NCBI GenBank assembly: GCA_028700325.1
Contig: JAQVSV010000015.1
Coordinates: forward strand, 1-36,185
Reading direction: 5' to 3'
Source: Elusimicrobiaceae bacterium
GTDB taxonomy: Bacteria; Elusimicrobiota; Elusimicrobia; Elusimicrobiales; Elusimicrobiaceae
DNA length: 36,185 nucleotides
The position numbers and the translations under genes are program-made. The notes below the pieces were generated by a model. The model saw nothing but the letters and a program-made list of their open reading frames with translations, was not told where the DNA came from and searched no databases. Every line of letters starts with the position of its first letter. The stretch's first letter is position 1. Positions 1 through 36,185 of this stretch are shown piece by piece.

Positions 1-541
<541 letters not shown>

Positions 542-546
542 GTTTT

Positions 547-1653
547 TTATACCCGGACAGGCATGATTACGTAACGGCTGTCTTCCTCGCCTTCAGGAAT
601 AAGCAAAGCGGGATTGATCGAATTGGTCATGCCGAACTCGATTTTGTCGGCCTTGGTATTTTTAAGCACGTCCGTGACATACTGCGGATTAAACGAGGTA
701 ATGAATTCGCCGCCGTCAAATTCCGCGGTGATTTCGTCGGAAAATTCCATTTTCTGCGAAGATGCTTTTACCAGCACCGAGCCCGGTCTTATTTCATAGC
801 GCACCGAACCGCCCCTGTCCGCCGCGCATAACGCCGCCCTTTTCGTGACCGCCATAAGCTCTTTGACCGAAACCACCATTTTTTTATCGGTGCTGGCCGG
901 TATGACCTGTTTGTAGTTTGGAAAATTGCCTTCAATCAGGCGCGAAATGTAGGTGGTGTTGCGCATCCTGAAACCTATCTGGTTTTCAGAAATGCCCACT
1001 TCAATTTTTTCGTCTTTTTCCGGCTCGTTAATGCCCAGAAACCTCACTATTTCGTTCAGAATTTTAGTGGGCACTATTATTTTAAGTTCTTTGCCGGCTT
1101 TTATATCCTTGTTCAAGGATATGGCAAGCCGCCGTCCGTCAGTCGCCACCATTTCAAAACCGTCCGGCCCGACCACCCAGAGCAGCCCGTTAAGCACATA
1201 CCGGGTTTCCTGATTGGAAGCCGCAAAAATGGTTTTCTGTATCATCTGCCGCACTGTTTCGGCCGGCATCTGCACCATATTGGAGTTTTCCATTTCGGGC
1301 ACCAGAGGATATTCCTCTTTCAAGGTACCCATAACCCAGAATTTCGATTTTCCGCATTCTATATGCACTTTTGTTTCATCGGTATAGACCGTTATTTCCG
1401 TGTCGCCTGACAAAGTGTGAAGAATATCGGAAAACTCCTTGGCCGGTATTGTTATGGAGCCCGGCTCCACCACTTCCGCGTTTATATAATGAGTGGTCGC
1501 CATTTCCAGATCCGTGCGGACCAGTTTTATCTTGCCTTCATCCGTTTCCATGAGAAAATTGTGAAGTATCGGCAAAGTGGTTCTGGCGGCGCCGGAAGCC
1601 TGTATGATCTGGATTCCTTCAAGCAGGTTTTCTTTAGTACTGTTTATTCTCAT
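547..1653 (-). CDS. dnaN: DNA polymerase III beta subunit (sliding clamp)
   Basis: A 368-residue beta clamp, which forms a ring dimer around DNA and tethers polymerase III; its length is normal for the family. Visible family landmarks are the N-terminal MRINSTKENLLEGIQ helix, LRTDLEM-like segment near residue 45 (here VRTDLEM), RYVLNGLLW near 150, ATDGRRLA near 172, and the C-terminal YVIMPVRV strand that forms the protein-binding pocket. The ATG is preceded by GAGGA on the coding strand. It lies 159 bp after dnaA in the same direction and directly before the DUF721 gene. Confidence 0.97.
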   Translation of the reverse strand: MRINSTKENLLEGIQIIQASGAARTTLPILHNFLMETDEGKIKLVRTDLEMATTHYINAEVVEPGSITIPAKEFSDILHTLSGDTEITVYTDETKVHIECGKSKFWVMGTLKEEYPLVPEMENSNMVQMPAETVRQMIQKTIFAASNQETRYVLNGLLWVVGPDGFEMVATDGRRLAISLNKDIKAGKELKIIVPTKILNEIVRFLGINEPEKDEKIEVGISENQIGFRMRNTTYISRLIEGNFPNYKQVIPASTDKKMVVSVKELMAVTKRAALCAADRGGSVRYEIRPGSVLVKASSQKMEFSDEITAEFDGGEFITSFNPQYVTDVLKNTKADKIEFGMTNSINPALLIPEGEEDSRYVIMPVRV

Positions 1654-1812
1654 TATTAGTCCTCTTTATTAATGTCTGTTGGCAGTGTGGATAATGTTGA
1701 CAGCCGCAGAGCAAAGTTATCAGTTTTAACCCGTTTTTTGTTAACACTGTATCCACACTATCAACGCCGGTCGCCCGAAATCACGGGTTTCAGAAGTTAT
1801 AAGCATGGCTGT
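1654..1812. other. dnaA-dnaN intergenic region, candidate oriC portion
   Basis: This 159-bp gap contains a perfect consensus DnaA box in inverse orientation, TGTGGATAA, at 1686-1694. It also has a near-match ending in TATCCACA around 1748-1756, and further GTTATC/GTTAAC-rich AT tracts between 1717 and 1745. The dnaA-dnaN gap is a common site of bacterial origins, often with boxes next to an AT-rich unwinding element. Together with the two boxes at the dnaA start it could form a bipartite origin. The boxes are seen; origin activity is inferred. GC-skew over the whole replicon would be the decisive test. Confidence 0.55.
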
Positions 1813-3201
1813 CTACTGTTTATCAACACTCTTTATTTCGTTTATTATCTGGTTCATTTCCGCAGAAAAAAACGGGCTTTCATCCAGTTCTTTTTTTACT
1901 TTGTCGCGCGCATGGACCACCGTGGCGTGATCACGCTCGAATTCAATGCCTATGTCGTTTAAAGACATATCGGTAAGCTCGTTGGCCAGATACATGGCTA
2001 TCTGCCGTGGCCAGGCTACCGCGTGTGATTTTTTCTTTGCCTTGAAATCCTTTATGTCCACATTATAATGCTTTCCAACCACCCGTTTGATGGAATTTAT
2101 GTTGATGGATATAAATTCGTCTTCCGGGGAGATTATATCGGACAGCAGTTCTTTCGCCACGTCTTTTGTAGGCACTATTTCATGAATGGAACAATAGCTG
2201 GACAGCCGGTAAAGGCAGCCTTCCAGTTCCCGGATGCTGCTTTTGATGCGTTCGGCTATGAAAAGCAGCACATCGTCGGGAATATTGAAGTTTTCCTGTT
2301 CGCGCTTGGCGCGCAGGATCGCTATGCGGGTTTCAAGGTCCGGCACTTTTATTTCCGCCACTATGCCCGACAACAGGCGCGAGCTCAGCCGTTCCTCAAG
2401 CCCCAGTTCCGTGGGTGTTTTGTCTGAAGTAAGCACTATCTGTTTTTTTGACTCGTAAAGCGCGTTGAAAGTGTTAAAAAATTCACGCTCGCTGGCGTCT
2501 TTGCCGGCTACAAACTGGATATCGTCAACCAGAAAACAGTCCAGCCCGCGGTATTTGTTACGGAAAGCGTTCGGAGTTTTTTTCTGTATGGATTCTATAT
2601 ATTCGCTCACAAACCCTTCGCCCGATATATACAGCACTTTTTTATTGGCGGAGGTTTTGATCAGTTCATTGCCTATGGCGTGCAGCAAATGGGTTTTTCC
2701 CAGCCCGGGAGTGCTGTAAATTACAAGCGGATTGTTAGTGCGGTCGCCCAGCTTTTTCACCACCGCCTGGGCCGCCTTGTGCGCGAACCTGTTGGAAGTG
2801 CCCTCTATGAATTTATCAAAAGTGTAATTCTGGTTGAGCCGGTTGGAAAAAATGCGCGGGCGCGGTTTATCGGAATCCTGCATTGCCGCGCCTGAAACGG
2901 GCGCTGCCGGAAAATCTTCTTCCGACGGTTCCGCCCGTTCCGTCCTTAAAGGGATAGTATACTCTATCCGGCAGGCCGGCAAACCCGACATAGAGCAGAG
3001 CAGCCCGGCTATCTTCGCTTCGTAGCGGGTGCGTATTGTCTGGAACCAGAGCTGGTCAGGTATTTCAAGAGTGAGAATACCGTTTTCGAAAATAAGCGGT
3101 TTGACGGGCGAAAGCCACATTTCGCAGACATCCGCGCCGAGTTCTTTTTCCAGTTCCGCCATAATGGCCGGCCAAAGTGTTTTCAAATCAAGGTTATCCA
3201 C
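1813..3201 (-). CDS. dnaA: Chromosomal replication initiator protein DnaA
   Basis: A 462-residue initiator ATPase that binds DnaA boxes and melts oriC. Domain order is standard: a DnaB-interacting domain I (about 1-85), a short linker, the [26 protein letters not shown] segment starting the AAA+ domain, Walker A ([13 protein letters not shown]), Walker B ([10 protein letters not shown]), the sensor/arginine-finger SSRLLSG, and domain IV with [10 protein letters not shown], which reads DnaA boxes. The usual first Walker A glycine is Ser/Thr here (STPGLGKT). The start is a GTG because an in-frame stop lies two codons upstream. No good Shine-Dalgarno is present, and the GTG is inside a DnaA box, which suggests autoregulation. 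Confidence 0.97.
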
Positions 3202-3213
3202 AGTTTATCCACA
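3194..3213. promoter_or_regulatory. Two tandem consensus DnaA boxes overlapping the dnaA start
   Basis: Two perfect TTATCCACA sequences occur at 3194-3202 and 3205-3213, in the same orientation and 11 bp apart, one helical turn. The first covers the GTG start codon of dnaA (3201-3199). DnaA boxes in the dnaA control region are a well-known autorepression device and also commonly part of the origin. Here the position is unusually far downstream, inside the initiation codon. Confidence 0.8.
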
Positions 3214-3648
3214 GGTGTTAATAACTTTTCGGAGGCATTTTTGCCGTCTGAAAATAATTTCGGTTTAAAACGCAAGATAAATTTCCAGCGCCGGCCGGAA
3301 AAACCGTCAAACACCGCAAAAAAAGCGCAAGGTATGGTTTTTTCCCCGCACAACCGATTACTCCAATATTACAAATTCTGAAAATCCGCGTCAACTGATG
3401 ATACACGTTTAACCGTTCATTTTTGGGTTTTAACGGGTTTTTTAGAAAAACCGCTGTTACCCCTAAGGCTGGAGTGAAACGCCCGCTATATTTGATTTAA
3501 GGCATTTTCCGGTCAAAAATGATCTGAAAAGACGTTTTTATTGACAGTGAGTACATTGTATGGTTAAATACATAGTGCGGGTGTTCATGCACCGGATCTA
3601 TGACGCCGCAAACCATGATGTACCATGATGCACCACGGAGGCACAGCA
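3214..3648. other. Divergent intergenic region between dnaA and hpf
   Basis: A 435-bp stretch without a convincing gene. It is rich in A/T tracts, for example around 3228-3270 and 3415-3455, and could supply the dnaA promoter or an origin unwinding element. A 7-bp stem (GGTTTTT, loop TAG, AAAAACC) lies near 3439-3455 but has no following T run on either strand. Near 3613-3630 the sequence CCATGATG occurs twice in tandem just before the hpf ribosome-binding site. Short ORFs here have no recognisable features. Confidence 0.5.
3541..3569 (+). promoter_or_regulatory. Putative sigma70-type promoter for the hpf-PTS operon
   Basis: A perfect -35 hexamer TTGACA at 3541-3546 is followed after 17 bp by TTAAAT at 3564-3569, which matches four of six -10 positions. 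This lies about 80 bp upstream of hpf, the first gene of the long plus-strand run. The overlapping TATGGT at 3559 is worse placed. The -35 is strong evidence; the choice of -10 is uncertain. Confidence 0.45.
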
Positions 3649-4188
3649 ATGACTGTCCATATAGTAGCACGCCATATCAAACTCACCAAGACGCTGAAGG
3701 AATCAATTCAGGCGCGTGTGGAAAAAGTGCAGCACTATTTCGACCATATAGTGTGGGCGCAGGTGAGCCTGACCGGAGAAAAGAAAACCTGCAAGGCTGA
3801 AATAGTCATCCATGCGGCGCGTCAGACATTCAAGTCCAGCGCGTCCGGCGACGATATTTACGGTGTTGTCGAAGGCGCGGCCGGCAAGATGGAAGTGCAG
3901 ATAAAAAAATACAAAGAGCGCATAAAAGACCATCGCGACCAGGAAAGCATGGTTTTCGCGCTGCCTGAAACTGAAATGCCGGTGTCGGATGTCAGGTTTT
4001 CGGTCATTAAACAGGTGCCGGTGCAGCCCATGTCGGCCGAAGAAGCGGCTTTCGAAATGGAACGGCTCGGCTATGATTTCTGGCTGTTTCTGGATTCCAA
4101 AACCAAGCAGATCAATCTGGTTTTCAAGCGGCAGGACAATACTTACGGCATTATGCAGCCGGTGAAACGAAAAGTTGATGTTGCCTGA
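3649..4188 (+). CDS. hpf: Ribosome hibernation-promoting factor, long form
   Basis: A 179-residue HPF/RaiA family protein that binds the 30S decoding centre and, in the long form, dimerises 70S ribosomes into inactive 100S particles. The N-terminal S30AE domain covers about residues 1-100, with the pattern ARHIKLTKTLKESIQARVEKVQHYFDHI and the KKYKERIKDHR helix. The C-terminal domain has the conserved core MSAEEAAFEMERLGYDFWLFLDSKT..NLVFKRQDNTYGIMQP, which mediates dimerisation. The ATG at 3649 is chosen because GGAGG lies seven bases upstream; an upstream ATG at 3625 lacks this. It overlaps hprK by a few codons. An hpf gene next to PTS regulators also occurs in Proteobacteria (rpoN-hpf-ptsN-rapZ-npr). 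Confidence 0.93.
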   Translation: MTVHIVARHIKLTKTLKESIQARVEKVQHYFDHIVWAQVSLTGEKKTCKAEIVIHAARQTFKSSASGDDIYGVVEGAAGKMEVQIKKYKERIKDHRDQESMVFALPETEMPVSDVRFSVIKQVPVQPMSAEEAAFEMERLGYDFWLFLDSKTKQINLVFKRQDNTYGIMQPVKRKVDVA

Positions 4189-5176
4189 AGAAAAGCCTCT
4201 TACGGGCAAAAGTATCGAAACCAGGGATCTTCTGGAGAACAAAGGCCGGGCGCTGAAACTGAGTATTGTAACCGGGAAGGAATATCTTAAGCGGCCGGTT
4301 ATGGTAAGCGAGGTTAACAGGCCCGGCCTGGCTCTGAGCGGACACCTGGAGAACTATCGCGCCGAACGGATCCAGATTATCGGACGGGGCGAGCACGCTT
4401 TTTGCTTAAGCAGCGAGGCCGAAGTAATCCGCAAGAACCTGGAAAAAATGTTCCGCAATTCGGAAACGCCGTGCGTTATCATAACCAGCGGGCTGAGCGC
4501 GCTTTCGGTTTTTAAAGCGGTATGTCAGGCGCATAAAATTCCGCTCCTGCGCACGCGGCTGGAAAGCGCGTCTTTCATAAAAAAGCTCAACACCTATCTG
4601 GAAGACCGGCTCGCCCCGGAAACCCGGCTGCACGGGGTGCTGGTAAACGTTTACGGGCTGGGCGTGCTGATACAGGGCGGTGCGGGCATAGGCAAGAGCG
4701 AATGCGCGCTTGAGCTGGTCAAGCGCGGGCACCGGCTGGTGGCGGACGATATTGTGGAACTGGAACGCCGGCGCGGCGAAACGCTTTACGGCAGCTGCCC
4801 GGCCATGCTCAAGCATTACATGGAAGTGCGCGGGCTGGGCATAATTGACATTGAGCTGCTGTTCGGCGTGGGTTCGATTATGGACGGGTCCAGGGTGGAG
4901 ATGGAGGTGCGCCTGCTGCCGGCCGACAAGCAGACTTTCTGCGACCGCACCGGCCTGGAGCAGAGTTCCTCGTTCATACTGGGAGTGCCGATTCCGTCCA
5001 TCTCCATTCCGGTGACGCCGGGCCGCAATCTGGCCGTGCTGATAGAAGTGGCGGCGCTGAATCAGAGGCTCAAGGGGCAGGGAGTTTTCGCGGCTAAGGA
5101 ATTTAACCGGAAACTGATACGCAACATGACGGCGGCGAGAAAGGCTAATGGCGGCAAAGAAACTACCGATTATTAA
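4178..5176 (+). CDS. hprK: HPr kinase/phosphorylase
   Basis: A 332-residue bifunctional enzyme that phosphorylates HPr on Ser46 and reverses this with phosphate, linking carbon flux to PTS activity. The N-terminal half (about 1-130) is the Hpr_kinase_N domain. The catalytic half has RLHGVLVNVYGLGVLI with the conserved His142, Walker A GGAGIGKS at 157-164, VADDIVE just after it, and the HprK signature EVRGLGIIDI near 206-215. All key residues appear intact. The ATG at 4178 overlaps the hpf stop; a TTG one codon upstream is a less likely start. It overlaps rapZ by 29 bp. Its target HPr, with Ser46 conserved, is encoded in the same run at 10518. Confidence 0.96.
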   Translation: MLPEEKPLTGKSIETRDLLENKGRALKLSIVTGKEYLKRPVMVSEVNRPGLALSGHLENYRAERIQIIGRGEHAFCLSSEAEVIRKNLEKMFRNSETPCVIITSGLSALSVFKAVCQAHKIPLLRTRLESASFIKKLNTYLEDRLAPETRLHGVLVNVYGLGVLIQGGAGIGKSECALELVKRGHRLVADDIVELERRRGETLYGSCPAMLKHYMEVRGLGIIDIELLFGVGSIMDGSRVEMEVRLLPADKQTFCDRTGLEQSSSFILGVPIPSISIPVTPGRNLAVLIEVAALNQRLKGQGVFAAKEFNRKLIRNMTAARKANGGKETTDY

Positions 5177-6020
5177 AAAATCCATTTTCATCATCTCCGG
5201 GCTGTCCGGCGCGGGCCGGAGCCAGGCGCTCAAGTGCTTTGAGGACCTGGGGTTTTACTGCGTGGACAATCTGCCCGTGGATTTGCTGAGGAGTTTCCTG
5301 CGGCTTACGGCAAGCGACGAAAAATTCGGCGATATCGCGCTCGGTCTTGATATCCGCGAGGGCCGGAAAACGCGCAATATCCCGCTGGTGGTGAAAGCCC
5401 TGCGCGATGAGGGATACAGCCTGAAGGTGCTGTTTCTGGAAGCGTCGGATTCGGTGCTGGTGACCAGATTCTCCGAAACACGGCACCGGCATCCGCTCGG
5501 AGAGAATATCACCGAGTCCATAAAGCGCGAGCGCAGGCTTATGCTGGAGCTTAAGGAGCTGGCGGACAAGGTTATTGACACCGGCCCGCTCACGCTCGGC
5601 GAGCTGAAGGAAAAGATAAGCAGCGTGCTCGAATTGAAAACTTCGGGCGAGATGAAGCTGACGCTGCTGTCGTTCGGGTTCAAATACGGCCTGCCGCTCG
5701 ACGCAGATATAGTGATGGACGTGCGGTTCATGCCAAACCCGTATTACGTGCCGCGCCTGCGCCATAAAACGGGGCTGGACAAGCCGATCGCCGATTATAT
5801 ACTCAGGGACAAGAGCGCGGCGGTTTTCATGCGCGCCTATATCAGGATAATCCGCCAGCTCGTGCCGCTTTACATGAAAGAGGGCAAATCCTATCTTACC
5901 ATCGCCATCGGCTGCACCGGCGGCAAGCACCGCAGCGTGCTGACCGCGCACCGGCTGGCGGTCGCGCTTAAGGAAAGCGGGCATAATGTGGTGGAGTTTC
6001 ACCGGGATATAAAAAAATGA
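5148..6020 (+). CDS. rapZ: RapZ/YvcJ family P-loop protein with altered Walker A
   Basis: A 290-residue homologue of RapZ (YhbJ)/YvcJ, a nucleotide-binding protein. In E. coli RapZ hands the sRNA GlmZ to RNase E and controls glucosamine-6-phosphate synthesis; in Bacillus YvcJ affects competence. Family landmarks are CFEDLGFYCVDNLP near 30, SETRHRHPL near 109, FGFKYGLPLDADIVMDVRFMPNPYY near 176, and GCTGGKHRSV in the C-terminal RNA-binding part. The P loop reads GLSGAGRS at 18-25, with Arg24 where the invariant lysine normally sits, so ATP/GTP hydrolysis may be weakened. It overlaps hprK by 29 bp and the EIIA gene by 4 bp, so translation is coupled. Confidence 0.95.
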   Translation: MAAKKLPIIKKSIFIISGLSGAGRSQALKCFEDLGFYCVDNLPVDLLRSFLRLTASDEKFGDIALGLDIREGRKTRNIPLVVKALRDEGYSLKVLFLEASDSVLVTRFSETRHRHPLGENITESIKRERRLMLELKELADKVIDTGPLTLGELKEKISSVLELKTSGEMKLTLLSFGFKYGLPLDADIVMDVRFMPNPYYVPRLRHKTGLDKPIADYILRDKSAAVFMRAYIRIIRQLVPLYMKEGKSYLTIAIGCTGGKHRSVLTAHRLAVALKESGHNVVEFHRDIKK

Positions 6021-6451
6021 CGAACATTATCGTGGTCACGCACGGGGATTTCGGCGCGTATCTCGTGGAGGCGGCCGAGATGATTCTGGGGGAGCAGGGC
6101 GAGGGTGTCGCGCTGGTTCCGGTCAGCCCGCGCACGCCGGTCGAGGCGGCCGCGCACAAGCTGTCGGAAGCGCTTGACCGGTTTGACTGTGAAGGCCGTG
6201 AAGGCACCGTGGTTTTCACCGATATTTTCGGCGGCACGCCGACCAACATAGCCGTGCCGCGGGCGCAGCACAGGAAAAACACCGTTGTTATCAGCGGGGT
6301 CAATCTCAATATGCTGCTGGCGGCGTTCAGTTACCGGAGCAAGCTGCCGTTTGACGAGCTGGTGGCTAAAATCATCGCCGACGGCGCGAAAGCGATTTGC
6401 GACGTGACTGCCCTGCTGGCAAAGACGCATGCCGTAAAAGGGGTGAAGTGA
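6017..6451 (+). CDS. PTS mannose-family EIIA component
   Basis: A 144-residue cytoplasmic phosphocarrier of the EIIA-Man (PTS_IIA, EIIA-man) family. It takes phosphate from HPr on His9, in the motif VVTHGDFG, and passes it to EIIB. The second family motif, TDIFGGTPTN, is at about residues 66-76, and the SGVNLNMLL strand follows. The ATG overlaps the rapZ stop (ATGA arrangement). In Alphaproteobacteria a lone EIIA-Man next to hprK and ptsH serves regulation only; here matching B, C and D components are present, so a transport role is plausible as well. The domain assignment is firm; the sugar is unknown. Confidence 0.93.
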   Translation: MTNIIVVTHGDFGAYLVEAAEMILGEQGEGVALVPVSPRTPVEAAAHKLSEALDRFDCEGREGTVVFTDIFGGTPTNIAVPRAQHRKNTVVISGVNLNMLLAAFSYRSKLPFDELVAKIIADGAKAICDVTALLAKTHAVKGVK

Positions 6452-6452
6452 C

Positions 6453-6929
6453 ATGGCCGTAGTGTTTACGCGGATTGACGACAGGCTTATCCACGGGCAG
6501 GTGGTGGAAGGCTGGATTCCTTTTCTGGATGCGAACGAAGTGGTGGTTATCAGCGCGGCTGCCGCGCAGGACGAGATGAGCAGGACGCTGATGCGGCTGT
6601 CGCTGCCGGATGAAATCGGCCTGGAGATTTTCGAACCGGCCGCCGGCGCGAAATATCTGGCGCAATCCGGCGCCCGGCCCGAGCGCATTCTGGTGCTGGC
6701 GCCCGGCCCGGCGGAAGTGGTGGAACTTATCGGCGACGGGTTCCGGCCGGCGGCCGTCAACGTGGGCGGAATGCATTATTCGGTCGGCAAAAGCCAGATC
6801 GGCAGGGCGATTTTCCTTGACGGACGGGATATAGAAAGCCTCAAGGCGATCGCGGCGGCGGGCATCAGGCTGGAAGGACGCGGCGTGCCTTCCGATTCGG
6901 AAACCGATATCGTTGCCATGCTTCACTAG
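6453..6929 (+). CDS. PTS mannose/fructose/sorbose-family EIIB component
   Basis: A 158-residue EIIB of the mannose family, the soluble domain that transfers phosphate from EIIA to the sugar in the membrane channel. The active-site loop RIDDRLIHGQVVEGW is at residues 7-21 with phospho-acceptor His14. NVGGMHYSVGKSQIGRAIFL in the second half matches the conserved NVGG..Y..GK pattern. It starts one base after the EIIA stop with GGGGTGA upstream. About 95 bp separate it from the next gene; nothing clear was seen in that gap apart from the ribosome-binding site of the GH57 gene. Confidence 0.93.
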   Translation: MAVVFTRIDDRLIHGQVVEGWIPFLDANEVVVISAAAAQDEMSRTLMRLSLPDEIGLEIFEPAAGAKYLAQSGARPERILVLAPGPAEVVELIGDGFRPAAVNVGGMHYSVGKSQIGRAIFLDGRDIESLKAIAAAGIRLEGRGVPSDSETDIVAMLH

Positions 6930-7024
6930 CGCGCAGGCGGCAGCGGCGGCGAGTGCCGGAGCGGACAGGCGGCGGTAAATGGTGCCGCGGCTGCATGGTT
7001 TAAACGGGCGGACAAGGGAGCGTC

Positions 7025-9056
<2,032 letters not shown>

Positions 9057-9064
<8 letters not shown>

Positions 9065-9674
9065 AGAATTGCTGTTATTTTCGCTGTTAACCGCGCTGAT
9101 GGAGCTCGATACCGTGTATGCGGGCCAGTTTATGGTATCGCGGCCGGTCATAGCGGGCCCGATCCTGGGGCTGGTTGCCCATAACATGGCGGCGGGTGTG
9201 ATTCTGGGGCTGTGGTTTGAGCTGCTGTACGCGGGGTATGTGCCGGTCGGCGCGACAATCCCGCCCAGCGGGGTGATTTCCGCGGCCGCGGCCATAGCCG
9301 CGGCTGACATGTTCGGAGTGCCGCTTCCGGCCGCGTTTCTTGCAGGGCTGCTGGCAGGCGCGCTGTTTGGCGGGCTGGAGGAGTGGATGCGCAGGCTCCG
9401 GTCCGGCTGGAACAGGCTCATTGCCGAGCAGACCGCGCGCGACTGCAGTGTGATTGATCTGTGGATAGTGCGGTCCCTGCTGAGCCAGTATGCGCTCGGG
9501 TTTGCGTTTACGCTGCTGTTTTGCCTTGCGGCGGGCCCGGCGGCTGCGGCTGTCATGCGGCACGCGCCGGCTCAGTTAAGCAGGGCGCTGGAACTGGGGT
9601 TTTCGGTAGTGCCGTGGATAGGGATGGTTGTGCTCGCGGAGAGCCTGCGCTGCCGGAAGGGTAAAAATGGATAA
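9057..9674 (+). CDS. PTS mannose-family EIIC permease component
   Basis: A 205-residue hydrophobic protein with about six predicted membrane segments. It matches EIIC of the mannose/sorbose family: MELDTVYAGQFMVSRPVIAGPILGLV near the start, then LGLWFELLYAGYVPVGATIPPSG, the typical EIIC signature region. With EIID it forms the sugar translocator. At 205 residues it is shorter than the usual 250-270, mainly at the C-terminus, though the conserved N-terminal core is present. It starts inside the last codons of the GH57 gene and overlaps the EIID start by 8 bp. Confidence 0.88.
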
Positions 9675-10509
9675 GCTGATCCAGGCCAGAACTTTCATGC
9701 GGATGCTGCTGCTCCAGGGCGGCTGGAATTTCGAGGGGATGCAGAATCTCGGTTTTGCGTTCGCGATGCGCCCTGCGCTGGCGCGCATTTATTCCGGGGA
9801 GCGGCTGGTCGCGGCCATGCGCCGGCACATGGAGGCGTTCAATACCCAGCCGTTTATGGCGGGGTTTGCGCTGGGGCTTGTCATAAGGATGGAGGAACTG
9901 GCGGCCGCGCTGCCGCCGGACCTGCAGGAGGCGGAGTTCAAGCGCATAAGCGTGCTTAAAAGGACGCTCGGTTCGGTTACCGCGGCTATAGGGGACCGGT
10001 TTTTCTGGGGCACCGCGCGGGCGATAGGTTTCGTGATTCTTCTGCTCGTCTGGTGGGCGGGCGGGTTCAGCCGGTGGGCGGATTCGCCGTGGGCGCTGGA
10101 TGAAAATTATTATACCGTCCACTGGAAAGTGCTTGTGGCCGGGCTGGCGGCCGGCGTGGTGATTTACAATGCGTTTTCGCTCTGGATCAGATGGCGCGGG
10201 ATTTCATACGGTTATAAATGCGCCAGCGACAGTACCTGCGGGCTGGATTATCTCAACTGGCAGTTGCTGATAAGGTATTCGCGCCAGGCCGGGTTTGTGA
10301 TGGCGATACTCGCGGGGCTGCTGTATTTTCACACGCTGCTGTCCGTTTCGGTTTATTCGGCCGGGTTTACCGCCGGCGCGCTGCGGCCGGTGCTGCTGGC
10401 GGTCGGCGCGGGCCTGGCGGCGGTGTGGGCAAGGCGCAAAGGATATTCGTCGGTTTATCTGTATCTGCTGGCGGTCGGGCTGGCCGGCCTGGCATATTCG
10501 ATAGCATAG
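9667..10509 (+). CDS. PTS mannose-family EIID component
   Basis: A 280-residue EIID, the second membrane component of mannose-type permeases. The N-terminal signature LLLQGGWNFEGMQNLGFAFAMRPAL at about 17-41 is diagnostic (family form: Q-G-S/G-W-N-Y/F-E-x-M-Q-N-x-G). NTQPFMAGFALGLVIRMEE follows, corresponding to the conserved H/N-T-x-P region. Several hydrophobic segments fill the C-terminal half. The ATG at 9667 is chosen over an upstream ATG at 9628 because AAGGG lies just upstream of it and it aligns with the family. The HPr gene begins eight bases after its stop. Confidence 0.92.
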   Translation: MDKLIQARTFMRMLLLQGGWNFEGMQNLGFAFAMRPALARIYSGERLVAAMRRHMEAFNTQPFMAGFALGLVIRMEELAAALPPDLQEAEFKRISVLKRTLGSVTAAIGDRFFWGTARAIGFVILLLVWWAGGFSRWADSPWALDENYYTVHWKVLVAGLAAGVVIYNAFSLWIRWRGISYGYKCASDSTCGLDYLNWQLLIRYSRQAGFVMAILAGLLYFHTLLSVSVYSAGFTAGALRPVLLAVGAGLAAVWARRKGYSSVYLYLLAVGLAGLAYSIA

Positions 10510-10517
10510 GAGAGGTC

Positions 10518-10784
10518 GTGTTAAAGGAAGATGTCATTATACTCAACAGGCTGGGGCTGCACGCCCGGCCGGCCGCCCTGTTTGTGCAGACTGCGGCGCG
10601 CTATAAAAGCGAGATCACGGTCACCAAAGACGGAGTTGACGTTAACGGCAAAAGCGTTATGGGCATGATGATGCTGGCCGCCGGAGCGGGCACGGCGCTT
10701 ACGCTTACGGTGGCCGGGGAAGACGAAGCGGACGCCATGGGCGCGCTTAAAGGTTTGTTCGAACGGAAATTTGACGAAGAATAA
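10518..10784 (+). CDS. ptsH: Phosphocarrier protein HPr
   Basis: An 88-residue HPr starting at a GTG with AGGAG five bases upstream. The active-site motif LGLHARPAALFV places the phospho-acceptor at exactly His15, phosphorylated by EI. The second site, DVNGKSVMGMMML, places a serine at exactly position 46, the target of HprK. HPr passes phosphate to EIIA and, when Ser-phosphorylated, acts in carbon regulation. An in-frame longer ORF exists upstream but only the GTG gives the canonical numbering. It lies between EIID and ptsI; both of its kinases are encoded in the same run. Confidence 0.96.
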   Translation: MLKEDVIILNRLGLHARPAALFVQTAARYKSEITVTKDGVDVNGKSVMGMMMLAAGAGTALTLTVAGEDEADAMGALKGLFERKFDEE

Positions 10785-10804
10785 CGGCACAGAGGAAACC
10801 GCGT

Positions 10805-12538
10805 ATGATTATTATCAAGGGGGTTCCGGCGAGTTCCGGAATAGCGATCGGACGGGCGTATGTCCACGAGGATGACGAACTGGTCGTGGAGAAGCGCGCC
10901 GTCGCCAGGGTGAACCTTAAAGACGAGGTTAAACGGTTCCGCGACGCGCTGCGCATGACCAACAGCGATCTGGACGCGGCGGAGAAGAAAGTCCTTAGCA
11001 TGCTGGGCCGCCAGCACGCCAAACTTATTGACGCGCACCGGCTGATTTTAAAAGATCCGCTCATCACGCAGGAAGTGCCCGCGCGCATACTGCGCGAGGA
11101 AATCAACGCCGAATACGCGCTCAGCCAGACTCTTGAGCAGGCGAACCGCAATTTTGAAAAGATAGACGACGAGTTTTTCCGCGAGCGCCGCCACGACCTG
11201 TTTGACGTGGGCAAGCGGCTCATCAGGCACCTTGTAAAGCACACGCGCAAATCACTGTCCGACATAAAGGACCCGGTCGTGCTGGTGGCGCACAACCTCT
11301 ACCCGTCCGACACCATCCATCTGCGCGAGAGCGAAGTGCTGGGTTTCTGCACCGATATCGGCGGCAAGACCAGCCATACCGCGCTGCTGGCGCAGAGCAT
11401 GGAGATTCCGGCGGTGGTGGGCCTGTCGGACGTGACGCGTCAGATAAAGAACGGCGATATCGTCATTATTGACGGGGACCGCGGGCTCGTGCTGATTAAT
11501 CCCGGCCCGGAAGCGCTGGATAAATACCAGAAACTGAAGCGCAAGGAAAAACAGGACGAAAAGAATTTCGAGCGGGTGCGCGAGCTTCCTTCGATTACCC
11601 GCGACGGGCGGAAAGTGAGCGTGATGCTTAACCTTGACCCGCGCGAAGACATCAGGCCGCATGTGCTGCTCAAGCCCGACGGGGTGGGGCTTATCCGCAC
11701 GGAATCCATTTACATGAACCGGACGGTCACGCCTTCGGAGCAGGAGCATTTCGAGATATATACCCTGCTGGCCGGCGCGTTCGCCGGCAAGCCGGTCACC
11801 ATCCGGCTCGCCGATATCGGCGGCGACAAGCTGGCCGCGCTCGGCATAGGCGATCTGGACAAGGAAGCCAATCCGTTCATGGGCCTGCGCGGGATAAGGC
11901 TGTTTTTGAAGCATTCCGACCTGCTGAAACTCCAGCTGCGCGCCGTATTGCGCGCCGCGCAGTCGAAAAACATAAAAATCATGATTCCGATGGTGACCAC
12001 AATAAGCGAAGTCCGGCATGTGCGGCGCGTCATTGACGAGATTTACGCGGAATTCATCAAGGCCGGCGAGCCGCTCATGCACAAGCCGCAGCTGGGGATT
12101 ATGGTGGAAGTGCCGTCCGCGGCGATCACGATTGACGGTATTCTGCCAGAGATTGATTTTGTTTCGATCGGCACGAACGACCTTATCCAGTACCTGCTGG
12201 CGGTTGACCGCGTGAACCAGCATGTGGCCGAGATGTACGATTCCTACAACCCGGCGGTGATCCGGATCATCCACCTGATCGTGCAGTCGGCCCACAAAAA
12301 AGGCAAGGAAGTGAGCGTATGCGGGGAAATGGCGTCCGACACCGTTACCGCCGCGCTGCTGGTGGGGCTGGGGGTGGACACGCTGTCGGTGCCTCCCAGG
12401 CGGTATTACAAGATCAAGCACATGGTGCGCGGGCTCAGTTTCGCCAAGTGCTCCAGCATGGCGCAGCAGGCGCTGCTGATGGCGAGCGGCGAGGATGTGC
12501 GCGAACTCATATACAAGGCTCTGGACGAAACCATTTGA
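10805..12538 (+). CDS. ptsI: PTS enzyme I (phosphoenolpyruvate-protein phosphotransferase)
   Basis: A 577-residue Enzyme I that phosphorylates HPr from phosphoenolpyruvate; the length is normal. The N-terminal HPr-binding domain carries the swivelling His in GGKTSHTALLAQ (His191). The C-terminal PEP-binding barrel has GLIRTE near 296, the RLADIGGDK segment, GLRGIR near 361, FVSIGTNDLIQY near 452 and the catalytic-cysteine motif CGEMASD near 501. AGAGGAAA precedes the ATG. The stop codon shares one base with the lepA start. It completes the general PTS proteins in the cluster. Confidence 0.97.
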   Translation: MIIIKGVPASSGIAIGRAYVHEDDELVVEKRAVARVNLKDEVKRFRDALRMTNSDLDAAEKKVLSMLGRQHAKLIDAHRLILKDPLITQEVPARILREEINAEYALSQTLEQANRNFEKIDDEFFRERRHDLFDVGKRLIRHLVKHTRKSLSDIKDPVVLVAHNLYPSDTIHLRESEVLGFCTDIGGKTSHTALLAQSMEIPAVVGLSDVTRQIKNGDIVIIDGDRGLVLINPGPEALDKYQKLKRKEKQDEKNFERVRELPSITRDGRKVSVMLNLDPREDIRPHVLLKPDGVGLIRTESIYMNRTVTPSEQEHFEIYTLLAGAFAGKPVTIRLADIGGDKLAALGIGDLDKEANPFMGLRGIRLFLKHSDLLKLQLRAVLRAAQSKNIKIMIPMVTTISEVRHVRRVIDEIYAEFIKAGEPLMHKPQLGIMVEVPSAAITIDGILPEIDFVSIGTNDLIQYLLAVDRVNQHVAEMYDSYNPAVIRIIHLIVQSAHKKGKEVSVCGEMASDTVTAALLVGLGVDTLSVPPRRYYKIKHMVRGLSFAKCSSMAQQALLMASGEDVRELIYKALDETI

Positions 12539-14370
12539 TGAAAACCCGTAACTTCTCCATCGTCGCACATATAGATCACGGCAAGAGCACTCTCGCCGAC
12601 CGCCTGCTGGAAGAAACAGGCACCATTCCGCACCGCAAAATGCGCGAGCAGATTCTGGACGGTATGGATCTTGAGCGCGAGCGCGGTATCACAATCAAGG
12701 CCAAAGCCGTCCGCATGGGCTATACCGACAGGCACGGCGAGCGGTACCAGCTGAATCTCATTGATACTCCGGGCCATGTGGATTTTTCCTACGAAGTGGC
12801 GCGTTCCCTGCGCGCCTGCGAGGGCGTGCTGCTGCTGGTGGACTGCACGCAGGGTGTCGAGGCGCAGACGGTGGCGCACGCGCATCTGGCGATGCAGCTG
12901 GGCCTGAAAATCATTCCCGTGCTCAACAAGGTGGATCTGGCGCAGGGCGACGCGGATTCCTGCGAGGAGCAGCTTTGGGAACTGATGCGCGAACCGATCC
13001 AGGCCGAGCGGGTCAGCGCGAAAACCGGCGAAGGTGTGGCCGGGCTGCTGGAACGGATCGTGGCGGATGTGCCGGATCCCGGCCAGCACGTCGAGGCGCC
13101 GCTGCGCGCGCTTATTGTGGATTCGTTTTATGACAGTTTCCGCGGCGTTATAGTCTATGTGCGTATTATTGACGGCTCGCTCAGGACGGGGATGACGGTG
13201 CGGCAGTACGCGTCGGGTTTTTCGTCCAAGGTCGAGGAAGTGGGCTATATGCTGCCCGGACTGACCAGGTGCGATGAGCTTAAAGCCGGCGAAGTGGGCT
13301 ATCTGATCGCCGGGGTGAAAGACATCCACATGATCAAGGTGGGCGACACGGTGATGGACACCGACCGGCCCGCCCGTGCCCCCCTGCCCGGCTACCGGGA
13401 AGCCAAGCCGGTGGTGTTTGCCAGCATTTTCCCGATCAGCTCGTCGGATTACCAGCCGCTTAAGATGGCGATAGAAAAGCTCAACCTGTCGGATTCGGCG
13501 TTCCACTTTACCACCGAAAACTCCAAAGCGCTGGGCTTCGGGTTCCGGCTGGGTTTCATGGGGCTTTTGCATATGGAGATAGTCAAGGAGCGGCTGGAAC
13601 GCGAGTTCGGAATTCCGCTCATCGTCACCAGTCCCAACGTCGTCTACCGGGTGAAAATGAGAACCAAAACCACCCATATCGAGGGCGCGCTGGGCACCGG
13701 GAAGGACGATTATCTTACCATAGACAATCCCGCCAATTTTCCCTATTACGGCGACGTGGAGGAAGTGCTTGAGCCTTATGTGACCGTGACTATAGTCACA
13801 CCGATCGCCTATATGGAGAACATCATGCTGCTGCTGAAGGACAAGCGCGGCATCTACGGCAGTCTGGAGCACATGGGCAACAGCCGCGTGATCGTGAAAT
13901 TCGACATGCCGCTGGGCGAGATGGTGATGGATTTTTACGACAAGCTCAAATCCGTTTCAAAAGGCTATGCCTCGTTCGATTATGAAATGGCGGGCGAAAA
14001 ACCGTCCGATATCGTGGTGATGGAAGTGCTTATCCACGGCGAGCCGGTGGACGCGCTTTCCGTGATGACCCACAAGGACAAGGCCGAATACCAGGGCCGC
14101 CTGCTCTGCCTGAAACTGAAAGAGCTTATTCCGCGGCATCAGTTTGAAATAGCTCTGCAGGCGCGGGTGCGCGGCAAGATTGTCGCGCGCGAAACGCTGG
14201 GCGCGTTGCGCAAGGATGTTATCGCCAAGTGTTACGGCGGCGATATCACCCGCAAACGCAAGCTGCTTGAAAAGCAGAAAGAAGGGAAAAAGAAGATGAA
14301 GCAGCTGGGCCGTGTGGAAATGCCACAGGAAGCGTTTGTCGCGATGTTAAAGATCAGCCGGGAAAATTAG
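12538..14370 (+). CDS. lepA: Elongation factor 4 (LepA back-translocase GTPase)
   Basis: A 610-residue translational GTPase that binds the ribosome and can back-translocate stalled or mis-set complexes. G motifs are all present: AHIDHGKST (10-18), RGITI, DTPGHVDF, and NKVDL. The C-terminal half has the EF4-specific region with YFVTIVTP-like VTVTIVTPIAYMENIM, and ends with KRKLLEKQKEGKKKMKQLGRVEMPQEAFVAML, the diagnostic LepA tail. The ATG overlaps the ptsI stop by one base (TGATG) without a clear Shine-Dalgarno, suggesting translational coupling. The ORF is open further upstream, but the family start is here. lepA is followed by 238 bp with no gene and then by lepB; lepA-lepB pairs are also known in Proteobacteria. 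Confidence 0.97.
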   Translation: MKTRNFSIVAHIDHGKSTLADRLLEETGTIPHRKMREQILDGMDLERERGITIKAKAVRMGYTDRHGERYQLNLIDTPGHVDFSYEVARSLRACEGVLLLVDCTQGVEAQTVAHAHLAMQLGLKIIPVLNKVDLAQGDADSCEEQLWELMREPIQAERVSAKTGEGVAGLLERIVADVPDPGQHVEAPLRALIVDSFYDSFRGVIVYVRIIDGSLRTGMTVRQYASGFSSKVEEVGYMLPGLTRCDELKAGEVGYLIAGVKDIHMIKVGDTVMDTDRPARAPLPGYREAKPVVFASIFPISSSDYQPLKMAIEKLNLSDSAFHFTTENSKALGFGFRLGFMGLLHMEIVKERLEREFGIPLIVTSPNVVYRVKMRTKTTHIEGALGTGKDDYLTIDNPANFPYYGDVEEVLEPYVTVTIVTPIAYMENIMLLLKDKRGIYGSLEHMGNSRVIVKFDMPLGEMVMDFYDKLKSVSKGYASFDYEMAGEKPSDIVVMEVLIHGEPVDALSVMTHKDKAEYQGRLLCLKLKELIPRHQFEIALQARVRGKIVARETLGALRKDVIAKCYGGDITRKRKLLEKQKEGKKKMKQLGRVEMPQEAFVAMLKISREN

Positions 14371-14593
14371 ATCGCTGGTTGCACCGCGCTGAACCGCGCC
14401 GCAGCAGAGAAAGCCTCGTCCGCCATTCGCCAACCCCGTTGCTGCCGTGCGCTGTACATGGGGAGGGCGCGTGCGTCGCGGGAAACGTCGTTCCCCGGCC
14501 CGCTTTTTTCCGTGCGCTTAACCGGCAGAGCCGACAGGGTGAAGCATGCGGATCGGAAGGTTCGTGTTTCTGGCTGAAACAGGGTAAAAATAT

Positions 14594-14607
14594 AACCCTA
14601 AAGGGTT
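14594..14607. repeat. Short perfect inverted repeat before lepB
   Basis: AACCCT, two bases, AGGGTT: a perfect 6-bp dyad immediately in front of the lepB start. It could be an operator or a hairpin that covers the start region. The preceding 14371-14593 has no recognised gene; a 76-codon open frame there has no family features. Confidence 0.35.
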
Positions 14608-14608
14608 A

Positions 14609-15595
14609 GTGGGTATATCAATGGAATGGAAATTGACGATTATAGGGCTGGTGTTTGCCGCGTACGCGGCCGGCACCTGGCATTTTCTGAAACGCAGACC
14701 GTTTCAGAAAGCGGTTTGCGCTTCGTTATGGAACAGTATTTTCTGGGCGTTGGCTGGTTTTCTGGTCGTTTTTGTGCTGTTTTTCGCGCATGGGCGCGGC
14801 ATAGGGCATTTGTCTTTTAATACGAGGCTGCTTTTGTCCGGACTGATCGTAGCGGGTTGCGCCGGTGCGGGATTTTTCCGGCATAAAGACGATCCGGTTG
14901 AATATTTCCCCCGTATTTTCACGGAAAATGCGGAATGGACCGAAACTCTGGCAGGTTCCATCCTGATAGCGTCTGGGATAATGTTTTTCTTTATTCAGGC
15001 ATTCAGCATGCCGTCTTCATCAATGTATCCGGCTTTGTCCGCGGGTGACCGGTTATTTGTCAATAAAATCAAATACGGGGTGCGCGTTCCGTTCAGTCAC
15101 AAGCGGTATCTGCGGTTTAAAAAAGTGGAGAAAGGCGACGTGGTGGTTTTTGATTTTCCCGCTTCCAGCGCGGCTGAAGTGCAGTGCGGAGGCGTGCAGT
15201 ACGGAAAGGAATTCATCAAGCGGGTGGTTGCCGGGCCGGGTGACACTGTCGAGATCAGGGCGGGTGTTTTGCTGGTTAACGGCGCGCCCTTTCCGGAAGA
15301 TGAGCGGCTGTTGCGGTACAGAAGCGGAGAGCTTGTCGCTCCGCCTGAATTGAAAGAGGATGCGTCCGCTTACCAGACGCTATGGGAAAAACGCGGGCTG
15401 GGCAATAAGTATGAGGTTTCTTTGCGTGATTATTTCGGCCCGGTCAAAGTTCCGCCGGACAGTTATTTTGTGCTGGGCGACAGGCGGGAAAAGTCGTGTG
15501 ATTCCAGGTTTTGGGGCCCGGTTCCGCAGACTAACATCAAGGGTACGGGCATGTTCGTTTACTGGCCGCCGGCCCATATAAAAAAGATAAAGTGA
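14609..15595 (+). CDS. lepB: Signal peptidase I
   Basis: A 328-residue S26 signal peptidase that cleaves exported precursor proteins at the membrane. Four hydrophobic stretches occupy the N-terminal 130 residues (about 8-25, 43-60, 73-90, 113-130). The catalytic serine is Ser138 in MPSSSMYPAL, the general-base lysine is Lys204 in FIKRVVAGPGD, and the YFVLGDRREKSCDSRFWG box is near 288. The extra membrane segments make it longer than Bacillus-type enzymes. The start may be the GTG at 14609 or the ATG at 14621, since neither has a strong ribosome-binding site. The NfeD-type protease follows 15 bases later. Confidence 0.93.
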   Translation: MGISMEWKLTIIGLVFAAYAAGTWHFLKRRPFQKAVCASLWNSIFWALAGFLVVFVLFFAHGRGIGHLSFNTRLLLSGLIVAGCAGAGFFRHKDDPVEYFPRIFTENAEWTETLAGSILIASGIMFFFIQAFSMPSSSMYPALSAGDRLFVNKIKYGVRVPFSHKRYLRFKKVEKGDVVVFDFPASSAAEVQCGGVQYGKEFIKRVVAGPGDTVEIRAGVLLVNGAPFPEDERLLRYRSGELVAPPELKEDASAYQTLWEKRGLGNKYEVSLRDYFGPVKVPPDSYFVLGDRREKSCDSRFWGPVPQTNIKGTGMFVYWPPAHIKKIK

Positions 15596-15610
15596 TGTAT
15601 GAGGGGAGCT

Positions 15611-16978
15611 ATGAAAAAATACAGTGTGGCATTATTTTCATTTTTATTCGCCGCGGGGATTGGTCAGCAGGCGCTGGCGGACGATATTGTCAAAAGGTCC
15701 GCCGGGAGTAATTCCGGGCCGGTTTCTTCGGCCGGGTCCCGGGCGCGTGTTCTGGCGGCGGAATATGAGGGTGTTATCAATCCGGCCTGCGCGGAATATC
15801 TGGCCGGCGCGATTGCCAAAGCGGAGGAAGGAAAGTATGACGCTGTTGTTATACGGCTCGACACTCCGGGCGGGCTTGACCTTGCCATGCGCGATATAAT
15901 CAAGGCTGAATTGGGTTCGACCGTGCCGGTGGTGGTGTATGTGTCGCCACAGGGCGGGAGGGCGGCGTCGGCCGGGGTGTTTATCACGATAGCGGCCGAT
16001 GTGGCCGTGATGGCGCCGGGCACCAACATAGGTGCGGCTCATCCGGTCGCGCTTGGCGCGGTTTCAGCACCCGGAGAGAAGAAGGAAAATGCTCCGGCAA
16101 AAGATCCCATGGAGGCTAAGGTTTTAAATGATGCGTCCGCCTATATTTCGGCTATAAGCCAGAAGCGCAGCCGCAATGTCGAGTGGGCGGTCAAGGCTGT
16201 GCGGGAGAGCAACTCGATACCCGCCGCGGAGGCCGTAAAACTCAAGGTGGTTGATTTTATCGCCGATGATATGAATGATCTGCTGGCCAAACTGCATGGC
16301 AGGGAAGTGAAAGGTTTCGGGACACTTAATACGGCGGGCGCCGTGGTTGACGAGTTTCGTTTGACCCGCCGGCAAAAAATTCTTGCCGCTATAAGCGATC
16401 CCAATATAGCCATGATCCTTATGAGTCTGGGCGCGGCGGGGTTGCTTATTGAATTGTACAGTCCGGGGCTTATCCTGCCTGGGGTGGCCGGCGGAATCGC
16501 TCTTTTGCTTGCGTTTTATTCGCTCAAAACCCTTTCCGCCAATTTTGCGGGTGTGGCTTTATTGTTTCTGGGCCTGTTGTGTTTTATAGCGGAAATCAAG
16601 GTGGCCAGTTACGGGCTGCTTACAACAGGAGGCATTATTTCGTTGGTATTGGGGATGATTATGTTATTTAACGGAGCGTCTTCGTTTGGATTGAATGTTT
16701 CCTACTCGGTGATATTCGGCACGGTCGCCGGACTGCTGGCTGTAACGGGCATTATGCTTTATGTCGTGCGGGCTGCTTTCGGGCGCAGGGTGGTGACCGG
16801 CAGGGAAGCTCTTGCCGGGGCGGAGGGAATTGCGAAAACCGCGCTGAATCCGGACGGTACGGTGCTGGTGCAGGGCGAGCTGTGGGACTCAGTTTCGCCT
16901 TACGGCTCAATAGAAAAAGGCGAAAAAGTGGTGGTTGAATCGGCAAAGGGTTTTACTCTTACGGTTCGCAAGGCGTAA
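15611..16978 (+). CDS. NfeD-type membrane-bound serine protease (ClpP-like)
   Basis: A 455-residue long-form NfeD protein. It has an N-terminal signal sequence (about 1-23), a ClpP-class protease domain, several membrane segments (about 255-385) and a C-terminal OB-fold NfeD domain. In the protease domain LDTPGGL (83-89) and VSPQGGRAASAGVFI give nucleophile Ser120, with a likely dyad partner Lys170 in EAKVLNDASAY. Long NfeD homologues cleave membrane proteins such as stomatin partners. No stomatin gene is adjacent here. I chose the ATG at 15611, which follows GAGGGGAG and begins a good signal peptide, over the ATG at 15599. It directly follows lepB. Confidence 0.9.
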   Translation: MKKYSVALFSFLFAAGIGQQALADDIVKRSAGSNSGPVSSAGSRARVLAAEYEGVINPACAEYLAGAIAKAEEGKYDAVVIRLDTPGGLDLAMRDIIKAELGSTVPVVVYVSPQGGRAASAGVFITIAADVAVMAPGTNIGAAHPVALGAVSAPGEKKENAPAKDPMEAKVLNDASAYISAISQKRSRNVEWAVKAVRESNSIPAAEAVKLKVVDFIADDMNDLLAKLHGREVKGFGTLNTAGAVVDEFRLTRRQKILAAISDPNIAMILMSLGAAGLLIELYSPGLILPGVAGGIALLLAFYSLKTLSANFAGVALLFLGLLCFIAEIKVASYGLLTTGGIISLVLGMIMLFNGASSFGLNVSYSVIFGTVAGLLAVTGIMLYVVRAAFGRRVVTGREALAGAEGIAKTALNPDGTVLVQGELWDSVSPYGSIEKGEKVVVESAKGFTLTVRKA

Positions 16979-16996
16979 AGCGGGCGCAGAATAAAA

Positions 16997-17012
16997 GTTT
17001 TCATGTGAAAAC
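16997..17012. promoter_or_regulatory. parS-like site 1
   Basis: GTTTTCATGTGAAAAC: 7-bp perfect arms around a central TG, extended by two more symmetric bases on each side (16995-17014). It resembles the widespread parS consensus TGTTTCACGTGAAACA and lies directly upstream of parA-parB. An identical 16-mer occurs 141 bp downstream. It is a probable ParB loading site. Confidence 0.8.
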
Positions 17013-17137
17013 TTGCGGCAGTTGTCGGAATACCGGGTAATTTGATAATATATATCCGCAGCGCATGGCTGCGGTTGCGGTGTTGTTTCTGATAACACGG
17101 GAATATCCTGGTGAAAATCTATATAAGGATGTCTGAA

Positions 17138-17153
17138 GTTTTCATGTGAAAAC
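17138..17153. promoter_or_regulatory. parS-like site 2
   Basis: Second exact copy of GTTTTCATGTGAAAAC, 14 bp before the parA start codon. Its position between the parA promoter region and the ribosome-binding site means ParB binding here could also repress parAB. See site 1 for the comparison with the consensus. Confidence 0.8.
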
Positions 17154-17167
17154 CACAGGCGGGTACT

Positions 17168-18004
17168 ATGGGCGAAATAATCTCGATAGCCAATCAGAAA
17201 GGCGGCGTGGGGAAAACCACGACGGCAATAAATCTTTCCTATGCGCTGGCCTGTCTTAATCAGGAAGTGCTTGTGATAGACATGGACCCGCAGAGCAACA
17301 CAACCTCCGGGCTGGGGGTTTCGCCTGAGGGGGTAAAGGCTTCAATTTACGACGTGATAAGCGGCAACGCCAAAGCGGAGGAAGCCATTGTCCCGACCGC
17401 CATGGAATGGCTGGACGTGCTCCCTGCCTCCCGTGATCTGGCGGGGGCGGAGGTGGAGCTTGTTTCAGTGCCGGGCCGGGAGGGAATTTTAAAAGCCGCG
17501 CTTGCGCCCGTCAGGAAGATGTACAGATACATTTTTATAGACTGCCCGCCATCACTGGGTCTGCTCACTCTTAACGCGCTCACCGCGTCCGACTCCGTGC
17601 TTATTCCGGTGCAGTGCGAATATTACGCAATGGAAGGGCTGGCGCATTTTATGGATACGGTGTCCAAAATCCAGACTTTCATAAATCCCGCCCTTAGAGT
17701 GGACGGCGGTGTGATGACGATGTTTGACGCCCGCATCAACCTTTCAAACCAGGTTAAAAGCGAAGTTTCAAAGTTCTTCGGAAACCGGATTTATCAGACC
17801 CCGGTTCCGCGGAACGTGCGTATTGCCGAAGCGCCCAGTTTCGGGCAGCCTATTTTCACTTATGACCCCGCCTGCCGCGGGGCCGTGGCGTATTTTGATC
17901 TGGGCAAGGAATTTCTTGCAAGACGCGGAGCCGATCCGGCGGTTTATGCCGACGCCAAGCCGTTCGTCGCCGATGAAATGCTGGATTACGATTTAGGAGA
18001 TTAG
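17168..18004 (+). CDS. parA: Chromosome-partitioning ATPase ParA/Soj
   Basis: A 278-residue deviant Walker-type ATPase that forms a nucleoid-bound gradient to move ParB-parS complexes. The deviant Walker A KGGVGKTT is at 11-18 with the signature lysine Lys11; DMDPQSNTTSGLG is at about 38-50 and DCPPSLGLLTLNAL near 123. There is no N-terminal HTH extension, so it is the small chromosomal type. The C-terminus has about 20 residues beyond the usual end. The ribosome-binding site is weak (GGCGGG). parB begins three bases after the stop, and two parS-like sites lie upstream. Confidence 0.96.
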   Translation: MGEIISIANQKGGVGKTTTAINLSYALACLNQEVLVIDMDPQSNTTSGLGVSPEGVKASIYDVISGNAKAEEAIVPTAMEWLDVLPASRDLAGAEVELVSVPGREGILKAALAPVRKMYRYIFIDCPPSLGLLTLNALTASDSVLIPVQCEYYAMEGLAHFMDTVSKIQTFINPALRVDGGVMTMFDARINLSNQVKSEVSKFFGNRIYQTPVPRNVRIAEAPSFGQPIFTYDPACRGAVAYFDLGKEFLARRGADPAVYADAKPFVADEMLDYDLGD

Positions 18005-18007
18005 ACT

Positions 18008-18868
18008 ATGAGACAGGCTTTGGGAAAAGGGCTGGACGCGCTTATTAAAAGAACCGGAGATGTTTCCGGCCGGGATTCCGCGGCGGTTAAGAAAATTCCC
18101 GTCAATAAAATCAAACCCAACCGGTTCCAGCCGCGCAGGGTGTTCAGCGACGAGTCGCTGGCGGAACTGGCCCAGTCCATCAAACAGCACGGGCTGGCGC
18201 AGCCTATCATAACAGCTTACAATGCGCAGGAAAAGTGCTATGAACTGATAGCCGGAGAGCGGCGCTGGCGCGCCTGCCAGCTTGCCGCCATGACCGAGAT
18301 TGACGCTATTGTTCATGAAGCCATGCCGGATGAGCAGATGCTGGGGCTTGCGCTGGTTGAAAATATCCAGCGGGAAGACCTTAATCCCATTGACACCGCC
18401 ATGGCGTACCGGGAACTGGTGTCAAAGTTCAACGTGCCGCAGGGCGAGCTGGCCCGCTATTGCGGAAAAGCCAAATCAACAATTTCCAATACACTCAGGT
18501 TGCTGGAGCTGGACGCGGATATTCAAAGGTCCATTCAGACCGGGCTTATCACCGAAGGGCACGCCCGTGCTTTGCTTACCGTGCCGGATAAAGAAGACCG
18601 GAAACGGCTTTTTCAGCTGGTGGTTGAAAGAAAAATGACGGTTCGCGACGCGGAAACCGCCGCCCGCGGTACAGGTGAACGGGAAAAAACGGCCAGACCG
18701 CGCAGACATGTTCCGCCAGAGGTCGCCGCATTTGAAGGGAAGCTGCGAGAACGGCTGGGCACCAGGGTGGAGCTCAAGCAAGGCCGCAAGGGCAAGGGCG
18801 CGCTTGTCATTCATTATCACAGTCTTGAGGACTTGGAGCGCATAGCGGGTTTGCTGGCGGCGAACTAG
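18008..18868 (+). CDS. parB: Chromosome-partitioning protein ParB/Spo0J
   Basis: A 286-residue CTPase clamp that binds parS and spreads. The N-terminal RQALGKGLDALI motif is the ParA-stimulating peptide, with an Arg/Lys-rich start. The CTP-binding core shows QPRRVF, QHGLAQPI and GERRWRAC (83-90). The parS-reading helix-turn-helix is at about 150-175 (ARYCGKAKSTISNTLRLL), followed by GHARALL. The C-terminal dimerisation part (about 235-286) ends with a helix. TAGGAGAT in the end of parA provides the ribosome-binding site. Confidence 0.96.
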   Translation: MRQALGKGLDALIKRTGDVSGRDSAAVKKIPVNKIKPNRFQPRRVFSDESLAELAQSIKQHGLAQPIITAYNAQEKCYELIAGERRWRACQLAAMTEIDAIVHEAMPDEQMLGLALVENIQREDLNPIDTAMAYRELVSKFNVPQGELARYCGKAKSTISNTLRLLELDADIQRSIQTGLITEGHARALLTVPDKEDRKRLFQLVVERKMTVRDAETAARGTGEREKTARPRRHVPPEVAAFEGKLRERLGTRVELKQGRKGKGALVIHYHSLEDLERIAGLLAAN

Positions 18869-18899
18869 CGTTGGGGTACACGGAATAAAGGGAGGCGGA

Positions 18900-19904
18900 A
18901 TGATCAGTTTCCGGGGATGGGAAAGAGTGGCTGTCGCGATTTTGCTGGCAGCGGGGGTTACGGGCGGTTCTGCGTTCGCGCAGACTGAAACCGACAGTGT
19001 GCCGGTGGTATACGGGCTTGCTCCGGATTTAAACGAGTTTTATCTTTATGCCGACGGCGGCTGGGACGGCAACTGGTATGTTGGCTACAGCAACTGCTGG
19101 CTGATAAAGCTGCCGTCTATCGCAAAAAAAGGCTACAAAAAAGCGTATATAGGAGCGCGGTTGGGCCGGGCGAAAGGGTTTCCTGTTCCGAACCGGCCGT
19201 GGGAAAAACAGCCGGTTGACGGCAAAATATACATGGGGCTTTCCAAAGATGGCGGGTTCAATTCCCGGCAGAGCTATTTTCTGGTTGACAATAATGACAT
19301 CCCGCTGGAGGCCCAGCCTAAGGAAACGATAAAAGGGGTAGGCGGGGCGCAATGGTTCTGGACGGAAGTGCCGCTTGACGCGGTTTCATCCGTCAAACCG
19401 AATTATCTGGCGTTATGGGCCGAATCCGATTTCTTTACCGATGCGGCAAAATCGCCGATAATCGCCGGCGCTTCGCGCAAAAATTCCGGCGAGGATGCGG
19501 TATGGCTTAACAGTTCGCAGAAAGGCACTCCGCCGCGCGACGCAAAAACCGCGTTTGAACTGCCGATCAAGAACCTCATACCGGCCATGGCGGTCAAGCT
19601 GATTCCTGAAAACGAGCTTTCGGTGGTTGCCCGCGCGTTTAAAGCAGTTGCCGACGACACTAGCCTTGTGCTTTCCTTTTCGGTTATCGGGCAGGATGTA
19701 AGCCGGGCCTGGATCGAAATTTCATACGACAGGTTTAACTGGCTGCGGTTTTCAAAATTCATGTTTGAACCTCCGTACAGTTTCACCGTGCTGAATAAAA
19801 ATCTGCCGAAAGGAAAGTATTACTTCCGGGCGGTAGCGACGGATGCGCTTGAAAATGTCGGTTATAGCGAAGTGCTGGCCATGAATGGGGCGGATGTCCA
19901 GTAA
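18900..19904 (+). CDS. Secreted protein of unknown function with a C-terminal Ig-like region
   Basis: A 334-residue protein I do not recognise. Residues 1-27 form a signal peptide ending at a probable AFA-Q signal peptidase I site. The rest is rich in aromatic residues, Asn, Gly and Lys, as in beta-sandwich exported proteins. The part about 35-220 (DLNEFYLYADGGWDGNWYVGYSN, KKAYIGARLGRAK) has no motif I can name. About 240-330 resembles an Ig/fibronectin-like fold (ISYDRFNWLRFS.. YYFRAVATDALENVGYSE). It follows parB by 31 bp with AGGGAGG before the ATG, and ends just before a strong terminator, so it probably shares the parAB transcript or has its own promoter within parB. Confidence 0.7.
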   Translation: MISFRGWERVAVAILLAAGVTGGSAFAQTETDSVPVVYGLAPDLNEFYLYADGGWDGNWYVGYSNCWLIKLPSIAKKGYKKAYIGARLGRAKGFPVPNRPWEKQPVDGKIYMGLSKDGGFNSRQSYFLVDNNDIPLEAQPKETIKGVGGAQWFWTEVPLDAVSSVKPNYLALWAESDFFTDAAKSPIIAGASRKNSGEDAVWLNSSQKGTPPRDAKTAFELPIKNLIPAMAVKLIPENELSVVARAFKAVADDTSLVLSFSVIGQDVSRAWIEISYDRFNWLRFSKFMFEPPYSFTVLNKNLPKGKYYFRAVATDALENVGYSEVLAMNGADVQ

Positions 19905-19947
19905 GTTTTTGAAGTGCGGGATTCGGTTTGTGCAATTGATATGATGA

Positions 19948-19980
19948 GCTTCCCCGGTTTCAATCCGGGGAGGCTTTTTT
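19948..19980 (+). terminator. Intrinsic terminator after the secreted-protein gene
   Basis: A 10-bp stem GCTTCCCCGG / CCGGGGAGGC (one G-U pair), a 7-base loop and a run of six T. It ends the lepB-nfeD-parAB direction of transcription. Confidence 0.88.
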
Positions 19981-20243
19981 ATGAAACGTTCCCGACTGCG
20001 CCATTAGCCGGTCGAGTGTTATTACGTTTTACCGGCAGGCGGGGGTTTTTGCTTGCAAACTTTGTTTGCCATGTTTACGCGGGACTATACCTCCCCCTGT
20101 TTTTGCTATGCCATGGCGGCAATCATTATGTCGCGCCGACCAGTGACGGATTTTTGTGAGCGGAATTTGTAAAATGCGCAAAAAGCAGGATCATTGCCAT
20201 TCTGGTGTTGTATCATGTCTGCTCAAAAAAAGATACGAATGTA

Positions 20244-20347
20244 TCCGGTATGAAAAAAACGGCAAATGATGAAAATAGCTGAAAAATCATGTTGCCCTGT
20301 AACGATTTTGCCCATACCGGACTATGCCATAAAGCAATACAGGGCAA
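20244..20347. repeat. Two interleaved perfect inverted repeats (pseudoknot-like)
   Basis: Pair A: TCCGGTATG at 20244-20252 with CATACCGGA at 20313-20321 (9 bp). Pair B: TTGCCCTGTA at 20292-20301 with TACAGGGCAA at 20338-20347 (10 bp). The arms alternate A-B-A-B, the topology of an RNA pseudoknot or of two alternative hairpins. Both pairs are perfect. The region is AT-rich and non-coding. Confidence 0.5.
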
Positions 20348-20409
20348 ATTTGAGCGTTTTTGGCGTATTTTAATATAAAAATAGAAGCAAAATAGTATAT
20401 TTATAACAG

Positions 20410-20425
20410 AATATGTGGACATATT
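20410..20425. promoter_or_regulatory. 16-bp palindrome, possible operator
   Basis: AATATGT, GG, ACATATT: perfect 7-bp arms in an AT-rich tract. The form is that of a dimeric repressor site, but no adjacent gene explains it. Confidence 0.3.
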
Positions 20426-20685
20426 GTACACGGCATAAAACAGAAGAAGATTTTGCGTCGGTTAAAAAAGCCGATTAAAAAAATGAGGTTTATACATGCG
20501 GAGCATTTGCGTCCGGGCGATAGCGGCCATAATAAAAAAACAGATGAATAGCAGGCTGGACAGGTTTGTCTGTCCGGGGGATCGCGGAAAGCGGATTTAA
20601 AATTTCGCCAAAAGAAAACCCTGCCTCCGCCTTGAACCCGGGCGAACGCCGAAAACAGATTAAAAAACATTTGGAAGCGGCGGCT

Positions 20686-20969
20686 GTTGCCGTATTTCAC
20701 AAATACCGAAAAAGCAGAACGCAAGTGGCGGCAACAATGTATTTTCGGTGTTGTCGTATGTCGGCAAGTATCGAAAAAGCAAAACGGTCAGCGAGAGCGC
20801 CGCATTTTTCGCCATGGTGCCGTATGCCAGAAAAGCAAAATCTGTCACGGCGATGTTCATGCGGTTGTAATGCTGGTTTATACCGCAAGTATCGAAAAAG
20901 CAAAACCGGACTGCTCTGCCTGTTGTCGGCTTCGGAAATTCCGTTCCGGCAATACCGAGAAAGCGAAGC
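20686..20969. repeat. Decayed periodic repeat array, CRISPR-like geometry
   Basis: Five related units of up to 36 bp start near 20686, 20750, 20816, 20871 and 20934. The best conserved 3' half has the core TCGAAAAAGCAAAAC. Unit 2 (20764-20785) and unit 4 (20885-20906) share 22 identical bases. Unit 1 and unit 2 also share the 5' end GTTG-C/T-CGTAT, and unit 3 lacks about 10 internal bases. The unrelated intervals are 28-30 bp (20721-20749, 20786-20815, 20842-20870, 20907-20933). Once the deletion in unit 3 is allowed for, the period is a constant 64-66 bp. This fits 36-bp repeats with 29-30-bp spacers, as in type II CRISPR arrays, but repeats this divergent would mean a dead array, and no cas gene is in the window. 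Weaker echoes may extend upstream (near 20640-20656 and 20360-20393). Confidence 0.5.
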
Positions 20970-21172
20970 CGGGCCCCTGCGTTTTAAAAGTGAGTTTTAA
21001 AAAATTGAAAACGGCCGGCAACTGCTGCGGGAATTTTCAGACCGGGAAACTGTATTTTACGGTTTACTGCGGTTCGCTTCCCTGGCGGGCGCGTTGAAAT
21101 ACAGTTTTGCTCGGCAAGCCGCCGTTGCGCAGGGCCGCGCGACCGGGCTGAAAACTTGCGAAACCCGCGGGT

Positions 21173-21889
21173 TCAGGAGGCGGGCCGGCGCAATTCCTGC
21201 CGCCAGAATTTTAAAATCGCCAGAATTCCTTTTACGGCATCGCGCCCGTTTATTTTTTTGCCTTCGGCGCGCGAGCGGCAATGGTAGACGATCGGCACTT
21301 CGGCAAACCGGCATTTGCGCATCGCGGACTTGACGGAAAATTCCGCTTCGATTTCAAACCCGGATGACCGCATGTCAAAACTTTTCAGAAGGCCGGTGCG
21401 GAACGCTTTGTAGCAGGTATAGGAATCGGTAAAATCGCCGCCGCACAGCAGATTCGTCAGCCAGGTAAGCGTTTTGTTGCCGAGCAGATAGATGACGCTG
21501 TAGGTTTCCGACTTGTGCGACAGGAATCTCGACCCGTACACCACGTCGGCTCGGCCTTCCTCGATCAGCCGGCACATCGGAGGCAGCTGGGCGGGATCGT
21601 ATTCCAGGTCCGCGTCCTGTATGACGGTTATTTCGCCTTCCGCCGCCCGGATGCCTGTGATAAGCGCCGCGCCTTTGCCCTGATTGGTCTGATGCGACAG
21701 TACGGTTTTCAAAAAAGGATAGCGGTTCTCCGCCAGCGCGGCGCGGGCCCATTCAAGGGTGCCGTCGCGCGAGGCGTCATCTATGAAAACCACTTCAAAA
21801 TCAAAATCTTTCAGCTCGCTCAGCCGGTCAAACACGGCGGCGATGGTTTTAATTTCGTTGTACGCGGGGATAAGGACGGTGGTTTTCAT
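21173..21889 (-). CDS. GT2 family glycosyltransferase, DPM1-like (second of two)
   Basis: A 238-residue family 2 glycosyltransferase of the dolichol/polyprenyl-phosphate mannose synthase-like group. TTVLIPAYNEIKTI begins the GT-A fold, VVFIDDASRDGT binds the nucleotide, NQGKGAALITGI follows, and [11 protein letters not shown] carries the DxD metal motif. VVYGSRF and the SYTCYKAFRTGLL acceptor region complete the match. There is no C-terminal membrane pair, so it is likely a soluble or peripheral enzyme using a lipid carrier. I chose the ATG at 21889 because it aligns with the family; a longer in-frame start would overlap the upstream paralogue. It sits eight bases behind that paralogue. Donor and acceptor are unknown. 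Confidence 0.9.
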   Translation of the reverse strand: MKTTVLIPAYNEIKTIAAVFDRLSELKDFDFEVVFIDDASRDGTLEWARAALAENRYPFLKTVLSHQTNQGKGAALITGIRAAEGEITVIQDADLEYDPAQLPPMCRLIEEGRADVVYGSRFLSHKSETYSVIYLLGNKTLTWLTNLLCGGDFTDSYTCYKAFRTGLLKSFDMRSSGFEIEAEFSVKSAMRKCRFAEVPIVYHCRSRAEGKKINGRDAVKGILAILKFWRQELRRPAS

Positions 21890-21897
21890 GTCTGGAG

Positions 21898-22584
21898 TCA
21901 GCCGGACAGGCGTATTTTCAGCAGCCACCAGAGCGTCTGAATGCCGTCGGAGTAGCGGATTTTTTTCCCTTCCTTCACGCTGCGCGGCGAATAGGATATG
22001 GGCACTTCAACAATCGCGATTTTACGGCGCAGGATTTTGCCGGTCACTTCCGCGCAGAATTCAAAGCGGCGGCATTTCAATTCAAGGTTTTTAACGAGCG
22101 GCGCCCGGAACGCTTTGTAGCAGGTCGGCTCGTCGGTCAGGCTGGACCCGTAGAGCAGGTTTGTCCAGGCTGAGACCAGCCGTCCGCCCAGATAGAAAAG
22201 CCAGTTGGATTTCCCGTTGCGTTTATTGAGAATGCGCGACCCGTAAACCACGTCCGCCCGGCCGCTTTCGATTGGCCCGATGACCCGCGCGTATTCGGCG
22301 GGGTCATATTCCAGGTCGGCGTCCTGTATTATAATAATGTCGCCGGACGCCCGGGCAAGCCCCGCCCGCACGGCCGCGCCTTTGCCGGCATTCAGCGGCT
22401 GGCGCAGGCAGGTGAAGCCGGGGAAAGTCAGCGATGCGGCGATTTGCGCGGTGTCGTCGGAGGATCCGTCATCAACCACAATTACCTCCAGTTCCCGGCC
22501 CGGGTTTCTGGCATAAACCGCGTTAACGCAGGCGCGCAGCGTGGCGGCTTCGTTATAGGCCGGTATGATGACAGAGAGTTTCAT
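21898..22584 (-). CDS. GT2 family glycosyltransferase, DPM1-like (first of two)
   Basis: A 228-residue paralogue of the downstream gene with the same motif order: [65 protein letters not shown] and [16 protein letters not shown]. Both paralogues keep the same DADLEYDP motif and the TCYKAF segment, which suggests a tandem duplication followed by divergence. They probably transfer sugars to a polyprenyl phosphate in envelope glycan synthesis. GCGAGGAT upstream of the ATG gives a modest ribosome-binding site. The gene is divergent from the receiver-like gene at 22687. Confidence 0.9.
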
Positions 22585-22686
22585 GGTTGAAAAATCCTCG
22601 CTGAAATGTTCTTATATATAATAACATAATACTGGACGGGTGTAAGTGGAACTCCGCAGGATGGGTTGCCCGGCCCGAGATAATGC
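22585..22686. promoter_or_regulatory. Divergent promoter region between the glycosyltransferases and the receiver-like gene
   Basis: A 102-bp gap with a strongly AT-rich centre. A perfect TATAAT occurs at 22617-22622 on the plus strand, but no good -35 lies 16-18 bp before it. TATATAAG-like sequences read on the minus strand. It is the only place that can start both divergent transcripts. Confidence 0.45.
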
Positions 22687-24783
22687 ATGGCAAAAATTCT
22701 TGTAGTGGATAACGACGTTACGGCGATCACCGAACTGGGGCAGTGGCTGCCTACGGTAGGACATGCCGCCATGACCGCGCAGGATGCAGACGGCGCGGTA
22801 AAGGAGTTTCGAGCTTCGCGCCCTGATCTGATTTTGGCCGAGCTGGAAATCGCGGGCGGCGGCGCCGCGCTCATCAACCGGCTGCGCCGCGAAAAAGGAG
22901 CGGCGACGCCCGCGCTTCTTATGTCAAAGCTGCCCAGGGAGCAGGCGGGGCCGGTTTTGAAACTGTACAAAGTCTATTATATCGGCAGGCCGTTTAGCGC
23001 GCAGGAACTGCTCGCTGCGATCAATACCGCGCTTGGAGTGCCTTTTCAAGCTGCGCCGGTTCCAGCGGCGGAGCAGACGCCGGAGTCCGCGCCCGTTGCC
23101 GGGGTGCAGGCCGCGCCGGTGGAAGAAGGAAATGAGTATGTGGAATTTGATCTGGCACAAATGCAGGTTTTGGCGGCGGAGAAAGCGCGGGCGCAGCCGC
23201 AGAAGCAGCCGGAGCAGGATTTGATGGCGGTGCTGGATATTGACATTGAACGGAACCCTTCAAATACGCCTGTACCTGCGCCCGGGAAGGAACCTGAAGC
23301 GGCGGGTCCGCAGGGCAAACCTGAACCGGCCGCACGGACCATGGTGCCGCTTGCCACCAATCTGGCTGATTTCCCCGAGCTTAAAATAGAGGGCTCGTCC
23401 GGTGAAGTTTCTGAGGCCGGCGGTTCTGCCGCCGGGGAAGCTGGTGCCGCGCCGGCCGGTCATGAAACGGGGCCGCAGCAAGCCCTGACGGAGGCGCCGC
23501 CCGCGGCGGTTGATTTGCGATTGACGCAGGCGCCCGTGTTAAAGCCGGTTTCGCAGGAGCTTTCCCCCGGAGCTGTGGAAAATGTCCGGCCTGATGAGGC
23601 GGCTCCGTCTGCCGCACTGCCGGGACAGGCTCAGGCTGATTTGGCGGAAAGAAAACCCGATGCCGGTGCGGTTTCGTCCGGCGAAAATTCAGCCGTGCGC
23701 CCTGCGCCGGAGGCCGGGGGGGCCGGTGAAAAGGGCGCGGGCGAGCGGCAACACTCGGTTTTTGATGTGCCGCCGGTTATTACGCCGGTCAAAATTGAAC
23801 CGGCGGACTCGGCCCCTGCCGCCGGGCCCGAAGCGGGCGGCGGGCAGGCGGTTTCGCAGGGTTCGGCGCGTACTGCGGCGACTGGCGAAGAGCCGGGTAT
23901 GACAGGACAGGATGGTGCGGCGGCTGGCGGCGTGCCGGATGAAAAAATCGCCGGGGGTTCTTCCGGTTCCACCGAACGGACGCAGAGCCCTGAACCGGCG
24001 CGGATTTCCCGCGCGGACTCAGGCGGAACGGAAAGTTCACGCAGGGAAGTTGCTCAACGGGATCCGGCCGCACCGGTTCCTGCCGCCGAAAGCGCGGTGT
24101 CCGCGCCTGAACTTGCCGCTCCTTTGCCGAGCCTGCCCGAGCTGGTTTTGCCGCAGCAGCCGGCGGCCGCGGAAAAATCCGTGGAGAAAACGCAGCGTGC
24201 AGAGCGGATTTTGCCGCAGGTCGAACCGCGCGAGTCTGCGCGCCAGGCCAGACTGACCGGAACGGATCCTGGTTCCGCTATTCCGGCCGGCACGGCGACT
24301 TCAAGGTCGGTTTTGCTCGGTTTGATTTCCACCAATCCCTCGTTAAAAATCACGGAGCCCGCGCAGCTGGTTCCCGGGAATGTTTTTGTGCAGCATCAGG
24401 CGGTGCGCATTACGGCTACGGGGCTTGATCCTGCCGGACAGGACGGCAGCGCAGCGCCTACCGTAAAAGGCGAGGTTGTGGCTTCTGGCGGCGCGAACGT
24501 CGCGGCGCAGGCTGCCCCGGCGAACCAGCAGGCGGAGCAGCTGCTTCCGGTTTCGTTCTCGGCGTTCGGCACACCTACTGTAAAGCCCGCGTCTGCCGCG
24601 GAGCCGGCGGCGTTGCCGGAGAGCAAGGCCGAGCCTGTCGCGATTATGCGGCCCAGGCCTGTCGCGCCCGGCGAATTCCCCGTGCCTATCGAAGAATTGA
24701 GCGCGGCCGTCTCGGAAGAAAAAATCACGTTCAAAAGTTTCTGGGACGAAGACGAAACGTCAATCTGGGTCGGACCGCGCTGA
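22687..24783 (+). CDS. Degenerate receiver-domain protein with a very long disordered tail
   Basis: A 698-residue protein in three parts. Residues 1-118 have a CheY-like receiver fold: KILVVDNDVTAI supplies the acidic pair Asp8/Asp10, PDLILAELEIAGGG is strand 3, and YYIGRPFSAQELLAAI is the end of the fold. The phospho-acceptor aspartate is Glu52, and the conserved K-P lysine is Arg101, so this is a pseudo-receiver. Residues about 120-660 are almost pure Pro/Ala/Glu/Gly/Ser, predicted disordered, with repeated PAPE/AAP-type runs and no domain I can see. The last about 40 residues (EELSAAVSEEKITFKSFWDEDETSIWVGPR) are again of globular or motif-like composition with three aromatic residues. It is alone in its transcription unit, with a terminator at 25044. 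Role unknown; a scaffold controlled by its tail peptide is possible. Confidence 0.75.
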   Translation: MAKILVVDNDVTAITELGQWLPTVGHAAMTAQDADGAVKEFRASRPDLILAELEIAGGGAALINRLRREKGAATPALLMSKLPREQAGPVLKLYKVYYIGRPFSAQELLAAINTALGVPFQAAPVPAAEQTPESAPVAGVQAAPVEEGNEYVEFDLAQMQVLAAEKARAQPQKQPEQDLMAVLDIDIERNPSNTPVPAPGKEPEAAGPQGKPEPAARTMVPLATNLADFPELKIEGSSGEVSEAGGSAAGEAGAAPAGHETGPQQALTEAPPAAVDLRLTQAPVLKPVSQELSPGAVENVRPDEAAPSAALPGQAQADLAERKPDAGAVSSGENSAVRPAPEAGGAGEKGAGERQHSVFDVPPVITPVKIEPADSAPAAGPEAGGGQAVSQGSARTAATGEEPGMTGQDGAAAGGVPDEKIAGGSSGSTERTQSPEPARISRADSGGTESSRREVAQRDPAAPVPAAESAVSAPELAAPLPSLPELVLPQQPAAAEKSVEKTQRAERILPQVEPRESARQARLTGTDPGSAIPAGTATSRSVLLGLISTNPSLKITEPAQLVPGNVFVQHQAVRITATGLDPAGQDGSAAPTVKGEVVASGGANVAAQAAPANQQAEQLLPVSFSAFGTPTVKPASAAEPAALPESKAEPVAIMRPRPVAPGEFPVPIEELSAAVSEEKITFKSFWDEDETSIWVGPR

Positions 24784-25043
24784 ACGGGCCGCCAGTTGTC
24801 CCGGCGGGCTGTTGACTGACAGTGCGCCCGGCCTGCACCGGGTATTTGCAAAGCCGGCCCGGGCATCCGGCGTTTTCCGGCAAAACGGGATAGTTTCGGC
24901 CGGCGGCCGGCATCAGTGCCTGCCGGAGCGATGACCGGAAAACGCGACCGGGCGGGAGAGTTTGAGTCAGCCGGGTTGTTTCCCCTGGCGAAAGCGGAGC
25001 CGGCGATTTGGCGTTTCCTGAATCCGCGCGCGGAAATATTATG
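24784..25043. other. Non-coding stretch before the convergent terminator
   Basis: The 313-bp gap between the receiver-like gene and agmatinase holds no convincing gene. It contains an 11-bp perfect inverted repeat, GCGTTTTCCGG at 24870-24880 and CCGGAAAACGC at 24935-24945, enclosing a GC-rich segment with further CCGGC/GCCGG self-complementarity. It could be an extended 3'-UTR structure or a small decayed repeat. The bidirectional terminator follows. Confidence 0.4.
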
Positions 25044-25080
25044 AAATGCCGCCGTCATTAAAATGACGGCGGCATTTTTT
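25044..25080. terminator. Bidirectional intrinsic terminator between convergent genes
   Basis: A perfect 16-bp stem, AAATGCCGCCGTCATT (25044-25059) with AATGACGGCGGCATTT (25062-25077), then six T on the plus strand. Because the stem begins with AAA, it also gives a short U run for transcripts on the minus strand. It serves the receiver-like gene and the agmatinase gene. Confidence 0.9.
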
Positions 25081-25096
25081 GCGGACGGCAAAACGG

Positions 25097-25972
25097 TTAT
25101 GCATATTTTGCTTTGTAGGAAAACAGGCGGTAAATAAGTTTCGCCGCGTTGAATTCCGACACCACGCTGCCTTTTTGCGGGCTTACTTCCACCACGTCCG
25201 CTCCGACCACGTTTTTGTTTCTGAATACCGCCCGCAGCAGGTCCAGCCCTTCATACCAGCCGAATCCGCCCGGCTGAGGCGTGCCGGTTCCGGGAAAAAC
25301 CGACGGATCGAACCCGTCAACGTCAATGGTGATGTAAACCGTATCCGTGAGCGCGCGCAGCACGTCCTTAACCAGTTTTTTCTGGTCGCGGTTCGAGTGC
25401 ATGAAAAACGTGGTCACCAGGCCGGTGTTCAGGCGGTGCGCCTCGTCATCCGAAACGCTGCGGATGCCCGCCTGCACCACCCTGCGCCGCAGTGACGCGG
25501 GATACAGCGCGCAGGCGTGATTGCGCGACGAGCCCACATAGGAGTCCCGCAGATCGGCGTGCGCGTCAATATGCAGTATGCTGAGTTTTTCATGCCGGCG
25601 GATGAAAGGGGCCAGCAGCGCCTGTGTAAGCGAATGCTCTCCGCCGATGAAAACGGGGAACGCGCCTGTTCCGGCGGCGGTTTCGGCGTATTGCTCAATG
25701 CGCCTGAACACCTGCGCTTCTCCGCCTTTGCAGCTGACGGCGGGCAGCGTGTTGATGCCCAGCGCGTAGGTCACGAGGCCGGTTTCCTCGTCGTACAGTT
25801 CCAGCTCGTTGGAAGCGGCTATGATGGCCGCCGGGCCGCGTTTCGTGCCGGTGCCGTAGGAGGTTGTTTTTTCATACGGGACGGAACCTAAAACAAACCG
25901 GCAGTCATCAAGACTGCCGGTTTGTTTCAAGCCCATGAAAAAAGACGGGTCTTGCCTGAATTTTTTGCCCAT
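25097..25972 (-). CDS. speB: Agmatinase (ureohydrolase family)
   Basis: A 291-residue manganese ureohydrolase that should convert agmatine to putrescine and urea. Metal-ligand motifs are all present: GGEHS (110-114, ligand His113), DAHADL (136-141, ligands Asp136, His138, Asp140) and the DVDGFDPS motif (217-224, ligands Asp217 and Asp219). TGTPQPGGFGWYE and DVVEVSPQKG follow as in agmatinases. An upstream in-frame ATG at 26026 would overlap the decarboxylase gene by 50 bases; the ATG at 25972, four bases after that stop, aligns with the family. Immediate neighbourhood with arginine decarboxylase, which makes agmatine, supports agmatinase over arginase or formimidoylglutamase. Confidence 0.93.
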   Translation of the reverse strand: MGKKFRQDPSFFMGLKQTGSLDDCRFVLGSVPYEKTTSYGTGTKRGPAAIIAASNELELYDEETGLVTYALGINTLPAVSCKGGEAQVFRRIEQYAETAAGTGAFPVFIGGEHSLTQALLAPFIRRHEKLSILHIDAHADLRDSYVGSSRNHACALYPASLRRRVVQAGIRSVSDDEAHRLNTGLVTTFFMHSNRDQKKLVKDVLRALTDTVYITIDVDGFDPSVFPGTGTPQPGGFGWYEGLDLLRAVFRNKNVVGADVVEVSPQKGSVVSEFNAAKLIYRLFSYKAKYA

Positions 25973-25976
25973 TGCG

Positions 25977-26531
25977 CTAGGAAACGAACACCGCCGCCGC
26001 AACCACCGTGGTCCACAACCCTTCATGCCCGATCGCGGACTGGGTCACGTTTGTGGAACGGACGATTTTGCCGCTCATTTTCCAGATCTCTTTTTTGTCG
26101 TCCCAGGAGGTGTCCTGGTTGAACTCCACGCCGAGCGTGGTGGATAGCATCAGCGCCGCGAGATCTTCCGCGTAATCGCCCGCCTGCTCGTCCGGCTCGC
26201 CGTAACTGTGATGCTCGGAAATGTAGCCGTGCTGATGCTTGCTGTCGGTGGGGATGGCAAGTCCCACCGACGCGGCTATCAGCCGGCGGCGTTCTTCGGT
26301 GGCGTTGCGGCTTATCACGCAGTGGAGGATCTGTCCGCTGCTGAGTTTTTCAAGCCCCTTGGCTTTAGGGATTACCTTGCAGCTAGGGGGGAAGATGCTG
26401 GAAACGGGCACAAGATTGAAACGGGCAATCTGCGCGTCTCTCAAGGCTTCTTCAAAGCTGGCTAGCTTTTCGCGGTGCCGGCCTATTCCTTTTGTGAGGA
26501 ATATTTCTTTGGGGACGAATGGGCTGTACAT
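25977..26531 (-). CDS. pdaD: Pyruvoyl-dependent arginine decarboxylase
   Basis: A 184-residue PvlArgDC, which decarboxylates arginine to agmatine using a pyruvoyl group made by self-cleavage. The cleavage motif ARFNLVPVSSIFPP is present, with scission expected between Ser44 and Ser45. The beta-alpha-alpha-beta core then shows GQILHCVISRNATEE, AASVGLAIP, HGYISEHHSYGE and GHEGLWTTVVAAAVFVS. The ATG at 26531 matches the family; a longer frame to 26594 adds an unrelated hydrophobic stretch and would override the promoter. With the adjacent agmatinase it forms a two-step route from arginine to putrescine. There is no Shine-Dalgarno sequence, and a promoter abuts the start (see that entry). Confidence 0.93.
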   Translation of the reverse strand: MYSPFVPKEIFLTKGIGRHREKLASFEEALRDAQIARFNLVPVSSIFPPSCKVIPKAKGLEKLSSGQILHCVISRNATEERRRLIAASVGLAIPTDSKHQHGYISEHHSYGEPDEQAGDYAEDLAALMLSTTLGVEFNQDTSWDDKKEIWKMSGKIVRSTNVTQSAIGHEGLWTTVVAAAVFVS

Positions 26532-26566
26532 AGTGGAAATTATAACAAAAAAACAAAAGACGGCAA
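26532..26566 (-). promoter_or_regulatory. Promoter abutting the arginine decarboxylase start, predicting a leaderless mRNA
   Basis: On the minus strand a -35-like TTGCCG (26566-26561) is followed after 16 bp by a perfect -10 TATAAT (26544-26539). Only seven bases separate this from the ATG at 26531. Transcription would begin at or within a base or two of the start codon, and no Shine-Dalgarno exists. Confidence 0.6.
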
Positions 26567-26593
26567 TATAAAAATTTTCGCCGGCCGGACGCA

Positions 26594-27415
26594 TTATCCG
26601 CCCGGCGCGAAAATTTCAAGCGCGTTGGCGAGCGTGGCTTCGGCCGCCTGCTCCGGCGTCACGCCCAGCAGCGCCGCCGCGTGCGCGCAGATTTCCGGTA
26701 TTTTCGATGGTTCGTTGCGCTTGCCCCGGCCCGACTGGGGGGGCAGGTACGGGCAGTCGGTTTCCAGCACGATATTATTCAGCCCGGCGGATTTTATCAG
26801 TTCGCGCAGCATGCCGTTTTTCGGATAGGATATGGTGCCGTTCACGCCGATGGCGAGGCCCATGTCCAGCGCGGCGCGCAGATCGGGCCCGTCGCCGCAG
26901 AAACAGTGCAGTATGCCGCTGAACCGCCCGTTGAAATGCGGGGTCCAGCAGGCGCGCATGACCGAGAACATTTCCTGGTAGGCGTTGCGTTTTCCCGAGC
27001 CGTCAAACGGGTTGCGGCAGTGCAACACCACGGGTTTGCGCGAGCCGGCGGTATGGCGTAAAATCTTCCCCAGCGCGGCGGCCTGCTCCTCGAAGCTCTG
27101 GTTGCAGCGGGCGTAATCCAGCCCTATTTCGCCAAGCCCCCGCACCTGCGGGAGCCGGAGCAGTTCCGTCAGCCGGGCAAGGTTTTCGGGCGTGGCTTGT
27201 TCGCAGTCCTGCGGATGAATGCCGCAGACCGCATAAATTTTCCCCGGATAGCGCGCGCACAGCTCAAGCGCGGGCGCCCAGTCGTCCGGCACGCAGGGGG
27301 TTTCAAAAATGAGGTCAGTGCCGCAGGCGCGGGCGCGGGCGATCACGGTGTCGCGGTCGGTTTCGAAAGCGCGGTCGCACAGGTGCGCGTGTGAATCGCA
27401 GTATCTTATGTTCAT
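26594..27415 (-). CDS. tatD: TatD-family metal-dependent DNase/hydrolase
   Basis: A 273-residue TatD-family TIM-barrel hydrolase; relatives are 3'-5' DNA exonucleases or D-aminoacyl-tRNA-related enzymes. Metal ligands are visible: DSHAHL gives His9 and His11, GLGEIGLDY gives Glu96, and VVLHCR, ILHCFCG and LETDCPYLPP give the two later histidines and the aspartate. The length is typical. It lies upstream of the decarboxylase/agmatinase pair, but a separate promoter in the 62-bp gap may uncouple them. It is divergent from rlmN across a short AT-rich gap (27416-27479) that probably holds both promoters. Confidence 0.92.
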   Translation of the reverse strand: MNIRYCDSHAHLCDRAFETDRDTVIARARACGTDLIFETPCVPDDWAPALELCARYPGKIYAVCGIHPQDCEQATPENLARLTELLRLPQVRGLGEIGLDYARCNQSFEEQAAALGKILRHTAGSRKPVVLHCRNPFDGSGKRNAYQEMFSVMRACWTPHFNGRFSGILHCFCGDGPDLRAALDMGLAIGVNGTISYPKNGMLRELIKSAGLNNIVLETDCPYLPPQSGRGKRNEPSKIPEICAHAAALLGVTPEQAAEATLANALEIFAPGG

Positions 27416-27479
27416 AGATGGTTTTAAGGTATACTAATATATATTGCCATCTTAAACAATCGCGGGCGGCTTGCAAACT

Positions 27480-28508
27480 ATGAAATTCGAGCAACTGAAA
27501 AAATATCTGAAAGAGCAGGGCTACCCCGGCTACCGCACCGCACAGGTCCGCGAGGCTGTGTTTGAGCGGATGATCTCCGGCTGGGACGAGGCCGGCGTGC
27601 TGCCGGAAAAACTCCGGCGTGATCTGGCGAAAAACTTTCCGATCCTGTCGTTTGCCGCGAAAAAGGTGCTCTCGTCCGCCGAGGGCAATGCGCACAAGGC
27701 GCTGCTGGTGCTGGCGGATAAGGTTAAAATTGAAACCGTGCTGATGAACACTTTCAAAAATAACTGGAGCGTCTGCGTTTCCACGCAGGTGGGCTGCCCC
27801 GTGCGGTGTTCGTTCTGCGCGACCGGCAAACGCGGGTTCAAGCGCAACCTGCACGCCGAGGAAATAACCGACCAGGTGCTGTTCTGGAACCAGTATGTGG
27901 TAAAACACGGGATCGCGGAGCGGATTTCCAGCGTGGTGTTTATGGGCATGGGCGAGCCGTTGCTGAATTACGCGGCCACAGTCAAAGCCGTGCGGGACCT
28001 GAGCGACCCGGATTATCTCAATATAGGGCACCGGCATATTTCCGTGTCCACTTCCGGTCACGCGGAAAAAATCCGCGCGTTCGCGCTGGAACTGCCGCAG
28101 GTCAATCTGGCGGTGTCTTTGCATACGGCGATAGATGCCGAACGGGACGAACTGGTGCCGATCAACCGCAGATACAATCTTGCGGCCCTGCGCGACGCGC
28201 TGCAATATTATCTGGCCAAAACCGGCCGGCAGTTATTCATAGAATACACCGTGATAGGCGGCGTCAACGACACGCATAAGCATATTCGGCTGCTTAACGA
28301 GTGGATCAAGGCGATCCCGAACCATTATCTCATACACATCAACCTTATTGCCTGCAATCCGGCGGACGGGACGGAACCGTCGCCCGCCGCGCGCGCCGGG
28401 CTGGACGATTTCGCCGCCGCGCTTACGGGCTGCGGGCTGAGCGTGAGCGTGCGCCGCAGTCTGGGCGGCGATATAGCCGGAGCCTGCGGCCAGCTGGCCG
28501 GCAGGTGA
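27480..28508 (+). CDS. rlmN: Dual-specificity RNA methyltransferase RlmN
   Basis: A 342-residue radical SAM enzyme that makes 2-methyladenosine at A2503 of 23S rRNA and A37 of some tRNAs. The cluster motif is CPVRCSFC (Cys106, Cys110, Cys113). GMGEPLLNY supplies the SAM-binding GGE-like motif, and HISVSTSGH and SLHTAIDAERDELVPINRRY follow. The mechanistic C-terminal cysteine is present in DIAGACGQLAG (Cys336). The ATG at 27480 is chosen; an in-frame TTG at 27471 would add three residues. GGCGG about ten bases upstream is a weak ribosome-binding site. Confidence 0.95.
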   Translation: MKFEQLKKYLKEQGYPGYRTAQVREAVFERMISGWDEAGVLPEKLRRDLAKNFPILSFAAKKVLSSAEGNAHKALLVLADKVKIETVLMNTFKNNWSVCVSTQVGCPVRCSFCATGKRGFKRNLHAEEITDQVLFWNQYVVKHGIAERISSVVFMGMGEPLLNYAATVKAVRDLSDPDYLNIGHRHISVSTSGHAEKIRAFALELPQVNLAVSLHTAIDAERDELVPINRRYNLAALRDALQYYLAKTGRQLFIEYTVIGGVNDTHKHIRLLNEWIKAIPNHYLIHINLIACNPADGTEPSPAARAGLDDFAAALTGCGLSVSVRRSLGGDIAGACGQLAGR

Positions 28509-28527
28509 ATTTAACGGAGGACTGATT

Positions 28528-28716
28528 ATGAAGCGCAAAACATTCATCAGGCATCTGGGCGAACACGGCTGCGAACTGCTGCGGGAAGGCGGGAAGTACT
28601 CGGTTTACAAAAATCCCGCCAACGGAGCCGAGGTTCCGGTCACGCGGCACCCTGAAATCGCGGATTATACCGTAAAAAAACTGTGCAAGGAGCTGTGGAT
28701 TGATTCCCCGAAGTGA
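28528..28716 (+). CDS. HicA-like small protein, active-site His replaced
   Basis: A 62-residue protein matching the HicA/YcfA dsRBD-like toxin fold: KRKTFIRHLGEHGCELLREGG, a short strand, then VPVTRHPEI and a C-terminal helix ending KKLCKELWI. HicA toxins are mRNA interferases whose catalytic histidine sits in a G-S-H segment after the GG turn. Here the segment reads GGKYSVYKNP with Tyr24 in that place. No HicB partner is adjacent on either side. GGAGG with ideal spacing precedes the ATG, so it is translated. It may be a catalytically dead RNA-binding relative; it lies between rlmN and a lipoprotein gene. Confidence 0.7.
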   Translation: MKRKTFIRHLGEHGCELLREGGKYSVYKNPANGAEVPVTRHPEIADYTVKKLCKELWIDSPK

Positions 28717-28717
28717 T

Positions 28718-29257
28718 ATGAAGGCCGGCGCGTTTTTGTTTTGCTGGCTGGCGGCCGCGGCGGCATGCGGATGCGCTTCCGCGCCCGGCCGGTGCGACTG
28801 GATCACGGTCGGACCCATTTATACGCAGAAAGATTATGCCCGGGTTCAGGCGTACAGTTTCAAGGGCCTGAAAAAAGACTGGCGGGCCATCGGCCTGATC
28901 CGCAGCCCGCTGGTGGAGGCGGGCAACCGCGCACGGCTCCAGGCATATGTGCTGGATACGCGCAAGCTGGCCGCGCAGTACGGCGCTGACGCGGTGGTCC
29001 TGAAGGTTGTGGACAAGAGTCAGGAGCCCAACCCGGACGGCAATACCGGCCCGGCGATGGCCTATATCTGGGCGGTGGCGGTCAAACTGGAAGAAAACAT
29101 TAAAAAAGAAACGCCTTTGTCCACGGACGTGTTCGCGCCGGAGAATCAGGGGTTGCCGGGCCTGGTGTCGGACGGCGACGCGCCCGCCGCAGGTTCGCCC
29201 GCGGGGAACAGCCCCGCTCCTGTGGAAAGGGCTGTCGAGCAGTTTCAGCTGAAATAG
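28718..29257 (+). CDS. Putative lipoprotein of unknown function
   Basis: A 179-residue protein with an N-terminal hydrophobic leader (KAGAFLFCWLAAAAACGCASAP) ending in two cysteines (Cys17, Cys19) that fit a loose lipobox, so outer- or inner-membrane anchoring is likely. About 25-125 form a compact domain with ITVGPIYTQKDYARVQAYS, ARLQAYVLDTRKLAAQYGADAVVLKVVDK. This alternation is reminiscent of small envelope lipoproteins of the YbjP/rcsF type, but I cannot assign a family. The C-terminal 40 residues are Pro/Ala/Gly-rich. It starts two bases after the HicA-like stop without a clear ribosome-binding site, so it is probably translationally coupled. Confidence 0.65.
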   Translation: MKAGAFLFCWLAAAAACGCASAPGRCDWITVGPIYTQKDYARVQAYSFKGLKKDWRAIGLIRSPLVEAGNRARLQAYVLDTRKLAAQYGADAVVLKVVDKSQEPNPDGNTGPAMAYIWAVAVKLEENIKKETPLSTDVFAPENQGLPGLVSDGDAPAAGSPAGNSPAPVERAVEQFQLK

Positions 29258-29268
29258 GGGGAACAGCC

Positions 29269-29577
29269 GTGAGCGAGGAAACCATTTATGTTGACTGTCC
29301 GCTGTGCGGCGGCCGGCTCGAAGTGGCCAAGAACAGCGGCAAAGTCGTCGGTCACTGGGTCAGGCCGGATGCCAAGGCTGCCGGCGGGGATATAGTCAGG
29401 GACGCGCTCAGGAAACAGGCGGAGGAGAAGCTCCGGCTGGAGCAGTATTTCAATTCCGCGCCTGACAAGCTCAGCAAAAAAAGCGAAGAGCTGGATAAAC
29501 TTTTTGAGGCCGAAAAGAAGCGCATTCACAAGGAAAAAGATTACGAGCGACCTGAAAATCCGTTCGATCTTGACTGA
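29269..29577 (+). CDS. Small CxxC and coiled-coil protein, unknown function
   Basis: A 102-residue protein starting at GTG with a strong AGGGGGAA upstream. Residues 8-20 contain a half zinc ribbon, VDCPLCGGRLEV, without a second CxxC; the conserved-looking GHWVRPD follows. Residues 42-85 are a highly charged helix, likely a coiled coil (DALRKQAEEKLRLEQY, KKSEELDKLFEAEKKRIHKEKD). It may bind a metal as a dimer. No family recognised. It ends the rlmN group; a hairpin follows in the next gap. Confidence 0.65.
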   Translation: MSEETIYVDCPLCGGRLEVAKNSGKVVGHWVRPDAKAAGGDIVRDALRKQAEEKLRLEQYFNSAPDKLSKKSEELDKLFEAEKKRIHKEKDYERPENPFDLD

Positions 29578-29615
29578 ATTTCCCTCGGTGCGGTCCGGGG
29601 AATCCGTCCTGTCAG

Positions 29616-29649
29616 CGCGGCGATGCAATAAAATCGCCGCGTTATTCGT
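29616..29649 (+). terminator. Hairpin with weak T tract, likely terminator
   Basis: A perfect 9-bp GC-rich stem, CGCGGCGAT (29616-29624) and ATCGCCGCG (29633-29641), with an 8-base loop and then TTATTCGTT. The T tract is poor, so termination may be incomplete. Confidence 0.5.
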
Positions 29650-29659
29650 TAGTATAACG
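29640..29659. promoter_or_regulatory. Inverted repeat before the sigma-factor gene
   Basis: CGTTAT and ATAACG arms with an 8-base spacer, eleven bases before the sigma-factor ATG and overlapping the tail of the hairpin upstream. The position suits an operator or the promoter of the sigma operon (TATAAC is a possible -10). Confidence 0.35.
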
Positions 29660-29670
29660 GGAGCGGAAGA

Positions 29671-30243
29671 ATGACCGACGCCGAACTGGTCAGGCTTGTC
29701 CGGTGCGGTGACGGGGCTGCTTTTGAAGCCCTGATGACCAGGTATAAAGGTCCCGTTTACGGTTATATTCTCTCCCTGGTTCACAGCGAAGATGTTGCGG
29801 GCGATATTTTCCAGGAAGTGTTTATCAAGGTGTTTAAAAATATCGGCGGGTACCGCGAAGAGGGGAAATTCGGGGCCTGGGTCTACAGAATGGCGTCTAA
29901 TCTGGCGATGGACCATTTCCGCCGGAGCGGACGGCTGGGCGCGAAAGAGATTGCGCTGGACGGAGAAGACGCGGAAACGGAGCTGCATTCCGTGATCGCG
30001 TCTTCCGAACAGACTCCCGAACAGCGGCTGGCAGGGCTGGAAGATGTCGTGCGGGTGCGCGCGGCGCTAGACCGGCTGCCGCCCGAACAGAAGGAAGTCG
30101 TCATGCTTAAAGAGTTTTCGGGCATGACGTTTCAGGAAATAGCCGATTCGCTGCAGGTGCCGCTCGGAACCGTGCTCGCGCGCGGAAGCCGGGCGATAAA
30201 AAAACTGCGGACGATGCTGGAGAGCGAAAATGAGCCCATGTGA
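29671..30243 (+). CDS. ECF-type RNA polymerase sigma factor
   Basis: A 190-residue group 4 sigma factor. Region 2 (about 8-85) has FEALMTRYKGPVYGYILS, AGDIFQEVFIKVFKNI, and WVYRMASNLAMDHFRR. Region 4 (about 125-180) has ALDRLPPEQKEVVMLKEFSGMTFQEIADSLQVPLGTVLARGSRAIKKLR, the -35-binding helix-turn-helix. The linker is acidic and Glu/Ala-rich. Its end overlaps the zinc anti-sigma gene by 14 bp, the usual arrangement for an RpoE-like stress sigma with its anti-sigma partner. Target genes are not identifiable here beyond the neighbours. Confidence 0.93.
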   Translation: MTDAELVRLVRCGDGAAFEALMTRYKGPVYGYILSLVHSEDVAGDIFQEVFIKVFKNIGGYREEGKFGAWVYRMASNLAMDHFRRSGRLGAKEIALDGEDAETELHSVIASSEQTPEQRLAGLEDVVRVRAALDRLPPEQKEVVMLKEFSGMTFQEIADSLQVPLGTVLARGSRAIKKLRTMLESENEPM

Positions 30244-30826
30244 ACGCGAAGAGCAGGTTCTGCTGTATCACTACGGCGAGCTTTCGGATGACGGGAGAGC
30301 GGAGTGTGAGCGTCATCTTAAAGTTTGCGGGCAGTGCCGGCTTGGCCTGGCCGCGCTCGCAGCGGTCGGGCAGTTTAAGCAGCCGCGGCAGGTGCCGGCG
30401 GAGTTGGTGGCCGGCGTGCGCCGGCGGGTGCTGCCGGGCAGGCTTGCCGGCTGGCTGCGCGGGCATCCGTGGTTCCGCTACAGCACCGTCGCCACGGGAC
30501 TGGCGGCCGGGCTGCTGGCGTTCTCCGGCATCGAACTGGGCAACAGGGCGGTTTCGGACGGGCGTGCGGTGCTATCGCATGAAACGGTCATCAGCAGCAG
30601 GGCGGCGGATATTTCCGCCAGCATCAGCGCCGCGCGAAGCAGCACGGCGCTCGCCGGCCACGAAAAAGCCTACAGCGCTTATCTTGAAACAAACGACACG
30701 GACGGATTCTTCAGTTCCGCGGAGGCCATGTACTACGCCGGTTCCGAAACGGATGACGTGAACCGTCTCCTTGACAACATAAACGCCATCAGAACCGATA
30801 TAAAAAACGAGAGGACTGCAAAATGA
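30230..30826 (+). CDS. Transmembrane anti-sigma factor with zinc-finger (zf-HC2) domain
   Basis: A 198-residue membrane protein. The N-terminal cytoplasmic anti-sigma domain has the HxxxCxxC motif of zinc anti-sigma factors: His29, Cys33, Cys36, with Cys4 or Cys26 as a possible fourth ligand. One membrane segment lies at about 84-103 (TVATGLAAGLLAFSGIEL). The remaining 95 residues would be periplasmic and predicted helical. It overlaps the sigma gene and the next gene (ATGA), so the three are translated together. It probably holds the sigma factor until a cell-envelope signal arrives. Confidence 0.85.
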   Translation: MSPCEREEQVLLYHYGELSDDGRAECERHLKVCGQCRLGLAALAAVGQFKQPRQVPAELVAGVRRRVLPGRLAGWLRGHPWFRYSTVATGLAAGLLAFSGIELGNRAVSDGRAVLSHETVISSRAADISASISAARSSTALAGHEKAYSAYLETNDTDGFFSSAEAMYYAGSETDDVNRLLDNINAIRTDIKNERTAK

Positions 30827-31608
30827 AAAAAACATTATTGATGCTGGCTGTAACGGCTGGTTTATGCGGCGGCGCGGTGTTTGCCGGTTCGCCGCATGAG
30901 ATGGACGAGGACGGGCCGGAAATTCAGGGGCCCGGCCGGCAGATGCCGGATGACGAGGACGGTATCGCCGGCGCGAATCCGGATATGAGGTTCCGGCCGG
31001 ACATGCGGGATTCCGGCATTGCGCCGCGCAAAGGCGCAATCCGCAAAGCGATGAAGCCCGGCAAAGGCGAGAAGGGAAACAGGGACAGAGGGCTCTTTCC
31101 CGGCAAAGGAACCGATGATCGCATGGAGGACGGCAAGATGTGCCCCGAGCTGATGCAGAAAATGGAAGGCAAGTTTCTGGCCGGCGTGGCCGAGCTCGAC
31201 AAAGAGTTCTCGGCGCAGCTGGAGGCGCTGAAGGATTCCGATCCCGGCCTGTACCGGCGCGTTTCGATGCGGCTGGGCCAGTCCATGTTCGTGAGCAGAA
31301 GAACCGGCGACGAGTCGGCTGCCAGAACCGGCATCGAAATCGCCAAGGCGGAAGTGTCAAAGTCCGAGCTGATGAACAAGTACAGAACTGCCAAGAGCGA
31401 CTCTGACAAAAAAGATATCAAGTCACAGCTGCGCACCGTGCTGGGCAACGAGTTTGACCTGCGCCAGAAGTTCGAGGAGGACCGCGTGAAAATGGTGGAG
31501 AAAGATCTCGCGGAACTTAAGAAAGCCGTGCGTGCGCGCAAAAACAGCAGAAGCGACATGGTGAATGACAAACTTGATGAAATACTGGGCGAAAAACCGC
31601 GCTGGTAA
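30823..31608 (+). CDS. Secreted, highly charged helical protein of the sigma operon
   Basis: A 261-residue exported protein with signal peptide MKKTLLMLAVTAGLCGGAVFA. Residues 22-95 are Asp/Pro/Gly/Arg-rich and low in complexity (DEDGPEIQGPGRQMPDDEDG). Residues 100-261 are long charged helices (ELMQKMEGKFLAGVAELDKEFSAQLEALK.. KKDIKSQLRTVLGNEFDLRQKFEEDRVKMVEKDLAELKKAV). The E-F-x-L-R-Q-x-x-E pattern recalls the LTxxQ/Spy/CpxP-like periplasmic proteins, which act as chaperones or stress sensors. That likeness is weak. Its place directly behind the anti-sigma gene, with an ATGA overlap, suggests a periplasmic modulator of it. A terminator follows at 31637. Confidence 0.7.
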   Translation: MKKTLLMLAVTAGLCGGAVFAGSPHEMDEDGPEIQGPGRQMPDDEDGIAGANPDMRFRPDMRDSGIAPRKGAIRKAMKPGKGEKGNRDRGLFPGKGTDDRMEDGKMCPELMQKMEGKFLAGVAELDKEFSAQLEALKDSDPGLYRRVSMRLGQSMFVSRRTGDESAARTGIEIAKAEVSKSELMNKYRTAKSDSDKKDIKSQLRTVLGNEFDLRQKFEEDRVKMVEKDLAELKKAVRARKNSRSDMVNDKLDEILGEKPRW

Positions 31609-31636
31609 ATCGTTATAGCCTCCCCCTGAGGCGACG

Positions 31637-31670
31637 GGAGCCGCCGGCTCAGGCCGGCGGCTCCTCCGTT
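31637..31670 (+). terminator. Terminator after the sigma operon
   Basis: A perfect 12-bp stem, GGAGCCGCCGGC (31637-31648) and GCCGGCGGCTCC (31653-31664), loop TCAG, then TCCGTTTT. It lies between the convergent sigma operon and ACT gene; the T tract favours the plus strand. Confidence 0.75.
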
Positions 31671-31707
31671 TTACGGACAGTTCGCCATTGAAAGTCCGGG
31701 TGGCGGA

Positions 31708-32112
31708 CTAGAACGGGGTTGCGTCAAGCACCTTTTTGGCTTTCAGCGTGTCGTTTGTGGTAAGCAGCAGCCGGGTTTTGCCGCCGCGCGTGGAGGTGCC
31801 GTATACGGTGGAGAGATTTACGCCCGCTTCTCCGAGCAGTTCGCTTATCAGCTGAAGCTGGCCGGGCTTGTCGGGCATTTCGATGGAGAGGATCTGGGTT
31901 TCAATGGTGGTGTGACCGGCGGCGGCGAGAACACCGCTGAGCTTGTCGCCGCCTTCAAGCACGATGCGGACAACGCTGGAGTCGTCGCTTATTTCCGATG
32001 AGATCCCGGCGATGTTTATGTTGTTCTCCTTGAAAAGCAGCAGGAATTTGCTCAACACGCCCGGCTTGTTCGGCAGGAAGACGCTGTACTGGCGGAGGAT
32101 TTCAATATTCAT
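31708..32112 (-). CDS. Tandem ACT-domain protein
   Basis: A 134-residue protein of two ACT domains, about 5-65 (QYSVFLPNKPGVLSKFLLLFKENNINIAGISSEI) and 72-130 (ILSIEMPDKPGQLQLISELLGEAGVNLSTVYGTS). Each carries the N/D-K-P-G turn that binds amino acids in ACT regulators. There is no catalytic domain, so it is probably a small-molecule-sensing regulator, perhaps of amino-acid metabolism. AAAGGAGC before the ATG is a strong ribosome-binding site. The preceding 32113-32313 gap holds no gene; some short plus-strand frames overlap it. Confidence 0.88.
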   Translation of the reverse strand: MNIEILRQYSVFLPNKPGVLSKFLLLFKENNINIAGISSEISDDSSVVRIVLEGGDKLSGVLAAAGHTTIETQILSIEMPDKPGQLQLISELLGEAGVNLSTVYGTSTRGGKTRLLLTTNDTLKAKKVLDATPF

Positions 32113-32313
32113 CGGGTTAAGCTCCTTTGAAGCTGTAGCCGCGTTATTTTAAAGCGGCAAGGTATAAAATACAATTTTCCGAGCTTTTATGGCAACCGAC
32201 GGTTTGCGCCGGCCGCGTAAAGAAACCTGCGCGGCATCAACCGTTTCGTCCGACACGGCGATAATTCCGACAGCATCCATAATTCCCGGTTCCGTTTTTC
32301 CCGCTCCGCCGGG

Positions 32314-32697
32314 TCAGGCCGGTTTGAGCGCGGCGCGCACTTGCGGCGGAATGACCCGCGGTTTTATATCCTGCCCAACGCAGACGAGCACGGTTCTGGC
32401 TTTTGTGGTCAGTTTGCCGTGCTGGTTGGTAATGGCGTAGGAAAACTCCACGCGAATGGAGGAAATGTCGGTGATTGTGGTTTCGACTGTCAGCACGTCG
32501 TCGTAAAATGCCGGAGCCTTGTACTCGATTTCCTGCCGGGCGACAACGAAAACGAACCCGTCGTCCATGAGTTTTTTCACCGAAAAGCCGCGCTGTTCCA
32601 TGTATTCGGTGCGCGCCTCCTCCAGAAACTTGAGGTAGTTGCCGTAATAGACCACTCCGCCGCAGTCGGTGTCATGATAGAATATCCGTTTTTTCAT
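32314..32697 (-). CDS. ybgC: YbgC-like acyl-CoA thioesterase (hotdog fold)
   Basis: A 127-residue 4HBT hotdog thioesterase, which hydrolyses acyl-CoA or acyl-ACP. The diagnostic active site is YHDTDCGGVVYYGNYLKFLEEART at residues 7-30, with the catalytic Asp11 in the Y-x-D-T-D motif. The following strands (EIEYKAPAFYDDVLTVET, RVEFSYAIT, TTKARTVLVCV) fit the fold. In Proteobacteria ybgC heads the tol-pal operon; here no tol gene is adjacent. It begins three bases after the yjbQ stop, so it is probably co-transcribed with the YjbQ and metallo-hydrolase genes. Confidence 0.9.
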   Translation of the reverse strand: MKKRIFYHDTDCGGVVYYGNYLKFLEEARTEYMEQRGFSVKKLMDDGFVFVVARQEIEYKAPAFYDDVLTVETTITDISSIRVEFSYAITNQHGKLTTKARTVLVCVGQDIKPRVIPPQVRAALKPA

Positions 32698-32700
32698 GAG

Positions 32701-33117
32701 TTATTCGCCTATGATTTTGATCAGCACTTTTTTGTCGCGCTGTCCGTCAAATTCGCCGTAGAAAATGCGTTCCCACGGCCCGAAATCCAGCCTGCCGGCG
32801 GTTATGCCGATCACCACTTCGCGCCCCAGCAGGGTGCGCTTGAGGTGCGCGTCGCCGTTATCCTCTCCGGTGAGATTGTGGCGGTAACGGTCAACTCCAT
32901 AGGGCGCGAGCTGTTCCGCCCAGGCGATCAGATCCTGATGCAGGCCGGACTCGTTGTCGTTGACAAACACGCTGGAGGTGATGTGCATGGAATTGACCAG
33001 GCACAGCCCCTCCTGCACTCCGCTTTCCGCGACCGCGCGCTCGACCTGCGGCGTGATATGGACAATTTCGTAGCGGTTGTCGGTGTTAAGCACAAGATAT
33101 TTTGTGTGCGCTTTCAT
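32701..33117 (-). CDS. yjbQ: YjbQ / UPF0047 family protein
   Basis: A 138-residue UPF0047 protein. The conserved pattern is clear: [28 protein letters not shown] near 36-63, then [24 protein letters not shown] with the conserved His/Asp/Glu cluster, and [29 protein letters not shown] at the end. E. coli YjbQ is reported to complement thiamin phosphate synthase defects weakly; its true role is unsettled. It overlaps the metallo-hydrolase stop by 4 bp (ATGA). Confidence 0.92.
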
Positions 33118-33734
33118 TTTTCCTCCGGCAGTATGGTGACCGGCGTGACCGCCAGTTTCAGAAAATCCTGCGCCAGCGCATACGCGCCGACATGTTTTCC
33201 GTAATGCATGGGCACGGCGGCGGCCGGGCCGAGCAGCGCGGCGGCCTGCGCCGCTTCTTGCGGGTCCATGGTGTAGGTGCCGCCGATTGGCAGGAGCGCC
33301 ATATCCGTTTTCAGGGTTTTCATTTCAGGGATAAGGTCGGTGTCGCCGGCGTGGTAAACGCGCGTTCCGTCAACCGTGACGATAAAGCCGAGATTGCCGG
33401 CCTGTGCCGGGTGGAATGGCCTGCCGATATTATAAGCCGGCACAGTTTCAACGGCGATGCCGCACAGCGCGGTTTTCTCGCCGGGTGCAAGCGCGACGGT
33501 TTTCCGTGCCAGCGCGGCGGCGATGCCGGCGGGCCCGGCGATGACGGTATCGGGTTTTGACAGCGCGGCCACATCGTCCGGCGAGCAGTGGTCGTGGTGC
33601 GGGTGCGTTATGAGGACAAGGTCGGCTTTCGGGTTATCGCGGCTCAGGCGCCAAGGATCAATGTACAGAACCAGTCCGGCTTGTGTTTGAAGCCGGAACG
33701 AGGAATGTCCGTGCCAGTGAATATTCCGCATCAT
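33114..33734 (-). CDS. Metallo-beta-lactamase fold hydrolase (UlaG-like/UPF0173)
   Basis: A 206-residue zinc hydrolase of the beta-lactamase superfamily. WHGHSSFRL near the start, the [13 protein letters not shown] zinc motif at about 51-63, the AGDTD metal aspartate and [19 protein letters not shown] with the later MHYGKH are those of the UPF0173 group. The substrate is unknown. Start: two adjacent ATGs at 33734 and 33731 follow GGAGG on the coding strand; an in-frame frame continues upstream but its extra 62 residues overlap the pilM start on the other strand and lack family features. It is the first gene of the yjbQ-ybgC group. Confidence 0.9.
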
Positions 33735-33843
33735 AACAGCCTCCGCGAGCAGGAATGCCGACCGCTTGATTCTAGCATTCTTTGAAAGCGCCGCAAAAAC
33801 CCGCTTTATTAAAATGGGCAAATTGTGTACATTATAGATCAGT

Positions 33844-35106
33844 ATGGGAAAAATGGATGAAGTTACAGGGCTGGTGAAAGCGTTCCTTTCCGGCAAGGTT
33901 GACCTTATCGGGCTGGACATCGGCAGTTACGCGGTGAAAGGGGCGTCGGTAACGGTGTCAGGCAAATCGGCCAAAATAAAAGGCTGGGGCTACGAGCCGT
34001 ACAATTTCAAGGCGAATGCCTCGATCGAGGATAAAAAGAAGCAGATGGCCGGCGCGCTAAAGAAGATGCTTGCCAACGCCCGGATAGCGAACAAGTCGGT
34101 CTGCATAGGCGTGTCCGGCAATTCCGTGATCGTGCGCTACGTCAAGATCCCCTGGATGGTGCGCACGGAGCTGGAGATGCGGCTGCGCGCCGAAGCCGAA
34201 CCGTTTATTCCGTTCGATGTCAACGATGTCAATCTGGGTTTTCATAAAATCGCCGATATAAAGGAAGACGGCGCGAAGAAGATGGAAATCATTCTGGTGG
34301 CGGCCAAGCGCGAAATAATTTCGACCAAGATGGAAGTGGTATCCGCCGCGGGGCTTAACCCGCTCGTGATTGATGTGGACGTTTTTGCGCTGGACGGGCT
34401 CTGGAACCAGGTGGTTGCCGCGTCCGAGGAGCTGAAACCCGGCAGGCAGGCCGCGGGCGCGGACTCCGCGCCGGAGAAGCGTCCGGCTGTCATGATTCTC
34501 AATATCGGGCATAAAATAACCAATCTTGCGATAATAGACAACGGCGTTACCCGCGTCGCGCGCGATATTCTCATAGCCGGCGCCACTTTCAACAAAGCGA
34601 TCGCCAAAAACCTCGGCATCGAAACCGATCGCGCCGATGAAATGAAAAAGGAGTTCGGGCTGGATCTGTCCATCTACGAGCAGGGCGCCGATAAAGCCGC
34701 GCCCGCGCCGGACCCGGCCGCCGCGGAAGCGGGCGGCGGCGCGGCGCCGGTGAACGGCCCGGCGGGCATGGCGGCGGCGCAGAGCGGCCGGCAGTCATCC
34801 GCGATTTCCACCATTATTTATGAAGTGCTCAAAGACCTGGTGGTTGAGGTGCGCCGGTCGGTTGAATTCTTTTATTCGCAGAATGCGGACCGCTCGATCG
34901 GCAAGGTGTATCTGTGCGGCGGGTCGGCCAACCTCAAGAACATAGACAAATTTCTGGCGGTGGAACTGAATACTCCGGTGGAAGTGCTCAATCCGTTCAG
35001 CCTTTCATCCGACGCATCCGATACCGGACCGGGCGACGATACCGCGCCGGCGATGGCCGTAGCTCTGGGCCTGAGCCTGCGGAAAATGTGGGACTGGCAG
35101 CAATGA
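33844..35106 (+). CDS. pilM: Type IV pilus assembly protein PilM with Ala/Pro insertions
   Basis: A 420-residue actin-like cytoplasmic ATPase of the pilus alignment subcomplex. The first nucleotide-binding loop is LIGLDIGSYAVKG at 21-33, VKIPWM...RAEAEPFIPFDVNDVNLGFHKI follows, and LNIGHKITNLAIIDNG near 219 and YLCGGSANLKNI near 354 supply the other phosphate loops. It is longer than the usual 350 residues because of two low-complexity inserts, about 197-215 and about 279-320. The latter is a run of Ala, Pro and Gly (DKAAPAPDPAAAEAGG). No Shine-Dalgarno precedes the ATG, and a -10-like TATAGA ends five bases before it. pilN overlaps the stop (ATGA). Confidence 0.92.
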   Translation: MGKMDEVTGLVKAFLSGKVDLIGLDIGSYAVKGASVTVSGKSAKIKGWGYEPYNFKANASIEDKKKQMAGALKKMLANARIANKSVCIGVSGNSVIVRYVKIPWMVRTELEMRLRAEAEPFIPFDVNDVNLGFHKIADIKEDGAKKMEIILVAAKREIISTKMEVVSAAGLNPLVIDVDVFALDGLWNQVVAASEELKPGRQAAGADSAPEKRPAVMILNIGHKITNLAIIDNGVTRVARDILIAGATFNKAIAKNLGIETDRADEMKKEFGLDLSIYEQGADKAAPAPDPAAAEAGGGAAPVNGPAGMAAAQSGRQSSAISTIIYEVLKDLVVEVRRSVEFFYSQNADRSIGKVYLCGGSANLKNIDKFLAVELNTPVEVLNPFSLSSDASDTGPGDDTAPAMAVALGLSLRKMWDWQQ

Positions 35107-35687
35107 TACGGGTAAACTTGATTCCGCAGCAGTACCTGCTCAAGCAGAAACAGCGCACCCAGCTCATCCGTGCGGCGGGCGTGGCGCTGCTGCTTGTGGT
35201 GGGCGTGATCAGCCTCACGTTCATGCATATCAACCGGGCGTACTCTTCGGAGGATCTGCTGCGCCAGAAGGAAAAAACTCTGGCGGAACTGCAGGTTAAA
35301 GTCGCCAAAGTCAAGGAACTGGAGCAGACGCGGGATCTTGTGAAAGCGCATCTTGGCGCGCTTGAAGGGCTGATGCTGGAGCGGACCGCTTATATGGATT
35401 TCATGGCGCAGCTGGCGCGCACGATGCCGGACCCGCTGTGGTTTGAATCGGTGGTGACAAACGCTGCGGCGGGCCGCAGTTCCTGCTGCGGCGCTTTTGA
35501 TTTTACGGTTTCCGCGGCGTCCCGCAGCGGCGACGGCGCGGCGCAGTGGCTGCGCAATATGGACGGGATGAAAGGCGTCGCCAATGTCGAGATAAGCGGG
35601 ATCAACGTGACCAAGGAAGAGGATACCGGCCGGGAAACCTTCAAATTCAGCGTGCGCGGCGCGTATTCCGTGGAAGGGGGCCGGTAA
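35103..35687 (+). CDS. pilN: Type IV pilus assembly protein PilN
   Basis: A 194-residue inner-membrane protein. The N-terminal motif IRVNLIPQQYL is the conserved PilN peptide that binds the PilM groove. One membrane segment spans about 21-41 (LIRAAGVALLLVVGVISLTFM), then a coiled coil (SSEDLLRQKEKTLAELQVKVAKVKELEQ) leads to a ferredoxin-like C-terminal domain. The start at 35103 shares bases with the pilM stop; an in-frame longer ORF begins far inside pilM and is not used. It shares its last base with the start of pilO. A pair of cysteines, about residue 127, is unusual for the family. Confidence 0.93.
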   Translation: MIRVNLIPQQYLLKQKQRTQLIRAAGVALLLVVGVISLTFMHINRAYSSEDLLRQKEKTLAELQVKVAKVKELEQTRDLVKAHLGALEGLMLERTAYMDFMAQLARTMPDPLWFESVVTNAAAGRSSCCGAFDFTVSAASRSGDGAAQWLRNMDGMKGVANVEISGINVTKEEDTGRETFKFSVRGAYSVEGGR

Positions 35688-36185
35688 TGGCTGAACCGCA
35701 AACCCAGGCTAAAAAAGCCGAATCCGAACTGATAAAAACCGTCGTGGCGGTGATTTTATTCACCGGCGTATGCGGTTTTTTGTATTTCCGGTATGTGTGG
35801 AAACCGTTTTCGGTGCGGATAGAGGCCGCCGAAACGAAAATTTCGCAGGTGGATTCCGATATCGCGCTCGCGCACGGCACGGCCAAGCGGCTGGACAAAA
35901 TCACCGAGGAAATCGCCAAACTCAAAGTTCAGCAGGAGGCGGCCGAGAAGCGGCTGCCGCGCAGCAAGGACATTCCCGGCCTGATCAAGTCGGTGGTGGA
36001 GGATTCGCGCCGGCACAAGGTGTTTTTAAGCGTTATCGCTCCGGGCCCGAGCGTGAACAAGGCTTATTATACCGAAACCAATTACGAGTTGCGCGGCTCC
36101 GCCGCTTACCGGGATCTCGGGCATTTCCTGAACGCGATTTCCGGGTCCATGAGAATTTTCAACGTCAAGAATCTTTCTGTAAACA
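35687..36185 (+). CDS. pilO: Type IV pilus assembly protein PilO (3' end outside window)
   Basis: My translation gives 166 residues before the window ends. A cytoplasmic stub (MAEPQTQAKKAESEL), a membrane segment at about 17-36 (KTVVAVILFTGVCGFLYF), a coiled coil at about 45-100 (VRIEAAETKISQVDSD.. KRLDKITEEIAKLKVQQ) and PGLIKSVVEDSRRHKVFL begin the ferredoxin-like periplasmic domain. This is the standard PilO layout, and it follows pilN with an ATG that overlaps its stop. It should form the PilN-PilO heterodimer connecting PilM to the secretin via PilP. A stop was not reached. Confidence 0.9.
   Translation, partial: MAEPQTQAKKAESELIKTVVAVILFTGVCGFLYFRYVWKPFSVRIEAAETKISQVDSDIALAHGTAKRLDKITEEIAKLKVQQEAAEKRLPRSKDIPGLIKSVVEDSRRHKVFLSVIAPGPSVNKAYYTETNYELRGSAAYRDLGHFLNAISGSMRIFNVKNLSVN

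Follow-up and report, generated by a model that had tools for sequence, protein, structure and literature searches.

Orphan elements with repeats and spacer-like intervals, but without cas genes, have been described as False-CRISPR or CRISPR-like elements, and many of them are tandem repeats (Zhang and Ye 2017, PMC5294841). In five relatives of the bacterium studied here (G001, G037, G018, G029 and G002), arrays linked to cas9 are of type II-C and have a period of 66 bp (36 + 30). The array reported below belongs to a draft genome of 2.2 Mb and lies on its contig C15, a stretch of 36,185 nucleotides that is called the window here. With the type II arrays of the relatives it shares repeats of about 36 bp and unrelated intervals of about 30 bp, whereas its repeat sequence is unrelated to theirs, its repeats are not identical to each other, a second repeat family is present, adjacent cas genes are lacking, and neither a convincing tracrRNA anti-repeat nor convincing spacer matches were found. 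Like the False-CRISPR elements (PMC5294841) it consists of orphan repeats without cas genes. That class, however, has no spacer diversity, whereas the intervals in the window differ mutually and the repeats are too diverged for TRF, which reported nothing on the array.

Eight repeat units in two families

The array consists of eight units that are about 64 bp apart (56-66 bp). Units v1-v3 belong to one family and are followed by u4-u8, which correspond to units 1 to 5 of the initial annotation:

20511..20530, plus strand: v1, second repeat, GTCCGGGCGATAGCGG...; self-match at lag 61, v1 against v2 p = 0.01, v1 against v3 0/500
20572..20602, plus strand: v2, second repeat, GTCCGGGGGATCGCGGAAAGCGGATTTAAAA; from self-match, shuffle and unit-comparison tests
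20638..20666, plus strand: v3, second repeat, CCGGGCGAACGCCGAAAACAGATTAAAAA; from self-match, shuffle and unit-comparison tests
20685..20720, plus strand: u4, 36 bp, TGTTGCCGTATTTCACAAATACCGAAAAAGCAGAAC
20749..20785, plus strand: u5, with a 22-bp core identical to that of u7
20815..20841, plus strand: u6, about 10 bp deleted, TGGTGCCGTATG and AAAAGCAAAA retained
20871..20906, plus strand: u7, with the same 22-bp core as u5
20934..20969, plus strand: u8, 5' third diverged

Five related units with a regular period had been described, and they were recovered at 20685-20969 with ends at 20720, 20785, 20841, 20906 and 20969, corresponding to spacings of 65, 56, 65 and 63 bp. A direct-repeat search gave four copies of a 28-nt unit (20693-20969), between which the damaged fifth copy fits. 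The top self-match is an exact 22-mer at lag 121, and the 22 identical bases reported for 20764-20785 and 20885-20906 are thus exact; this core reads GCAAGTATCGAAAAAGCAAAAC. Core identity among the units is 68-100%. Since u4, u5, u6 and u7 resemble each other more than chance would allow over the initial 11 bases of the 36-bp unit, 36 bp is a fair unit length; u8 is without this 5' third. The loss of about 10 bp that had been proposed for the third unit agrees with the drop in spacing to 56 bp, but the support for u6 as a unit is weak (E = 7.4).

The same period extends upstream, where v1-v3 (20511-20666) are spaced by 61-64 bp, so that the array begins about 180 bp before the start given initially. 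Here, 20511-20526 matches 20572-20587 at lag 61 and 20574-20602 matches 20638-20666 at lag 64, and the stretch before 20690 is significant by itself, its best self-match being reached in 0/2,000 shuffles. Units v1-v3 are alike among themselves and show no likeness to u4-u8 beyond chance; we therefore distinguish two repeat families on one period.

The repeat periodicity is real, as confirmed against a null of 2,000 dinucleotide-preserving shuffles. The 22-mer self-match scores 44, compared with 31 for the best match among the shuffles, and within the range of 55 to 67 five lags reach a score of at least 20, against no more than three such lags in any shuffle (0/2,000). In the shuffled-sequence test that had been suggested against chance periodicity, none of the 2,000 shuffles equalled the observed set.

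The intervals of u4-u8 measure 27-30 bp, and their pairwise likeness is no higher than that of shuffled sequences; decay at the pace of the cores should have left each pair clearly above its observed score. In this respect the initial description of decayed repeats of about 36 bp with unrelated intervals and no cas genes nearby was borne out. Since the intervals are at chance level and the cores are 68-100% identical, a tandem duplication of whole units followed by simple uniform decay does not fully account for u4-u8: either the cores were constrained, or interspersion dates from the outset. A neutral tandem repeat (minisatellite) is not borne out, as whole-unit likeness including the interval is not seen.

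A rearranged non-coding gap downstream of parB

The gene order around the array is as follows:

17168-18004: parA
18008-18868: parB
18900-19904: ORF334, an unnamed 334-aa gene between parB and the gap
19905..21172, no strand: non-coding gap of 1.27 kb that holds the array, a synteny breakpoint with convergent genes on either side

The ORF334 protein has no Pfam domain; its gene adjoins parB in many Elusimicrobiota, a conserved arrangement, and the homologues retrieved with it come mostly from Elusimicrobia, so that the host is taken to be an uncultured member of the Elusimicrobiota. Past the gap lie two minus-strand glycosyltransferase genes, the first of which is convergent with ORF334. While parB and ORF334 are kept together in most of the relatives examined, the gene that comes next differs: in the sister family it is asd, encoding aspartate-semialdehyde dehydrogenase (Pfam-confirmed in one example), and in L028/L054 it is an Endonuclease_1 gene. 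Neither of these follows ORF334 in the window, and an endonuclease homologue is found on another contig (L162). The array thus sits between convergent genes at a site of rearranged gene order, a setting in which persistence of relic DNA can be expected.

Between an nfeD-like gene and parA we observed two copies (16997-17012 and 17138-17153) of the diverged parS-like near-palindrome GTTTTCATGTGAAAAC. With at most one mismatch allowed, the canonical TGTTTCACGTGAAACA occurs neither in this genome nor in 57 of 60 relatives, but in G046 and G042 exact copies of it are paired about 365 bp apart on the contigs bearing ORF334, which suggests parS drift in the Elusimicrobiota.

The gap shows no codon signal like that of the neighbouring genes in any frame, its mechanical ORFs contain no Pfam domain, and an Rfam search of the region gave no match. 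Its RNA fold is scarcely better than that of shuffles (z = -1.07). Promoter-like sites were not found in the region, and terminator-like sites are confined to the vicinity of the upstream gene.

Beyond chance level, the unit was not found elsewhere in its own genome, of which the largest contigs (C1-C14, C26 and C27) were covered solely by pattern, DNA and model searches. The unit model, run over 341 Elusimicrobiota genomes, returned no array except the one in the window; the remaining hits were isolated weak matches, with many falling in a single conserved stretch of proS codons, and around the best ones no matching periodic signal was seen. The search advised for units and spacers hence identified the unit as unique to this locus, both in the genome and among the 341, and left the spacers without a convincing match.

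Relic, CRISPR remnant or recognition sites

As the array has no tie to CRISPR and was found nowhere else, it is most likely a dead relic, probably inert and of little consequence. More specifically, we see about an even chance that interspersed direct repeats, non-coding and confined to this one locus, have left it as a relic. Short segments may have been duplicated during the rearrangement at the gap, or a larger repeat locus may have been cut down, and the remnant would now be decaying through substitutions and short deletions such as that in u6, presumably with no present function. The spacing that slips by small amounts and the one unit that is about 10 bp shorter are as in decay, whereas cores that are 68-100% identical next to chance-level intervals argue against it; the relic explanation does not decide between constrained cores and interspersion from the outset.

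The array could also be what is left at the trailing end of a type II CRISPR array that was deleted, with its cas genes and leader-proximal repeats lost; this appears rather doubtful to us. The type II geometry initially noted holds insofar as 36-bp units alternate with unrelated intervals of constant length (27-30 bp), close to the period of 66 in the Cas9-linked arrays of the five related genomes, but the further step to CRISPR is not supported by repeat, Cas1, anti-repeat or protospacer. The genome does carry an N-terminal Cas9 fragment of about 550 aa, detected with TIGR01865 as probe (PF18541 missed all controls), which is cut at the end of contig C44 (L088, 17-1666, minus strand) and so is not adjacent to the array. 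The cas locus and tracrRNA that were to be looked for are accordingly represented by a partial Cas9 only: Cas1 was not found in the assembly, no cas gene is among the ten window proteins tested, and a good anti-repeat was not found. None was seen beside the C44 fragment, where the contig end truncates the locus, and the best candidate near the array, which lies at 20161-20181 and matches over 22 bases (p = 0.013 with one of the four units), is not convincing. An apparent tRNA gene lies close upstream of the C44 fragment.

The repeats themselves also speak against CRISPR ancestry. Among the Cas9 proteins compared, those of G037 and G001 are nearest to the resident one (52% and 48% identical), and the repeats of both genomes end in a common AGGGCAACCCTAAC. 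This end, expected for the resident Cas9 as well, has no copy in the assembly even with one mismatch allowed. The window unit has no likeness to the repeats of G001, G037, G018 and G002. Instead of near-identical direct repeats we find divergent cores, a unit (u8) that has lost its 5' third, and a second, unrelated repeat in the same array. Spacers gave no match to phages and plasmids. Of four spacer 20-mers searched for as exact patterns in IMG/VR, one matched without extending; decay is expected to hide true matches in both searches. This match, of spacer 2 to IMGVR_UViG_3300021168_000001, was rejected, as the exact 20 bases stop at both ends; it apparently falls in codons of a C-x-x-C motif. 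By a rough estimate, an exact 20-mer is expected by chance about 0.1 times per pattern in IMG/VR, and two control 20-mers gave none. The locus is a caution that near-type II geometry, even together with a genuine Cas9 fragment in the genome, is still insufficient for a CRISPR call. If it were a CRISPR relic after all, it would show to what extent an array can decay while its period still permits recognition.

A functional array of recognition sites, in which a protein would bind the 22-bp core and the intervals would be free to vary, is unlikely in our judgement. It would account for the sharp difference in likeness between the cores, which are conserved, and the intervals, which are unrelated, and the position downstream of parA-parB would suit it. 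The core, however, is no palindrome, helical phase is not kept at spacings of 65, 56, 65 and 63 bp, the array was not found in other genomes, and promoter-like sites are lacking. Moreover, a parS-like pair is already present upstream of parA, so that a second centromere is not needed; a centromere (parS) role of the array was rejected on this ground. Quite improbable is a lineage-specific site array serving an unknown DNA-binding or RNA-guided system, with two unrelated repeats on a shared period of about 64 bp.

Descent from a coding sequence, i.e. remnants of a gene in which an S/N-T/I-E-K-A-K segment was repeated or copied, is already disfavoured and extremely unlikely. In translation the units give Y-x-A-N/S-T/I-E-K-A-K/E, and over 14 bases they match the proS of several genomes (YAANTEKAE), but the period is no multiple of three and the coding alternative of the initial annotation found no support in codon signal or domains. 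The clue of silent third-position changes is weak, since three changes falling on one codon position have p = 1/9 and all are A-to-G. A proS origin, considered on account of the recurrent matches in the 341 genomes, was dismissed: the match to the genome's own proS is confined to the 14-mer, with unrelated flanks, and the spacers have no proS match.

An artefact of chance or composition is next to negligible; A-rich cores do raise chance matches, but the dinucleotide shuffles contradict this reading, which is already refuted for u4, u5, u7 and u8, and no other non-coding window of comparable periodicity was seen when 1.37 Mb of this genome were scanned in 2,510 overlapping windows of 1 kb. The stronger windows with periods of 50-75 that were inspected elsewhere have spacings that are nearly all multiples of 3 (for example 69, 33, 24, 27, 51, 45 and 12) and, as expected, fit repetitive proteins or coding repeats. 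Strong tandem repeats of 69 and 33 bp on further contigs of the genome, at L105:727-1071 and L158:5320-5649, respectively, probably represent repetitive proteins.

What the first reader, a model, noticed from the sequence alone, without database searches (positions are those of the whole stretch)
22687..24783. Pseudo-receiver joined to a 540-residue disordered Pro/Ala/Glu tail and a conserved-looking end peptide
The receiver fold is intact, but the phospho-acceptor is Glu52 and the switch lysine is Arg101, so it may mimic the phosphorylated state or be phosphorylation-independent. The tail has no visible domain, then finishes with an aromatic, acidic peptide (KITFKSFWDEDETSIWVGPR). Such a layout suggests a long tether, for example between two cellular structures. 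I know of no described protein with it.
Basis: partly seen in the sequence, partly recalled or inferred. Interest (0 to 1): 0.5.

Follow-up and report, generated by a model that had tools for sequence, protein, structure and literature searches.

The report
Orphan pseudo-receiver with long disordered tail
A bacterium of the phylum Elusimicrobiota carries a gene for a signalling-type domain that has lost its phosphorylation site and drags a very long floppy tail; it looks like a real and unusual gene, but no relative with the same tail was found, and a similar layout is already known from the Myxococcus polarity protein RomR.

Summary
Window 22687-24783 (+) encodes 698 residues: a receiver domain (PF00072, 34.3 bits; intact fold), a Pro/Ala/Glu/Gly-rich tail without a recognisable domain, and an acidic, aromatic end. 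Pocket: Glu52 at the acceptor, Asn9 at acid 2, Arg101 for the lysine; Ser80 and Tyr98 kept. These three swaps are among the commonest of described pseudo-receivers (PMC12632262). The tail reads as coding and is predicted disordered, with one helix and a weak end hairpin.

The 'conserved-looking' end is not shown to be conserved: a search of 340 genomes of the phylum found receiver-only relatives, and the end gave only weak hits in 149 genomes of the order. The nearest receivers mostly keep Asp and Lys and have no long tail. The layout has a described counterpart: RomR, with receiver, variable disordered Pro-rich linker and Glu-rich end with Trp. But no MglB/MglC-type gene was found here.

Best reading, inferred: a phosphorylation-independent docking module on a long flexible tether. 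New variant of a known kind; modest interest.

The parts
22687..24783 (+). whole gene, 698 aa, apparently its own transcription unit (divergent from a glycosyltransferase gene upstream, convergent with speB downstream)
22693..23040 (+). pseudo-receiver domain, residues 3-118
   Evidence: PF00072 34.3 bits; AlphaFold2 block-mean pLDDT 88-97; Foldseek receivers
22840..22842 (+). Glu52 codon at the phospho-acceptor position
22987..22989 (+). Arg101 codon at the switch-lysine position
23041..24666 (+). disordered Ala/Pro/Glu/Gly-rich tail, residues 119-660
   Evidence: composition, no Pfam match, pLDDT mostly under 50
23152..23190 (+). only helix of four or more residues predicted between residues 119 and 660 (156-168), possible recognition element
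   Evidence: block-mean pLDDT 53 and 73
23383..24726 (+). stretch holding five Lys-Ile dipeptides (residues 233, 369, 420, 554, 679), four with a Pro 2-3 residues before
   Evidence: most enriched dipeptide, 1 of 400 shuffles as extreme
24667..24780 (+). acidic, aromatic end, residues 661-698
24730..24777 (+). possible beta-hairpin, strands 682-686 and 693-697
   Evidence: low confidence (block-mean pLDDT 51 and 60)
25044..25077 (.). 15-pair palindromic stem between the convergent genes, terminator-like
22601..22630 (+). sigma-70-like hexamers CTGAAA-18-CATAAT upstream (weak, consensus only)

Best explanation
A lineage-specific adaptor. The receiver no longer takes part in phosphotransfer and serves as a fixed protein-docking module (Glu52 perhaps holding it near an active-like state with Ser80 and Tyr98). 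The roughly 540-residue disordered tail is a flexible tether that carries short binding motifs (a helix at 156-168, recurring Lys-Ile sites, the acidic/aromatic end) and so holds two or more partners together or places one at a cell site. Shown: domain layout and changed pocket; predicted: disorder. Inferred: loss of phosphotransfer, docking, tethering, partners, location.
For: Receiver fold kept while the phosphotransfer pocket is changed at three positions. All 28 of the genome's other receiver matches that could be read at these columns, of 30 fetched and 41 found, keep Asp and Lys, so the change is particular to this gene as far as seen. The swaps are among the commonest of pseudo-receivers, and Glu is the commonest acceptor replacement, 26% (PMC4395418). 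Tail predicted disordered and reading as coding. Lys-Ile five times in residues 119-698 against 0.5 expected; as most extreme dipeptide matched by 1 of 400 shuffles. Layout precedents: RomR and FrzS, where linker or end parts are needed for polar location or function.
Against: No homologue with the tail, so neither end peptide nor motifs are shown to be under selection. The wider motif tests were not significant (gapped triples p 0.06; short patterns, 64 of 300 shuffles as good or better). No operon partner. The end structure is low confidence. Coding margins over other frames are small in parts of the tail. A hydropathy index reaches receiver-like values around residues 521-671, so part of the tail may not be plain linker.
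Confidence: 0.45

Rival explanations
1. A fast-evolving or decaying response regulator: a receiver that lost its output or its kinase and picked up an unconstrained low-complexity tail, with little or no function in the tail.
For: Found in one genome only; longest branch in the receiver tree (1.82, next 1.41, median 0.49); no homologue of tail or end; an Asp-less, tail-less receiver also occurs in a related genome (L023), so receivers of this kind do lose the site.
Against: The 698-codon frame is intact with coding-like codon use; receiver fold and the pair Ser80/Tyr98 are kept; the end is aromatic and acidic, unlike the linker.
Confidence: 0.25
2. A constitutively 'on' signalling output: Glu52 mimics phosphorylation so that the receiver permanently engages a CheY-type target (for example the pilus machinery; pilM lies 9 kb away), with the tail only adding solubility or abundance control.
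For: Asp-to-Glu can act as a phosphomimic; Ser80 and Tyr98 kept; PilM encoded in the window.
Against: Asp-to-Glu alone is often not enough, and changing the Glu of ChxR did not abolish its activity (PMC4395418); no linkage to a kinase or pilus operon; closeness to pilM is not operonic.
Confidence: 0.15
3. A diverged RomR, part of a MglA/MglB/MglC polarity module.
For: Same three-part layout: receiver, unstructured Pro-rich linker, Glu-rich end with Trp.
Against: No Robl_LC7 (MglB/MglC-type) match at E<=0.01 in the genome, 99% complete; of three PF00025 matches the best is an Obg-like GTPase (by eye) and the other two, below the cut-off, lie in long frames and were not named; the end is not predicted as the long helix of RomR-C.
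Confidence: 0.04

Closest known systems
RomR (Myxococcus xanthus and relatives)
   Same: N-terminal receiver, unstructured Pro-rich linker of variable length, short Glu-rich C-terminal region with Trp and Pro (PMC3441718, passages and section 7; PMC12719032, passages)
   Different: RomR-C is helical, conserved across most homologues and binds MglC; here no MglB/MglC-type gene was found, the end has no homologues and is weakly predicted as helix plus hairpin; the linker here is about twice as long; the acceptor here is Glu (RomR's acceptor was not checked)
FrzS (Myxococcus xanthus)
   Same: Pseudo-receiver on a long extension with a functionally required C-terminal tail (PMC1974792, passages); its receiver is among the solved structures matched by sequence
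   Different: FrzS has a 258-residue coiled coil; here a Pro-rich disordered tail with a single 13-residue predicted helix before residue 660
Aspartate-less / pseudo-receiver domains
   Same: Glu at the acceptor, Asn at acid 2, Arg at the lysine (PMC12632262, PMC4395418, passages)
   Different: None seen at the domain level; the difference is the attached tail
Elusimicrobiota receivers with short Pro-rich tails (L025, L026, L009, L011, L013, L142, L148)
   Same: Related receivers in the same phylum with Pro-rich C-terminal tails
   Different: Asp and Lys kept in the five tabulated (L025, L026, L009, L011, L013; L142 and L148 by eye); tails of about 24-56 residues, several with a PPPPP string near the end; no evident similarity to this tail by eye

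Membership tests
Response regulator receiver (PF00072) | full-length domain match and (beta-alpha)5 fold | tested here: met
   34.3 bits against cut-off 30.2, model 1-111 of 111; block-mean pLDDT 88-97; Foldseek
Pseudo-receiver / aspartate-less receiver | no Asp at the phospho-acceptor, further pocket residues changed | tested here: met
   E52, N9, R101
Pseudo-receiver / aspartate-less receiver | does not accept phosphate | not testable with these tools
   needs biochemistry
RomR | receiver plus unstructured Pro-rich linker | tested here: met
RomR | conserved helical Glu-rich RomR-C with invariant Trp and Pro | tested here: inconclusive
   7 Glu, 2 Trp and 4 Pro in residues 661-698, but a weak helix-plus-hairpin prediction; no RomR-C profile was run
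RomR | co-occurs with MglA and MglB | tested here: not met
   0 Robl_LC7 matches at E<=0.01; best of three PF00025 matches is Obg-like by eye, the other two are below the cut-off and unnamed
FrzS | long coiled coil after the pseudo-receiver | tested here: not met
   12.5% Pro tail, one 13-residue helix between 119 and 660; no dedicated coiled-coil predictor was run
Encapsulin cargo (considered because the end reads IWVGPR after a Pro/Ala linker; motif recalled) | encapsulin shell gene in the genome | tested here: not met
   PF04454: no match at E<=0.1 in the genome

The most novel reading that the evidence does not exclude
A polarity or organelle scaffold evolved independently of the Mgl system: a pseudo-receiver anchored at one structure with a multivalent disordered tail whose repeated Pro-x-x-Lys-Ile-like sites and end hairpin bind a second structure, converging on the RomR layout in another phylum.
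Probability: 0.1. Interest if true: 0.55.

Novelty: new variant of a known kind. Interest (0 to 1): 0.28.

Why it matters
How bacterial pseudo-receivers are switched is called a mystery in a recent review (PMC12632262, abstract start and passages). A natural case in which the only recognisable domain is a pseudo-receiver and the rest is disordered would be a clean test of the idea that these domains are plain docking modules, and a possible second invention of the RomR layout. As it stands it is one orphan gene in one draft genome, so the weight is modest.

Tried and rejected
C-terminal 78 residues against 149 genomes of the order: 56 of 149, the own one included, gave a match at E<=1; the best other than self was 6.4e-4. 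Seven of the hits that run far towards the end were fetched. Of these, by eye, four lie in an L-aspartate-oxidase-like protein (one of them inside a longer frame), one in a Ser/Thr-kinase-like protein with a Pro/Ala tail, one in a 425-residue protein I did not name, and one gave no frame. Taken as chance. Most of the top-scoring hits stop before the end peptide (query position 59 onward); one, L065, reaches position 67 but lies in a Ser/Arg-rich frame without likeness. Several weak hits that reach the end (in G067, G080, G094) were not followed.

Whole-protein patterns against GTDB 220 contigs: 52 stretches, none a relative. Phylum search: 11 of 340 genomes at E<=1e-11, the ten other than self receiver-only; only the best three candidates of each genome were scored there.

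Synteny: parA-parB near speB(-)-pvlArgDC(-) is shared in several relatives; by eye no receiver ORF between speB and parB in L122, L123, L124, L126, nor after speB in L125. tblastn of this protein: no match at E<=1e-5 in 80 of 80 named loci (best 4.2; some stop soon after speB). A receiver profile on 100 loci around speB (L122-L141, L163-L242) found six receivers in five loci; two of them, ordinary tail-less receivers in L164 and L232, lie 0.9 and 0.4 kb downstream of speB but on the same strand as speB, not convergent. I do not call them orthologues, but L232 could be a distant tail-less cousin. Neighbours of seven related receivers gave no lead; three further fetched stretches (L160-L162) were not looked at.

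RomR membership rejected on missing partners. Encapsulin cargo idea rejected. Defence-system models: none at E<=0.01. Residues 541-698 against PDB sequences: best E 0.065, taken as chance. Single-sequence AlphaFold2: useless (pLDDT 38). The receiver tree puts the gene beside a clade of order-level receivers (support 88/76) on the longest branch, so its place is unsure.

Full report
What is there. The ORF at 22687-24783 (+) is exactly as described: 698 residues from an ATG. Residues 4-113 match the receiver family PF00072 over all 111 positions at 34.3 bits, above the curated cut-off of 30.2. With seven receiver homologues as an alignment, AlphaFold2 gives residues 1-120 a complete (beta-alpha)5 fold at block-mean pLDDT 88-97, and the Foldseek matches listed are solved receivers or receiver-bearing proteins. 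Without an alignment the model was worthless.

The pocket. Column by column the protein has Asp8 and Asn9 for the acidic pair, Glu52 for the acceptor, Ser80 for the Thr/Ser, Tyr98 at the switch aromatic and Arg101 for the lysine (roles of the columns recalled from CheY). Of the genome's 41 receiver matches, 30 were fetched as loci; 28 could be read at these columns and all 28 have Asp and Lys. L037 came out misaligned there but has Asp and Lys; L057 was skipped; of the 11 matches without a locus in that call one is this gene and the other ten were not examined as such. A review of pseudo-receivers (PMC12632262, passages) states that the second acid is commonly replaced by Asn, the acceptor by Glu, the Thr by Ala and the Lys by Arg: this protein shows three of those four. 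PMC4395418 (passages) gives Glu as the commonest acceptor replacement, 26%, and warns that Glu alone often does not activate.

The tail. Residues 119-660 are 19% Ala, 12.5% Pro, 9% Glu and 9% Gly, without Cys or Trp. Residues 121-498 and 499-698 match no Pfam model even at E 10. The model's pLDDT is mostly under 50, with a helix at 156-168 (block means 53 and 73) and, at the end, a short helix (668-674) and two strands (682-686, 693-697) at block means 45-60. A charge-hydropathy index is near zero over much of the tail but reaches receiver-like values around 521-671, so a weakly ordered stretch there is not excluded. On codon use the ORF frame is best of six across the tail except in one window (23401-23700, another frame better) and one tie (23851-24150), with small margins in places. 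Lys-Ile occurs five times in residues 119-698 against 0.5 expected; as the most extreme dipeptide it is matched by 1 of 400 shuffles, whereas the search over gapped triples gives p 0.06 and the short-pattern search 64 of 300 shuffles as good or better. I take it as a hint only.

Where it lives. A scan with the neighbouring arginine decarboxylase returned 80 loci at 67-80% identity; by my count 72 titles carry an Elusimicrobi- or Avelusimicrobium name, one is Endomicrobium and seven say only 'uncultured bacterium'. Contigs of the same-family genomes G002 and G007 have the same lengths as two records titled uncultured Elusimicrobiales. The phylum is therefore Elusimicrobiota; the family is probably Elusimicrobiaceae (inference; one same-family genome has the length I recall for Elusimicrobium minutum). 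No same-genus genome appeared among the 40 relatives searched. The window is native: parA, parB, speB and the decarboxylase gene lie together in several relatives. This gene is absent from that place in the relatives read and gives no match at E<=1e-5 in 80 of 80 named loci. In 100 loci around speB a receiver profile found six receivers in five loci; two of them are ordinary tail-less ones 0.4-0.9 kb downstream of speB, on the same strand as speB and so not in the convergent arrangement of this gene; a distant tail-less cousin there is possible. The gene stands between a divergent glycosyltransferase gene and convergent speB, with a 15-pair palindrome between the convergent ends.

Relatives. 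In its own genome only one other place reaches E<=1e-3, a receiver at the start of a protein that by eye is a GspE/PilB-type ATPase. Among 340 genomes of the phylum, ten besides the own one have a match at E<=1e-11, all to the receiver, 30-40% identity. Those nearest receivers are mostly single or tandem Asp/Lys receivers (by eye), and several in the same order carry short Pro-rich tails. One related receiver, L023 of G037, has Gly at the acceptor column, keeps the Lys and has no tail. The tree places the gene beside an order-level receiver clade with weak support and on the longest branch (1.82, next 1.41).

How it may work. The changed pocket in an intact fold suggests phosphorylation-independent docking; the tail suggests a tether. 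Precedents are RomR (receiver, unstructured Pro-rich linker with lineage-specific length and composition, Glu-rich end; linker and end each sufficient for polar targeting, both needed for motility: PMC3441718; end binds MglC: PMC12719032) and FrzS (pseudo-receiver controlling polar location: PMC1974792). By layout it may work like these; by membership it is neither: the genome has no Robl_LC7 match at E<=0.01 and no MglA-like GTPase that I could identify (two sub-threshold matches in long frames were not named), and the tail does not look like a coiled coil. The pilus link (pilM in the window) is only proximity.

Literature. Searches of the held open-access library found RomR, FrzS and the pseudo-receiver papers; none of the titles or passages I saw describes this protein. 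Most subscription papers, and preprints, are not held.

Verdict. New variant of a known kind, interest 0.28.

Noticed in passing
L025:1501-2007, L026:1483-1896, L009:59-517, L142:586-1032: Receivers in related genomes of the order end in a short Pro-rich tail with MNPNPPPPP-like strings; a similar string is the linker between the two receivers of tandem-receiver proteins, one of which lies directly downstream in L142.
   Followed up: partly
L002:1480-3342 (own genome, contig C29): A receiver fused to what by eye is a GspE/PilB-type secretion or pilus ATPase, a possible response-regulated motor.
   Followed up: no
L023:1528-1902: A tail-less receiver of a related genome with Gly at the acceptor column and Lys kept, another pseudo-receiver of the same broad group.
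   Followed up: partly
L232:2295-2672: An ordinary Asp/Lys receiver without tail 0.4 kb downstream of speB in an Elusimicrobia genome (GWB2_63_16), same strand as speB; possible distant cousin.
   Followed up: partly
window 29671-31608: Sigma factor of ECF type with an anti-sigma-like protein (zinc-finger match below the cut-off) and a following exported-looking charged protein without a Pfam family above cut-off.
   Followed up: no
window 18900-19904: 334-residue protein with a signal-peptide-like start (by eye) and no Pfam family above cut-off, directly after parB.
   Followed up: no
L148:1429-1950: A receiver from another family of the class with a Pro/Gln-rich tail and an acidic end, a smaller look-alike of the layout.
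   Followed up: no
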